64,000 bases of DNA from Paludibacteraceae bacterium. GTDB lineage: Bacteria > Bacteroidota > Bacteroidia > Bacteroidales > Paludibacteraceae. Positions 1 to 64,000 of the stretch are shown here, in pieces. Made by a program: the position numbers and the translations under genes. Position 1 is the first letter of the stretch. The number at the start of each line of letters is the position of its first letter. The notes beneath the pieces were generated by a model. That model did not search any database. It was not told where the DNA came from and was given only the letters and a program-made list of their open reading frames with translations. The stretch is taken from positions 1-64,000 of the forward strand of contig JAFGVL010000105.1 of the NCBI GenBank assembly GCA_016938015.1. Direction: 5' to 3'.

Positions 1-714
1 AAATCAGCCTTTATGGATGAAGAATTAAACGCCAAACACAAACTTACTTCAGCCAACTCTATTAATGTTGCACGCTTTTTACCACAAGCATTTTATTATT
101 TTTATGCCTACGCACAAATCAAAAAATTAGAGAAAAATAAAAAAATAGTGATGTGTGTACCTAGCGGTAACTTTGGTAATATTACCGCCGGACTCTTTGG
201 TAAACGCATGGGCTTACCCATTAGCCGTTTTATTGCTTCTAATAACAACAACGACATTTTCTTTCAATACCTGCAAACAGGCGAATACAAACCACGCCCA
301 TCCGTAAGTACCCTTGCAAATGCCATGGACGTAGGCGATCCAAGCAACTTTGCACGTATAATCGACTTATATAACAATTCGGTAGATGCTATCCGCAAAG
401 ATATCAGTGGTGCTCGCTACAATGACGACCAAATTAATGCCGCCATGAAAGCTTGCTACCAAGAAACAGGCTACATACTTGACCCACACGGAGCTTGTGG
501 ATATTTAGCCTTAGAAGATGGCCTTAAATCGGATGAAGTAGGTATCTTCCTCGAAACCGCCCACCCTGCTAAATTTTTAGAAACAGTTGAAAATAGTATC
601 GGTAAAAAAGTTGCCATTCCCGAAAAACTACAAGCCTTTATGAAAGGTACTAAACAAAGTATTGGTTTATCGAAAGAGTTTGTTGAATTCAAGGAATTTC
701 TACTGAAAATATAA
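1..714 (+). CDS. thrC: threonine synthase, C-terminal part (5' truncated by window start)
   Basis: Frame is open from base 1; VPSGNFGNITAGLFGKRMGLP and FLETAHPAKFLETVE are threonine synthase motifs. Confidence 0.93.
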   Translation, partial: KSAFMDEELNAKHKLTSANSINVARFLPQAFYYFYAYAQIKKLEKNKKIVMCVPSGNFGNITAGLFGKRMGLPISRFIASNNNNDIFFQYLQTGEYKPRPSVSTLANAMDVGDPSNFARIIDLYNNSVDAIRKDISGARYNDDQINAAMKACYQETGYILDPHGACGYLALEDGLKSDEVGIFLETAHPAKFLETVENSIGKKVAIPEKLQAFMKGTKQSIGLSKEFVEFKEFLLKI

Positions 715-726
715 TTTCGGTTATTC

Positions 727-796
727 TGCTCGGGGCTGTCCAAAAAAGAAGCAATTCCTTAATGAGAATTGCTTCTTTTTTGGACAGCCCCGAGCA
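727..796. terminator. 31-bp perfect inverted repeat with 8-nt loop; inner part looks like a bidirectional intrinsic terminator
   Basis: tgctcggggctgtccaaaaaagaagcaattc / gaattgcttcttttttggacagccccgagca; A6 and T6 tracts flank the inner GAAGCAATTC stem. Confidence 0.8.
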
Positions 797-862
797 AAGG
801 CGGAGGGGTTAAATTTCAAAATAATTTCACTTATAAAAATAAACAATTCTGTTTATTTTTTA

Positions 863-870
863 TATCTTTG
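863..870 (+). promoter_or_regulatory. Bacteroidota-type -7 element (TAtcTTTG) upstream of the HTH gene
   Basis: tatctttg 18 nt before the ATG at 888; no clear -33 box. Confidence 0.5.
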
Positions 871-887
871 TAAAAACAATTTAGTTT

Positions 888-1346
888 ATGGACTCAACAA
901 TCTCAATAATAAAAGGCATACACCCAGGTATTATCTTAGCTCGGGAGCTCAAAAAAAGAAAATTAGCAAAGGGAAGTTTTGCTAATTCTATCAATGAGTT
1001 TCCTCAAACCATTGCGACCATTAGTAAGGGAAAGCGTAGGATGAATGTAGGATTGTCGTTAAAGATTGAGCATGCCTTGGGCTTAGAAGAGGGTTATTTT
1101 ATGATTCTTCAAGCTTACAATGATATTGAAGAGCAAAAGAAAAAACTAGCCAAGAATTTTCATCCAGATTTAAGTAAGATTCGTCCGGTAGTTTTTTGGG
1201 ATACCGAACTAAAGAAAATTGATTGGGTGAAACATAAAATAGCCGTTATCAATCGTATTTTTGAACGAGGAAATGAAATGGAGAAAGCAGAAATTACTCG
1301 CTTTTATGGAAACGAATGTATTGAATCCATTTTAAACCCCGAATAA
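888..1346 (+). CDS. HigA-like HTH (plasmid-maintenance antidote type) protein, putative antitoxin
   Basis: IHPGIILARELKKRKLAKGSFANSINEFPQTIATISKGKRRMNVGLSLKIEHALGLEEGYFMILQ is HigA/XRE-like; 3 nt from the downstream nucleotidyltransferase. Confidence 0.75.
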   Translation: MDSTISIIKGIHPGIILARELKKRKLAKGSFANSINEFPQTIATISKGKRRMNVGLSLKIEHALGLEEGYFMILQAYNDIEEQKKKLAKNFHPDLSKIRPVVFWDTELKKIDWVKHKIAVINRIFERGNEMEKAEITRFYGNECIESILNPE

Positions 1347-1349
1347 CAA

Positions 1350-2009
1350 ATGCCAAAAATCTTATTTTACAATACCATTTCACCTCTCCTCCTTGCTACC
1401 TTAAAAAAGTTGATGCAGGCAGAGGAATTGAAATCATTCCGCTTGGTTGGAGGCACTTCCTTAAGTTTACAACTAGGTCATCGCGAATCGGTGGATATTG
1501 ATTTATTTACTGATGCCGCTTATAATTCAGTCGATTTCAAAGCCATAGATTTATTTTTAAGAAATAACTACACCTATGTTGATACGTCAAATACCGCTAT
1601 TATAGGTATGGGGAAATCGTATTATGTAGGTGAATCTGCCAATGAATGTATTAAATTGGATTTGTATTATACAGACACTTATATTCGACCTGCCATAGAA
1701 AAAGAAGGACTGCGTTTAGCAAGCATAGAAGAGATTATTGCTATGAAAATAGAGGTAGTTTCGAGAGGTGGGCGTAAAAAAGATTTTTGGGATATACATG
1801 AATTGTTGGAAAAATTCACCCTAGATAAAATGCTTCAACTACACGAAGAACGGTATCCTTACAACCACAATAGACAAGAAATTCTAACCCAGTTTATTAA
1901 GTTTGAAGATGCAGATACCGATTTCGATCCCATTTGTTTAAAACATAAATATTGGGAAATAATTAAATTGGATTTGGTGGAAATTATTGCACCATTACTA
2001 TTATCATAA
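1350..2009 (+). CDS. nucleotidyltransferase of the AbiEii/AbiGii toxin family
   Basis: LVGGTSLSLQLGHRESVDIDLF matches the GG(T/S)xLx..HR.S.DIDLF signature; KxDLYY and IAMKIEVVSRGGRKKDFWDIHELL downstream. Confidence 0.85.
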   Translation: MPKILFYNTISPLLLATLKKLMQAEELKSFRLVGGTSLSLQLGHRESVDIDLFTDAAYNSVDFKAIDLFLRNNYTYVDTSNTAIIGMGKSYYVGESANECIKLDLYYTDTYIRPAIEKEGLRLASIEEIIAMKIEVVSRGGRKKDFWDIHELLEKFTLDKMLQLHEERYPYNHNRQEILTQFIKFEDADTDFDPICLKHKYWEIIKLDLVEIIAPLLLS

Positions 2010-2021
2010 AACAACAAATCT

Positions 2022-2090
2022 GTAGAGACGCACTGCTGTGCGTCTGATAATATTAACATCAAAAAAAAGACGCAAAGCTGTGCGTCTCTA
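2022..2090. repeat. palindromic intergenic repeat (GAGACGCA..TGCGTCTC type)
   Basis: gtagagacgcactgctgtgcgtct ... agacgcaaagctgtgcgtctcta; each half is a small hairpin and the halves also pair with each other. Confidence 0.75.
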
Positions 2091-2110
2091 AAAATGTTAT
2101 CTCCAACAAA

Positions 2111-2133
2111 AAAGGCGTACCATTGTACGCCTT
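2111..2133 (-). terminator. hairpin terminator downstream of eno
   Basis: aaggcgtac-catt-gtacgcctt just after the eno stop; A-run on the plus strand gives a U-run on the minus transcript. Confidence 0.7.
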
Positions 2134-2162
2134 CCTTTATAATCTATAATTGGATATTCTTA

Positions 2163-3476
<1,314 letters not shown>

Positions 3477-3654
3477 TTATATAATGGCAACAAAGGTACT
3501 ATTAACCTTCAATATAAAAGAATATTTTTTTTTATTTTTAACTATCCTAAAAAAGAAAAATTAATGCAACCAAATTAACTTGCATCAAAAAAAACAAAAA
3601 AAAAGAAGAACAAGCCTAAATCTTATCCTTCTTTTTATACATATTAAAACTTTA

Positions 3655-4242
3655 TTAGTCTTTCTTTTCTTCTTCTGTAGGTTCTACAACCTTTTCTTCT
3701 GTAACAGGAGCCTTTTCTACAGTTGCTTCTACCTTTTGTTCATCAACAGTAAGAGTTTTTTCTTCCGATTTTTCTTCTTTTGCAGGTGCAGGAGTAGTAG
3801 CTGCTACAACAGGAGCATCAGCCTTTTTAGCACCGGCACGACGAGTAGTTTTCTTTTTAACAACTTTTTCTTTTAATAAGTTTTCATTATAGTCAACTAA
3901 CTCAATAATACACATTTCAGCAGCATCTCCTAAGCGAAAACCTGTTTTCAAAATACGGGTATATCCACCTTGTCGTGTAGCTACTTTTTCGGCCACATCT
4001 CTAAATAATTCTGCTACAACAGCCTTATCTTGCAAACTAGAAAAAACCATTCTTCTCGAATGAGTTGAATCTTCTTTTGATTTATTAATAAGAGGTTCTA
4101 CATACATTTTTAAAGCTTTTGCTTTTGCAAGTGTAGTAGTAATTCGTTTATGCTTAATTAGGGAACAAGCCATATTAGACAATAAAGCCGATCTATGAGA
4201 AGATGTTCTACCTAAATGATTAAATTTTTTATTATGTCTCAT
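3655..4242 (-). CDS. rplQ: 50S ribosomal protein L17 with long Lys/Glu/Ala/Pro C-terminal tail
   Basis: [42 protein letters not shown]. Confidence 0.98.
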
Positions 4243-4248
4243 TGGTTA

Positions 4249-5241
4249 TTATTCTTTATCTAATTTATATTTTAAGATATCCATCCCAAAAGATAGATTC
4301 AGACTCAACAATTTTGCATCCAATTCAGTTAAAGATTTCTTACCAAAATTGCGGAATTTCAACAGGTCATTTCTATTGAACTGACATAGCTCACCAAGGG
4401 TATCTACATCAGCAGCTTTTAAGCAATTTAATGCTCTAACAGACAAATCTAAATCGACCAATCTTGTTTTAAGAAGCTGACGCATATGCAATACTTCTTC
4501 ATCAAACTCTTCATTACCTTCACCTTCGGTGATATCTAAAGTAATTTTATCGTCAGAGAACAGCATAAAGTGATATATTAAAATTTTAGCTGCTTCTTTT
4601 AACGCATCTTTTGGATGTATTGATCCATCAGTAGAAATTTCTAATATCAACTTTTCGTAGTCGGTTTTTTGTTCCACACGAAAAGGTTCAATAGCATATT
4701 TTACATTACGAATAGGTGTAAAAATAGAGTCAATAGGAATAACGCCTAAATCATCGTTATTTAATTTGTTTTCTTCGGCAGGCACATACCCTCTTCCTTT
4801 ATTTACGGTTAATTCCATTTGAAAGTTGGCCGAAGGATCTAAATTACAAATTACCAAGTCAGGATTTAATACCTTAAACCCGGTAAAACATTTACCGATA
4901 TCACCTGCAGTAAGTTTTTCTTTATCTTTTACAACAACGCTTGCTTTTTCTGTCTCAAAATCTTCAACAATGTGTTTAAACCGAACTTGTTTTAAATTCA
5001 GAATGATGTTAGTAACATCTTCTAAAACACCTGGTATAACTGAAAATTCATGATCAACACCTTCAACTTTAATGGAGGTAATAGCAAAACCTTCAAGAGA
5101 AGATAATAAAATACGACGAAGAGCATTACCTACGGTAATACCATAACCAGGTTCTAAGGGACGAAATTCGAATTTTCCTTGAAAAACATCCGCTTCTAAC
5201 ATGATTACCTTGTCTGGTTTTTGAAATGCTAATATTGCCAT
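4249..5241 (-). CDS. rpoA: DNA-directed RNA polymerase subunit alpha
   Basis: [29 protein letters not shown] plus alpha-[37 protein letters not shown]. Confidence 0.99.
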
Positions 5242-5251
5242 GGATTATTTT

Positions 5252-5857
5252 TTATTTAGAGTACAATTCTACAATTAACTGTTCTTTGATATTTTCAGGG
5301 ATATCAGCTCTATCCGGCATGTGTAAAAACTTGCCCGACATAGATGATTCATCCCATTCTAACCAAGGGTATTTGCTATGGTTAAAACCATTTAGGGATT
5401 CTGTAATCACTTCCATCGATTTATTTTTTTCGCGAACAGCTACTACTTGACCGGGTTTTACCATATAAGAAGGTATATTCAACACCTCACCATCAACAGT
5501 TATATGTCTGTGACTTACTAACTGACGAGCTCCAGATCTAGTTGGAGACATACCTAAACGAAATACTACATTATCTAAACGAGACTCTAGAAACTGAAGC
5601 AAAACTTCACCTTTAATACCTTTAGTACGTGAAGCTTTTTCAAATAAATTGCGGAATTGTTTTTCTAAAACGCCGTAAGTATATTTAGCTTTTTGTTTTT
5701 CTTTTAACTGAATGCCATACTCTGAAGTTTTCTTCCTTCTATTAACTCCATGTTGACCCGGAGGGAAATTTCTGCGAGAAAGCACTTTATCAGGGCCGAA
5801 AATAGCTTCTCCAAATTTACGAGCTATTCTAGACTTTGGACCAATATATCTTGCCAT
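5252..5857 (-). CDS. rpsD: 30S ribosomal protein S4
   Basis: [51 protein letters not shown]. Confidence 0.99.
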
Positions 5858-5973
5858 TGTTTTTTATTAAATTAATTTATTAATTGCTATCTATTTGTAG
5901 TTAATGCAATAGTGTGGCCGCGATTACAGAGAGGCTTAATGTGTAATACAAACTATTGTATTTATCTACTTTT

Positions 5974-6363
5974 TTAAACTCTTCTTCTTTTGGGAGGACG
6001 ACATCCATTATGTGGAAGTGGAGTTACGTCAATAATTTCAGTAACTTCAATACCTGCACCATGAATAGTTCGGATAGCTGATTCACGACCATTACCCGGA
6101 CCTTTAACGTAAGCTTTTACTTTTCTTAACCCAAGATCAAAAGCAACTTTTGAACAATCTTGAGCAGCCATTTGCGCAGCATAAGGAGTATTCTTCTTTG
6201 ATCCTCTAAAACCCATCTTACCGGCCGAAGACCATGAAATTACTTGTCCTTCTGCATTTGCAAGGGTTACTATTATATTGTTAAAAGATGAATGTACGTG
6301 TAATTGACCTACACCATCTACTTTAACTACTCTTTTTTTGGTTGCAACAGTTTTCTTTGCCAT
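5974..6363 (-). CDS. rpsK: 30S ribosomal protein S11
   Basis: [43 protein letters not shown]. Confidence 0.99.
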
Positions 6364-6397
6364 ATCAAATTATAGTTTTATACTTCTAAATTAGTTG

Positions 6398-6778
6398 TTA
6401 TTTAGTTGCTTTTTTCTTGTTTGCAACTGTCTTTTTCTTTCCTTTCAAGGTACGTGCATTGTTTTTTGTACTTTGACCTCTGGATGGAAGACCTAAACGG
6501 TGGCGAACACCTCTATAACAACCAATATCCATCAATCGCTTGATGTTCAATTGCACTTCTGAACGAAGATCACCCTCTACTTTGAAGCTTGCTCCAATTA
6601 TTTCACGAATTTTAACAGCTTGAGCATCAGTCCAATCTTTTACCTTGATGTCTGCATCTACTCCAGCTTGTTCTAAAACTTTTTTTGCATTACTGCGACC
6701 TATTCCGTAGATATAGGTTAATCCAATCTCACCTCTTTTGTTTTGAGGTAAATCTACTCCGACGATTCTTATAGCCAT
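6398..6778 (-). CDS. rpsM: 30S ribosomal protein S13
   Basis: [66 protein letters not shown]. Confidence 0.99.
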
Positions 6779-6805
6779 AAACTAATTTTTTGCAAAAATA
6801 ATAAT

Positions 6806-6922
6806 TTATCCTTGACGCTGTTTAAACTTAGGATTTTTCTTGTTAATCACATACAAACGACCTTTTCTCCTGACGATTTTACAATCGGGGGTACGTTTTT
6901 TAACAGAAGCTCTTACTTTCAT
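6806..6922 (-). CDS. rpmJ: 50S ribosomal protein L36 (zinc-ligand-poor C-minus form)
   Basis: [38 protein letters not shown]; start trimmed from the listed 6997. Confidence 0.96.
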
Positions 6923-6941
6923 TTTTATACTATTTATAAAT

Positions 6942-7160
6942 TTATTTGTATCTAAAAGAGATTCTTCCTTTTGATAAATCGTAAGGTGACATTTCAACTC
7001 TTACTTTATCTCCCGGAAGTATCTTAATATAATGCATACGCATTTTTCCTGAAATATGAGCCGTAATTTCATGCCCATTCTCTAACTCAACACGAAACAT
7101 TGCATTTGATAATGCTTCGGTAATAATTCCATCTTGTTCTATAGCTGCTTGTTTAGCCAT
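6942..7160 (-). CDS. infA: translation initiation factor IF-1
   Basis: [53 protein letters not shown]. Confidence 0.98.
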
Positions 7161-7163
7161 ATT

Positions 7164-7949
7164 TTATATTGCTTGTTGATTCAATACCTGTTCAATAAAT
7201 TCAAAACTAGAAAGAATATCAGCTTTTCCTTTTCTAACGGCCACAGTATGTTCAAAATGTGCTGAAGGTTTTTTATCTAAAGTAGTAGTAGTCCAACCAT
7301 CATTCTGAAAAACTATTTCCTTTTTTCCCATATTTATCATTGGTTCAATTGCAATAGTCATACCCGACTTCAATTTTACACCATATCCTCTAGAACCATA
7401 ATTAGGAACTTCGGGTGCTTCATGCAGGTTTTTACCAATACCATGCCCCACCATCTGTCTTACTACTGAGTATCCTTTGTTTTCACAATAAGATTGTACT
7501 GCATTACCAATATCACCAATTCTTTTCCCTTCAACAGCTTGTTCAATACCTTTATACAAAGACTCTTTAGTTGTTGTAAGAAGGTTTTGTATTTCAGGGA
7601 TAACTTCACCTACACAAAAAGTATAAGCTGAATCACCATGATAACCATCTTTTACAGCACCACAATCAACTGAAATAATATCTCCTTCTTTTAGTACTAC
7701 GTTTGCAGAAGGAATGCCATGAACTACTTGCTCGTTTATACTAGTACAAATGCTTGCAGGGAAACCGCTGTAACCCAAAAAATTTGGTATTGCCCCATTA
7801 TCGCGAATAAACTCTTCTGCTCTTTTATCTAAATCAAGTGTTGAAACACCCGGCTTAATTAATTTAGCAATCTCAGCTAATGTTCGTGCAACAATTAAAT
7901 TGCTTACTCGTAACAACTCAATTTGCTCATCTGTTTTTAAATAAATCAT
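7164..7949 (-). CDS. map: type I methionyl aminopeptidase
   Basis: ISVDCGAVKDGYHGDSAYTF, GHGIGKNLHEAPEVPNYG, MTIAIEPMIN. Confidence 0.98.
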   Translation of the reverse strand: MIYLKTDEQIELLRVSNLIVARTLAEIAKLIKPGVSTLDLDKRAEEFIRDNGAIPNFLGYSGFPASICTSINEQVVHGIPSANVVLKEGDIISVDCGAVKDGYHGDSAYTFCVGEVIPEIQNLLTTTKESLYKGIEQAVEGKRIGDIGNAVQSYCENKGYSVVRQMVGHGIGKNLHEAPEVPNYGSRGYGVKLKSGMTIAIEPMINMGKKEIVFQNDGWTTTTLDKKPSAHFEHTVAVRKGKADILSSFEFIEQVLNQQAI

Positions 7950-7952
7950 CTA

Positions 7953-9296
7953 TTAATAAGCAGCTATAGATCCGGTACGTCCTTTAATTCTACCAGATTT
8001 TAATAATCCGTCGTAATGACGCATTAACAAATAGCTTTCAATTTGTTGTAAAGTATCTAAAACTACGCCCACTAAAATTAATAAAGAGGTACCTCCAAAA
8101 AACTGAGCAAACCCTTGATTAATATGCAAAATACTTGCAAAAGCAGGTAAAATTGCGATTATAGCTAAAAAGAACGAACCCGGCAATGTTATTCTTGACA
8201 TGATAACATCTAAATATTCGGCTGTTTTTTTACCCGGTTTTACACCCGGAATAAACCCGTTATTACGTTTCATATCTTCTGCCATTTGAGTTGGATTGAT
8301 AGTAATAGCTGTATAAAAATAAGTAAACGCAATAATTAAAAGCGCAAAAACTAAATTATACCAAACACCTGTGTTATCCATAAATGCTTGGGCAACACTA
8401 CTAGCCGTTTGAGATGATGAGAATCCGGCTAAAGTAAGAGGAATAAACATAATTGCTTGGGCAAAAATAATTGGCATTACTCCGGCAGCATTAATTTTTA
8501 AAGGAATATACTGACGAACGCCACCGTATTGTTTATTACCAACAACTCTTTTTGCATATTGTACTGGCACTTTACGAGTACCTTGAACAAGCATAATACA
8601 AGCTGCAATAACGACAACTAATACAATAATTTCAGCTAAAAACATAATTAAACCACCGCCTGCATCGCCTAATCTTGAAGCAAATTCCTTTACCAATGAA
8701 TCAGGGAAACGAGCAATAATACCAATTAAGATTATAAAAGAAATACCGTTACCTACGCCTTTATCTGTTATTCTTTCGCCTAACCACATTACAAACATAC
8801 TTCCGGCACATAAGATAATGGTAGAAGATATTTGAAACCAAATACCACTTGGCAATGCAGCTCCGGCTTGACCAAGCTGTACACCTAAGTTTATTAAGTA
8901 AGTAGGCCCTTGAATAATAAGAATAATAACGGTTAAATAACGGGTTATTTGATTCATTTTTCTTCGACCGCTTTCGCCTTCTTTCTGCATTTTTTGGAAA
9001 TACGGAACCGCTATTGTTAAAAGCTGTACAACAATTGACGCAGAAATATAGGGCATAATACCCAAGGCAAAAATTGAAGCATTAGAAAAAGCTCCCCCCG
9101 AAAACATATCTAAAAGAGACAATAAGCCTCCTCCGGTTTGGTTTTGTAATGCAGTTAAATCTGCAGGGTTAATACCCGGTAATACTATAAAAGAACCAAA
9201 ACGATAAATTAACACAAATAAAATAGTGGTAGCTAGTCTTAAGCGAAGCTCTTCAATCTTCCAAATATTTTTAAGTGTTTCTATAAATTTATTCAT
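7953..9296 (-). CDS. secY: preprotein translocase subunit SecY
   Basis: FSGGAFSNASIFALGIMPYISASIVVQLL; multi-TM; located between rplO and map. Confidence 0.99.
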   Translation of the reverse strand: MNKFIETLKNIWKIEELRLRLATTILFVLIYRFGSFIVLPGINPADLTALQNQTGGGLLSLLDMFSGGAFSNASIFALGIMPYISASIVVQLLTIAVPYFQKMQKEGESGRRKMNQITRYLTVIILIIQGPTYLINLGVQLGQAGAALPSGIWFQISSTIILCAGSMFVMWLGERITDKGVGNGISFIILIGIIARFPDSLVKEFASRLGDAGGGLIMFLAEIIVLVVVIAACIMLVQGTRKVPVQYAKRVVGNKQYGGVRQYIPLKINAAGVMPIIFAQAIMFIPLTLAGFSSSQTASSVAQAFMDNTGVWYNLVFALLIIAFTYFYTAITINPTQMAEDMKRNNGFIPGVKPGKKTAEYLDVIMSRITLPGSFFLAIIAILPAFASILHINQGFAQFFGGTSLLILVGVVLDTLQQIESYLLMRHYDGLLKSGRIKGRTGSIAAY

Positions 9297-9300
9297 CTTA

Positions 9301-9747
9301 TTATAGTTTTACTACTGTTCCACCAATCGAGTTAATTGAATCTTCAGCCGATTTAGAAAATGCATGAGCTTCAACAGTAACTTTTGAAGTTAATTTTCCA
9401 TTACCTAGAATTTTAACCAAATGTCTTTTTGAAACTAAACCTGCACTTAATAATTCTGCTATACCCACTTTCGATAAGTTAGCAGTAGTAGCCAAATCTT
9501 GAATAGTGCTTAAGTTAATTGCTTTATATTCAACTCTGTTTACGTTTTTAAAACCAAATTTAGGCAAACGTCTTTGAAGTGGCATTTGACCACCTTCAAA
9601 TCCAACTTTTCTCGAATATCCGGAGCGTGATTTTTGTCCCTTGTGCCCTTTAGTAGAAGTGCCGCCTAAACCTGATCCTGTTCCACGACCTATTCTTTTT
9701 CTAGTTTTTACAGCACCTTCTGCCGGTTGTAAGTTATTCAAATTCAT
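9301..9747 (-). CDS. rplO: 50S ribosomal protein L15
   Basis: RIGRGTGSGLGGTSTKGHKGQKSRSGYSRKVGFEGGQMPLQRRLPKFGF. Confidence 0.99.
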   Translation of the reverse strand: MNLNNLQPAEGAVKTRKRIGRGTGSGLGGTSTKGHKGQKSRSGYSRKVGFEGGQMPLQRRLPKFGFKNVNRVEYKAINLSTIQDLATTANLSKVGIAELLSAGLVSKRHLVKILGNGKLTSKVTVEAHAFSKSAEDSINSIGGTVVKL

Positions 9748-9782
9748 ATCGTAATCTATTATCTATTAGATTTATCCTTTTA

Positions 9783-9968
9783 TTATTTTTCAATTACCAC
9801 TAAATGTTTTACCTTCTGAACCATTCCTAAAATTTGAGGAGTTGGTTCGTGCTCAACAACAGCATTCATTTTGTGTAAGCCTAAAGCTTCAAGAGTAAGT
9901 TTTTGTACTTTCGGACATTTAATCTTACTTCTCACTTGTTTTATTTTAATTTTTTCTTTTTTTGCCAT
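9783..9968 (-). CDS. rpmD: 50S ribosomal protein L30
   Basis: KIKQVRSKIKCPKVQKLTLEALGLHKMNAVVEHEPTPQILGMVQKVKHLV. Confidence 0.97.
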   Translation of the reverse strand: MAKKEKIKIKQVRSKIKCPKVQKLTLEALGLHKMNAVVEHEPTPQILGMVQKVKHLVVIEK

Positions 9969-9981
9969 GACTGTTTTAGTT

Positions 9982-10500
9982 TTATCCTTTAAACACTTTT
10001 TCTAGGGAAATTCCACGTATTTGTGCTACAGTATATGGATCTCTCAATTCACTTAAAGCTTCGATAGTAGCTTTTACCAAGTTATGAGGGTTTGATGAGC
10101 CCTTTGATTTTGCTAACACATCGGTTACACCAACACTTTCGAGCACTGCACGCATCGCACCACCTGCTTTTACTCCGGTACCATGTGAAGCCGGTTTAAT
10201 AAGTACTTGAGCACCACCGAACTTTGCAAGTTGTTCGTGAGGAATGGTTCCTTTTAATAAAGGTACTTTAATTAAATTCTTTTTTGCAGCTTCAACACCT
10301 TTTGCAATAGCAGCAGTAACTTCGCCGGCTTTACCTAATCCCCAACCTACAATCCCATCTTCGTTACCTACTACAACTATAGCAGAGAAACTGAATGTGC
10401 GTCCTCCTTTGGTTACTTTGGTTACGCGGTTAATAGCAACTAATCTATCTTTTAACTCTAGATCGTTAGTGGTTTTTACTTTATTATCTATTCCTGCCAT
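9982..10500 (-). CDS. rpsE: 30S ribosomal protein S5
   Basis: [43 protein letters not shown]. Confidence 0.99.
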
Positions 10501-10504
10501 AATT

Positions 10505-10849
10505 TTAAAATTTTAATCCTCCTTTACGTGCACCTTCAGCAATTTCTTTCACTCTTCCATGGTATAAATAACCATTACGATCAAAAACTACTTCTGATAT
10601 TCCTTTTTCTAAAGCTAGTTTTGCAATTAGTTCTCCCACCTTGCTTGCTTGCTCTTTTTTAGTTACTTTCTCTTTTAATCCAAGTGATGAAGCTGAAACT
10701 AATGTTTTGCCGGCCAAATCGTCTACGATTTGAGCATATATTTGCATATTGCTTCTGTACACAGATAAACGAGGTTTTTGTTCAGTACCCGAAATTTTAT
10801 GACGGATATGTGCTTTTATTTTAAGTCTTTTTTCTAATTTTCCTAACAT
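10505..10849 (-). CDS. rplR: 50S ribosomal protein L18
   Basis: [46 protein letters not shown]. Confidence 0.99.
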
Positions 10850-10864
10850 AGTTTTACCTATTTA

Positions 10865-11419
10865 TTATTTGGCAGCTGCTGTTTTACCTGCTTTACGACG
10901 AATTATTTCTCCTACAAATTTAACACCTTTACCTTTATACGGTTCCGGTTTACGGAATGAGCGTATTTTTGCACAAACTTGACCTATAAGCTGTTTGTCG
11001 CAACTTTCAAGAATTACTAGTGGGTTTTGATTACGTTCCATTTTGGTTTCCACCTTAATTTCTTTAGGTAAACCTAAAAAGATATTGTGTGTAAATCCTA
11101 ATGCAAACTCTAATACATTACCTTGATTAGATACTCTGTATCCAACACCGACCAATTCTAATTCTTTTTTATATCCTTCAGATACTCCTATCACCATATT
11201 GTTGATTAAGGATCTGTACAATCCGTGCATTGCTCTATTTTGTCTTTCGTCGTTAGGACGAGTAACAGAACAAATACCTCCATCAACTTCAACAGAAATA
11301 GAAGGATTGATTTCTTGTTTAAGTTCCCCTTTAGGACCTTTAACTGTTACCGTATTATTTTCAACTGAAATAGAGACTCCTGTTGGTATATTAATGGGTA
11401 ATTTTCCTATTCTTGACAT
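10865..11419 (-). CDS. rplF: 50S ribosomal protein L6
   Basis: MSRIGKLPINIPTGVSISVENNTVTVKGPKGEL; PEPYKGKGVKFVGEIIRRKAGKTA. Confidence 0.99.
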   Translation of the reverse strand: MSRIGKLPINIPTGVSISVENNTVTVKGPKGELKQEINPSISVEVDGGICSVTRPNDERQNRAMHGLYRSLINNMVIGVSEGYKKELELVGVGYRVSNQGNVLEFALGFTHNIFLGLPKEIKVETKMERNQNPLVILESCDKQLIGQVCAKIRSFRKPEPYKGKGVKFVGEIIRRKAGKTAAAK

Positions 11420-11437
11420 CTGTGTTTCCTCCCTTTA

Positions 11438-11833
11438 TTAATAAACAAAACATAATACTTCTCCGCCAATATTTAAATTGCGCGCTTCTTTATCGGTCAT
11501 TACACCTTTAGAAGTAGAAAGGATAGCAATACCCAAGCCATTAAGAACCGAAGGTATATCTTTATGTCCGGCATACTGACGTAATCCCGGTGTAGAATAA
11601 CGTATTAGTTTCTTAATAGAATTTACCTTATTTACAGGATCATATTTAAGAGCTATTTTAATAGTACCTTGATACCCTTCATCGGTAAATTTATAATTTA
11701 AGATATAGCCTTTATCGTGCAATATCTTTGTAATTTCCTTTTTCAAGTTTGAAGCAGGAATTTCGACTACTCGGTGATTTACTTTAATAGCATTTCTTAG
11801 TCGTGTTAAATAATCTGCAATTGGATCTGTCAT
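11438..11833 (-). CDS. rpsH: 30S ribosomal protein S8
   Basis: MTDPIADYLTRLRNAIKVNHRVVEIPASNLKKEI; GLGIAILSTSKGVMTDKEA. Confidence 0.99.
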   Translation of the reverse strand: MTDPIADYLTRLRNAIKVNHRVVEIPASNLKKEITKILHDKGYILNYKFTDEGYQGTIKIALKYDPVNKVNSIKKLIRYSTPGLRQYAGHKDIPSVLNGLGIAILSTSKGVMTDKEARNLNIGGEVLCFVY

Positions 11834-11893
11834 ATAATTTGTTATTAAATTGATCCCGCCAATCGGGACAATATTTATTAAACAATAATAAAT

Positions 11894-12163
11894 TTACCAG
11901 CTAGCTTTTTTCACTCCCGGTATTAAGCCATTGGATGCCATTTCTCTAAATTGAATACGAGAAATGCCAAATTGGCGCATGTATCCTTTCGGACGTCCAG
12001 TCATTTTACAACGATTGTGTAAACGAACCGGTGATGCATTTTTAGGTAGAGCCTGTAACGCTTCGTAATTTCCTTCAGCAAGAAGTTGTGCTCTTTTTGC
12101 AGCATATTTTGCAACAAGTTTCGCTCTTTTTACCTCACGGGCTTTCATTGATTCTTTGGCCAT
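11894..12163 (-). CDS. rpsN: 30S ribosomal protein S14 (long, cysteine-poor form)
   Basis: [51 protein letters not shown]. Confidence 0.99.
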
Positions 12164-12181
12164 GTGTATTGTATGCTTTAA

Positions 12182-12727
12182 TTAGTTTCTTTTAAATGGT
12201 AATCCAAATTCTTTTAACAAGGCTAAACCTTCTTCGTCGGTTTTGGCTGTTGTTGTCATTGTAATGTTCATACCTAAAATACGGGAAACATTTTCAATGT
12301 TAATTTCAGGGAAAATAATTTGTTCTTGAATACCTAAGGTATAATTACCTCTTCCATCCAATTTATTTTCAATCCCTTTAAAATCGCGAATACGAGGAAG
12401 AGCTACACGAACTAATCTTTCTAAAAACTCATACATTTTATCTCCACGAAGCGTAACACGTACACCAATTGGCATTTTTTTACGCAACTTAAAGTTAGAA
12501 ATATCTTTTTTAGATATTGTAGAAACAGCTTTTTGTCCGGTAATGGTGGTCATTTCAACAATAGCTGTATCAATAATTTTTTTATCGGCTACAGCAATAC
12601 CTAACCCTTGATTTAAGGTTATTTTTTGAAGTTTAGGAACTTCCATAATTGACTTATAGCCAAATTCTTTCATTAATGTAGGAACAATGCGTTCTCTATA
12701 TTCGTTTTTTAAACTAGCAGTATTCAT
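12182..12727 (-). CDS. rplE: 50S ribosomal protein L5
   Basis: [59 protein letters not shown]. Confidence 0.99.
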
Positions 12728-13047
12728 TATTTTATTTCCTCCCCTGATTTTTTTGAAAAACGAACCAATTGTCCTTCGGCATTTAATTTTCTACCTATTC
12801 GGGTTGGTTTTCCGGTTTTAGAATCTACCACATTTAAATTAGAAATGTGTATAGCTGCTTCTTTCTTAATTATTCCTCCTTGAGGGCTTTTTGCGTTAGG
12901 TTTGGTATGTTTAGAAACCAAATTAAGACCTTCCACAATTGCTTTATTCTCTTTGCTAAGAATTTCAAGCACACGCCCTGTTTTACCTTTGGCATTGCCG
13001 GCTAAAACAAAAACCGTATCGCCTTTTTTAATGTGTAATTTATTCAT
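12727..13047 (-). CDS. rplX: 50S ribosomal protein L24
   Basis: [52 protein letters not shown]. Confidence 0.98.
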
Positions 13048-13069
13048 TACTAAATTTTATTACTATGGA

Positions 13070-13435
13070 TTAAAGTACTTCGGGAGCAAGTGAAATAATT
13101 TTCATATTTGTTGTACGTAACTCTCTGGCTACCGGTCCGAAAATACGACTTCCGCGTATTTCACCTGCGTTGTTTAAAAGAACACAAGCATTATCGTCAA
13201 AACGAATATAAGAGCCATCTTGACGACGTACTTCTTTTTTTGTTCTAACAATAACTGCTTTTGAAACAGCTCCTTTTTTCACATCACTAGATGGGATTGT
13301 ACTTTTCACTGCTACTACGATAATATCTCCTACAGAAGCGTAGCGTTTTCCTGTACCGCCTAACACACGGATACAAAGCACTTCTTTTGCTCCACTATTA
13401 TCTGCTACTATTAATCTTGATTCTGTTTGTATCAT
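13070..13435 (-). CDS. rplN: 50S ribosomal protein L14
   Basis: [41 protein letters not shown]. Confidence 0.99.
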
Positions 13436-13437
13436 AA

Positions 13438-13698
13438 TTACTTAACTCTTTCGATTATTTCAACTAATCTCCATCTCTTTGTTTTACTCATCGGACGAGT
13501 TTCCATGATACGAACAATGTCGCCAATGTTACATTCGTTTTTCTCGTCGTGAGCATGGTATTTTTTCGTTTTGTTTACAAATTTACCGTAAATAGGATGT
13601 TTTTCTTTCCATTTAACAGCAACCGTAATGGTTTTAACCATTTTATTACTTGAAACGATACCTGATCGTTCTTTTCTTAAATTTCTTGTTTCCATCAA
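13438..13698 (-). CDS. rpsQ: 30S ribosomal protein S17
   Basis: [47 protein letters not shown]. Confidence 0.98.
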
Positions 13699-13701
13699 TC
13701 T

Positions 13702-13899
13702 TTATTGTTGATTTATTTCTCTCTTACGCAATTCTGTATGCAATTTTGCTATACTTCTACGTGCAGCTTTTATTTGCATAGGATTATCTAGAGGAGAAAT
13801 GCTGTGATTCAATTTCATTTTGTTTAATGAATCGAGGTTTGCTTCCAAGCGCTCTTGAATCTCTTTTGTTGTTAATTCTTTAATTTCTCTTGTTTTCAT
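13702..13899 (-). CDS. rpmC: 50S ribosomal protein L29
   Basis: [61 protein letters not shown]. Confidence 0.97.
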
Positions 13900-13905
13900 A
13901 CTTAC

Positions 13906-14340
13906 TTATGCATTTAAAGCGCTTGTATCAAAATCTCTTCTTATTACAAGCTTAGTTGTAACCGGTAATTTTTGTGAAGCCAGGCGTAATGCTTCTTTTG
14001 CAATATCAAAAGGTACACCTTCTACTTCAATTATAATTCTACCCGGTGTTACAGGAGCAACAAAGCCTTCGGGAGCACCTTTTCCTTTACCCATACGTAC
14101 TTCAGCAGGTTTTTTAGTAATCGGTTTATCAGGAAAAATACGTATCCATATTTGTCCTTGTCTTTGCATATAACGTGTTACAGCAATACGGGCAGCTTCG
14201 ATCTGACGACCGGTTAACCATTTTGACTCTAACGATTTTATACCAAAAGAACCGAATGCCAATTGGTTTCCTCTTTGGGCATTACCTTTCATGCGACCTT
14301 TTTGTTGTCTTCTGAACTTAGTTTTCTTTGGTTGTAACAT
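13906..14340 (-). CDS. rplP: 50S ribosomal protein L16
   Basis: [73 protein letters not shown]. Confidence 0.99.
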
Positions 14341-14362
14341 AATCTTTACAATTCAATTTTTA

Positions 14363-15103
14363 TTATTTTCTTCTTTTTTTGAAACCTTTAGAATTACCGT
14401 CACGACGATCATTGTTTGAGGAAGAATGACCGTGATTGGTTTCTTTACTTGAAGCAAAGTTTGGAGCTAAGTCTTTTTTGCCATAGATTTCGCCACGACA
14501 AATCCAAACTTTAATTCCAATTAACCCTACTTTTGTTAAGGCTTCTGCTAAAGCATAGTCAATGTCTGCACGAAGTGTATGAAGTGGAGTTCTTCCTTCT
14601 TTATACATTTCCGAGCGAGCCATTTCTGCTCCATTTAAACGTCCTGACACCATTACTTTAATACCTTCGGCTCCCATACGCATGGTTGATGCGATTGCCA
14701 TTTTAGTAGCACGACGATAAGCGATTTTTCCTTCTACTTGACGGGCAATATTATTTGCTACTATAACGGCATCAAGTTCGGGTCTTTTCACTTCATATAT
14801 GTTGATTTGAACGTCTTTATCAGTAATTTTTTTCAATTCTTCTTTTAACTTGTCAACTTCTTGACCACCTTTTCCGATAATGATACCCGGACGAGCAGTA
14901 CAAACTGTTATAGTAACAAGTTTTAGAGTTCTCTCAATTACTATTCGAGATACACTAGCCTTGGCTAAACGTGCATTTAAATATTTTCTTATTTTGCTGT
15001 CTTCTAACAACGTATCTCCATAATTGTTACCACCGTACCAATTTGAATCCCATCCTCTGATAATTCCTAAACGATTACTTACCGGATTGCATTTTTGTCC
15101 CAT
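14363..15103 (-). CDS. rpsC: 30S ribosomal protein S3
   Basis: [42 protein letters not shown]. Confidence 0.99.
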
Positions 15104-15111
15104 TTTATAGC

Positions 15112-15519
15112 TTAATTTTGATCGTTAGTATTTTTTGTATCAACAAACAATGTAACATGGTTTGAACGCTTGCGAATTTGGTATCCTCTTCCTTGTGGAG
15201 CAGGTCTAAGTCTTTTCAACACACGAGCAGAATCTACTGAAACAGCACTTACAAATAGAGTAGCATTTTCAGCTTTTTGTTCGGTTTTTTGTTCCCAATT
15301 AGCAATTGCTGAACGCAACAATTTTTCTAATCTACCGGAAGCCTCTTTTGTTGAAAATTTAAGTACACCAAGTGCTTTACTTACTTCCATTCCACGAATC
15401 ATATCAGCAACCAATCGCATTTTACGAGGGGATGTTGGTACATTATTTAACTTTGCGAAATAAAGAGATTTTTGGGCTTCTTTTCTTTCGTCTGCACTTA
15501 TTTTTTTTCTTTTACCCAT
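15112..15519 (-). CDS. rplV: 50S ribosomal protein L22
   Basis: [51 protein letters not shown]-type C-terminus. Confidence 0.98.
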
Positions 15520-15560
15520 TTTATTAGAAATTTTTTATTTTCGTTATTCGGTGTAACGGA

Positions 15561-15824
15561 TTATTTTTTACCCGCATGGCCACGGAAATTTCTTGTTGGA
15601 GAAAACTCTCCTAACTTATGACCTACCATATTTTCTGTAACGTATACAGGAATAAATTTATTTCCGTTGTGAACAGCAACTGTATGACCTACAAAATCGG
15701 GCGATATCATAGAAGCTCTAGCCCATGTTTTAATGACGGTTTTTTTACCGCTAGTATTCATGTCTAACACTTTCTTTTCTAATCTTAAATTAATGTATGG
15801 TCCTTTTTTTAATGAACGGCTCAT
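15561..15824 (-). CDS. rpsS: 30S ribosomal protein S19
   Basis: [45 protein letters not shown]. Confidence 0.99.
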
Positions 15825-15846
15825 ATTATCTACTTAATTTTATCGT

Positions 15847-16671
15847 TTATTTTTTTCTTCTTTCAACAATATACTTGCTTGAAGCTTTTTTAGGAGATCT
15901 TGTTTTGAATCCTTTAGCTAACAAGCCTTTACGTGAACGTGGATGACCACCTGAAGCACGACCTTCTCCACCACCCATTGGGTGATCTACCGGGTTCATA
16001 ACAACACCTCTTACGCGAGGACGTCTTCCAAGCCATCTTGAGCGACCTGCTTTTCCTGAACGTTCGAGAGCATTATCTGAATTACCTACACTACCAATAG
16101 TAGCTTTGCAAGAACAAAGAACTTTACGCATTTCACCCGAAGGTAATTTTACAATAGCGTATTTATCTTCTCTGGATGTTAATTGAGCAAATGTTCCTGC
16201 AGAACGAACTAAAGCAGCTCCTTGACCCGGATTTAATTCGATATTATGAATAATTGTTCCTAATGGAATATTTTCCAGCAAGAGGGTGTTTCCTACTTCA
16301 GGAGCAGCTTCTGCACCTGATAAAAGGGTATGACCTACTTCTAAACCATTAGGTGCAAGAATATACCGTTTTTCTCCATCGGCATAAAATAACAAAGCGA
16401 TACGAGCTGAACGATTTGGATCGTATTCTATTGTTTTTACAACAGCCGGAATTCCATCTTTGTTTCTTTTAAAGTCAATTACTCTGTATTTTCTCTTATG
16501 TCCACCGCCAATATAACGCATGGTCATTTTACCGTCGTTGTTACGACCGCCTGACTTGCGAGCGCCAACTATTAGAGATTTTTCTGGAGCACTTGCGGTA
16601 ATCGTTTCAAATGTTCCAATAATCTTATGTCTTTGTCCCGGAGTTATGGGATTTAATTTTCTTACAGCCAT
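15847..16671 (-). CDS. rplB: 50S ribosomal protein L2
   Basis: [56 protein letters not shown]. Confidence 0.99.
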
Positions 16672-16676
16672 CTTTA

Positions 16677-16967
16677 TTAAATATTGCTATATAAATCTAT
16701 TACTTCACCTTCTTTAAGAGTTACCACCGCTTTTTTATAATTGCTGGTTGCCCCTTTTATTACACCACCTTTTGTATAACGAGATTTTTTCTTCCCCGGT
16801 TGTACGGAGGTGTTTACTGCTACTACAGTTACATTGTACATTTCCTGAATGGCTTGTTTGATTTGAATTTTATTAGCATTCAAATCAACTCTAAAGCCGT
16901 AGCGATTAAGCTTATCAGTTAATGATGTCATTTTTTCTGTAACGATAGGTTTTATTATAATTGCCAT
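16677..16967 (-). CDS. rplW: 50S ribosomal protein L23 (start trimmed to [13 protein letters not shown])
   Basis: [58 protein letters not shown]. Confidence 0.96.
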
Positions 16968-16980
16968 TTTGTTAACCTCC

Positions 16981-17610
16981 TTATGCGTTAAATATTTGAT
17001 CAATTAAAGCAACTGAACTTTCAGTAATTAGTAATGATTTTGCCTTCAGAATTTTATAAGTATTTAATTCTGAAACAGTTATTACTTCTGCATTTTTCAG
17101 ATTACGAGCCGACAAATATACATTTTTATTTGGTTCCGATAAAACAATAAGTAACTTTTTATCAGCAACTTTCAAATTATTTGCAAGTGATAAAAAATCT
17201 TTTGTTTTAGGGGTCTCAAAATTAATTGAATCTACAACCATAATGCCCTCGTCTTTAGCTTTATAAGATAAAGCAGATTTTCTGGCCAGTTGTTTTACTT
17301 TTTTGTTTAACTTGAAATTATAATCACGAGGGGTTGGACCGAATACACGAGCTCCTCCTCTAAGTAATGGTGAGTTGATATCACCTCTACGGGCTCCACC
17401 ACCACCTTTTTGTTTTCCAAGTTTACGAGTACTTCCGGAAATCTCATTACGTACTTTCGATTTATGAGTTCCTTGACGTTGATTAGCCAAGTATTGTTTC
17501 ACATCTAAATAAATAGCGTGATCGTTTGGCTCTAATCCATAGATAGAATCATTCAATGAAATTTTTCTACCGGTTTCTTCTCCTTTGATGTTATATATAT
17601 TCAGTTCCAT
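16981..17610 (-). CDS. rplD: 50S ribosomal protein L4
   Basis: [52 protein letters not shown]. Confidence 0.99.
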
Positions 17611-18230
17611 TATTTCTTAATAATTACGATTGAACCTTTTGCTCCGGGAACCGATCCTTTAATAAGGACTAAGTTGTGTTCCGGAATCACTTTTAACACT
17701 TGAAGATTTTGCATGGTAACTTGATCGCCACCTGTACGTCCGGCCATTCTCATTCCTTTTACTACTTTAGAAGGATATGAAGAAGCTCCCAGAGAACCCG
17801 GTGCACGTAAACGGTTATGTTGACCGTGAGTTGCTTGACCAACACCACCGAAACCATGACGTTTTACAACACCTTGAAAACCTTTTCCTTTTGATGTACC
17901 TACTACATCTACCCAATCTGATTCTCCGAATACATCGACAGCAGTAATTGCGTCGCCTAATTTAAATTCTCCTGAGAAATCTTTGAACTCAACCAAGTGT
18001 CTCTTTGGTGTTACGCCTGCTTTTTTTGCATGACCTAATTCAGGTTTTGTTGTATGTTTTTCTTTTTTATCAGAAAAACCTAACTGAATTGAGGTATAAC
18101 CATCTGTTTCAACAGTTTTGATTTGCGTAACAACACAAGGACCAGCTTCGATAACAGTGCATGGAACATTTTTTCCATCGGCACTGAAAACGGATGTCAT
18201 TCCGATTTTTTTTCCTATTAATCCTGGCAT
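17610..18230 (-). CDS. rplC: 50S ribosomal protein L3
   Basis: [53 protein letters not shown]. Confidence 0.99.
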
Positions 18231-18323
18231 TTCAATGTTATTTAATGTTTATTTGTTTAGTTGATGATTTGGTGATTTGTTGTTGAACAAACAAATAAAC
18301 AAATAACCAAATCAACAATTTTT

Positions 18324-18629
18324 CTATACTTTAATTTCTACTTCTACTCCACTTGGCAATTCAAGTTTCATTAATGCATCCACTGTTTGCGAAGTAGAAC
18401 TGTAAATATCTATCAATCTTTTGTACGAAGACAATTCGAATTGTTCGCGTGCTTTTTTGTTCACAAAAGGTGAGCGCAATACAGTGAAAATTCTTTTGTG
18501 CGTTGGAAGAGGAATTGGTCCGCTTACAACTGCTCCTGTAGCCTTAACCGTTTTTACGATTTTTTCGGCCGATTTGTCAACCAAGTTATGGTCGTACGAT
18601 TTTAATTTGATTCTAATTTTTTGACTCAT
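18324..18629 (-). CDS. rpsJ: 30S ribosomal protein S10
   Basis: [61 protein letters not shown]. Confidence 0.99.
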
Positions 18630-18703
18630 TTTATAGTTTATTGTGTCGAAAGTTTGTTTGATTAAGAGTCATTCGCTAATCAAGCTTGTTTCAACTTTTG
18701 TTG

Positions 18704-20821
18704 TTATAATAATTCTACTTTTCCTTTAGCTTCTGTTACTACTTCTTTTGCAAGAGCTGTAGAAACTTCGGCATAGTGTGAAAACTCCATAGTTGAAGTT
18801 GCTCTACCTGATGAAATAGTACGAAGCGCTGTTACATAGCCGAATAATTCGGATAATGGAACTTTTGCTTTTACAATTCTAGCACCGGTACGGCTTGATT
18901 CCATGGCTTCTACTTGACCACGACGTTTGTTTAAATCGCCAATGATATCCCCCATATTTTCTTCGGGTGTTACCACCTCTAGTTTCATAATAGGTTCTAA
19001 AAGTACAGGTTTAGCTTTTGCACAAGCATTTTTATAGGCAATTTGAGCACAAATTTCAAACGAAAGTTGATCAGAATCCACTGCATGGTAAGAACCATCA
19101 GTTACCACAACTTTCAGTTGATCCATTGTAAATCCGGCTAAAACACCATTTTTCATAGCTGTTTGGAATCCTTTTTGAACAGATGGAATATATTCTTTCG
19201 GAATATTTCCTCCTTTTACTTGGTCTATAAACTGTAAACTTCCTTCAAAGCCTTCGTCAACCGGACCAACAGATACAATAATATCAGCAAATTTACCACG
19301 ACCACCCGATTGTTTTTTGTACACTTCACGTAGTTCAACGGTATTTGTAATTGCTTCTTTGTAAGCAACTTGAGGTCTACCTTGATTACATTCTACCTTA
19401 AACTCACGTTTTAGTCGGTCAATAATAATTTCAAGGTGCAACTCACCCATTCCTTCAATTAAAGTTTGACCCGTTTCTTGGTCTGTTCTTACACGGAATG
19501 TTGGATCTTCTTCAGCTAATTTAGATAATCCCATTCCTAATTTATCGATATCTTGTTGCGTTTTAGGCTCGATAGAGATACCAATTACCGGTTCAGGGAA
19601 ATCCATAGCTTCTAATACGATAGGATTTTTTTCGTCGCAAAGCGTATCTCCGGTACGAATATCTTTAAAACCTACTCCGGCACCAATATCTCCGGCAGAA
19701 ACAACTTCTACAGGGTTTTGTTTGTTAGAGTGCATTTGGAAAAGACGTGAAATACGTTCTTTTTTATCGGAGCGGCTATTATAAACATATGAACCTGCTT
19801 CTAATTTACCGGCATATACACGGAAGAAGCAAAGGCGACCCACAAAAGGATCGGTTGCAATTTTAAACGCCAAAGCAGTTAATGGCTCGCTTACCTGAGG
19901 TTTTCTGCTAATTTGTTTTTCAGGGTCACGCGGATCAAAACCTGTAACACATTCGGTATCCATAGGGCTTGGTAAAAATGCACAAACGGCATCTAATAAA
20001 GGTTGAACGCCTTTATTTTTAAATGATGATCCTAAAATCATCGGATTAATTACCATTTCGATGGTTGCTTTACGAATTGCACGCATGATTTCATCTTGTT
20101 GAATAGAAGATGGATCGTCGAAATATTTTTGCATCAACTCATCATCAAATTCTGCAATTTTTTCAAGCATTTTATCGCGCCATTCTTCAGCTTCGGCAAG
20201 CATATCAGCCGGAATATCTTCCAAGACATATGCTGCACCCATTGATTCGTCGTGCCAAAAAATAGCCTTCATTCTAACCAAATCAATAATACCTCTGAAT
20301 TTTTCTTCGGCACCGATTGGAATTTGAATAGGACATGGATTTGCACCCAACACCTCTTTAACCTGACGTACTACTTCGTAAAAATCGGCACCCGAACGGT
20401 CCATTTTATTTACGTAGCCAATACGAGGCACTTTGTATTTATCAGCTTGACGCCATACAGTTTCAGACTGAGGTTCAACACCACCAACAGCGCAAAATGT
20501 TGCTACAGCACCATCTAAGATTCTAAGCGAGCGTTCTACCTCAACAGTAAAATCAACGTGTCCCGGGGTGTCTATTAAATTTATTTTAAACTCATCGTTG
20601 TTGTATTTCCAAAAAGCTGTAGTTGCAGCTGATGTAATGGTAATACCTCTTTCTTGCTCTTGAGCCATCCAGTCCATAGTAGCAGCACCATCATGTACTT
20701 CACCAATTTTATGGGTTAGCCCTGTGTAAAATAGAATACGCTCTGATGTGGTTGTTTTACCGGCATCAATATGAGCCATAATTCCAATATTTCTTGTGTA
20801 ATTTAAATCGCCTTTTGCCAT
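18704..20821 (-). CDS. fusA: elongation factor G
   Basis: [50 protein letters not shown]. Confidence 0.99.
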
Positions 20822-20839
20822 TAAAATAATCTCTAAAAA

Positions 20840-21316
20840 TTAAAACCTAAAGTGAGCAAAAGCACGGTTTGCTTCAGCCATGCGATGCATATCTTCTTTT
20901 CTCTTAAATGCACCACCTTGATTGTTGTATGCATCTACAATTTCGGCAGCTAATTTCTCAGCCATCGAACGACCACTTCTCTTACGAGAATATAATATAA
21001 GATTTTTCATTGAAATGGATTCTTTCCTTTCGGGACGAATCTCTGTTGGAACTTGGAAGGTAGCACCCCCTACACGACGAGATTTAACCTCTACTTGCGG
21101 TGTAATGTTTTCTAGGGCTTTTTTCCAAATATCTAGAGGAGCAGACTCCTCATTAGGAAGTTTATTTTTTACAACATCGAGCGAGCTGTAAAATATATCA
21201 AAAGCTGTACTTTTTTTACCATCAAACATAAGATGGTTAACGAATCTAGTTACAGAAATTTCGCTAAAAACGGGATCAGGTAGTAAGATCCGTTTCTTTG
21301 GTTTTGACTTTCTCAT
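20840..21316 (-). CDS. rpsG: 30S ribosomal protein S7
   Basis: [43 protein letters not shown]. Confidence 0.99.
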
Positions 21317-21422
21317 TTTAAACTTATTAAATTTAGTTGTTTGTTTGCTTCAATAGTCCCGCCGGACTATTTACTCAACTTTCAACATCTATAAACTTTT
21401 ACTTGTCTTTTTAAATTAATTC

Positions 21423-21809
21423 TTATTTTTTAGCTCCTGCTTTCGGACGTTTAGTTCCGTATTTTGAGCGGCGTTGTGTACGTCCGGCAACACCGGCAGT
21501 ATCTAAGGTACCACGCACAAGGTGATAACGCACACCCGGAAGGTCTTTTACACGACCACCACGTACAAGTACAATAGAGTGTTCTTGTAAATTGTGTCCT
21601 TCGCCCGGAATATATGCATTCACTTCTTTTTGATTAGTTAAACGAACACGAGCAACTTTACGCATGGCAGAGTTTGGTTTTTTTGGAGTGGTAGTGTAAA
21701 CACGCACACATACGCCCCTTCTCTGTGGACAAGAGTCCAATGCTGGAGATTTGCTTTTGTCTGTTTGAACAGATCTTCCTTTTCTAACTAATTGTTGAAT
21801 TGTAGGCAT
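21423..21809 (-). CDS. rpsL: 30S ribosomal protein S12
   Basis: [78 protein letters not shown]. Confidence 0.99.
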
Positions 21810-21864
21810 TTTTACTTATCTTTTAATCTTTAAACTTGTGATACAATTTTTACAAATTGGGCTG

Positions 21865-21894
21865 CAAAGATAGGCAAACTTTTTTTACACGCAA
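21865..21894 (-). promoter_or_regulatory. predicted promoter of the ribosomal superoperon
   Basis: Minus strand reads TTG-N19-TATCTTTG(CAG), matching the Bacteroidota TTTG/TAnnTTTG pattern, about 55 nt upstream of the rpsL ATG. Confidence 0.75.
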
Positions 21895-21994
21895 CATATT
21901 TATATTTATTTTTTCGTTAAAATTTCCCTTTTTATGGAATATGTGCTAATTATTGTATTTTTGGTGGCAAAATTACAGGATAGAAAGAAAAGAT

Positions 21995-22275
21995 ATAAAG
22001 AACACAAATTACACAAATTACGCAAATGAGCACAAATTTTATAAGCCCCTATTTGAAGATAAATGTATTGAGTTATAGAGCCGGTAGGAGATAGTGTCAT
22101 TTGGAGCGCAACGAGGAATCTGTTTTGAATAAGTTCTTATAAAAGGATTAGAAAAGGAAAAATATCCGGTTAAATAGTAGTTCCAAATGCACTACGGGTA
22201 AATTATAATTACTTTCATAGCAGTTATTTACACTGTTTATTTGTGGTAATTTGTGTTTTCTGCGTCATTTGCGTT
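21995..22275. repeat. degenerate intergenic element bounded by inverted acacaaattac/gtaatttgtg arms
   Basis: acacaaattacacaaattacgcaaatgagcac (about 22000) versus gtggtaatttgtgttttctgcgtcatttgcg (about 22243); no credible CDS in between. Confidence 0.45.
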
Positions 22276-22317
22276 CAGCTTTTTTCAGGGTAACAACTTA
22301 CAATATAATTAACATCC

Positions 22318-22785
22318 ATGAAAAATACATCCATTTTATTTGTTTGTTTGGGCAATATTTGTCGCTCGCCTATGGCCGAAGGGATTATGAAAACTTATAT
22401 TCAAAAAGCTGGATTAACTCACAAAATTCACATCGACTCGGCAGGCACCCACAACTACCACGAAGGCGAACTACCCGATGCTCGGATGCGACAACATGCT
22501 TTTCAACGAGGGTATGATTTAACACATCGTTCCAGACCCATAAAAACGGAAGATTTTGACAACTTTGATTTGATACTGGCCATGGATGATTCTAACTTGA
22601 GCGATTTGATGCGCAAAGCTCCCACTGTGGAAGCACAACAGAAAATTAAACGCATAACCGATTATTGCAGCAGGCATACGCTCGATCATGTACCCGACCC
22701 CTATTACGGTGGAGCCGAAGGATTTAATTTGGTAATCGATTTATTGGAAGATGCTTGTGAAGGTTTGCTTAAGGCTATAAAATAA
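22318..22785 (+). CDS. low-molecular-weight protein-tyrosine phosphatase
   Basis: VCLGNICRSPMAEG (CX5R loop) and HVPDPYYGG catalytic Asp motif. Confidence 0.96.
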   Translation: MKNTSILFVCLGNICRSPMAEGIMKTYIQKAGLTHKIHIDSAGTHNYHEGELPDARMRQHAFQRGYDLTHRSRPIKTEDFDNFDLILAMDDSNLSDLMRKAPTVEAQQKIKRITDYCSRHTLDHVPDPYYGGAEGFNLVIDLLEDACEGLLKAIK

Positions 22786-22790
22786 TTTTC

Positions 22791-22886
22791 TCGCAAAGAC
22801 GCAAAGGAAAAGAATACACGCAAAGAGCGCAGAGATAAAATGATTCTCTGCGCTCTTTGCATTATATCTTTGCGTTCTTTGCGTGA
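22791..22886. repeat. nested inverted repeat; possible bidirectional terminator
   Basis: gcaaagagcgcagaga (22820-22835) / tctctgcgctctttgc (22845-22860) perfect 16-bp stem; outer cgcaaagacgcaaag / ctttgcgttctttgcg arms imperfect. Confidence 0.8.
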
Positions 22887-22897
22887 AACTCTTTATT

Positions 22898-23674
22898 TTA
22901 TTTTACAAACTTCATGCTGCCAGTAGCCGTTTTTGCAATATAAACCCCGGGAGCCAAATTTGAAATATCGATACTAGTTTGAGCAGAGGCTAGCACTTTA
23001 GCTCCCATAACCGTATAAATTTCTATTAACTCGCCCTCATTATTTATAAGTTGATTGCCTACTTTTTTAAGTGCAAGCGCCGAAAGATTTTCTTGAATAC
23101 CGGTAGGTGGTGTATATGGCCTTACCTCGATGGCATAAATACCCATATACACAGCGGTACTGGCATAGGTTGAATAGGCTGTAATTTTTGTGGCCGGACC
23201 AACATAATTAAAACTCAACATTTCAGTAGTATCTACATCTGAAGATAATACAGTACCGGTTAATGTTCCTATTTGCAAGCCTGAACTATTAACAAACCGA
23301 ACAACAATAGGGCTCCCTCCTTGATTAACCGAAAATAATGTGATGGTAGCATTACCATCTACATTAAACGCAAAGTAATTGGAAGTAGGAATGGTTGGAG
23401 GTGTTGGCACTGTGGCAAAACCATTTAAGCGTAATCTATACCCATAAGTGCCGTAACCGCCTTCTATTTCGAGTCGTGGGTCAATTTTTTCACTAGCACT
23501 AACTCTAAAGTTAGGGGCTAATTCGAGCTGGTTCCAAACATATGGGCTAGCAAGCGGATCTGCACTGTTATCTTGAACTACAGTGCCATCAACAGAAAAG
23601 TTCCATGTTTTATCCGTAGCGTTTACTACAAAAGCAAAGATTAAAAATGCAAAAAGGGAGTACGTTTTTTTCAT
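22898..23674 (-). CDS. secreted protein with T9SS type A C-terminal sorting domain
   Basis: N-terminal signal peptide MKKTYSLFAFLIFAFVVNA; C-terminal IYTVMGAKVLASAQTSIDISNLAPGVYIAKTATGSMKFVK. Confidence 0.8.
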   Translation of the reverse strand: MKKTYSLFAFLIFAFVVNATDKTWNFSVDGTVVQDNSADPLASPYVWNQLELAPNFRVSASEKIDPRLEIEGGYGTYGYRLRLNGFATVPTPPTIPTSNYFAFNVDGNATITLFSVNQGGSPIVVRFVNSSGLQIGTLTGTVLSSDVDTTEMLSFNYVGPATKITAYSTYASTAVYMGIYAIEVRPYTPPTGIQENLSALALKKVGNQLINNEGELIEIYTVMGAKVLASAQTSIDISNLAPGVYIAKTATGSMKFVK

Positions 23675-23805
23675 ACATTGAAGAGTTAGTTGGTATATTT
23701 AAAATTTTCTAGCTGCAAAGATACTGATAGCGTGCGTTTGCTGCAATATGTTTGACAACAGTTTATTTCAACACTACGCAATTAGCTGTAGCCTCAACTA
23801 TTAAC

Positions 23806-24121
23806 AAGTTCGGCATAGCGTATCGCCATGCCGAACTTAGTAATAACCTACGTTTATCTAGGGATCTAGAATCCCGTTTAAAGAAATCAATTTTGGAGCC
23901 ATTTAATCCCACGTAGCGTACCGCTCGAAAGTTCGGCGAATGGCTCCGCCTTCGTCGTCTTTAGAACGATAGCTCCTGCTATCGGCAAAGCCTAAGCTTT
24001 GCTCTACCAACTACTTTTTACAATAAGCTATACTTTTACAACATAGCTAACTTTCTGGTTTTCATCCTGAAATGTTAGGCAGGAGCCTAACTTCTAAATT
24101 CGACGTAGCCAGAGGCTAACG
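23806..24121. repeat. cluster of short perfect stem-loops
   Basis: aagttcggcat..atgccgaactt (23806-23838); cgatagc-tcct-gctatcg (23967-23984); gcaaagc-ctaa-gctttgc (23985-24002); gttaggc-agga-gcctaac (24074-24091); tagcc-aga-ggcta (24106-24118). Confidence 0.75.
23909..23937 (+). repeat. 29-bp direct repeat copy A
   Basis: ccacgtagcgtaccgctcgaaagttcggc; 27/29 identical to copy B at 25249-25277. Confidence 0.85.
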
Positions 24122-24175
24122 CCGAACTGGCAAACCTTTTGCTTATTTTACTTTGCTACGAAGAACAGGAGATTT

Positions 24176-25216
24176 CTATTTATTAAATATTTCTTTCCTA
24201 ATGGTTTCTTCTATAGAATCTCCACTAATTTTAAGTCCCTCTTTATAATGGCTATATATGATATCCTTTGCCTTTTTGTTAAGCTTGCAAAACAATTCTT
24301 CGTTAGAGATAAAAATCCAATATTGATTATTTAGTAAAACTTTTCTCAACACATATTTTATTGTTGTATCAAAAGTATCATGATAATCAACCAATTCTAT
24401 TATTGAGAGTTTACCAATCTCTTTTTTTCCTAAATTAAATTCAACTATTACATCAGTTAATTCTTTTCTTAGCTCAACCTTTTGATAATCTGTTATTTTT
24501 ACAAATTCTTCAATTTCAAAAATTAACGCATTGGCCAATGAAGATGGATTAAAAATATTATAAGTATAGTAATTAACCCAGTAATTTTGATATATAAGTT
24601 TAGCGTCGTTAAATGTTGTAACCTTTCCTAAATATTGATTCTCAAACTCACCTCTTCTTAAATCTTCACGAAAATTCTCCAAATCTCCAAATCTGCATTC
24701 AATTAAATTCTGTAAAGTTTCATAAGACTTAAGCTCTGTATCAACAAATTTCATCTGTCCTTTCACAATATAACCCACTACAGGACGCCCAACAAAGTAA
24801 AGTAGGAAAACAGTATCCGACTGATTTTCCGCCTTAGCAATTGCGTCTTTGAAAAGTGACTCTTTCTTCAATTTATATTTTACCTCTACATCATTTTTAT
24901 CAAAAAAGTAATTATTTACATAATAAATGTCCGAATCACTATAAACAATAAAAAAGTTAAGTTCTTTCTCTAAATCTAAAATATCGTCATTGTTGTTCAT
25001 TAAAAAATTAAACTTTAAACTAAACACAGGAAATGCCTTTATTTCAAATTTATTGCTCTTAACAAGAAACTTTTCTTGAACTATTTTTAATTTCATCTTA
25101 TTCTTTAAAGCCTCTTCTTGATGCTTTATAATTAGACTAATATCTTTCGAATAAATAGTTGATGAAAAGATTATAGCCGAAATCAATAGGAATAAAATTA
25201 TTTTGGTTCTTTTCAT
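24176..25216 (-). CDS. hypothetical exported protein of unknown family
   Basis: ORF with signal-like MKRTKIILFLLISAIIFSSTIYS; start moved from 25270 because the first 18 residues read into the repeat. Confidence 0.65.
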   Translation of the reverse strand: MKRTKIILFLLISAIIFSSTIYSKDISLIIKHQEEALKNKMKLKIVQEKFLVKSNKFEIKAFPVFSLKFNFLMNNNDDILDLEKELNFFIVYSDSDIYYVNNYFFDKNDVEVKYKLKKESLFKDAIAKAENQSDTVFLLYFVGRPVVGYIVKGQMKFVDTELKSYETLQNLIECRFGDLENFREDLRRGEFENQYLGKVTTFNDAKLIYQNYWVNYYTYNIFNPSSLANALIFEIEEFVKITDYQKVELRKELTDVIVEFNLGKKEIGKLSIIELVDYHDTFDTTIKYVLRKVLLNNQYWIFISNEELFCKLNKKAKDIIYSHYKEGLKISGDSIEETIRKEIFNK

Positions 25217-25248
25217 AACACTTATGGTTTTTCTGCTAATACCTTGCT

Positions 25249-25277
25249 CCACGTAGCGTACCACTCGCAAGTTCGGC
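25249..25277 (+). repeat. 29-bp direct repeat copy B
   Basis: ccacgtagcgtaccactcgcaagttcggc. Confidence 0.85.
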
Positions 25278-25323
25278 CAACCTTTTGTTTATTTACTACG
25301 CTCATCCAAGGTTTAAAAACAAC

Positions 25324-27939
25324 TTATTGTATCAACACCTTTTCCGTTATCAGACCTTTTTCGGTTTGCATTTTAATCAAATAATAACCGGGGGTTAGCT
25401 TAGTTACTTTTATTTGGAGCGTTTCATTTCCTCTGTTTTCTTGAATTATAAGTGTTTTACCGCTTAAGTCAATCAATTCGGCCCTTGTTACAGCTTGCGC
25501 ATTTTGTATTATTAAAAGCTCGTTTTGTACAGGATTTATTACTACAGGTACGTTTGCTTTTGCATCGGATAATCCCACCGCATTAAATCCTATTACAGCG
25601 ATATACATTTCGCCCTCTTGTCCGCCATACGAACCGTCCACCTGCAACCAATACGTTTTACCCGAAGTAAGTTTGAGGGGTTTGATTGTAGCCGAATAGA
25701 CCACATCGCTCGAATCGTCGTTAGCAGCTAAAATAGTGTAGTTTGATAGCGTTCCGCTTATAATATCAGCATAAGTTCCGGTGGCAATAGCATCGTAAAG
25801 GGCTATTTTATTATCCAAGCCGGTTGTTACAATTTTAACAGAATCGGTTGCCGGAGCAATAAATTTAAACCAAAGCGTACTGTACAACTTATCTTCATCC
25901 GGACACCAAGCGTTTTGAGCAGTACAACTATCTGCCGCCATTGGGTATGGTTCGTTTGCCTCACTGGTAGCACACACATTGCTAAAAGGCCCTTCGTTAG
26001 TATTAACGGTTAGCAATTTTGCATCTTCAATATCATCATACAACGCGCACTTATCATACACCGAAATTTTTATAGAATCGGTAGCAACACACTCACCAAT
26101 AAAGCCAGACACTTTAAACACTTCGTCAGCTTCGCCCACTTTAAAACTAAGAACATTAGTGGCAGTATCGGGTATAGAAGCCGATGCTTGCCACAAATAA
26201 CTGTTAGCTCCTCTTGCGGTTAAAATGATCTGTTTGTTTTTTAAGATAGAATCGTTAGTTGCCGAACTAACAATGTACAAAGGAACGCCACTAAGAATTT
26301 CAACGGCATTTCCTTTTACAATAGAATCGGTAAGTGCGCCATCGGTAGCTTTTAAAACTACTTTTTTGATACCAGCCGTTGCATATACCACTTTAAAGCT
26401 ATCGGTTACAGAAGTGGTTGTTGCAGTTTGTGGAGTAGCCCCTACACCAAAATTCCACTCATAAGAATTGTACGCACCTACGCTTGCGTTTTTAAATATC
26501 ACCGTATCGTTAGTACAATACTTAACTTCATCGGTAGTAAATAAAGGTTGTTTGGGTGTATTTTGAGCATATACATTTACACATAAATTAAACTGACGTT
26601 CAGCGGTACCAATACTCCTCAAACTATCCGATTCATATAGTTTTGCCCATTGAAATCCTTCGGGTTTTACATCGACTACTGCTCCATCGAGAGGCGTTAT
26701 TTCAATTGGTATCGGATAATAATTACCGGGAGTTTTGTAATTAATTCTTACATAAAAATCGCCCGAAACAGCGATAGGAAAATCAAACGTATGATAACCG
26801 GGGTACTCGCATAATAATCCGGTTTTTTTACCCAACAACCCGCTTAGCGACTCTTCGTTTTTGAATTGATACACTTCGATATCAATTGTAGCAGCTGCCG
26901 AAGAAGTATAGGTTCCTATGGCAGTAATCAATTTTTCGTTGGGCGAATGATACTTCACTATTACCGAAGCACTATCAACAACTCCACTTCCATAATTAGA
27001 TACATGCCCCAATTTGTCGTAATAAAAAACCGTATCCACCTCCGATTTTTCGATGCGTTGTGCATAAACAGTGGCAAGTGACCCTATATACACATCTTCG
27101 TACGAAGCATAAAAATAGCCACCCTCATGTTCTGCTGTTCCTACAGTATTTTTGAGTATCCAAGCACCGGTATTTGTAGGGTTATCGCCTACAGGATTAG
27201 CAATTACTTTAGTATCGTCCCAACCTACAATAGTTACCGCATGGTCGAGTATAACTCCTGCAGGAGCTTGTTTCATATAAACCGAAAACGTAGTGGGGTT
27301 ATAGTATTGTGTTTGAAACTGATCGGCCGACATGCCTGTAACAACACCCCCATAGCGATACACCATTTGCTTAATGATTTGTACCTCTTTAGGCACATAA
27401 AATGCTTGCGAAACAAGTGCTACTTTATCATTATGGGTTATGCTTGAGTTGCAGGTACCCAAGGTATTATTTATAAACGGATCGGATGTTTCGTACACCG
27501 GACCCGCAAAGCGTGCAAAATAAGCCATTGCCATAGCGGAGTTTCCTCCCTGATTTTTGGTTACATTATAGCCGTGACAGTTGGCTAAATTTTCTACCGA
27601 ATAAGCCGTAGTTTCAAAACCCATACGAGCCCAAACCGATTGAATGGCATCGTAGGTAGCAAAGGTCCAACAAGCATTTACAATACCTTGATCGCGAGGA
27701 GCCGACAACAAGCCTGTTTCTCGTAAATCGAATTTTTCGGGCAATTGTAATGCCGCTCTCTTTTTAATTAACTGATCGAATGAGATAGAAAAGTACGATG
27801 GGATTAATCCTTTTTCTCCGGAAGCTTTGTATTTAAGGTACTCTGGATTTACCGGAGCAAAAGCCTCTTTGTAATCATGTTGAGAAAACAACAAACCGGT
27901 AACACTTAAAAAAATCAGGATTAGAGCATTTTTTTTCAT
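25324..27939 (-). CDS. secreted C1 (papain-like) cysteine peptidase with PKD domain and T9SS C-terminal sorting domain
   Basis: RDQGIVNACWTFATYDAIQSV (Cys), ILDHAVTIVGWDD (His), GAWILKNTVG (Asn); PKD-like YNSYEWNFGVGATP..; C-terminal LTPGYYLIKMQTEKGLITEKVLIQ. Confidence 0.87.
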   Translation of the reverse strand: MKKNALILIFLSVTGLLFSQHDYKEAFAPVNPEYLKYKASGEKGLIPSYFSISFDQLIKKRAALQLPEKFDLRETGLLSAPRDQGIVNACWTFATYDAIQSVWARMGFETTAYSVENLANCHGYNVTKNQGGNSAMAMAYFARFAGPVYETSDPFINNTLGTCNSSITHNDKVALVSQAFYVPKEVQIIKQMVYRYGGVVTGMSADQFQTQYYNPTTFSVYMKQAPAGVILDHAVTIVGWDDTKVIANPVGDNPTNTGAWILKNTVGTAEHEGGYFYASYEDVYIGSLATVYAQRIEKSEVDTVFYYDKLGHVSNYGSGVVDSASVIVKYHSPNEKLITAIGTYTSSAAATIDIEVYQFKNEESLSGLLGKKTGLLCEYPGYHTFDFPIAVSGDFYVRINYKTPGNYYPIPIEITPLDGAVVDVKPEGFQWAKLYESDSLRSIGTAERQFNLCVNVYAQNTPKQPLFTTDEVKYCTNDTVIFKNASVGAYNSYEWNFGVGATPQTATTTSVTDSFKVVYATAGIKKVVLKATDGALTDSIVKGNAVEILSGVPLYIVSSATNDSILKNKQIILTARGANSYLWQASASIPDTATNVLSFKVGEADEVFKVSGFIGECVATDSIKISVYDKCALYDDIEDAKLLTVNTNEGPFSNVCATSEANEPYPMAADSCTAQNAWCPDEDKLYSTLWFKFIAPATDSVKIVTTGLDNKIALYDAIATGTYADIISGTLSNYTILAANDDSSDVVYSATIKPLKLTSGKTYWLQVDGSYGGQEGEMYIAVIGFNAVGLSDAKANVPVVINPVQNELLIIQNAQAVTRAELIDLSGKTLIIQENRGNETLQIKVTKLTPGYYLIKMQTEKGLITEKVLIQ

Positions 27940-27963
27940 GGCTATTAGTTTTTATATAAGCGT

Positions 27964-30036
27964 TTATGCTTCCTCTGGTTCTTTGTTTAACTCAGGGTAA
28001 ACAACTCGCGTATGATAAATGGTTTTGAGTTTTTCTTTAAATACTTCTTTCACTGTTTCTACATCAACAAAAGTAATTTTTGCATCTTTTAGTAATCCGT
28101 CGGCTATTTGTTTGTTGATAATTGTATCTACCAATAAATTAATTGTTTCGTCGGAGTACTCGCTCAAACTTTTAGAAGAAGCTTCAACAGCATCGCCCAT
28201 CATTAAAAGAGCTTGTTCTTTAGATTTAGGAGAAGGTCCATCGTACATAAACGCTTTTTCGTTGACCGGCAAATCGGGGTATTTATTTATAAATGAATTG
28301 TAAAAATACCGGGTTCTGCTTTTTCCATGATGGGTTTTAATAAAATCGATAATACGATCAGGCAAACCCTCTCTTTCGGCAATTTTAACGCCCTGTTGCA
28401 CATGTTCAATAATATGCTGGGCAGCGGTTTCGTATTGCAAATCGGCCAATGGATTAATGCCCGAGAGCTGATTTTCGGTAAAAAAAGTAGGGTTTTTAAG
28501 TTTGCCAATATCATGATACAAGGCACCAACCCTTAATAACAGGGTATTGGCATTAATTTTTTTACCCGCTTCGGTCACCAAGTTTGCCAACTGCAATGAA
28601 TGTTGAAAGGTGCCGGGAGCAATTTCGGATAGTTTTAATAACAACGGACTATTTACATTCGAAAGCTCTACTAAAGTAACATTAGATAAAAAGCCAAATG
28701 TTTTTTCAAAAATATAAATCAAACCATAAACAAATAAAAGCAACAAGGCATTGATACCGAAAAACAAATAAAACGTCCAATCTATATTACTTATATCTCC
28801 CTCAACAAGTAATTTATTACCCGTAAACACAACCACATAGGTTATAAATACTAAAATAGCCGAACGGAGTAATTGCGAGCGTTGCGTTAAGTCTTTTAAA
28901 CTGGATATAACGGTCATACCTACAGCCATTTGCAATAACACAAATTCGTAAGGATTGGGTACAATTAAAGACACCAATAAAATGGTAATAATATGTATAA
29001 ATAAAGCAGTACGACTATCAAAAAAAGTACGAATGATAATGGGAAGCATTGCAAAAGGCACAATGTATATATTTAAACCCGGCACCTTTAAAGAAAGCAC
29101 CGATAGAAGCATCATCAATAAAATCATCAACAACAAAAAAACAACATCTCTTTTACGCTCGTAAATTACCTTACGGAAAAGATACAGGTACAAAAACAAC
29201 ATGGTCATTAAGCTCACAATTAAAATTATTTCGCCTAAAAACATGATGTTGTATTGCTGTGCAGTAGATTTTTGTTTTTTCAACTCAATATTGAGCGAAT
29301 TAAGCACCCCATGGGTTTTTTTAGTAACAATTTCGCCCCTATCCACAATACGTTCGCCGGCTTGTACCATTCCCGAAGTTTGTGATATGGACTTCAGAAT
29401 TTCGTTTTCGCCCCGTTGAGAAAGGTGTTTGTCGTACACCAAATTTTCGAACAAGTAGTTGTTTACGTTCAACGATTTCAACACATTTTCTTCTATCCAT
29501 GGGGGTCTTGTACGCAACACATATTCGTAGGCCGATTTTACAGTAAACAAATCATTCACAAGCACTTTGTGAGAGAAGTTGCGCGCATCCACAATTTTAA
29601 TTTCAGTTTGCTTGTTTTGTTGTATTGTTTTTAACTCTTCCGAATTAATAACCCCTTTTGAATAGATATAATTGAGTTGATTTGCAATATAATCTTTGTA
29701 CAAAAAAGGAATAGTTTGTGAGCCGTTTTCGGCTACGGTAGTTTTATTTTCAAAATCGGTTAAGCTCTTTTTAGCCACCTCATTATTAAATCTATAAAAA
29801 GGGGTAAAAAACTGCAACATATTTTGCTGTTCGTTGACATACACCTCTTTATCTTTGTAAATAGGAAAATCGAAGGGTGCAGTAACCAAATCGTACGACC
29901 ATGGTTTACCCACCGAAAATTTATATTCAAAGGCATCTTGCCTTGGAAAAAGCTGAATAATTAAAGTGATTGCCCCTAAAAAGAAAGCCACCTTGAGTAA
30001 GGTTTGGATATTTTCTTGTGTAATTTTTAGTTTCAT
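27964..30036 (-). CDS. 7TM-HD family phosphohydrolase (PgpH-like)
   Basis: Multi-TM core, 7TMR-HDED-like extracellular N-terminus, cytoplasmic HD domain with ALYHDIGKLKNPTFFTENQ and ETAAQHIIEHVQQG. Confidence 0.9.
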   Translation of the reverse strand: MKLKITQENIQTLLKVAFFLGAITLIIQLFPRQDAFEYKFSVGKPWSYDLVTAPFDFPIYKDKEVYVNEQQNMLQFFTPFYRFNNEVAKKSLTDFENKTTVAENGSQTIPFLYKDYIANQLNYIYSKGVINSEELKTIQQNKQTEIKIVDARNFSHKVLVNDLFTVKSAYEYVLRTRPPWIEENVLKSLNVNNYLFENLVYDKHLSQRGENEILKSISQTSGMVQAGERIVDRGEIVTKKTHGVLNSLNIELKKQKSTAQQYNIMFLGEIILIVSLMTMLFLYLYLFRKVIYERKRDVVFLLLMILLMMLLSVLSLKVPGLNIYIVPFAMLPIIIRTFFDSRTALFIHIITILLVSLIVPNPYEFVLLQMAVGMTVISSLKDLTQRSQLLRSAILVFITYVVVFTGNKLLVEGDISNIDWTFYLFFGINALLLLFVYGLIYIFEKTFGFLSNVTLVELSNVNSPLLLKLSEIAPGTFQHSLQLANLVTEAGKKINANTLLLRVGALYHDIGKLKNPTFFTENQLSGINPLADLQYETAAQHIIEHVQQGVKIAEREGLPDRIIDFIKTHHGKSRTRYFYNSFINKYPDLPVNEKAFMYDGPSPKSKEQALLMMGDAVEASSKSLSEYSDETINLLVDTIINKQIADGLLKDAKITFVDVETVKEVFKEKLKTIYHTRVVYPELNKEPEEA

Positions 30037-30233
30037 CTAACTATAAATTTTAATTAAGGTTGAAGTTTGTAACGCTATTGCTGATAACTCTACACAAATT
30101 GGTTGTTGTGTAAAAAACTTTTCTCAGAAATTATTTTATGCAAAAAACAACACTATCCTATCAGTTTCAAATGTAGTTACTTTTTTTAGCTTTAAAAACA
30201 CATCAAAAATACTGAAAAAGTGTGAAGTTTCGT

Positions 30234-30241
30234 TATTTTTG
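30234..30241 (+). promoter_or_regulatory. -7-like element TATTTTTG upstream of the NlpC/P60 gene
   Basis: tatttttg about 43 nt before the ATG at 30284; no clear -33 box. Confidence 0.45.
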
Positions 30242-30283
30242 CACAAATCCTTTTTTATCAACCATTAACGAATCCATTTTTCT

Positions 30284-31072
30284 ATGTTTGGGATAAATTT
30301 AAACAGTTTGGTTCCGATGCGAACCACAGCATCTGAGCAAAGCGAAATGTGCAGTCAGCTTTTATTTGGAGAAGCGGTTGCCGTTTTAGAAAAAAACGAT
30401 ACGTTTATGTTGGTTCAAAATTTAATGGATAACTACAAAGGTTGGGTAGATGTAAAAATGATAACTCCCCTATCCGATAAAATTGCCACCCTCTTAAACG
30501 AAGACGATTTAGCGGTAGTAAACAAACCAATTGCCAATTGTTTTATTGAGTCGAAAAACGAAAACATTGTGTTGTGTGGAGGCAGTTTGCTGCCATTTTA
30601 CCTGCTCGAAAAAGAATCTTTTGAACTGGGCAACAACACCTACCATATTTCTTCGAACCAAGTTAATATGCCCTTAACAAAAAACTTTTCGGGCAACGAT
30701 ATGCTATCGGTTGCATTTATGTATTTAAACAGTCCGTACTTATGGGGAGGCAAAAGCCCTTTAGGCATCGACTGTTCGGGATTAGTGCAAGTAGTATTGA
30801 GTATTTGCGGTAAAAAATTTCCACGCGATGCTTCGCAACAGGTAGAGCAAGGTTCGCTTATCAGTTTCTTACCCGAAGCCCGCTCGGGCGATTTAGCCTT
30901 TTTTGAAAATGCCGAAGGGCGCATTTCGCATGTAGGTATTTTAATTAACAATAACCAAATTATTCATGCGTCGGGCAGAGTAAAAATTGAATCCATCGAT
31001 GCACAAGGCATTATTAACGAACAAACGGGCAACTACTCACATCGGTTAAGGGTAATAAAACGGATACTTTGA
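30284..31072 (+). CDS. NlpC/P60 (C40) family cell-wall peptidase with SH3-like N-terminus
   Basis: YLWGGKSPLGIDCSGLVQVVLSICGKKFPRDASQQ; GDLAFFENAEGRISHVGILI; IIHASGRVKI. Confidence 0.93.
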   Translation: MFGINLNSLVPMRTTASEQSEMCSQLLFGEAVAVLEKNDTFMLVQNLMDNYKGWVDVKMITPLSDKIATLLNEDDLAVVNKPIANCFIESKNENIVLCGGSLLPFYLLEKESFELGNNTYHISSNQVNMPLTKNFSGNDMLSVAFMYLNSPYLWGGKSPLGIDCSGLVQVVLSICGKKFPRDASQQVEQGSLISFLPEARSGDLAFFENAEGRISHVGILINNNQIIHASGRVKIESIDAQGIINEQTGNYSHRLRVIKRIL

Positions 31073-31171
31073 TGTACTATTTTATCATTTACAATTTACT
31101 ATTTAAGAAAATTCCGATTCCTTTCTTTGTATTAAAATGGTAAATTGTAAATCGTCCAATCGTAAATGTTT

Positions 31172-33640
31172 TCACATCGGATCTACATCCAACTGAATCG
31201 TTACCGACTTAAATTGCTCGTCGGCTATAATCTTCATCGACACTTCTTGAATCAATTCTTTGGCCTTATCGTTAGGCGCATTGGCTTCTATTTTAAGTAC
31301 GATGCGTTTAAGAAATAGATTTTGAATACGTGTAATAGGCGGATTATCGGGTCCCAATACACGCAAACCGAATACAGCGCGTAATTCATCCGCCATTTTT
31401 CGAGCAGCTTTGTTTACCGTATTCAACTCACGGTGCTTAACCTGCACATTAATCAATCTATAATAAGGCGGATAGTTAAAATCTTCTCGCTCTTGCATTT
31501 GTTGCTTGTACATCGACAAGTAATCATTGGCAATTACTTGCTGTATAATAGGATGGTTAACATCCGAAGTTTGCAAAATAACAGTACCCTGTTTGCCTTT
31601 TCTGCCTGCACGCCCACTCACTTGCGCCATCAACTGAAAAGCTCGTTCGTGGGCTCTAAAATCAGGATAATTGAGCATATTATCGGCATTTAAAATACCC
31701 ACCAAACTCACATGTTCAAAATCCAGTCCTTTAGAAACCATTTGGGTACCCACCAAAATATCCACCTGATGGTGTTGAAAATCTTGAATAATTTTTTCGT
31801 AGGCTGTTTTAGTGCGAGAGGTATCTAAATCCAAGCGCGAAATGCGTGCATCCGGAAAAAGTGTTTGTATTTCATCTTCAATTTTCTCGGTTCCAAATCC
31901 TTTGGATTCCAACTTATCATTACCACAACTCGGGCATTTGGCAGGAATCTTTTCGGTATATCCACAATAATGGCAGGTCAAGGCATTGAACGATTTGTGC
32001 AGCGTAAGACTCACATCGCAATTTTTACACTTAGGCACATAGGCACATTGCGTACATTCTACATACGGAGCATACCCACGCCTGTTTTGAAACAAAATAA
32101 CCTGTTTATTTGCTGCCAATGCGTTTTCAATATGTTGCAGTAAAAGAGGTGAGAAAAAAGACTTCATCTGTTTTTTACGGCGCAATTCTTTAGTATCCAC
32201 AGCAATGATGTTAGGCAAAGCAATTTCTTGATGACGTTCAAAAAGCTCCACCAACCCATATTTTCCGGTAAGGGCATTGTTGTAACTCTCTATAGAAGGA
32301 GTAGCTGTACCTAACAAGGCTTTTGCGCCATGCATGGCAGCAAGAACAATGGCAGCATTGCGGGCATGGTAGCGTGGAGCGGGGTCGTATTGTTTGTAAG
32401 TGTTTTCGTGCTCTTCGTCAATAATAACCAAACCTAAATCTCTAAACGGTAAAAATACCGACGAGCGTACGCCCAGAATAATTTCATAGCCTTTATCTAG
32501 CAATAAATTATTCCATATCTCCACCCTTTCGGCATCGGGAAATTTTGAATGATAAATACCCAGCTTATTACCAAACACCCGTTTTAAACGATTAGTTAAT
32601 TGCGAAGTTAAGGCTATTTCGGGTAAAAGATACAACACTTGTTTGCCCGATTTCAAAGCATCTTCTATCAGGTGTATATAAATTTCGGTTTTACCGCTTG
32701 AAGTTACACCGTGCAAAAGCACTACATTTTTTTGCTTAAAATGGTCGTTTATTTCGGTGTATGCTTTTTGTTGAAATTTATTAAGTGGATAACGGTCGTG
32801 GGTTTTAATGTCAGATAAATCGAGCCTGCTTTTTTCTTTCGAATAAATTTCGAGCACATTTTTAGCCACCAAAACTTTTAGTATTGCTAAACTTGCACCC
32901 GACTTTTCGAGTAAGGTTTTCTTTAAAAGCTCTTGTTTGCCTTTTTCTAGATTCTGAGATAAGTCAAGAAAAACAAGCAACAAATCAAGTTGTTTTTGGG
33001 CTTTTTTCAATTCATCAAAAATAGTTTTTAATCGTTCTTCATCTTGTGCAGTTTCAGTTAATCTCACAAAATCTTCTTTCTTTGGTTTGTACAACTCCCG
33101 AAGAGATTCTGAAACCACAATTACCCCTTTATCAAACAAGCCTTTAACAAGCGAATAAGGTTCCTTTACTCCCACCCATTTTGCCAACTCACTAACAGTA
33201 ACTTCCCTTTCGCGAAGTAAAATAGCAATGGCTTTATCTTGTTGTGGCGTAAAATCCACGTCCATTTCTTCAAAATCCGCTTTTAAGGTAACATGCGTTT
33301 CACTATCTAACTTCAAGCCCGAAGGCAAAGCAGCTTTATACACATCTCCTAAAAACGATTGATAATACTGCGAAATCCATTCCCAAAATTTAAGTTGCGG
33401 GTCACGAATTATCGGGTGTTCGTCCAACACAGAAAGAATACTTTTCAACTCATAGTCAACAGAACAAGATGCATGAATAGCGTAAACAATGCCTGTGTAG
33501 ATTTTCTTTTTTACGGGTACGGTTACACGCATCCCCACAACAAGTTTCCCCTCATACTCCGCTGGAATGACATAGGTATACGTATTTGCCAACGGAAGTG
33601 GCAAAATAATATCGGCGTATGTATTGTTTGTGGGTTTCAT
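31172..33640 (-). CDS. priA: primosomal protein N' (replication restart helicase)
   Basis: LLHGVTSSGKTEIYIHLIEDAL, IIDEEHENTYKQYDPAPRYHARN, Zn-binding CTQCAYVPKCKNCDVSLTLHKSFNALTCHYCG. Confidence 0.98.
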   Translation of the reverse strand: MKPTNNTYADIILPLPLANTYTYVIPAEYEGKLVVGMRVTVPVKKKIYTGIVYAIHASCSVDYELKSILSVLDEHPIIRDPQLKFWEWISQYYQSFLGDVYKAALPSGLKLDSETHVTLKADFEEMDVDFTPQQDKAIAILLREREVTVSELAKWVGVKEPYSLVKGLFDKGVIVVSESLRELYKPKKEDFVRLTETAQDEERLKTIFDELKKAQKQLDLLLVFLDLSQNLEKGKQELLKKTLLEKSGASLAILKVLVAKNVLEIYSKEKSRLDLSDIKTHDRYPLNKFQQKAYTEINDHFKQKNVVLLHGVTSSGKTEIYIHLIEDALKSGKQVLYLLPEIALTSQLTNRLKRVFGNKLGIYHSKFPDAERVEIWNNLLLDKGYEIILGVRSSVFLPFRDLGLVIIDEEHENTYKQYDPAPRYHARNAAIVLAAMHGAKALLGTATPSIESYNNALTGKYGLVELFERHQEIALPNIIAVDTKELRRKKQMKSFFSPLLLQHIENALAANKQVILFQNRRGYAPYVECTQCAYVPKCKNCDVSLTLHKSFNALTCHYCGYTEKIPAKCPSCGNDKLESKGFGTEKIEDEIQTLFPDARISRLDLDTSRTKTAYEKIIQDFQHHQVDILVGTQMVSKGLDFEHVSLVGILNADNMLNYPDFRAHERAFQLMAQVSGRAGRKGKQGTVILQTSDVNHPIIQQVIANDYLSMYKQQMQEREDFNYPPYYRLINVQVKHRELNTVNKAARKMADELRAVFGLRVLGPDNPPITRIQNLFLKRIVLKIEANAPNDKAKELIQEVSMKIIADEQFKSVTIQLDVDPM

Positions 33641-33748
33641 ATTTGTACAAAAGTAACAAAAAAGGAAACTCTTGTGAATTTCCTTTTATGAATGTTATTA
33701 ACTACAAAGCAGTAGTTATATTCTTCGAAACTGCTCTTTTATAACTTC

Positions 33749-35488
33749 TTAAGTAGCCTTATTTGCATCCTCTACAATTTTTATATCTTTTATAAGCAGT
33801 TGAATGGATGAGTTTCCGTTAAAATTATTTTCCTCCAAAGTATAACAAATATCAAGAGGATTTAATGCTTTTAAGTGGTCGTTAAACTCCACCATTCTAA
33901 AAGCAATTCCATTCATTACATTTTCGCAACTGGAATCGACCAACTCCAGTTTTAAATGCTCTTGTTCTTTACCCACCAACCGACTGGTACCGTAATCGAA
34001 TACTTTTTTGGAACAAAAAACAGGTTTCATATTTTCCGGACCAAACGGATTGAACTGTTTTAATACACGGAAAAATTTAGGGGTAATATCTTTGAATTGC
34101 AATACCGCATCAATTTCAATTTGAGGATGCATTTGTTCGGGCAAAATATTGGCAGTAACAAACGCATCAAACCGCCGGGTAAATTCGGCTACATTTTCTT
34201 TTTTCATGGCTAAACCTGCGGCATACATATGCCCGCCAAAATTCTCCAATAAATCACGACAAGATTCGATGGCTTTGTAAATATCAAATCCCGGAACCGA
34301 ACGTGCCGAACCGGTTGCCAACTCGTCTGATTGAGTAAGCACTACCGATGGCCGATAATACATTTCGGTAAGACGAGAAGCCACAATACCTATTACACCT
34401 TTATGCCAATCGGGGTTATACACTACAATAGACAATTTTTCTTTGAGCTTTTCGTTATTTTCAAGCATAGAAAAAGCCTCATCGGTAATAGATTTATCAA
34501 GGTCTTTGCGGGTTTGGTTGTGCTGGTCTATTTCTTCGCAACGCTTTTTTGCGAACACCAAATCGTTAGACACCAATAATTCTACTGCCTCTTTAGCTTG
34601 CTGAATTCTACCGGAAGCATTAATACGAGGGCCTATTTTAAAAACAATGTCGCTGATAGTAATTTCTTTTTCGGCTAAACCGGAAATATCAACAATAGTT
34701 TTAAGCCCCATGCTTGGGTTAGAATTTAGCTGTTTTAAGCCAAAATACGCCAACACCCTATTTTCGCCGGTCATTGGTACAATATCCGAAGCAATACTAA
34801 CAGCTACTAAATCTAACAAAGGCATCAGTTGAGAAAAATCAATACCATTACTCATGGCAAATGCTTGCATCAATTTAAAGCCTACCCCACAACCCGATAG
34901 ATGTTTGTAAGGATAGGCACAATCCAATCGTTTAGCATCAAGAACGGCGGCAGCTTTAGGCAAAATACTATCGGGCATATGGTGGTCGCAAATTATAAAT
35001 TCAACGCCATTTTCAAGCCCATAATTTACTTTTTCTATTGCTTTTATGCCACAATCGAGCGCAATAATCAACGAAAAGTTATTTGCTGCCGCATAATCAA
35101 TTCCGGCAATAGAAATGCCATACCCTTCGTTATAACGATCGGGTAAATAAAAATCTACATCCGAATAAAACTGTTTTAAGAATTTAAATACTAGAGCAAC
35201 GGCTGTGGTGCCATCCACATCGTAATCGCCATATACAAGAATTTTTTCTTTTTGTTGCAGTGCCTTGTTTAATCGCTCTACAGCCTTATCCATATCCTTC
35301 ATTAAAAAAGGATTGTGTAAGTGGCTTAATTGCGGTCGAAAAAAATTCTTAGCATCATCGAAAGTTGTTATACCCCTCTGTACAAGAAGCTGAGCAAGAA
35401 TAGGGCTAATACCTAAATCTTCAGCTAATTTATTTTTATGTTCTTCTTGTTTATTTGATAAGGTATTGATTTTCCATTTGTTTATCAT
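33749..35488 (-). CDS. recJ: single-stranded-DNA-specific exonuclease RecJ
   Basis: ILVYGDYDVDGTTAVALVFKFL; IICDHHMPDSILPKAAAVLD; RINASGRI. Confidence 0.97.
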   Translation of the reverse strand: MINKWKINTLSNKQEEHKNKLAEDLGISPILAQLLVQRGITTFDDAKNFFRPQLSHLHNPFLMKDMDKAVERLNKALQQKEKILVYGDYDVDGTTAVALVFKFLKQFYSDVDFYLPDRYNEGYGISIAGIDYAAANNFSLIIALDCGIKAIEKVNYGLENGVEFIICDHHMPDSILPKAAAVLDAKRLDCAYPYKHLSGCGVGFKLMQAFAMSNGIDFSQLMPLLDLVAVSIASDIVPMTGENRVLAYFGLKQLNSNPSMGLKTIVDISGLAEKEITISDIVFKIGPRINASGRIQQAKEAVELLVSNDLVFAKKRCEEIDQHNQTRKDLDKSITDEAFSMLENNEKLKEKLSIVVYNPDWHKGVIGIVASRLTEMYYRPSVVLTQSDELATGSARSVPGFDIYKAIESCRDLLENFGGHMYAAGLAMKKENVAEFTRRFDAFVTANILPEQMHPQIEIDAVLQFKDITPKFFRVLKQFNPFGPENMKPVFCSKKVFDYGTSRLVGKEQEHLKLELVDSSCENVMNGIAFRMVEFNDHLKALNPLDICYTLEENNFNGNSSIQLLIKDIKIVEDANKAT

Positions 35489-35743
35489 TTTATATATTGT
35501 TTTATTTTCAAAGCGAGGATTGTAGAAAGCTCAAAACACTAATCAACAAAGCATTAAAAAAACCATTCTAATTTATTTTGAGGCTTGTAAAGGTAGCAAA
35601 AAAATACATATTTTTAACTATTAAATGTATTTATAAAACATAGATTTTGAATAAACAAACGCCGTTGAATGTGTATTTTTGTTAAAAACTTAACATCAAA
35701 AGCTCAAAAATATGTACATTTACAAGCTAAATTTATCTAGTGT

Positions 35744-36307
35744 ATGACCGATGATTTAAAAAATGCCGTTTCAATTCTTCAACAAGGAGGAGTTATCCTT
35801 TATCCAACTGATACTATTTGGGGATTAGGATGCGACGCAACCAATGAAAAAGCGGTGCAACGCATATTTGAAATCAAAAAAAGAATAGACACCAAAGCCA
35901 TGTTGGTTTTACTCGATTCTGCAGCCAAAATACAAACTTATGTTTCTGAAATGCCCGAAATTGCTTGGGATTTAATTGAACTCTCGGAAAAACCATTAAC
36001 CATTATCTATCCGCAAGCAAAAAATTTAGCATCAAACTTAGTGGGTGAAGATAAAAGTATTGGCATACGTATTACACGCGAATTATTTTCCAAATCGTTG
36101 TGCGAAAGGTTTAGAAAACCAATAGTTTCTACATCGGCAAATCTAAGTGGCGAGAAATCGCCACTAAATTTTAGTGATATTAGCGATGAAATTATTTCAA
36201 AAGTAGATTATGTAGTAAAATACAAGCAAGAAGAAATCTGTGATAATGCACCTTCTTCTATAATAAAAATTGACTCGGGAAATGTAATTAAAATTATTCG
36301 TGCCTGA
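35744..36307 (+). CDS. Sua5/YciO/YrdC family L-threonylcarbamoyladenylate synthase
   Basis: GGVILYPTDTIWGLGCDATNEKAVQRIFEIKKR; PIVSTSANLSGEKSP. Confidence 0.93.
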   Translation: MTDDLKNAVSILQQGGVILYPTDTIWGLGCDATNEKAVQRIFEIKKRIDTKAMLVLLDSAAKIQTYVSEMPEIAWDLIELSEKPLTIIYPQAKNLASNLVGEDKSIGIRITRELFSKSLCERFRKPIVSTSANLSGEKSPLNFSDISDEIISKVDYVVKYKQEEICDNAPSSIIKIDSGNVIKIIRA

Positions 36308-37710
36308 TGATACAGATGAAAAAACGCATACAAACAACAAAATATGTGCTGGCTGATTTTTTTTCGGCGATGCTTGTATGGCTACTTTTTTATCTAGTAA
36401 GAGTAGAACTGGATATATATGACAACACAAATATGGCTGCCGATAGCAGTTTTTTTGTTATTACGTTTCTGTATCCTTTGGGTTGGGTGTTTTTGCATTA
36501 TTTATCGGGATACTACAGCGTGCCTTTTCGAAAATCACGCTTAGAAGAATTTTTAATTACCTTTTTAATTACTCTAATTGGTTCAATAGTGTTGTTTTTT
36601 ATCCTATTGATTAACGAAAGAATAGAATCTACCTCCGTTTACTTCGAATTGATATTAACCCTCTTTGGGCTACAGTTTTTTATTACCTACCTTGCACGAA
36701 TCGTTATTACACAATCGGCTACTACACGCATACACAATAAAATATGGGGCTTTAACACCTTAGTAATAGGAAGTGGTTCAAATGCAAGAAAAATATCCGA
36801 CGAGCTCAATTCCATGAAACAATCGTTGGGGTATCGAATTGTAGGCTTTTTATCTGTTGGTGAAGAATGTAAAGTGGGTAAAGAACGTATTTTAGGCGAT
36901 TTTGAAGCATTAGATTATGTCTTATCAGAATACCAAATTGAAGAAGTGATAATTGCTATCGACGATTCAAAAAAAGACGATATATTTTCTATCTTAACTA
37001 AGTTGTATAAACACAAAGTAGAAATAAAATTTTTACCAAACCTGTATGAAATATTAATAGGAAGTGTAAGAATAAGCACTATTTATGCCACTCCACTTGT
37101 TAGCGTATCGGAAAGCTCCATGCCTTATTGGCAACAAAATGTAAAACGAGTAATCGACATTATTTTTTCTATCATCATGCTTATTGCACTAATACCCATC
37201 TATATTTTTTCGGCAATAAGAATAAAACTCGATTCTAAAGGACCTATTATATTTGCCCAAGAACGACTTGGATTACACGGAAAAGCATTTAAAATGTATA
37301 AATTCAGGTCGATGTGGACCGATGCAGAAGAAGATACCCCATTATTAACATCTATCGACGACGAAAGAGTTACTCCTTGGGGAAAAATTATGCGTAAATA
37401 CCGCATCGATGAATTTCCTCAATTTTGGAATGTATTAAAAGGAGATATGTCGCTAATCGGCCCTCGCCCTGAAAGAAAATATTTTGCCGATCAGCTCAAA
37501 GAAAAAGCCCCTCATTACAGTTTATTATACAAAATAAAACCCGGAATTACCTCTTGGGGAATGGTAAAATTTGGGTATGCCGACTCCATTGAAAAAATGT
37601 TGGAACGCTTAGACTTTGATATTCTTTACATTGAAAATATGTCGCTTTTTGTTGACTTCAAAATAATTATATACACCATAAAAATTATGTTAACAGGCAA
37701 AGGAATTTAA
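36307..37710 (+). CDS. polyprenyl glycosylphosphotransferase (WcaJ/EpsE-like sugar transferase)
   Basis: CoA-binding-like middle domain; GPIIFAQERLGLHGKAFKMYKFRSMWTDAE; RKYRIDEFPQFWNVLKGDMSLIGPRPERKYF. Confidence 0.95.
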   Translation: MIQMKKRIQTTKYVLADFFSAMLVWLLFYLVRVELDIYDNTNMAADSSFFVITFLYPLGWVFLHYLSGYYSVPFRKSRLEEFLITFLITLIGSIVLFFILLINERIESTSVYFELILTLFGLQFFITYLARIVITQSATTRIHNKIWGFNTLVIGSGSNARKISDELNSMKQSLGYRIVGFLSVGEECKVGKERILGDFEALDYVLSEYQIEEVIIAIDDSKKDDIFSILTKLYKHKVEIKFLPNLYEILIGSVRISTIYATPLVSVSESSMPYWQQNVKRVIDIIFSIIMLIALIPIYIFSAIRIKLDSKGPIIFAQERLGLHGKAFKMYKFRSMWTDAEEDTPLLTSIDDERVTPWGKIMRKYRIDEFPQFWNVLKGDMSLIGPRPERKYFADQLKEKAPHYSLLYKIKPGITSWGMVKFGYADSIEKMLERLDFDILYIENMSLFVDFKIIIYTIKIMLTGKGI

Positions 37711-37711
37711 C

Positions 37712-39589
37712 GTGAGACAAAATGATTCCATACTTTTTTATATAAGAAAAACCTTGTCTTTTATTAAGAATAATTTTTCTTTGATAAAGAAAAGCCCTTC
37801 TTTACTAGTTAACAATCCGCATGTTTTATTGCTGTACGAACAGGTAATACTTTGGCGCGAAAAAAACATCAAGCAAAGACACTTCATTCTCATACTAAGT
37901 TTTTTAGTAGGCATTTTTACAGCTGTCGCAGCTATTATTCTAAAAAATGCACTACTCTTGATGAAAGAACTAGTTAGCCAAAACATAAGTGGATTACATT
38001 TTTTTTATTTAATAGCTCCTGTTTTGGGTATATTTTTGGCTGGTTTGTATGTGCGTTTAGTAGTAAAAGACGACATAAGCCATGGAGTAACAAAAATTTT
38101 ATATGCCATATCGCAACGTAAAGCACGAATAAAGCCTCATAATATGTGGTCGTCTATGTTTGCGAGCACATTAACCATAGGATTTGGAGGGTCGGTTGGA
38201 GCCGAAGCTCCAATTGTATTAACCGGCTCAGCTATTGGGTCTAACCTTGCTCGTTTTTTTAAAATGGACCAAAAAACGCTCATGATGATGGTGGGTTGTG
38301 GTGCATCGGGAGCAATAGGTGGAATTTTTAATGCACCCATTGCCGGAGTGGTATTTACATTAGAAGTGTTAATGATGGATCTTACGTTAACGTCCATTAT
38401 TCCACTTTTAATAGCTTCGGTAACGGCTACTGCCACCTCTTATTTTTTTATGGGAGATAAAGCACTGTTTCATTTAAGCACTTTCGATTCTTTTTCTTTA
38501 GATAGAATACCTTATTTATTATTATTAGGAATAGTTTGCGGAATTGTGTCCCTTTATTTTACACGAGTAATAAATCGCCTAGAAGATTTTTTTGGCAGAT
38601 TAAAAAACCCGACTATTAAACTAACCATAGGAGGGTTACTTCTAAGTAGTTTAATTTTCTTTTTGCCTGCCTTATATGGTGAGGGTTACGATACGATAGA
38701 GCTTTTACTAAATGGCAATCCTGAAAAAATAATGGAGGGGAGCGTGTTTTATCAATTCAAACATCACTCATGGATTCTTTTTGTTTACTTAGGATTAACT
38801 GTTTTATTTAAAGTAGTTGCTACCAGTGCTACCAACGGAGCCGGAGGAACCGGTGGTATTTTTGCACCAAGTTTATTTATTGGTTGCATTACCGGATATA
38901 TGGTTGCAATAGGGTTGAACTATTTTAATTTGGGCATTCCCGAACGAAATTTTGCCTTTGCAGGAATGGCCGGAGTGATGTCCGCTTTAATGCATGCACC
39001 ACTTACCGGTATCTTTCTTATTGCCGAACTAACCGGAGGATATAGTTTATTTATGTCCTTAATGATAACCTCTACTGTGGCTTACCTAACTATTTTAATA
39101 TTTGAGCCTCACAGCATTTACTCCATGCGTTTAGCAAAAAAAGGAGAACTTATTACACACCATAAAGATAAAGCAGTACTTACCTTTTTGAACACCAACG
39201 ATGAAATTGAAACCGATTTTACAACCGTTAATCCCGAAATGTATTTAGGAGATTTGATACGAAAAATAGCAACATCCAGCAGAAATATATTTCCGGTAGT
39301 AAACAACGACGGTGTATTTTTAGGAATACTTCACCTTGACGAAGTAAGAAACATCATGTTTCGAACAGAACTGTATCAACGATTTACAGTAAGACGTTTA
39401 ATGGTATCGCCCCCTGCAATAATTAAAAGAACCGACTCGATGGAAAATGTGATGAAAATATTTGATAAAACCAAAGCCTGGAATTTACCTGTTGTAGATG
39501 AAAACGGTGTCTATTTAGGCTATGTATCTAAATCGAGCTTATTTGATTCCTACCGACATATTATGTTAGAGCAATTTTCTGACGATTAA
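37712..39589 (+). CDS. ClC-type chloride channel/antiporter with C-terminal CBS pair (GTG start)
   Basis: GFGGSVGAEAPIVLTGSAIGS; GAGGTGGIFAPSLFIGC; CBS-like SRNIFPVVNNDGVFLGILHLDEV and AWNLPVVDENGVYLGYVSKSSL. Confidence 0.95.
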   Translation: MRQNDSILFYIRKTLSFIKNNFSLIKKSPSLLVNNPHVLLLYEQVILWREKNIKQRHFILILSFLVGIFTAVAAIILKNALLLMKELVSQNISGLHFFYLIAPVLGIFLAGLYVRLVVKDDISHGVTKILYAISQRKARIKPHNMWSSMFASTLTIGFGGSVGAEAPIVLTGSAIGSNLARFFKMDQKTLMMMVGCGASGAIGGIFNAPIAGVVFTLEVLMMDLTLTSIIPLLIASVTATATSYFFMGDKALFHLSTFDSFSLDRIPYLLLLGIVCGIVSLYFTRVINRLEDFFGRLKNPTIKLTIGGLLLSSLIFFLPALYGEGYDTIELLLNGNPEKIMEGSVFYQFKHHSWILFVYLGLTVLFKVVATSATNGAGGTGGIFAPSLFIGCITGYMVAIGLNYFNLGIPERNFAFAGMAGVMSALMHAPLTGIFLIAELTGGYSLFMSLMITSTVAYLTILIFEPHSIYSMRLAKKGELITHHKDKAVLTFLNTNDEIETDFTTVNPEMYLGDLIRKIATSSRNIFPVVNNDGVFLGILHLDEVRNIMFRTELYQRFTVRRLMVSPPAIIKRTDSMENVMKIFDKTKAWNLPVVDENGVYLGYVSKSSLFDSYRHIMLEQFSDD

Positions 39590-39592
39590 AAA

Positions 39593-40003
39593 CTACTTGC
39601 ACAACTCCCCTTTTTTCATCAAAGAGATAATCTTTTCTTTATCGGACAAATGCTCTTTCAACTGTTCGTTTTCTTTTTGTAGCAATACAATTAATTCGTT
39701 TAGAGAGGTGGCTGTTTTTGCCCCCGAAACAGAATAAACAGCAGGATGTTCTTGCGCAATTTTTAAAATAGTTTCTGTTGGATAAGCTGTTTCATAACTA
39801 TCTGACAAAAGTTTAAAAAAGTCAACTTCTAAAATAAAACTGATTTTTCGGAGTAATTCTGTGTCAATAGAATCTCTTGAAAAAATATTGTACACGTTAT
39901 TTCGAGTAGTATTTATTTTACGCGCAAACTCAACTATTGGAAATCTTTTCAACCTTACAACTTCCTCAATTTTTTTACCGATGTGAATCATAGTGTCATT
40001 CAT
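39593..40003 (-). CDS. XRE-like HTH protein with C-terminal coiled coil
   Basis: IGKKIEEVVRLKRFPIVEFARKINTTRNNVYNIFSRDSIDTELLRKISFILEVDF; ELIVLLQKENEQLKEHLSDKEKII. Confidence 0.75.
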   Translation of the reverse strand: MNDTMIHIGKKIEEVVRLKRFPIVEFARKINTTRNNVYNIFSRDSIDTELLRKISFILEVDFFKLLSDSYETAYPTETILKIAQEHPAVYSVSGAKTATSLNELIVLLQKENEQLKEHLSDKEKIISLMKKGELCK

Positions 40004-40179
40004 TATATTAGAAAAATTTCCATTTACAAAAGTATTTCTTAAAGTATATTAATTGTTCATAATTTGTTTTATAATTTTTAATAAAAAGCAAAATTATATT
40101 TTACATTTAAATATTTTTTATAGATATTTGACGTTTCAATTCAACCTTAACTATTTACTAACTTAAAAACACTCTATTT

Positions 40180-40317
40180 ATGAATGAATTTTACAAAAAA
40201 GAACGTGAGAAAAATCAACCTTCACTTATCTGTATTATTACTTGGTCGCTCATTGCACTTATAATGTGCACTTCTGCTTGGACGTATATTAAACTTATCT
40301 CTTTTTTTATTCAGTAA
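40180..40317 (+). CDS. 45-aa single-pass membrane microprotein candidate
   Basis: MNEFYKKEREKNQPSLICIITWSLIALIMCTSAWTYIKLISFFIQ; one TM segment; 26 nt upstream of the HU gene. Confidence 0.45.
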   Translation: MNEFYKKEREKNQPSLICIITWSLIALIMCTSAWTYIKLISFFIQ

Positions 40318-40343
40318 TATTAATTTTTAAATTAAAAAAGCCT

Positions 40344-40616
40344 ATGAACAAAACAGACTTAATCAATGTAATTAGTAGCAAAACCGGTTTAAACAAAAGT
40401 AACTCAAAAAAAGCGATAGAAGCTTTTGTTCAAATTATTACTAAACAGCTGGCTAAAGGTGATAGTGTTAGAATTTCAGATTTTGGCACTTTTAAAATTA
40501 CCAAAAGAGCTGCTAGAAATGGGATTATCCCTTCAACAAAAGCTGTGATTAAAATTCCGGCAAAAAAAGTTGCTAAATTTACTGTTGCTAAAAAACTAGC
40601 CGAAACGGTTAAGTAA
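40344..40616 (+). CDS. HU/IHF family DNA-binding protein
   Basis: MNKTDLINVISSKTGLNKSNSKKAIEAFVQIITKQLAKGDSVRISDFGTFKITKRAARNG. Confidence 0.97.
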   Translation: MNKTDLINVISSKTGLNKSNSKKAIEAFVQIITKQLAKGDSVRISDFGTFKITKRAARNGIIPSTKAVIKIPAKKVAKFTVAKKLAETVK

Positions 40617-40641
40617 AAATCTGTAACGGCAATCTATCTTT

Positions 40642-40679
40642 GAAAAATGGCTAAAAAACTCCTTTTTTAGTCATTTTTC
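40642..40679 (+). terminator. hairpin terminator after the HU gene
   Basis: gaaaaatggctaaaaaa-ctcc-ttttttagtcatttttc. Confidence 0.75.
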
Positions 40680-40745
40680 TCTTTTAAAACAAAAGTAATC
40701 AGATTTAGTTCAACTAATAATAATTTTTAACTTAATAACTCGTTT

Positions 40746-41831
40746 TTAATAATCTTTAAATTGATACAGCTTCATTAGCTTATCAAAAAAAGAAGTATTC
40801 TCCATAAAACCGCTAAAATTTTCGGCTCCTACGCCAAACGAAAACACAGGTACAGGAGTAGCTGAATGGTGTTTGGTTGTAAATTTCTTTTTAATTTTTC
40901 CGGTTTCAGAGTCTTTATTCAATAAAACCAATCCTCCCGTTTCATGGTCGGCAGTAATAATTACTAAGGTATTACCACCCTGCGCAGCCGCAAAATCGAG
41001 CACTAAACCTATCACTTTATCAAAGTCTAACACTTCATCTATAACATCGTTAAAGTTATTTTTGTGCGAAGCCCAATCAATTTGAGAAGCTTCTACAAGT
41101 AAAAAAAATCCTTTGTCGTTTTTACTCAAAAGCTCTAACGCTTTTTTTGTTCCATTGTATAATAAATCTTGTCTTTCTGCTGCTTTTGGGGGATGATTAT
41201 CGGCAAGTAAAGCAACAATTTTACCGGTATCAACCGCTAACACATCGTTGATCGTATACAGCATTTGATATCCTTTTTCGACACATTGCCGGGTTAAACT
41301 ACTGCCATTATGTATTGACTCAAAATCTTTTTTTCCTCCACCAATAAGCACATCAACACCTGAATTAACAATATCTTGAGCAATAGCCGATGTCATGCTA
41401 CGATGAACTCTATGTGCTAAATATGATGCCGGAGTAGCATAAGTTACATTACAAGCAACTACAACACCCGTAGATAAACCTTGCTGATGGGCAACTTCTA
41501 AGATAGATTTTTGTGGCAATGAATCGGCCGATAAACCAATCATCCCATTATTGGTTTTTACGCCACAGGCTAAAGCTGTGCCACCGGCACCGGAATCGGT
41601 AGTGTAATTATTAGCTGAATATGTTTTTGAGAAACCGCTATATGTACATCGTTCAATATTTAACTTCCCATTGTTTTTAGTCATGGCAGCATAGATATGA
41701 CTCAAGCCCATACCATCGCCAATCATAAAAACCACATTTTTAACTTTTATTTCTTGAGAATGAATACAAAGTAGTGGAAAAAGAAAAAAAACTACCGTTA
41801 GTAAGCTTACTATCTTATTCTTTTTTTGCAT
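40746..41831 (-). CDS. alkaline phosphatase (PhoA family)
   Basis: NVVFMIGDGMGLSHIYAAM; TDSGAGGTALACGVKTNNGMIG; ITADHETGG. Confidence 0.95.
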   Translation of the reverse strand: MQKKNKIVSLLTVVFFLFPLLCIHSQEIKVKNVVFMIGDGMGLSHIYAAMTKNNGKLNIERCTYSGFSKTYSANNYTTDSGAGGTALACGVKTNNGMIGLSADSLPQKSILEVAHQQGLSTGVVVACNVTYATPASYLAHRVHRSMTSAIAQDIVNSGVDVLIGGGKKDFESIHNGSSLTRQCVEKGYQMLYTINDVLAVDTGKIVALLADNHPPKAAERQDLLYNGTKKALELLSKNDKGFFLLVEASQIDWASHKNNFNDVIDEVLDFDKVIGLVLDFAAAQGGNTLVIITADHETGGLVLLNKDSETGKIKKKFTTKHHSATPVPVFSFGVGAENFSGFMENTSFFDKLMKLYQFKDY

Positions 41832-41841
41832 GAACGTACAA

Positions 41842-42186
41842 TTATAAATCGGGATTATCAGTTGGAAGAGTTAAGCCTTTTCGGATGGCAAGCAGTTCCT
41901 CTTTAACACTTGATAAACGAGTAAATATTTCTTGATGAACTGCAACCGAAGATTTACTTTCTTTCATCTTTTTTTTTGCCCCTATAAGAGTAAGTCCTTG
42001 AACACGAACCAAGTAATAAATTTGTTTCAAGGTTTCAATATCTTGTTCGGTATAAAAACGGGTGCCCTTTACATTTTTATGCGGTTGTATTTGCTGTGCA
42101 AATTCTTTCTCCCAAAAACGCAACAACGACTGGTTTACATTCAGCATTGTTGCTACTTCCGATATCGAATAATACAGCTTTGACAT
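41842..42186 (-). CDS. MerR family transcriptional regulator
   Basis: YYSISEVATMLNVNQSLLRFWEKEFAQQIQPHKNVKGTRFYTEQDIETLKQIYYLV. Confidence 0.93.
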   Translation of the reverse strand: MSKLYYSISEVATMLNVNQSLLRFWEKEFAQQIQPHKNVKGTRFYTEQDIETLKQIYYLVRVQGLTLIGAKKKMKESKSSVAVHQEIFTRLSSVKEELLAIRKGLTLPTDNPDL

Positions 42187-43464
42187 CTATTTACGCCTGA
42201 TAGTTAATCGTTGACCTATTTGAATTTTACTTCCTCTTAATCCGTTCCATCGTTTAATATCGGAAACTTTAACACCATATCTACTGGCTATCCCTGTAAG
42301 GGTATCTCCTCGCCTTACTTTATGTACAACTTTTCTGTGTTTAGGCTTATGTACAACCGGAGGGTCTACCGGTTCTTGAATAATGGCTAAAGAGTCGATA
42401 CAAGAAGGTGCAAAAATAGAATCTTTCAAATCAATAAACTTCGACGCATAATGAGTAGGAAGTCTTAAGTTATATTCTTTTAGTTTGCTTCCGGGAATAA
42501 TATCTTTTCTATATTGAGGGTTTAGTATTCGTAATTCATCAATTGGAATACCCAATACTTGTGATACTTTATAGAATGACAAACGTTCATTTACCACAAT
42601 AGTATCTGTATAAATAGGCATATCTATTTCAGCCGGACAAAGATTATGATCCGAGTAATACTGCATCACATAATTTGCTGCGATAAAAATAGGCACATAA
42701 CTGCGGGTTTCGGCAGGTAAAAAACGGTATATACTCCAATAATCACGTTTGCCTCCCGACCTACGAATAGCTTTATTTACAGTACCCGGACCACAATTGT
42801 AAGCAGCAATTGCCATGTGCCAATCATTGTATATTCGGTATAAATCTTTTAAATAGCGTACGGCAGCATACGTTGATTTTACCGGATCACAGCGTTCATC
42901 TACTAAAGTATTTACCGTTAATCCGTACATCCTTCCCGTTGAAGGCATAAATTGCCACAATCCGCGTGCGCCGGCTCTGGAAACCACAGTTGTGTTTAAA
43001 GCCGATTCAATTACCGGCAAAATCTTAAACTCTATTGGCATATCGTTTTCTGCCAATATATCTTCAAAGATGGGGAAATAGTATTTACTGAGTCCAAGCA
43101 ACTTTTCTACATGGTCGCGTCGTCTGTCTACATAAAAATTTATAACCGTTTTTACTTTGTTATTATACGGCATATCAATTTCGTTGGGCAAACTTTCTAA
43201 TTTTAATTTTATAATACTATCAGAATATTCAATATTCTCGTAACCTTTCTTTTTACATTTTCCTTTTTTGGAATGCTTTGCATAGTATGAAAACATCAAA
43301 CTATCCATTACAGAATTAAAAGAACAAGGAACGGTAAAAGAACTTTCGAGCATTTCGGAAGTTTCTGTAGAACTTAATGGTTCAGAAAAATCTTCATCTT
43401 GTGCTAGTATAAAAGGGGAAAAAACGGCAATAATTAGAAAGGATAGGATTATTTTTTTACTCAT
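42187..43464 (-). CDS. lytic transglycosylase (MltD-like) with C-terminal LysM
   Basis: ESALNTTVVSRAGARGLWQFMPSTGRMYGL; AAYNCGPGTVNKAIRRSGG; LysM VHKVRRGDTLTGIASRYGVKVSDIKRWNGLRGSKIQIGQRL. Confidence 0.95.
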   Translation of the reverse strand: MSKKIILSFLIIAVFSPFILAQDEDFSEPLSSTETSEMLESSFTVPCSFNSVMDSLMFSYYAKHSKKGKCKKKGYENIEYSDSIIKLKLESLPNEIDMPYNNKVKTVINFYVDRRRDHVEKLLGLSKYYFPIFEDILAENDMPIEFKILPVIESALNTTVVSRAGARGLWQFMPSTGRMYGLTVNTLVDERCDPVKSTYAAVRYLKDLYRIYNDWHMAIAAYNCGPGTVNKAIRRSGGKRDYWSIYRFLPAETRSYVPIFIAANYVMQYYSDHNLCPAEIDMPIYTDTIVVNERLSFYKVSQVLGIPIDELRILNPQYRKDIIPGSKLKEYNLRLPTHYASKFIDLKDSIFAPSCIDSLAIIQEPVDPPVVHKPKHRKVVHKVRRGDTLTGIASRYGVKVSDIKRWNGLRGSKIQIGQRLTIRRK

Positions 43465-43474
43465 TATTATAAAT

Positions 43475-44134
43475 CTAAAAAGTTAGTTGACAACGCAAAC
43501 CCAGCGTTGTGCTATTAAAATCAAAATTATTATTAAAAAATGGTTCAACACGTAACGATAAATCGGGACTAATATCAAAATCATACAATTGGGCATCTAC
43601 ATAGGCATCTAAAATGGTTAAACCATAAAACGCCACAATACCTATAATTGATAAATCTCTATTGTATCTGTAACTCTGCCTTTTTTGGTTTAAAACCTGC
43701 TCTAGCCAAGCCATATCAGAAGAGTTTGCTTTAAATGCAGCCACATCTTCACCACTTGGAATTCTATTCACATAATCTTCCGTTAACGGATCATCATCGG
43801 CTATCGAAATATACTCCTTTTTATAGCTGTTGTAATATGCACCATTCCATGAAATAGCGTAAATTAACGCCGCATAACCTGCATACACAATTGGCACTTT
43901 CCAATACTTGCGGTTATATATTTGACCTAAACCGGGCACTAGCATACTATAGAATAATGCTTTTTTGGGATTCGGTTTAAATACTACCAACCGATTGCCC
44001 TTTGATATAGTATCGGGCACACTACTATTTTTATTTACAGTGTTCCTAACAAGTACAGAATCCGACTGCGAAAAACAAATTTGCATGCTAACAAATAAGC
44101 AAGCCATCATCAATATAAGAACACGCTTATTCAA
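43475..44134 (-). CDS. DUF5683-like membrane protein
   Basis: PNPKKALFYSMLVPGLGQIYNRKYWKVPIVYAGYAALIYAI; adjacent to parB. Confidence 0.8.
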   Translation of the reverse strand: MNKRVLILMMACLFVSMQICFSQSDSVLVRNTVNKNSSVPDTISKGNRLVVFKPNPKKALFYSMLVPGLGQIYNRKYWKVPIVYAGYAALIYAISWNGAYYNSYKKEYISIADDDPLTEDYVNRIPSGEDVAAFKANSSDMAWLEQVLNQKRQSYRYNRDLSIIGIVAFYGLTILDAYVDAQLYDFDISPDLSLRVEPFFNNNFDFNSTTLGLRCQLTF

Positions 44135-44146
44135 GTTATATTGCTA

Positions 44147-45016
44147 TTATTTTGTATGTAAAATTTGAATCAATTGATCCAATTCTTCTTCTGAATTAAA
44201 TGGAAGTATAATTTTTCCTTTACCATTATCACTACACACCAATTCTACACGAGTTTGCAAACTAGTTGAAAGAGAAGCTTTTATTGCTTGATATTTTTCT
44301 TGAAAGAGCCCTTTCTTCTCTAACGGTTCTTTTAAATCAACTTCTTGTTTATTTTTTAAAGAACGAACAAGTTCCTCTACTTTGCGAACCGTAAAATCGT
44401 TGGCAAGAATAGCATTATACACTTCTAACTGCTGTATGGGGTTTTCGATATTAATCAAAGCGCGCGCATGACCCATATCAATTTTTTTGGCTGTAATACC
44501 CAATTGAATTTCGGCCGGTAGTTTAAGCAAACGCAAATAGTTGGCAACAGTAGCACGTTTTTTCCCTACCAATTCACTCAATTTATCTTGTGTAAGGTTA
44601 TTTTCTTCCACTAATTTTTGATACCCTAAGGCTTCTTCAATAGCATTTAAGTCGTCGCGCTGAATATTTTCGATAAGTGCCAACTGCAACACTTGGTCAT
44701 CTTCTGCAGTTTTAATATAAGCCGGCACCTTTTGTAAACCTGCTTTTTTTGAAGCTCTGTAACGACGTTCGCCGGCAATAATCTGATAAGTACCATCGTT
44801 TTGCTTACGCACGGTAATAGGCTGAATAACACCTACCGATTTAATTGAAGCAGCTAGTTCGTTCAAACTTTCTTCGTCAAAATGGGTGCGTGGCTGGTTC
44901 GAATTGGGACGTATTTTTTCAATTTCAATTTCACCAAAAGCCGATGAGCCGGCAGTAGAAACCTCTTCCATTTCGAGCAAAGCGCCCATTCCTCTTCCAA
45001 GTACTGATTTTGCCAT
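44147..45016 (-). CDS. parB: ParB/Spo0J chromosome-partitioning protein
   Basis: RPNSNQPRTHFDEESLNELAASIKSVGVIQPITVRK; IIAGERRYRASKKAGL; ALIENIQRDDLNAIEEA. Confidence 0.98.
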   Translation of the reverse strand: MAKSVLGRGMGALLEMEEVSTAGSSAFGEIEIEKIRPNSNQPRTHFDEESLNELAASIKSVGVIQPITVRKQNDGTYQIIAGERRYRASKKAGLQKVPAYIKTAEDDQVLQLALIENIQRDDLNAIEEALGYQKLVEENNLTQDKLSELVGKKRATVANYLRLLKLPAEIQLGITAKKIDMGHARALINIENPIQQLEVYNAILANDFTVRKVEELVRSLKNKQEVDLKEPLEKKGLFQEKYQAIKASLSTSLQTRVELVCSDNGKGKIILPFNSEEELDQLIQILHTK

Positions 45017-45099
45017 AAATTTTATTTCAAATGTACTTAACTGTAATTATAATTACCAACATTACTTTTAGGTAAACCGAAAGCAACAAGTAAATTATG

Positions 45100-45864
45100 T
45101 TATTTATTTTTCTTTATTAATTCCTTTGCCAACTCCAAATGATTCAGTGTGCCTTTTGATTCAGGATCATACAGAAGTACAGGCTGACCATAACTTGGAG
45201 CTTCGCTTAACTTTACGTTTCGTTGAATAACCGTATCAAACACCATTACTTCAAAATGTCTTTTTACTTCTTGGTAAACCTGATTGGCTAAACGCAAACG
45301 AGAATCAAACATAGTAAGTAAAAAACCTTCTATGGCCAATTCCGGATTAAGCTTGCTTTTAATTATTTTAATGGTGTTTAGCAATTTGCTAATTCCTTCT
45401 AATGCAAAATACTCACACTGAACGGGAATAATAACCGAATCGGCAGCAGTCAACGAATTCACTGTTATCAATCCTAATGAAGGGGAACAATCAATTAAAA
45501 TATAATCGTAGCTATTTTTAAGCGGACTAAGTACTTTGCGAAGCACCACATCCCTATCATCCATATTAACCATTTCTATTTCGGCGCCAACTAAATCTAT
45601 GTGCGATGGAATAATGTCTAAATTTTTTACTGCTGTACTACAAATAGCTGTTGTTGCATCAATACCATCTAACAAACATTGATAAATACTTAAGCCGTGA
45701 GCTTTTACATCAATACCCAAACCCGACGAAGCGTTTGCTTGTGGATCGGCATCTACTATCAAAACTTTTTGTTTCAATGTAGCTAAAGAGGCAGCCAAAT
45801 TAATAGTGGTAGTTGTTTTTCCTACACCGCCTTTTTGGTTTGCTAATGCTATAATTTTTCCCAT
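45100..45864 (-). CDS. parA: ParA/Soj chromosome-partitioning ATPase
   Basis: MGKIIALANQKGGVGKTTTTINLAASLA; DADPQANASSGLG. Confidence 0.98.
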   Translation of the reverse strand: MGKIIALANQKGGVGKTTTTINLAASLATLKQKVLIVDADPQANASSGLGIDVKAHGLSIYQCLLDGIDATTAICSTAVKNLDIIPSHIDLVGAEIEMVNMDDRDVVLRKVLSPLKNSYDYILIDCSPSLGLITVNSLTAADSVIIPVQCEYFALEGISKLLNTIKIIKSKLNPELAIEGFLLTMFDSRLRLANQVYQEVKRHFEVMVFDTVIQRNVKLSEAPSYGQPVLLYDPESKGTLNHLELAKELIKKNK

Positions 45865-46122
45865 TTATTACTAGAGTATTAATCAAGGTAGCAAAAATAT
45901 CAATAAATTCTTGTGTATGAAAGAAAAAGAAGTGAATACACGCTCTAAGTTATTAACATTTTCTGTTAATAACTTTTGAATAAAGAATTTAGCTGCGGAA
46001 ATTTTCAAACTCAAGTCAAAAGAGTTGCATAAGTTTTAATTGTTTGATAACTAACATAGCATATTTTTTTCTATTTTTGCGTACTCAAAAAAATGCTTTC
46101 AACTTATACCTAAAAGCAACTT

Positions 46123-47811
46123 ATGAAAAATAACAGCATACGCACATTTTTAATTGTTATTATAGGCATTGTTTTACTCAATACTATTTCAGCTTTTCTT
46201 TTTTTTAGATTAGATCTTACTTCCGAAAAGCGATATAGCATTTCAGACAATACAAAAAAAATGCTTTCGGGTTTAAATAACAAAACCCATATTAAAATAT
46301 ACCTCGATGGTGATTTAAACCCCGGGTTTTTACGCTTAAAAAAATCGACAGCCGAACTGTTGGACGAATTTAAAGTATATGCTTCCACCGACTTTAGTTA
46401 TGAGTTTATAAACCCCTCAGAGGCAAATTCTGCCGAAGCAAGAAATAAAAACTACATTACGATGGAACGCCGCGGAATGCGCGCATTTACTATTTACGAA
46501 AAAGATGACGAAGGGAAAGCGATACAAAAAGTAGTGTTTCCGTGGGCAGAAATTACTTATGGCAAAGATACTGCTTTTGTAAACTTACTGAAAAACAACC
46601 CTCGACTGTCGGGTACTGAAAACTTAAACCACTCCATCGAAAATTTAGAATTTGAATTAACTGATGCTATACGTATTAAGGCAATAAAAACCACTCGAAA
46701 AATTGCTTTTTTAGAAGGACACAACGAACTTCCACCCGAAATGGTATACGATGCCTCTGTATCATTGAGTAAATATTTTCAAGTAGATAGAGGAGCGTTA
46801 AACAACAACCCGTCTATTCTAAAAGAATATCAAGCTATTATCATTGCTAAACCGGAAACAGCTTTTTCGGAACAAGAAAAATTCATCATCGATCAATATA
46901 TTATGAATGGAGGAAAAGTATTATGGTTGCTGGATGGTGTCAGATTGGCAATGGATAGTTTATCTACCGTAGGCATATCTCCTGTAATACCGTTAAACAT
47001 TAACCTCGACGACCAACTTTTTAAATATGGCGTACGCATTGCTCCTGTTTTATTGCAAGATATGCAATGCACACAAGTGCCAATAAATGTAGCCCGCCCC
47101 GATGAAGAAGCAAAATTTGAACCCATGCCTTGGTATTATTCTCCTTTGCTGCTTGCCTCTCCAAATCATACCATTTCGCGCAATATAACAGAAGTAAAAG
47201 CTGATTTTGCAAGCGCTTTAGACTTAACCGTAAGTCAAAATTCTAAAGTAAAAAAAACAATTCTGTTGGTTACATCCAATGCTACTCATGTAGAAATGAC
47301 ACCGTCTAGAATAGACCTAAACAATATGTACGATATTGATAGTAAAACTTATTTTAATGCAGGATACATACCTATTGCTGCTGCTTTAGAAGGAGTTTTC
47401 CCTTCCGTTTTTACCAACCGACTTGTTCCCGAAGGGATTATAAGCAACGGCGAAATAAAAAAAGAAAGCAAACCTACAAGAATGATTGTAGTGGCTGATG
47501 GAGACATTATCAGAAATGACCTGCAAGGAGATGGCGAAAATTTGCAACTTTTACCCATGGGCTTCGACCGATATGCACAAAGAGAATACGGCAACCGAAG
47601 CTTTATATTAAATTCAATACTTTATTTAACTGACGATGAGGGTTGGTTACAACTACGCTCTCGCGAATTTAAAATACGCACCTTGAATAAAAAAGTTGTC
47701 GTTTCGGAGAAAAAGAAATGGCAATTAATCAATGTTGCCTTGCCGCTTATTTTACTATTACTATTTGCTTTAATATACACCACTATGCGTAGAAAAGTTT
47801 ACACGCACTAA
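46123..47811 (+). CDS. gldG: gliding motility-associated ABC transporter component GldG
   Basis: N-terminal TM, RLDLTSEKRYSISDNTKKMLSGLNNKTHIKIYLDGDLNPGF, C-terminal TM LINVALPLILLLLFALIYTTMRRKVY. Confidence 0.92.
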   Translation: MKNNSIRTFLIVIIGIVLLNTISAFLFFRLDLTSEKRYSISDNTKKMLSGLNNKTHIKIYLDGDLNPGFLRLKKSTAELLDEFKVYASTDFSYEFINPSEANSAEARNKNYITMERRGMRAFTIYEKDDEGKAIQKVVFPWAEITYGKDTAFVNLLKNNPRLSGTENLNHSIENLEFELTDAIRIKAIKTTRKIAFLEGHNELPPEMVYDASVSLSKYFQVDRGALNNNPSILKEYQAIIIAKPETAFSEQEKFIIDQYIMNGGKVLWLLDGVRLAMDSLSTVGISPVIPLNINLDDQLFKYGVRIAPVLLQDMQCTQVPINVARPDEEAKFEPMPWYYSPLLLASPNHTISRNITEVKADFASALDLTVSQNSKVKKTILLVTSNATHVEMTPSRIDLNNMYDIDSKTYFNAGYIPIAAALEGVFPSVFTNRLVPEGIISNGEIKKESKPTRMIVVADGDIIRNDLQGDGENLQLLPMGFDRYAQREYGNRSFILNSILYLTDDEGWLQLRSREFKIRTLNKKVVVSEKKKWQLINVALPLILLLLFALIYTTMRRKVYTH

Positions 47812-47821
47812 GATGCAATTA

Positions 47822-47852
47822 TTTGGAGATAACAAACTTTTAGTTACCTTTG
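47822..47852 (+). promoter_or_regulatory. predicted dnaN promoter
   Basis: TTTG (47822-47825) - 19 nt - TACCTTTG (47845-47852), exact Bacteroidota consensus spacing, 37 nt before the ATG. Confidence 0.8.
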
Positions 47853-47889
47853 GTCGTTTAATTTAACAGTTCTAAAAAACATATATTCT

Positions 47890-49014
47890 ATGAAATTCAT
47901 TGTATCAAGCACAAAACTATCAAGTCATTTACAAGCAATTAGCAGAGTTATTGCCAGCAAAAGTACCCTCCCCATTTTAGAATGTTTTTTACTTAGTTTA
48001 AAAGGGAAAGTATTAACTATTACTACCTCCGATTTAGAAACTACACTGATAACTTCTTTAGAAGTAGAAAAAAGTGAAGGTCAAGGTTTGGTAGCCATTT
48101 CTGCCAAAATATTATTAGACTCACTGCGTGAACTACCCGAACAACCACTGGAGTTTGATATAAACAACGATAACTTGGCTTTATCTATTAAATATGAAAC
48201 AGGAATATTTAATTTTATCGGACAAAACGGTGACGAATATCCGAAGCTACCCGAACTAAGTAAAGAAGCTAACGAGCTGAAAATTGACACGGACACACTC
48301 AATTCGGGTATCACAAAATCTATTTTTGCTACTGCCGACGACGAACTGCGTCCGGTAATGAATGGAATATATTTCGACATTACAACAGAAGGAATAACCA
48401 TGGTTGCCACAGACGCACACAAATTAGTTCGCGTTAAAACAACTGCCTATAAAGGATCTGCTGATGCAGCTTTTATTTTAGCAAAAAAGCCGGCTACATT
48501 ATTAAAAAATATTTTACCTAAAGAAAGTGGCGAAGTTAGCGTTCAGTTTGACGAAAAAAATACTGTGATTACGCTTTCTAATTACAAAATGATATGCAGA
48601 CAAGTTGAAGGACGTTACCCTAACTATAACGGTGTAATACCTCAAAATAATCCGCATAAATTAATTATCGACCGATTAGCATTTATGAATGCCTTAAAAC
48701 GCGTTTCGATATTTTCTAACCAAGCAAGTAATTTAATTAAACTTCAACTTACCGAAAATGCCATTCATATAACTGCCCAAGATATTGATTTCTCGGTTTC
48801 TGCAGAAGAAAATATTTCATGTCAATACAGCGGTGAGCCTATGAGCATCGGCTTTAAATCTACCTTTTTGATAGATATTTTAAATAATATCAACTCGGGT
48901 GATGTGGTGCTTGAATTGGCAGACCCATCGCGTGCAGGATTAATACTTCCTTTTGAAAACGACGAAAACGAAGATTTATTAATGTTGCTTATGCCTATGC
49001 TATTAAACGATTAG
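47890..49014 (+). CDS. dnaN: DNA polymerase III subunit beta (sliding clamp)
   Basis: MKFIVSSTKLSSHLQAISRVIASKSTLPILECFLLSLKGKVLTITTSDLETTL; TDAHKLVRVK. Confidence 0.98.
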   Translation: MKFIVSSTKLSSHLQAISRVIASKSTLPILECFLLSLKGKVLTITTSDLETTLITSLEVEKSEGQGLVAISAKILLDSLRELPEQPLEFDINNDNLALSIKYETGIFNFIGQNGDEYPKLPELSKEANELKIDTDTLNSGITKSIFATADDELRPVMNGIYFDITTEGITMVATDAHKLVRVKTTAYKGSADAAFILAKKPATLLKNILPKESGEVSVQFDEKNTVITLSNYKMICRQVEGRYPNYNGVIPQNNPHKLIIDRLAFMNALKRVSIFSNQASNLIKLQLTENAIHITAQDIDFSVSAEENISCQYSGEPMSIGFKSTFLIDILNNINSGDVVLELADPSRAGLILPFENDENEDLLMLLMPMLLND

Positions 49015-49061
49015 GCATCTACTTGGCTCAGCAAAAAATAAAAAACGAAAAACTATCTATG

Positions 49062-49098
49062 TAAAAGTGAAGTTAATAATAGCTTCACTTTTATTTTT
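49062..49098 (+). terminator. hairpin terminator after dnaN
   Basis: taaaagtgaag / cttcactttta followed by tttttc. Confidence 0.75.
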
Positions 49099-49125
49099 CA
49101 TATTCAACTATAAATTGTTAACCAC

Positions 49126-49893
49126 ATGCAATTAGCCCTAAAAAACCCCATCATCTTTTTCGATTTGGAAACTACCGGTACCGACATTGTAAATGACCGT
49201 ATTGTAGAAATTTCTTATTTAAAAATTCATCCAAATGGACTGGAAGAATCCAAAACAATGAGAATTAACCCCAGTATTCCAATTCCTATACAGTCATCAG
49301 AAATACACGGCATATACGATAAAGATGTAGAAAATGCTCCTGCATTTAAAGAAGTAGCAAAGCTTATTGCACGCGATTTTGAAGGAGCCGATTTAGCCGG
49401 CTATAACTCGAACCGATTTGATGTGCCCCTACTGGCAGAAGAATTTATTCGCGCAGAAATTGATATTGATATGACCAAACGTAAATTTATAGATGTTCAA
49501 ACCATATTTCATAAAAAAGAACAACGCACCTTAAGTGCTGCCTATAAATTTTATTGTAACAAAGACTTGGAAAATGCTCATACTGCCGAAGCCGATACAA
49601 AAGCTACCTACGAAATACTTCAATCGCAACTCGACAAATATACCGATCTGAAAAATGAGGTAGCTTTTCTTGCCGATTTTTCTTCATTTAACAGAAATGT
49701 AGATTTTGCAGGAAGAATTGTTTACAACGACAATAACGAGGAAGTAATCAACTTCGGAAAATACAAAGGTCAGTTAGTTACAGAGGTATTAAAAAAAGAT
49801 CCCGGTTACTATGGATGGATTATGGCAGCCGATTTCTCGCTACATACCAAACAAGTATTTACAAAAATTAAGTTGCGTGACTTTAATAAATAA
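49126..49893 (+). CDS. DnaQ-like 3'-5' exonuclease
   Basis: IIFFDLETTGTDIVNDRIVEISYLKIHPNG; GYNSNRFDVPLLAEE; ENAHTAEADTKATYEIL. Confidence 0.93.
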   Translation: MQLALKNPIIFFDLETTGTDIVNDRIVEISYLKIHPNGLEESKTMRINPSIPIPIQSSEIHGIYDKDVENAPAFKEVAKLIARDFEGADLAGYNSNRFDVPLLAEEFIRAEIDIDMTKRKFIDVQTIFHKKEQRTLSAAYKFYCNKDLENAHTAEADTKATYEILQSQLDKYTDLKNEVAFLADFSSFNRNVDFAGRIVYNDNNEEVINFGKYKGQLVTEVLKKDPGYYGWIMAADFSLHTKQVFTKIKLRDFNK

Positions 49894-49999
49894 AGAAATA
49901 AAAGAAATTAAAAGAATGAAAAAGACAACTAGGTAAAATACAAAACTCCTTTTCCTATTCTTTAATTAGTTTAATTTTCTTAATTCGTTAATTAATTTC

Positions 50000-50701
50000 A
50001 TGTTTCAATTCAAACAATTTACCGTTTATCAAGAACATTGTGCCATGAAAGTAGGCACCGATGGGGTATTGCTAGGAGCATGGACTGATTGTGAAAATGC
50101 ACAACGAATTTTAGATATAGGAACCGGAACCGGATTACTTGCTTTAATGCTGGCTCAACGCTGCTCAGCTCATATTGTAGGCATCGACATTGACCAATCG
50201 GCTGTGAACCAAGCAAAAGAAAATATCGCAAAAAGTGCGTGGAAAAATAGAATAACGATTTTTCATTGCTCTTTTCAAGATTTCTGTACTACAGAAAAAA
50301 ACAGCTACGACTGTATCATAAGTAATCCACCTTATTTTGAAAACGCCTTAAAATCGCCTTTAGAGAAAAGAACTATTGCCCGACATACCGATAAACTGAA
50401 ACTTACCGAAATACTTGAAGGCAGCAAAAAGTTACTTTCAAAACATGGTAGCTTAAACCTTATTTTGCCATACAAAGAAGGTTTATTACTGATTGAAGAA
50501 GCAAAAGAATGGGGGTTTTATTGCCGAAAAAAAACAACTGTTTTCCCTCGTGAAAATAGTACTGCAAAACGTATCTTACTAAACTTTAAATTAGAAGATG
50601 GCTTATGCAAAGAATCTGACCTTACCATAGAAACTGATAAAAGGCATCAGTACACTGAAGCATACAAAAAATTAACGGGCGATTTTTATTTAAAATTTTA
50701 A
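50000..50701 (+). CDS. tRNA1(Val) (adenine(37)-N6)-methyltransferase-like protein
   Basis: FQFKQFTVYQEHCAMKVGTDGVLLGAWTDCENAQRILDIGTGTGLLALMLAQRC; IISNPPYFENALKSP. Confidence 0.92.
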   Translation: MFQFKQFTVYQEHCAMKVGTDGVLLGAWTDCENAQRILDIGTGTGLLALMLAQRCSAHIVGIDIDQSAVNQAKENIAKSAWKNRITIFHCSFQDFCTTEKNSYDCIISNPPYFENALKSPLEKRTIARHTDKLKLTEILEGSKKLLSKHGSLNLILPYKEGLLLIEEAKEWGFYCRKKTTVFPRENSTAKRILLNFKLEDGLCKESDLTIETDKRHQYTEAYKKLTGDFYLKF

Positions 50702-50719
50702 GCTCCTTACATAAAAAAA

Positions 50720-50748
50720 GTTTGCTGAAAAATTATTTTTCAGCAAAC
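50720..50748. terminator. bidirectional hairpin terminator between convergent genes
   Basis: gtttgctgaaaaa-tta-tttttcagcaaac, 13-bp perfect stem. Confidence 0.85.
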
Positions 50749-50792
50749 CTATATAGATACCCATTACATATTTTAAAATTTCAGAAAAGTAT

Positions 50793-51836
50793 TTATTGTT
50801 TTCTACCACATTTTTCTTTTTTTATCAATTTTTCTGTATAAAGCACATCATTTACTACCATACGCAACACGTAATTAGGCGTTTTGTAAGCAGACATATT
50901 TTCAGTAACACTATATGTTCCGGGCAGATGTTCTTTATCCATTATTTCTTTTACTTTTCTTCCGCTTAAATCGACCAAACTCATTTCAATTTTTGCAGGC
51001 GATTGTACGCTATACTCAATTTTTAAAACATCTTCAAACGGATTTGGGTAAACTTTGTATTTAAAACCGGTTTTGTTATCATACTGCTGATTAGCATCTG
51101 CTGTAACAGAAGCATTAAAATAGGCGTTATATTCTGTTCCATCGCAAGCACAATTAATACAATCGTATACCACATCTTTTATTTGCATTACCGCATAACG
51201 CTCTCCCGGAGCATAAAAAGCATATCGTAGTACTGTAAAATTATAATCAGAGCCACTAAATTCTTGCGTATACTTACGAGTTGATGTAACACGTAATACA
51301 TTACGCAGTTTAACACCTCCCGGTAAAATCAAAGTACCCCAAGCATCCGCTTTTAACTCATAAGAACCATTTATCGGAACCGAAAAATAATCTTTTATAT
51401 ATTCACCCTTCATTTCTCCTTTAACTTCAGAACCGTAGGCAAACGGATAACTCATTTCTACCAATGGCTCTTCAAATTTAATAACTGCATTATCAGTACT
51501 AAAGCCATAATACAATCGCTGTGTAGGGGTAGTTTTAAAATAAGAGATGCGTTCTCCGTTTTCGTCACTAGCTATGTACTCTTTTCTTTCTTGTATCACT
51601 TTTGATGCATCTTGTTGTAAATTAATTACAAAATCATTTTGAAATTTTGCGGCAGAAAAATCCCATACCTGATTAGGACCGGCAGCTCCGGCAGAAACAG
51701 TATCGATAAGTTGTTTGAGTTTTATTTCATCGCCATGCATCAATTCGTTGGCTGCATGAGTAAGCACTGTTTGAGCAAACAATGAAATACAAAATAGGTG
51801 GGTAAAAAAAATAACTAGCGTTAGTTTCGATTTCAT
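50793..51836 (-). CDS. secreted protein with T9SS type A sorting domain (start trimmed from 51923)
   Basis: Signal peptide MKSKLTLVIFFTHLFCISLFAQ; YKVYPNPFEDVLKIEYSVQSPAKIEMSLVDLSGRKVKEIMDKEHLPGTYS. Confidence 0.87.
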   Translation of the reverse strand: MKSKLTLVIFFTHLFCISLFAQTVLTHAANELMHGDEIKLKQLIDTVSAGAAGPNQVWDFSAAKFQNDFVINLQQDASKVIQERKEYIASDENGERISYFKTTPTQRLYYGFSTDNAVIKFEEPLVEMSYPFAYGSEVKGEMKGEYIKDYFSVPINGSYELKADAWGTLILPGGVKLRNVLRVTSTRKYTQEFSGSDYNFTVLRYAFYAPGERYAVMQIKDVVYDCINCACDGTEYNAYFNASVTADANQQYDNKTGFKYKVYPNPFEDVLKIEYSVQSPAKIEMSLVDLSGRKVKEIMDKEHLPGTYSVTENMSAYKTPNYVLRMVVNDVLYTEKLIKKEKCGRKQ

Positions 51837-51974
51837 AGTGTGTACGGTTTTTAGATTTTCGACTAACAAAATTAAGATTTTTTTTGATTTAGCAATATGT
51901 TTTATGAATAATTTTGCCAACAAAAAAATTACACTACTCCCTTTTTAAAGCTGAGCTATAGATTTACAGGAGGT

Positions 51975-53531
51975 TTATTTCTTTTTTACACGCTTTCCTT
52001 TTTTTGTTTTTTGGGGCAATGCGTAACGGGTAAAAATATCGTGTTTGTTTTTGGGACGGATAGTATCTTGCCAATGAAAATTTTCCAACTGTTTTTTATC
52101 GTCGGGTATTTGAAGTTCGGGATATAAAACGCCGGAAGAACTGGGAGAAAGCACTATTTTATCTATTTTTCTGTTTCTTACATGTACCACCAGTGTACTG
52201 CTTTCCGTTCGGTTCATGCCAATTAAAGTACCATCCTGCTCTCGTGGATAATAAATAGACTCAGCATTGCCTTCAACAAGAATTTTATACAGCACTTTAT
52301 CTTTTATAAAAGCTTTTAAACTTTTACCGGAGAGTTGACTAAAACGTAAACTATCTTCCTGAATAAGACCCATTGCTTTGCCTTGCACCCACACCATACT
52401 GGAATCTTTTGCCAATTTAAATACTTGCATAAAATTGCCGGAAAGCTGCATGGTATCGGACCATATTACAGGACTTTCATACATACTCAACAACGAGTCG
52501 CGGGTAGAATAAATGAGCGTATCACATTTTCCTTGTAAATTTGAGCGATAAAAACGCACATTACTAACCGCTTTTAACCTATTATACACAGAATCGGCTT
52601 GAGTACGCAAGGTATCGGCATGTAAAAAAAGTGTGTCGTTTTTGTCGGAATATTCAGTTGCATAAGCAGAATCGCGCACTAAACCAAAGCGATCCAGCTC
52701 ACGGTAATACCCATAATTTCCGTAGATAGTAATTTGTTGTGCCGTATCGATAAGTTGTACATGCCCCCAAGCTTGCCCCTCTCCTTCTTTTTTTTGGTAA
52801 AAAATAGTATCGCCTACCAACTTTTTACCATCTATTTGCTCGATGTATGAATTTTTATATAATTGCGATTTTTCATGTTGCGTATCGTACCAGCCATCTT
52901 CGGAATAGATAGTTGTTTTTTCTTTGTACAAAATTAGTGAAGGGCCTATAATATAAGCTATTTTAGATTGCGTGTTGTATTTCAAATTATTTGAACCCAA
53001 GCCAAACTCATCGTTAACCAAACGCACTTGCTCTCTAAATACCGACATTTTTGTACTAGGAGAATACTCACCCCAAATAGAGGTAAGTACATTTTTTTTA
53101 TCGTAAATTTTACCTCCTGTGTAGTAATAGCCTTTGTTTTGGTTTCTGTCGTAATCAAAACTATCTGTTTCGAGCGTAGTTTCACGGTTTATCATACGCA
53201 CATTTCCTTTTAAATGAGCTATTCGAGTATCGCCATTGTAATGCAAAAAATCTCCATACACAAAAAGCGTATCTCCTTGTTGCATACGTATATTACCAAA
53301 GGCATCAATGGTATTATTTTGGTCGTAGAAATAAGCGCTGTCGCAATACATGTAGGCATTATCATGACGAAATACTACATTTCCGCGCAATACCTGACAA
53401 TCAGCGTTCATTTTCTTGTCGAAAGAAAGTGTTTCTGAACGCTCAAGAACGATAGTAGTAGGTTTAGCACCCTGAGTGAAATTAGCCGAAAGGATAAAAA
53501 CAATAAAAAGGGCTATGTATTTGCGAAGCAT
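51975..53531 (-). CDS. OstA/LptA-like periplasmic protein
   Basis: Signal peptide; ADCQVLRGNVVFRHDNAYMYCDSAYFYDQNNTIDAFGNIRMQQGDTLFVYGDFLHYNGDTRIAHLKGNVRM. Confidence 0.87.
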   Translation of the reverse strand: MLRKYIALFIVFILSANFTQGAKPTTIVLERSETLSFDKKMNADCQVLRGNVVFRHDNAYMYCDSAYFYDQNNTIDAFGNIRMQQGDTLFVYGDFLHYNGDTRIAHLKGNVRMINRETTLETDSFDYDRNQNKGYYYTGGKIYDKKNVLTSIWGEYSPSTKMSVFREQVRLVNDEFGLGSNNLKYNTQSKIAYIIGPSLILYKEKTTIYSEDGWYDTQHEKSQLYKNSYIEQIDGKKLVGDTIFYQKKEGEGQAWGHVQLIDTAQQITIYGNYGYYRELDRFGLVRDSAYATEYSDKNDTLFLHADTLRTQADSVYNRLKAVSNVRFYRSNLQGKCDTLIYSTRDSLLSMYESPVIWSDTMQLSGNFMQVFKLAKDSSMVWVQGKAMGLIQEDSLRFSQLSGKSLKAFIKDKVLYKILVEGNAESIYYPREQDGTLIGMNRTESSTLVVHVRNRKIDKIVLSPSSSGVLYPELQIPDDKKQLENFHWQDTIRPKNKHDIFTRYALPQKTKKGKRVKKK

Positions 53532-53586
53532 AAACTATCAAATTCGTTTTAAGTAACGATACTAGTAGGTGTAAAAATTGCTTTGT

Positions 53587-54954
53587 TTATTTTTTTACCC
53601 ATCCCTCGTATTGGAACTTACAATTTTGCCATTCGGGATTAATTTTAATATACGTTTCCTTTTGTTTGTTTTTAACCCAATTATTAATTGTTTCGGCATT
53701 TTGTCTGTTTTGAACAAAAACCTTTAAAAGCTGATAATCGGTTTCTAAATTAGCTTTGTGTTGGGCAATTTTTGCTTTTACTTTAATAACGGCACACACT
53801 TTTTTACCGGTTTGGTCGGTCATGATAAACGGTTTAGAAAAATCGCCCACTTCCATATCATACGCTAATCTGGAGATTTCGGAAGGTAAGTGTTGGTATT
53901 CAAATTGAGTGGTACCATCTTGTGGGTTTACCATAATTCCGGCACTCATACGGGTATTTTTATCGTCGGAATAATTTAAGATTGCATCTTCAAACTTAAT
54001 TTTACCTTCTCTAACAAAAGACATAATACTATCAAGCCTTGTTATCGCTTTGTTTTGGTCTTCTAATTGAGGTTTTGGTTTTATTAAAATATGACGAACA
54101 TTTACTTTATCACCTCTTTTGGCAATAAGCTGAATAATATGGAAACCAAATTCGCTTTCTATGATACGCGAAACTTTTTTAGGGTCGGTTAAGCTAAAAG
54201 CCTCATCGGCAAATGGTTTTACCAGCTGACCTTTACCCATAAAACCAAGTTCTCCTCCTTGTTTAGCCGATTCTACATCGTCGGAGTAAAGCATTGCCAG
54301 CATAGAAAAAGTAGCATCGCCCGTTTCAATTCTTTCTTTAAACCCACGTAATCGTAATTTGATTGCTTCTACTTCAGATAAAGCAATTCTAGGTTCTTGA
54401 GTTAAAATTTGCACTTCTACTTTTGCGGGAATAATAGGAATATCTAAACTATCGATTTTTGAAAAAGCTTTTCGAACCTGCGAAGGCGAAATTTTTTGAT
54501 CTCCAATAAGCTTTTGTTGAACCTGTTGCACTAAACTTTGTTCGCGAGCCTGCTCCCTTAAATCTTCTTTTATTTGTTTCAACGATTTTCCGTAATACTC
54601 TAACAGTTTTTCTTCGGAACCTATTTGTGCAATTATTTCGTTTACTCGTTGTTCAACCTGCATAGTAATTACACCCTCGTTAGCCTCAATACTATCTAAT
54701 TTTGCTTGGTGCAAAAATAATTTTCTAATAGCCAATTGCTCCGGAACTACGCAATAAGGATCTCCATCCATATCTACTTTTTCATATTTCATCTGCATAA
54801 TTTGCTTTTCAACATCAGAACGGAGTATGGCATCGTCGCCAACAACCCATATTACTTCATCAATAACATCTTGTTGTGCCACTGCTAAAGTTGGTGCGAA
54901 CATTAGCACTAAAAAAATCCACATTGTATATGGTGTAAGCTTCTTGTTTTTCAT
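53587..54954 (-). CDS. SurA-like periplasmic peptidylprolyl isomerase
   Basis: VIDEVIWVVGDDAILRSDVEKQIMQMK; parvulin DVESAKQGGELGFMGKGQLVKPFADEAFSL; GFHIIQLIAKRGDKVNVRHILIKP. Confidence 0.92.
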   Translation of the reverse strand: MKNKKLTPYTMWIFLVLMFAPTLAVAQQDVIDEVIWVVGDDAILRSDVEKQIMQMKYEKVDMDGDPYCVVPEQLAIRKLFLHQAKLDSIEANEGVITMQVEQRVNEIIAQIGSEEKLLEYYGKSLKQIKEDLREQAREQSLVQQVQQKLIGDQKISPSQVRKAFSKIDSLDIPIIPAKVEVQILTQEPRIALSEVEAIKLRLRGFKERIETGDATFSMLAMLYSDDVESAKQGGELGFMGKGQLVKPFADEAFSLTDPKKVSRIIESEFGFHIIQLIAKRGDKVNVRHILIKPKPQLEDQNKAITRLDSIMSFVREGKIKFEDAILNYSDDKNTRMSAGIMVNPQDGTTQFEYQHLPSEISRLAYDMEVGDFSKPFIMTDQTGKKVCAVIKVKAKIAQHKANLETDYQLLKVFVQNRQNAETINNWVKNKQKETYIKINPEWQNCKFQYEGWVKK

Positions 54955-55098
54955 GTTTTTATTTGATTTTCAAAAGTCATTTATAACTCGCCAAATTCAA
55001 CCCCATTTATAAAACGGTTACTTATGGCAAGTTTCATCTAATTATTATTTTTTAATGAAAGTTTTTCACTAATCGCTATCTAAAAATAGCCTGTTTTG

Positions 55099-56001
55099 TT
55101 ATTCCTGTAATTTTGGTTCCGACTCTTGAGAAAAGAATATTATTTTTTCTTTATCAATAGCTTCTTGGTATAACTTATCGTTTAATTTTTTAATAAAATC
55201 GGTTTTTTCTTTATTCATTAATAAAACGTGAATTTTATCTTTTGCCAGTTCAAAAGGTTCCGTTTCGCCCGCAAATTTAACATCAAGTATGCGTAAAATA
55301 TAATGATAAGCTGTATCTTTTACTTCGATGTATCTATTTGCTCTTAAATAACTGTCGGCATTTTCCAATTGAATAGGCATATTTTTAGTCACTTCCAAAA
55401 ACTTCACCCATCTATCACCAAAATACTGATAACTGGTCGCATTTTGAATACCATATTTTTCAACTTCTTCAATAGATTTTGCTTTATAATTACGCATCCA
55501 ACCTTGTAGTTTTGAAAACTTTGGAGCTCCTAGAGGCACTTGTATATATACCCCTTTTATAATTGAATTTTTTAATACAAACTTTTCTTGATGACTGTTG
55601 TAAAAAGCTTCTAATTTTTTATCTGAAAGCACATCCGCTAAACGCTCACGTATTAGGTTTTCTTGGTATTGATGTATGATTAACGATCTGCGGTAATCTT
55701 CCACCAGCTTATCAATTTTTTCTTGGTCGGAAATATTTTTACTGGCATGCTCGTACAGCAACACATTGGTTGCCCATTGTTGTGCAAAATCGTCAGCAAG
55801 TGCGGTACTATCTTCTTGCGAAGCCATATCAGGTATAACCGCATCAATATCTTCCATATACAAATACCTGCCGCCTACTTCTAAATAAGGAACTCGTGTT
55901 GCATCCATTTTTTCTTTTTCTTGGCAAGAAAAAAACAAGATACAGCTTAATACCACACACAATGTGCTTTTCTTTATTGAAATTGGGTAACGCACCATCA
56001 A
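55099..56001 (-). CDS. lipoprotein of the PpiC/SurA-like chaperone type
   Basis: Lipobox-like VLSCILFFSCQEK; helical SurA-N-like region; overlaps the upstream PPIase by 4 nt. Confidence 0.7.
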   Translation of the reverse strand: MMVRYPISIKKSTLCVVLSCILFFSCQEKEKMDATRVPYLEVGGRYLYMEDIDAVIPDMASQEDSTALADDFAQQWATNVLLYEHASKNISDQEKIDKLVEDYRRSLIIHQYQENLIRERLADVLSDKKLEAFYNSHQEKFVLKNSIIKGVYIQVPLGAPKFSKLQGWMRNYKAKSIEEVEKYGIQNATSYQYFGDRWVKFLEVTKNMPIQLENADSYLRANRYIEVKDTAYHYILRILDVKFAGETEPFELAKDKIHVLLMNKEKTDFIKKLNDKLYQEAIDKEKIIFFSQESEPKLQE

Positions 56002-57899
56002 TCTTTTACTGTTTTAAATAATTCCTCGTTAATTTTTACTGAGAATTTATTACGCAATTGTTTTATCCATTCTTTATCAAGATAGCTTTGATAGTCTTGT
56101 ACCACTTTGCCTTTTATATCTGTATAATTCTCAGGATTTGATACTAATTTTCCATCCACAAAAACAAAAGGAAAATCGGCATCGGGAGTTAACACACCCT
56201 CTTTAAAAACCAAATAATCTACTTCCTTTTTTGTTCCTTTTTCAAAGGTGCCGAATTCAGATTTTACCACAGTTTTTTCTTTATTCAGCTTATTTAATTC
56301 TACATCAATTGAATCGGAGAATGCTGTACGAAGGATGTTTTTTACTTTCTTTTCGGTTTTTGCGTTGTTGCAATAAATAATTCGTCCCTTATATTTAGGC
56401 GAGCTCCATGTGTAATTGGCTTTGTTAGCTTCAAAAAATTGGGATAAACCGGCAGTATCTTTCAAAGCCTTTTCCCAAACCGTAGCATTGCTAATATTAA
56501 ATAATAATATGCCGTCTTTATATTCTTGCACTAAATGTCCAAATTCAGGATATTTAATTTCTAAACGGCTGTTTTCGTAATTTTTAATTTCTTCATCGGA
56601 ATAGTATTGTAATGCTTGTTGAAGAACCGATGGACGTAAATTTCTTTGTTTCATAAAAGCTGCCAGCTGACTTTGAGTATAAGTTTTATCGGCAAAAGAA
56701 AACAGCATTTTATGTTGACTGGCTGCTTGTACATAAAACAAACTATCAGAAGTGTTTTTTGCAAGTTTTTGTAATTGATTAAGTGCTTTTTTATCTACTT
56801 TATAAAGGTATTCGTTTTTCAATTTAGCGATAAAAGATTGTTGAACAAGCTGCGCCCTATCTCCCATTACAAAACTTTTTTCGATGGTTGGTTTTTCTTC
56901 CTCGTATGTGCCTAACTGTTTTTTATCCAACAATTTAATTATATGCCAACCAAATTGTGTTTTTACAGGGTACGAAAAATCACCCATTTCTTTTATCTGA
57001 TAAGCGGCATCTTCGAACTCTTTAATAAAATTACCACTTTCGAGCCAAGGCAACTGTCCGTTTTTTTGTGCACTATACGTATCTTCCGAAAACTCTTTGA
57101 CCATTTTCTCAAAATTTTCTCCATTCTTCAACTGACTATAAATGTATTGAATTTCGTTTTGAGCCTGTATATTTTTTTCGGAAAGAGTATCGTTTGTAGT
57201 TTTTAAGATATGTGCCAATAACAATTTGCCTCTGGAGGGTCTTTTGCCAAACACTTTAATTAGATGATATCCATACATGCTACGAATTGGTTTAGAAACC
57301 TGTCCGATAGGAGTTGTATAAGCGGCAGTTTCAAACGAATAAATTGTTTTTAACGCAGAAATATAACCTAAGTATCCTCCTTTTTCTTTCGAAGCGGGGT
57401 CTTCAGATTGCTCTTTAGCTAAAGTAGCAAAATCTTCTTTTTTCAATCGGTCGTATAAGGTTTGTGCTTTTTTATAGGCATTTAAGGTGTCGTTTTGATT
57501 ATCATCATCAAACTTTACAAAGATATGAGCAATTTCAACATCTTCTTTCATCCTCTCATAAGCCTCTTTCATTAATTTCTCTTTGTAATCTTTATCGGTT
57601 AGGTATTCCATAGCCGATTGCCTACGGTAACCTTCTAATTCGGTAATAAAGCTTTGTGCCGTATCCATTTTTAAACTTTCGGCCTCGGCCACTTTCAGTT
57701 TAAAATCAATAAACATAGAGAGATAATCTTCTTTCGATTTTTTATCAATGCCTGTATTTGTATTATTTTTACGGTACAAATACTCGAAAGAAGATTTAGA
57801 AATTTCTTTCCCGTTGATAGTGACTAATACCGGCTCTGTAGCAAAAATAAATGCTGATAAAACGGTGCCTAGTAGCACAAATACTATACTTTTACTCAT
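55998..57899 (-). CDS. peptidylprolyl isomerase with two parvulin domains
   Basis: AHIFVKFDDDNQND..EDPASKEKGGYLGYISALKTIYSFETAAYTTPIGQVSKPIRSMYGYHLIKVFGKRPS; second copy AHILKTTNDTL..SEDTYSAQKNGQLPWLESGNFIKEFEDAAYQI. Confidence 0.93.
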   Translation of the reverse strand: MSKSIVFVLLGTVLSAFIFATEPVLVTINGKEISKSSFEYLYRKNNTNTGIDKKSKEDYLSMFIDFKLKVAEAESLKMDTAQSFITELEGYRRQSAMEYLTDKDYKEKLMKEAYERMKEDVEIAHIFVKFDDDNQNDTLNAYKKAQTLYDRLKKEDFATLAKEQSEDPASKEKGGYLGYISALKTIYSFETAAYTTPIGQVSKPIRSMYGYHLIKVFGKRPSRGKLLLAHILKTTNDTLSEKNIQAQNEIQYIYSQLKNGENFEKMVKEFSEDTYSAQKNGQLPWLESGNFIKEFEDAAYQIKEMGDFSYPVKTQFGWHIIKLLDKKQLGTYEEEKPTIEKSFVMGDRAQLVQQSFIAKLKNEYLYKVDKKALNQLQKLAKNTSDSLFYVQAASQHKMLFSFADKTYTQSQLAAFMKQRNLRPSVLQQALQYYSDEEIKNYENSRLEIKYPEFGHLVQEYKDGILLFNISNATVWEKALKDTAGLSQFFEANKANYTWSSPKYKGRIIYCNNAKTEKKVKNILRTAFSDSIDVELNKLNKEKTVVKSEFGTFEKGTKKEVDYLVFKEGVLTPDADFPFVFVDGKLVSNPENYTDIKGKVVQDYQSYLDKEWIKQLRNKFSVKINEELFKTVKD

Positions 57900-57928
57900 C
57901 GTTTTTTTATGTTTTTATTAGGTAATAA

Positions 57929-60031
57929 TTACAATAGAATAGAATAACCCAATCCGAAAGTAATATACTCTGCCGTTAGCATATGAGTTTTAAGCGCAAC
58001 AACTCCAAACAAACCATTTGTAAATCGGTATTTCATTGCTAATCTGAAATACGTATTGTTCAAAAATTGATAGTCGTAATTATACTGTGGTTGTATATTA
58101 TCATAAAAATAATACCCACCATCAATTGCTGCAGTTACTCGTCCTAACACAAACTCGTTGGATAAACAGCCACCTCCTCGAATGCGTTGTTCAAACTTAT
58201 CAGGATCCATACGGGTGGTAAAAAAGTTAGCATAGGCATTGGGGTAAGCTGTGTGGGTATCTGCAAAAGCATCGTCGTAAAAACCATCAACACCCAAACC
58301 TATACGGTAAATATTTGCCGCTTGAAAATACAAACCTAGGTTAATATTTCCTACCAAGTATTGCTTAGTATCAAAACGATTCATTTCACGCATAAAGGCA
58401 GATCCCATAATATCTAAGGTAAAGTACTTAGGTAATGGTTCACCCGAAGCTCTAACCACAGGGGTTAAAACACTAGGACAATATTTCATGCCTAATTCGG
58501 CGGTAAACATATTTAAGCCGTTGTTAGGAGATGCAAAATTACCATTAGATAAGTGAGTCATGTACGCACCCAGCGAGAATGAATAATGCGATAAAGCATC
58601 TTGACGTTGGTTGGAAATATTAGTAAAAGGACGAATAACTAAATTGAAACCTCCTTTTATATATACATTGATAGGAGAACCAAACATGGGTGTAATCTCT
58701 GCTACAGGTATACTATCGTTATTTGTTAGCGATTGTTTATTCCATTTGGTAACATAACTAGCTCCAAAACCTGCTGTTAAGTTAAAGTCCACCGGATCGG
58801 TACTTAACAATGGAATATCTACATATGGATAAATGGCAAAAGCCGAACCGAGTAAAGCCTCGTTGCCCAAGTTTAAGTAAGTAAAACCTAAACCGGTAGT
58901 AGGCACATTAAAATAATGATGCCAGTTTTTACTGCCAACAGTAGGCCATTCTACACAAAACTCAGCTCCTAAAACAGGGCGTAAAGAAGCACCGGTTAAA
59001 TAGCTCTTTTGTTCAGCTTCGTGTTGGTAAATTTTTCCGGCTATTAAATTATATTTATACTGACGTGGTTTGTCGTATATTAAATCGCTGGTTAAACCTA
59101 CATTTTCGTAATCGCTGTAAGATTTTGGGGTGTTATCTACCCGCTCGTATCGAGGAGCTGCGGTTACCGATGCTAGATCTACATTCGACCAATTATTAGA
59201 GGCATTTTCGTATTTATTGGCTTTGTTTTTTGAAGGAGATCCTCCATCAAGCCAAAGGCCTCCACCCGATTTAACACCTGCACGACCCGAACCGCTTGAC
59301 CAGCTATCGTTTGCTTTGCCTTTTCCGCCTCTGGAAGAGCCACCTGAATTATCAGCCCAAATACCTCCACCTTTACCAACTTTGGCACTAGTACCTGAAT
59401 TTGCAGCAACCCACGAATCATTTGCACGACCACGACCTCTATTAGTTCCTCTTTTCGAACTACCATCCCAATCGTTATATGCACTGGAGTAATCTACTTT
59501 TAGCTTACGTTTTCCATCGCTGGCAGTCCATGTACCTCCGGATTTTTTACTCTTATTTCGTGAATTAGAATTATCGGCAAAGGGATCATATCCTCCTGCT
59601 CCGGCTTTGCCACGTTTTTTATTTCCTTTTTCATCAAAAGGATCATAACCTCCAGCGGAAGTTCTTCCTTTGTATTTTCCTTTTTTATCGTTTGAGGCAA
59701 AAGGGTCATATCCGGCACCACCTTTTTTCCCTTTTTTATTTTTTTTATCATAGTCGGCAAAGGGATCAAAGCCTCCGGCATTAGAACTTTTTCCTCCCGA
59801 CGAAGCAAAGGGATCAAAACCTTGAGAAGAACCACTTCTTTTACGTTTTGTTTTTTTGCCTCCTCCTATTGAGTATAAAGAACCATTACCCGATCTTTTG
59901 CCGGTCATTTTAGCTGACTTTTGTTTTCTGGCTTGATTTCTACCTTTAATAGAACAGTCTTCGCCTAAACATTGAGCACTTAAGTTAAAGCTTATAAGAG
60001 ATGCAATAAATAAAATGAGGTATTTTTTCAT
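57929..60031 (-). CDS. exported protein with GFDPF/GYDPF low-complexity repeats fused to a lipid A deacylase (PagL/acyloxyacyl hydrolase)-like beta-barrel
   Basis: Signal peptide MKKYLILFIASLISFNLSAQ; five DPF repeats; C-terminal THLSNGNFASPNNGLN resembles the PagL H-x-SN..PN.G.N catalytic region. Confidence 0.75.
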   Translation of the reverse strand: MKKYLILFIASLISFNLSAQCLGEDCSIKGRNQARKQKSAKMTGKRSGNGSLYSIGGGKKTKRKRSGSSQGFDPFASSGGKSSNAGGFDPFADYDKKNKKGKKGGAGYDPFASNDKKGKYKGRTSAGGYDPFDEKGNKKRGKAGAGGYDPFADNSNSRNKSKKSGGTWTASDGKRKLKVDYSSAYNDWDGSSKRGTNRGRGRANDSWVAANSGTSAKVGKGGGIWADNSGGSSRGGKGKANDSWSSGSGRAGVKSGGGLWLDGGSPSKNKANKYENASNNWSNVDLASVTAAPRYERVDNTPKSYSDYENVGLTSDLIYDKPRQYKYNLIAGKIYQHEAEQKSYLTGASLRPVLGAEFCVEWPTVGSKNWHHYFNVPTTGLGFTYLNLGNEALLGSAFAIYPYVDIPLLSTDPVDFNLTAGFGASYVTKWNKQSLTNNDSIPVAEITPMFGSPINVYIKGGFNLVIRPFTNISNQRQDALSHYSFSLGAYMTHLSNGNFASPNNGLNMFTAELGMKYCPSVLTPVVRASGEPLPKYFTLDIMGSAFMREMNRFDTKQYLVGNINLGLYFQAANIYRIGLGVDGFYDDAFADTHTAYPNAYANFFTTRMDPDKFEQRIRGGGCLSNEFVLGRVTAAIDGGYYFYDNIQPQYNYDYQFLNNTYFRLAMKYRFTNGLFGVVALKTHMLTAEYITFGLGYSILL
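59222..59821 (-). repeat. intragenic repeat region encoding (F/Y)DPF and GG(T/I/L)W / NDSW units
   Basis: gcaaagggatcaaa/cata-cctcc repeated in DNA at about 59580-59820; five DPF and three GG-x-W units in protein. Confidence 0.85.
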
Positions 60032-60129
60032 AAAGTAACAAATACATTTTCAATTAAAAATGAAGAAAAAAGATATATCTTTGTTCCTGTTTTTGAGGAA
60101 CCACAAATATATAAAATACTTGCTAAACC

Positions 60130-60852
60130 ATGATTGTTTTACTAAAAAAAGAATTGCGCAGCTTTTTCAGCTCTGCCACAGGATACATAGTGATAGGTAT
60201 TTTCCTGCTTTTTACAGGTTTGTTTTTATGGGTATTTCCGGGTCAATATAACATACCCGAATCAGGATATGCACAACTGGACGGGCTTTTTGAATTAGCT
60301 CCGTGGTTGTTTTTATTTTTAGTTCCTGCAGTAACCATGCGTATGTTTGCCGAAGAAAAACGCAACGGCACCATCGAACTATTGTACACAAAACCATTAA
60401 CGGGATTAGAAATTGTTCTTGGAAAATACTTAGCTGCAGTGGTACTGGTTCTGCTTGCGCTTTTACCTACTCTTATCTATTTTGGCAGTGTTTATTACTT
60501 GGCCGAACCTTTTGGTAATGTTGATACAGGAGCTTTTTGGGGTTCTTTTATCGGGTTGTTTTTTTTAGCCGCTATATATGTTGCCATTGGCGTTTTTTGC
60601 TCGTCGATTAGCAATAATCAAATAGTATCGTTTATTACCGCCGTTATTATGTGTTTTTTTATTTATTCCGGTTTCGATTTAATCGGGTCGTTATTTTCTT
60701 CAGGAAAAACCATTACCTTTATATCATCCATAGGCATCAATGCTCATTATGAATCGATGAGTAGAGGAGTAATTGATAGTAGAGATGTACTTTATTTTTT
60801 AAGTGTAAGTGCCTTGTTTATTTTTGGAACTAAACTAACTATAAAACAATAA
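60130..60852 (+). CDS. gldF: gliding motility-associated ABC transporter permease GldF
   Basis: LKKELRSFFSSATGYIVIGIFLLFTGLFLWVF; VPAVTMRMFAEEKRNGTIELLYTKPLTGLEIVLGKYLAA. Confidence 0.93.
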   Translation: MIVLLKKELRSFFSSATGYIVIGIFLLFTGLFLWVFPGQYNIPESGYAQLDGLFELAPWLFLFLVPAVTMRMFAEEKRNGTIELLYTKPLTGLEIVLGKYLAAVVLVLLALLPTLIYFGSVYYLAEPFGNVDTGAFWGSFIGLFFLAAIYVAIGVFCSSISNNQIVSFITAVIMCFFIYSGFDLIGSLFSSGKTITFISSIGINAHYESMSRGVIDSRDVLYFLSVSALFIFGTKLTIKQ

Positions 60853-60986
60853 ACCATTGGTTGTGATTTTTTTCTCCCAACCATATTTGATACGTTATTT
60901 CTTGTAAAATTACAAACAACCAATAGCTAAACGGAAAGTCGAAACGCAATACAAAAACTTAATTTTCTTTACCTAAACCCATAGCA

Positions 60987-61751
60987 ATGCCTCTTATTTT
61001 AATATCCAACGATGATGGTATAACTGCAAAGGGAATTCAGTCTTTGATTGAAAGCATGCGCCCTTTGGGATCTGTAATAGTTGTAGCTCCAGATAGCCCG
61101 CGTTCAGCACAATCGAGTGCTTTAACTGTTACGACTCCTCTTCGTGTAAAAAAAATTCATGAAGAAGAGGGTTTAGTACAATATATTTGCAACGGCACGC
61201 CATCAGACTGCGTGAAATTAGCCTTAAATCAACTTTGTCCGAGAAAACCCGATATAGTAGTTGCCGGTATTAATCACGGCACAAATTCTTCTATCAGCGT
61301 AATTTATTCAGGTACAATAGGAGCTACCATTGAAGGATGTGTTAACGGAATACCTTCAATAGGCTTCTCATTATGCAATTTTGACCCTCGAGCAGATTTT
61401 AGTACCGCCATGATTTATGCTCAAAGAATAACCAAAAAAATAGTTCAAGAAGGACTTCCAAAAGGTATTTGTTTAAACGTAAACATACCCGATTTAAAAA
61501 CTATTAAAGGCATAAAAATTTGCCGCCAATCGGAAGGATATTGGTCGGAAGAGTTTATTAAACGCGAAGACCCTTACGGAAAGCATTATTATTGGCTTAC
61601 GGGCGAATTTATAAATGCCGAAAAACTAAATGACGACACCGACGAATGGGCGTTAGAAAACGGCTATATTTCCATTGTACCGGTAAAAGTTGACATGACA
61701 GCTTATGAATACATCAACGACTTAAAAAAATTAGATTATGAGCAAGAGTAG
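60987..61751 (+). CDS. surE: 5'/3'-nucleotidase SurE
   Basis: ILISNDDGITAKGIQSLIESM; VVAPDSPRSAQSSALTV; CNGTPSDCVKLAL; VVAGINHGTNSSISVIYSGTIGATIEG. Confidence 0.98.
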   Translation: MPLILISNDDGITAKGIQSLIESMRPLGSVIVVAPDSPRSAQSSALTVTTPLRVKKIHEEEGLVQYICNGTPSDCVKLALNQLCPRKPDIVVAGINHGTNSSISVIYSGTIGATIEGCVNGIPSIGFSLCNFDPRADFSTAMIYAQRITKKIVQEGLPKGICLNVNIPDLKTIKGIKICRQSEGYWSEEFIKREDPYGKHYYWLTGEFINAEKLNDDTDEWALENGYISIVPVKVDMTAYEYINDLKKLDYEQE

Positions 61752-62055
61752 TTGGAACAATGAAACAGATGGCAACGGACGAGATAACTTTTGGATGGGA
61801 TTTATTCCTTCATTTATACTTCCATTTATTATATTGGTTATTATTTTTAAAACTAAATACACTACAGAAAAACCTTTATTTGAAGCTTTGTATAAATTTT
61901 CGGCAACCGGCTTATTAGGAAAAGACCTTTTAGCAAGTACTATTATTTGTTTTGTGTTGTTATTTGTATTTAATATACTCAAAAAAGAACGCGCCAGTAT
62001 GGGTGCTTTTGTTGGCGTAGTACCTTATATTATTTTAACTTTTTGGATTATGTAA
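61738..62055 (+). CDS. small conserved-type membrane protein of unknown function
   Basis: Two or three TM segments; overlaps the surE 3' end by 14 nt, suggesting translational coupling. Confidence 0.75.
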   Translation: MSKSSWNNETDGNGRDNFWMGFIPSFILPFIILVIIFKTKYTTEKPLFEALYKFSATGLLGKDLLASTIICFVLLFVFNILKKERASMGAFVGVVPYIILTFWIM

Positions 62056-62108
62056 GTTTTAGTCCCGGTAAAATGGAACAATTCTTATAAAACTAACCGT
62101 ATAATAAC

Positions 62109-63236
62109 TTGAAATATTATCTTATAGCCGGCGAAGCATCGGGCGACTTACACGGAGCTAATTTGATGCACGAAATAAAACAATTGGATGCACACGCTGA
62201 ATTTTGTTTTATGGGAGGCGATTTAATGCAAGCCCAAGGCGGTAAAATAGTAAAGCACTACCGCGATATGGCTTTTATGGGTATTATAATGGTATTACTC
62301 AACGCTCGCACTGTATGGAACAACCTACAACAATGCAAGCAAAGCATAAAAACCTTTGAACCGGATGTACTGATTCTAATTGATTATCCCGGTTTTAATT
62401 TACGAATGGCTAAGTTTGCTAAAAAACAACTTCCTCATACGCCTGTTTATTACTACATTTCTCCTAAAATATGGGCATGGAAAGAATACCGTATCAAGTC
62501 GATAAAAAAATACATCGATAAAATGTTTACCATTTTACCTTTCGAAACAGAGTTTTACAAAAAACACCAATTCGAAGTAGAATATGTAGGCAACCCCAGT
62601 GTAGATTCTGTGGCATTTCGTACTAATAAAGACGAAAGTTTCAGCTCTTTTGTTGAACGAAATAAATTAGATTCAAAACCCATTATAGCGCTATTAGCAG
62701 GAAGCAGAAAACAAGAAATTAAGGGTTGCCTTCCGATAATGGTAAAAATGATTGATTTATTCCCCGACTATCAATTTGTTATAGGAGGCGCTCCTGCCAT
62801 TACGCCCGATTTTTATGCCAATATTATTGGCAACAATAAGATTCAAGTAGTTTACGGGCAAACCTACGATTTACTGCAACAAGCACATGCAGCGGTAGTT
62901 AATTCCGGAACTGCCACGCTCGAAACTGCTTTATTTAAAGTGCCCGAAGTAGTAGTATACCATTGGAAACTTGGTGTTATAATGAACATTTTACAACAGT
63001 TAGTGTTGAAAGTAAAATATGTTTCCCTAGTAAATCTTATTTACAACAAAATGTTAGTAAAAGAACTAATTGCCGCTAATTTTACGACAGAAAATTTACA
63101 CAAAGAATTAACCCTCCTTTTAAACCCTTCCTACAGAGAAAACTTACTGAAAGGGTATGATGAGGTTATTGAAAAACTTGGGAAACCGGGAGCTGCCAAA
63201 CACACAGCTGAAAAAATGTGGCATTATTTAAACTAA
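62109..63236 (+). CDS. lpxB: lipid-A-disaccharide synthase (TTG start)
   Basis: YLIAGEASGDLHGANLMHEIKQLD; YYISPKIWAWKEYRIKSIKKYIDKMFTILPFE; VNSGTATLETALFKVPEVVVY. Confidence 0.97.
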   Translation: MKYYLIAGEASGDLHGANLMHEIKQLDAHAEFCFMGGDLMQAQGGKIVKHYRDMAFMGIIMVLLNARTVWNNLQQCKQSIKTFEPDVLILIDYPGFNLRMAKFAKKQLPHTPVYYYISPKIWAWKEYRIKSIKKYIDKMFTILPFETEFYKKHQFEVEYVGNPSVDSVAFRTNKDESFSSFVERNKLDSKPIIALLAGSRKQEIKGCLPIMVKMIDLFPDYQFVIGGAPAITPDFYANIIGNNKIQVVYGQTYDLLQQAHAAVVNSGTATLETALFKVPEVVVYHWKLGVIMNILQQLVLKVKYVSLVNLIYNKMLVKELIAANFTTENLHKELTLLLNPSYRENLLKGYDEVIEKLGKPGAAKHTAEKMWHYLN

Positions 63237-63335
63237 ATGCATTATTTTTTTCACATTTTTGTAAAAACTTCGTTGTTTTAAAACAAGTACATTCGTGCAT
63301 AAACCAATAGATAAACTTAATTAAAAAATATTCAG

Positions 63336-64000
63336 ATGAAAAAAATTTTGTTATGCGCCCTTTCATTGCTTAGTTTCTTGCAAATGAATTTTGCCGCAAC
63401 TCCAACCTTATCGGCTAATGCCATACAAGCGTGTTATGACGGAACTACAAAACCCATCTTAAACATCGTAGCCGGCAGTGCCCAAACATCCTATGTGAGT
63501 GGGGCTATCAACGACCCAACAAACGCTGCCTTTGCTAAAGGCATTTACTTTACATCTACTAATAACCCTACTTCATTTACTATTACCAGTGATAATACAG
63601 CGGTAGTGCCGGTAGCCAATATAAGCATGACTTTAATTAGTGGCGATCAATATGTGTGCAAAATTAAACCTATTGGAGTTGGATACGCAACTATTAAAAT
63701 TATTGCTACAAATGGTGCAAACTCTCCAACTTATACAATAAAATATGCCGCATCGGCTGCATCGGCCTATGCATCAAACACCATTTTTCCTACAGGCATT
63801 GCCGATGCATCAGCAGCGGCAGTAGTAGATGACAATTTTATGTTTGTAGCGGATGATGAAACAAACTTACTCCGCTTGTTTAGCCGTAAAGAATCCGGAC
63901 AATCTATTTACAGTTTAGATATTACGTCTTCAGCAGGAGGTATTGTTGGCGAAGAATTTGACTTAGAAGGAGCTTCTAAAAGTAGCGTTTCTTACAATTC
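63336..64000 (+). CDS. secreted protein, DUF3616-like, truncated by window end
   Basis: MKKILLCALSLLSFLQMNFAA signal peptide; FPTGIADASAAAVVDDNFMFVADDETNLLRLFSRKESGQSIYSLDI; open to the window end, absent from the ORF track. Confidence 0.65.
   Translation, partial: MKKILLCALSLLSFLQMNFAATPTLSANAIQACYDGTTKPILNIVAGSAQTSYVSGAINDPTNAAFAKGIYFTSTNNPTSFTITSDNTAVVPVANISMTLISGDQYVCKIKPIGVGYATIKIIATNGANSPTYTIKYAASAASAYASNTIFPTGIADASAAAVVDDNFMFVADDETNLLRLFSRKESGQSIYSLDITSSAGGIVGEEFDLEGASKSSVSYN

Follow-up and report, generated by a model that had tools for sequence, protein, structure and literature searches.

A basic, low-complexity N-terminal arm gained once on a PagL-like outer-membrane barrel in two genera of Paludibacteraceae

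Introduction

The PagL family (PF09411) is widespread in the Bacteroidota, where we found it in 103 of 199 genomes of the phylum, and its members there tend to be interpreted as enzymes that deacylate lipid A. One such gene, in a stretch of 64,000 nucleotides from a Paludibacteraceae bacterium (contig JAFGVL010000105.1; hereafter "the window"), encodes a barrel of this family behind a long, lysine- and glycine-rich arm with repeated (F/Y)DPF and tryptophan motifs. A first-pass annotation, made from the letters of the window, described this arm as a basic, disordered periplasmic or surface module attached to a lipid A-modifying or structural barrel. This raises the questions of where the arm comes from, what it may do, and whether the name of the family still describes the proteins that carry it.

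Results

Layout of the armed protein

The boundaries of the reading frame given in the first-pass annotation are exact; the strand, left unstated there, is the minus strand, and the product has 700 residues (Table 1). From the N-terminus it consists of a signal peptide, the short box QCLGEDCSIKGRNQA, the DPF units, the Trp motifs and, from residue ~320, the barrel. All of the repeats that had been described, i.e., five DPF units followed by GGTW, GGIW, GGLW and NDSW units, were located by a motif scan: FDPF at residues 72 and 88, YDPF at 108, 129 and 148, GGTW at 165, NDW at 186, NDSW at 204 and 241, GGGIW at 221, GGGLW at 256 and NNW at 279. Three features are additions to that earlier description: the conserved box QCLGEDCSIKGRN, a second barrel half and, among related proteins, a decay of the catalytic motif. 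The signal peptide is assigned to type I, and a lipoprotein is ruled out, because the first Cys has a Gln at position -1, at odds with a lipobox. An antisense frame at 59130-59492 (+) is an apparent by-product of the Gly-rich codons.

Table 1. Features of the armed gene and of its neighbours in the window (residues are those of the 700-aa protein).
Feature	Positions	Strand	Basis and remarks
Whole ORF, armed PagL-like outer-membrane protein, 700 aa	57929..60031	-	ORF call and Pfam
Signal peptide, type I, residues ~1-19	59975..60031	-	Sequence; cleavage site inferred; model helix 4-21
Mature N-terminal box QCLGEDCSIKGRNQARKQKSAKMTGK, residues 20-45, with CxxxxC pair	59897..59974	-	Alignment of arm-bearing relatives
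(F/Y)DPF array, residues 71-164, five units, Lys/Gly/Ser spacers	59540..59821	-	Motif scan; predicted disordered
Trp-motif array (GGTW, NDWDG, NDSW, GGGIW, NDSW, GGGLW, NNW), residues 165-283	59183..59539	-	Predicted disordered
First barrel half, residues 324-517, strands 1-8, with the bulk of the PF09411 match (361-515)	58481..59062	-	Pfam and model
PagL signature H493-L-S495-N496-GNFASPNNGL-N507	58511..58555	-	Alignment; Asn507 at the PagL Glu140 position
Second barrel half, residues 537-699, strands 9-16, without a Pfam family of its own	57935..58423	-	Model
KTHxxxAE motif of the second barrel half, residues 681-688; K681 and H683 invariant	57968..57991	-	Alignment
PPIase with two parvulin domains, 633 aa	55998..57899	-	Pfam; co-oriented, 29 bases downstream of the armed gene; adjacent in every arm-bearing locus
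PPIase-like lipoprotein, 300 aa, chaperone cluster	55099..56001	-	Pfam
SurA-like PPIase, 455 aa, chaperone cluster	53587..54954	-	Pfam and neighbourhood comparison
OstA/LptA-like protein, 518 aa, chaperone cluster	51975..53531	-	Pfam and neighbourhood comparison
GldF equivalog (TIGR03518, E 3.7e-98)	60130-60852	+	surE directly after; next gene not gldG

The barrel and its catalytic residues

That the barrel is PagL-like, as the first-pass annotation had suggested, was supported by an HMM search: residues 361-515 match PF09411 with an E-value of 3.2e-9 (37.5 bits against a curated cut-off of 23). All 29 aligned barrels match the same family (best E 4.7e-13, in a check that allowed E-values up to 10). 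Among the sequences of the PDB, the barrel profile has PagL (2ERV) as its sole match, a weak one (E 0.62). The aligned stretch places the family HxSNGxxxxPNxGxN on HYSNAGLKQPNDGIE, so that three residues, His, Ser and Asn, agree with PagL, whose Glu has Asn as its counterpart here; in the window protein H493, S495 and the adjoining N496 are all present, within THLSNGNFASPNNGLN (residues 492-507). Glu140 of PagL is reportedly catalytic. Its position is occupied by Asn in 28 of the 29 barrels, including that of the window, and by Ala in L040. Short PF09411 proteins of this phylum (~180-220 aa), which end just after the signature, mostly have Asn at this position as well, and some have Asp. Consequently, the absence of the acid does not by itself show inactivity, and the Asn was dropped as proof of it; judged from these sequences, an acidic residue at the Glu140 position appears not to be a strict trait of PF09411.

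The HxSN motif is intact throughout the window's genus. In six proteins of the arm clade (L035-L040), which form a supported clade of their own (100/99), the Ser of the signature is replaced by Asn, Cys (three), Gly or Asp, and the residue equivalent to E688 is Asp. These six provide a natural series of likely pseudo-enzymes, with the Ser replaced by four different residues within one clade. The earlier designation of the barrel as lipid A-modifying is, therefore, borne out in part: the window protein has its His, Ser and Asn, and from their sequence the barrels of the window's genus may act as lipid A deacylases, while the Asn at the Glu140 position and the loss of the Ser in six members of the clade speak against it.

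The AlphaFold2 model of the 391-residue barrel (29 sequences; pLDDT 80.5, pTM 0.72) has 16 strands, twice the number of PagL. The HxS motif closes predicted strand 7, the signature Asn opens strand 8, and an invariant second His, that of KTHxxxAE, closes predicted strand 15. The top PDB matches of this model in Foldseek are OmpF, OmpG and FadL, with a TM of only 0.15-0.25 and an rmsd near 20 Å, evidence that speaks against a single closed, porin-like barrel of 16 strands. The model would also agree with two units of eight strands each, of which the first is the PagL unit; in an hhalign comparison of the two halves for a tandem duplication, which was not significant (E ~0.15), the two His are in register. 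The motif K[TS]H....AE occurs near the C-terminus in the second half of long Bacteroidota PF09411 proteins (the window protein and L079-L084). No family model was found that covers this second half, and the short PF09411 proteins are devoid of it. Within PF09411, the barrel of the armed protein is an ordinary member of this long-type branch from Bacteroidota (~370-415 aa).

Composition and conservation of the arm

Residues 20-310 contain 18% Gly, 14% Ser, 14% Lys and 6% Arg, giving a net charge of ~+30. The five [FY]DPF motifs are far above chance expectation: when the 291-residue arm was shuffled 20,000 times, 19,984 of the shuffled arms had none and 16 had one. No DNA tandem repeats were detected behind the DPF units by TRF (score 30), which rules out a recent DNA tandem array. 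The full-length structure prediction gives a pLDDT <50 for residues 34-321, apart from single residues, and no strand, which, coming from nine sequences, is weak evidence of disorder; together with the charge it supports the earlier description of a basic, disordered module. The arm has no match in Pfam, NCBIfam or the PDB, and the armed protein matched no known peptidoglycan-binding family. A known domain or a common linker, a possibility raised for the DPF repeats in the first-pass annotation, is ruled out by this lack of matches and because the array is confined to two genera (see below).

The arm is visible in nine proteins (those of the window, L032-L036 and L038-L040; in L037 the contig truncates the gene and the arm is not visible). 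Its length varies between 153 and 302 residues, its composition is of low complexity, and the number of DPF units is five in six of the proteins and four, two (L039) and one (L040) in the others, which indicates that a large array is not essential. Despite the drift of the spacers, the net charge stays between +24 and +36 and the content of Lys+Arg between 18 and 22% in all nine arms. The sequence QCLGxDCSIKGRNxA is invariant in all arm-bearing relatives, as are WD, GGG and DPF positions, among others. Between the proteins of the window and L032, amino acid identity is 86% in the motifs, 85% in the box, 79% in the barrel and 58% in the spacers, with dN values of 0.09, 0.08, 0.16 and 0.40, respectively, a comparison that is qualitative because dS is saturated for this pair. 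As far as these alignments tell, the motifs are held and the spacers drift yet stay basic. The invariant mature N-terminus also contains a CxxxxC pair, possibly for a disulfide loop or for covalent attachment to a partner.

Distribution, origin and gene neighbourhood

A scan of genome contigs yielded 30 loci, nearly all from Paludibacteraceae or other Bacteroidales, and most of their proteins are armless and ~400 aa long. The arm profile matched 10 of 200 Paludibacteraceae genomes, all belonging to two genera, that of the window (g1) and g16, and revealed no second arm gene in the window's own genome. A search for the N-terminal box found it in only two of 295 Bacteroidales genomes (the own genome and G018) and, among 398 genomes of the phylum, in the own genome only. 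In the genomes surveyed (200 Paludibacteraceae and ~690 other Bacteroidales/Bacteroidota) the arm is always fused to a PF09411 barrel; beyond the fully read loci, arm matches lie in open frames that span 327-663 aa, and most of these frames could hold both an arm and a barrel. Its bearers are gut and freshwater Bacteroidales. In a maximum-likelihood tree of the barrel, all ten rows of the arm clade fall on one side of a branch with a support of 100/100, so that one change is needed. The arm arose once, in the ancestor of the two Paludibacteraceae genera. The fusion of arm and barrel was not found in the family libraries, the PDB or the open-licence papers searched. The architecture is new and lineage-restricted; the barrel family was already known.

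A divergent gldF adjoins the barrel gene in nearly all loci, with surE and lpxB behind it; in the window, surE takes the place directly after gldF where gldG, the usual partner of gldF, might be looked for. The interval between surE and lpxB holds a gene for a 105-aa membrane-like protein (61738-62055, +) with no family match above cut-off, which is kept in most arm-bearing loci. The SurA/PPIase/OstA cluster adjoins the gene in 9 out of 9 arm-clade loci and, within the DNA fetched, in none out of 21 armless loci. Even in L035, where the gene order is rearranged, the PPIase cluster is still close, whereas in two armless relatives with single-contig genomes the SurA gene lies 1.5 Mb (G004) and 1.1 Mb (G026) from the barrel gene. 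The arm was acquired, and its gene came to adjoin the PPIase cluster, on the same branch; as this counts as a single event, the link is suggestive only. The parvulin match of the PPIase-like lipoprotein is under the Pfam cut-off (E 0.0014), and from its sequence this protein is possibly a chaperone without isomerase activity.

Discussion

We tentatively propose that the arm is a disordered, polybasic array for multivalent docking or tethering in the periplasm, carried by a long-type PF09411 barrel and gained once, a reading to which we attach slightly less than an even chance. The ancestor of the two genera would have acquired a disordered polybasic arm of ~150-300 residues at the N-terminus of its barrel; the barrel would most likely anchor the arm in the outer membrane and let it hang in the periplasm. 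An arm N-terminal to an even-stranded outer-membrane barrel is expected in the periplasm. Given the even strand count of the barrel that follows the arm, this location seems more likely than the "surface module" considered in the earlier description. The FDPF/YDPF, NDxW and GGGxW motifs on their Lys/Gly/Ser spacers, together with the CLGEDCSIKGRN box, would then form a multivalent array for a periplasmic partner, with the PPIase chaperones of the operon as first candidates and peptidoglycan or LPS as second. The docking or tethering reading was chosen because a basic disordered chain with repeated aromatic motifs looks like a docking array; what it binds may be peptidoglycan, LPS or a protein, and gene linkage and the character of the motifs make the operon's PPIases the leading candidate. 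Against this reading it may be held that operons can stay stable for unrelated reasons.

Charge might also suffice. As an electrostatic tether, the polybasic chain would bind a polyanion of the periplasm, be it peptidoglycan, the phosphates of LPS or some other one, and tie the outer membrane down, its aromatic motifs adding general stickiness. The charge that all nine arms retain though their spacers drift, a length sufficient to cross the periplasm and the envelope-gene setting formed by gldF, surE and lpxB are consistent with such a tether, which we nevertheless deem rather unlikely: charge alone does not need exact DPF, NDxW and CLGEDCSIKGRN sequences, yet those are best conserved, and no known peptidoglycan-binding family was matched. 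It is still less probable, in our view, that the barrel would be an active lipid A 3-O-deacylase and the arm a means to place, gate or regulate it. Such an enzyme would agree with the PF09411 match above cut-off, with the His, Ser and next Asn found across the window's genus, the window protein included, and with the LpxB and OstA/LptA homologues in the vicinity. Since short PF09411 proteins usually have it too, Asn in place of Glu140 need not mean inactivity. That same Asn in 28 of the 29 barrels nevertheless weighs against it, as do the six arm-clade proteins that lost the Ser and kept the barrel and, wherever the contig shows it, the arm as well. Since the arm persists in proteins that lack the catalytic Ser, a functional Ser nucleophile cannot be a requirement for it; deacylation by the barrel, if any, would not be the reason why the arm is retained, and the arm is probably a docking or tethering device and not an aid to catalysis. 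Moreover, Porphyromonas gingivalis, a much-studied member of the Bacteroidales with respect to lipid A, is reported to be without a PagL-like gene (PMC12704123), so that we found no Bacteroidales precedent for a deacylase.

The low complexity of the arm, its variation in length (153-302 residues) and repeat number (1-5) and its confinement to two genera could also point to a fast-evolving insertion with a spacing role only. We consider this very improbable: the arm has a single origin and was retained over long branches, its box is invariant, and dN is four times lower in the motifs than in the spacers. The conservation of the motifs, as read from the alignments, thus disfavours a mere low-complexity insertion.

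Comparison with known systems places the docking or tethering array in context. PagL of Pseudomonas aeruginosa (PDB 2ERV) shares with the armed protein a significant Pfam match, HxSN followed by PNxGx, and the placement of this motif, from where strand 7 ends to where strand 8 begins, but it has 8 strands in ~150 aa as opposed to 16 predicted strands in ~390 aa, and the armed protein differs further in its Asn for Glu140, its N-terminal arm and the loss of the Ser in part of the clade. The armless long-type PF09411 proteins of Bacteroidota (~370-415 aa), commonly annotated as acyloxyacyl hydrolases, have the whole barrel including KTHxxxAE, and those from Bacteroidales share the gldF-surE-lpxB neighbourhood; they possess no arm, however, and the SurA/PPIase cluster is not adjacent. 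Eps15 and epsin are eukaryotic disordered chains in which many DPF/DPW motifs serve multivalent docking. Their likeness to the arm, disordered and with numerous DPF or W motifs in both cases, is one of working principle only, without homology and in another compartment, with another partner and in another domain of life.

SurA binds the peptide WEYIPNV and aromatic motifs, with a preference in Escherichia coli for Ar-X-Ar and Ar-X-Ar-X-Pro (PMC11401910). The arm resembles these peptides in its aromatic pairs with a nearby proline, and SurA/PPIase genes are part of the cluster of the armed gene; the peptides, however, represent model OMP clients and not a resident array, and the motif of the arm is Ar-D-P-Ar, similar in kind to those preferred by SurA yet different from them. 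A more specific version of the docking reading, which we regard as distinctly unlikely in this full form, would have the arm act as a resident landing pad, anchored in the outer membrane, that gathers SurA-type PPIases through its tandem aromatic-Asp-Pro-aromatic motifs, the barrel having turned into a non-catalytic anchor in one sub-lineage. If true, this would be an undescribed kind of scaffold for outer-membrane biogenesis.

For the family, the retention of the barrel and its new arm after the loss of the catalytic Ser means that the name of PF09411 should not be taken as a function. To the extent of our searches, the long Bacteroidota branch of PagL, which has a second half and a conserved KTHxxxAE motif of its own, is uncharacterised too. 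Should the arm recruit chaperones or tie the envelope together, it would constitute a new way of organising the outer membrane of Bacteroidota.
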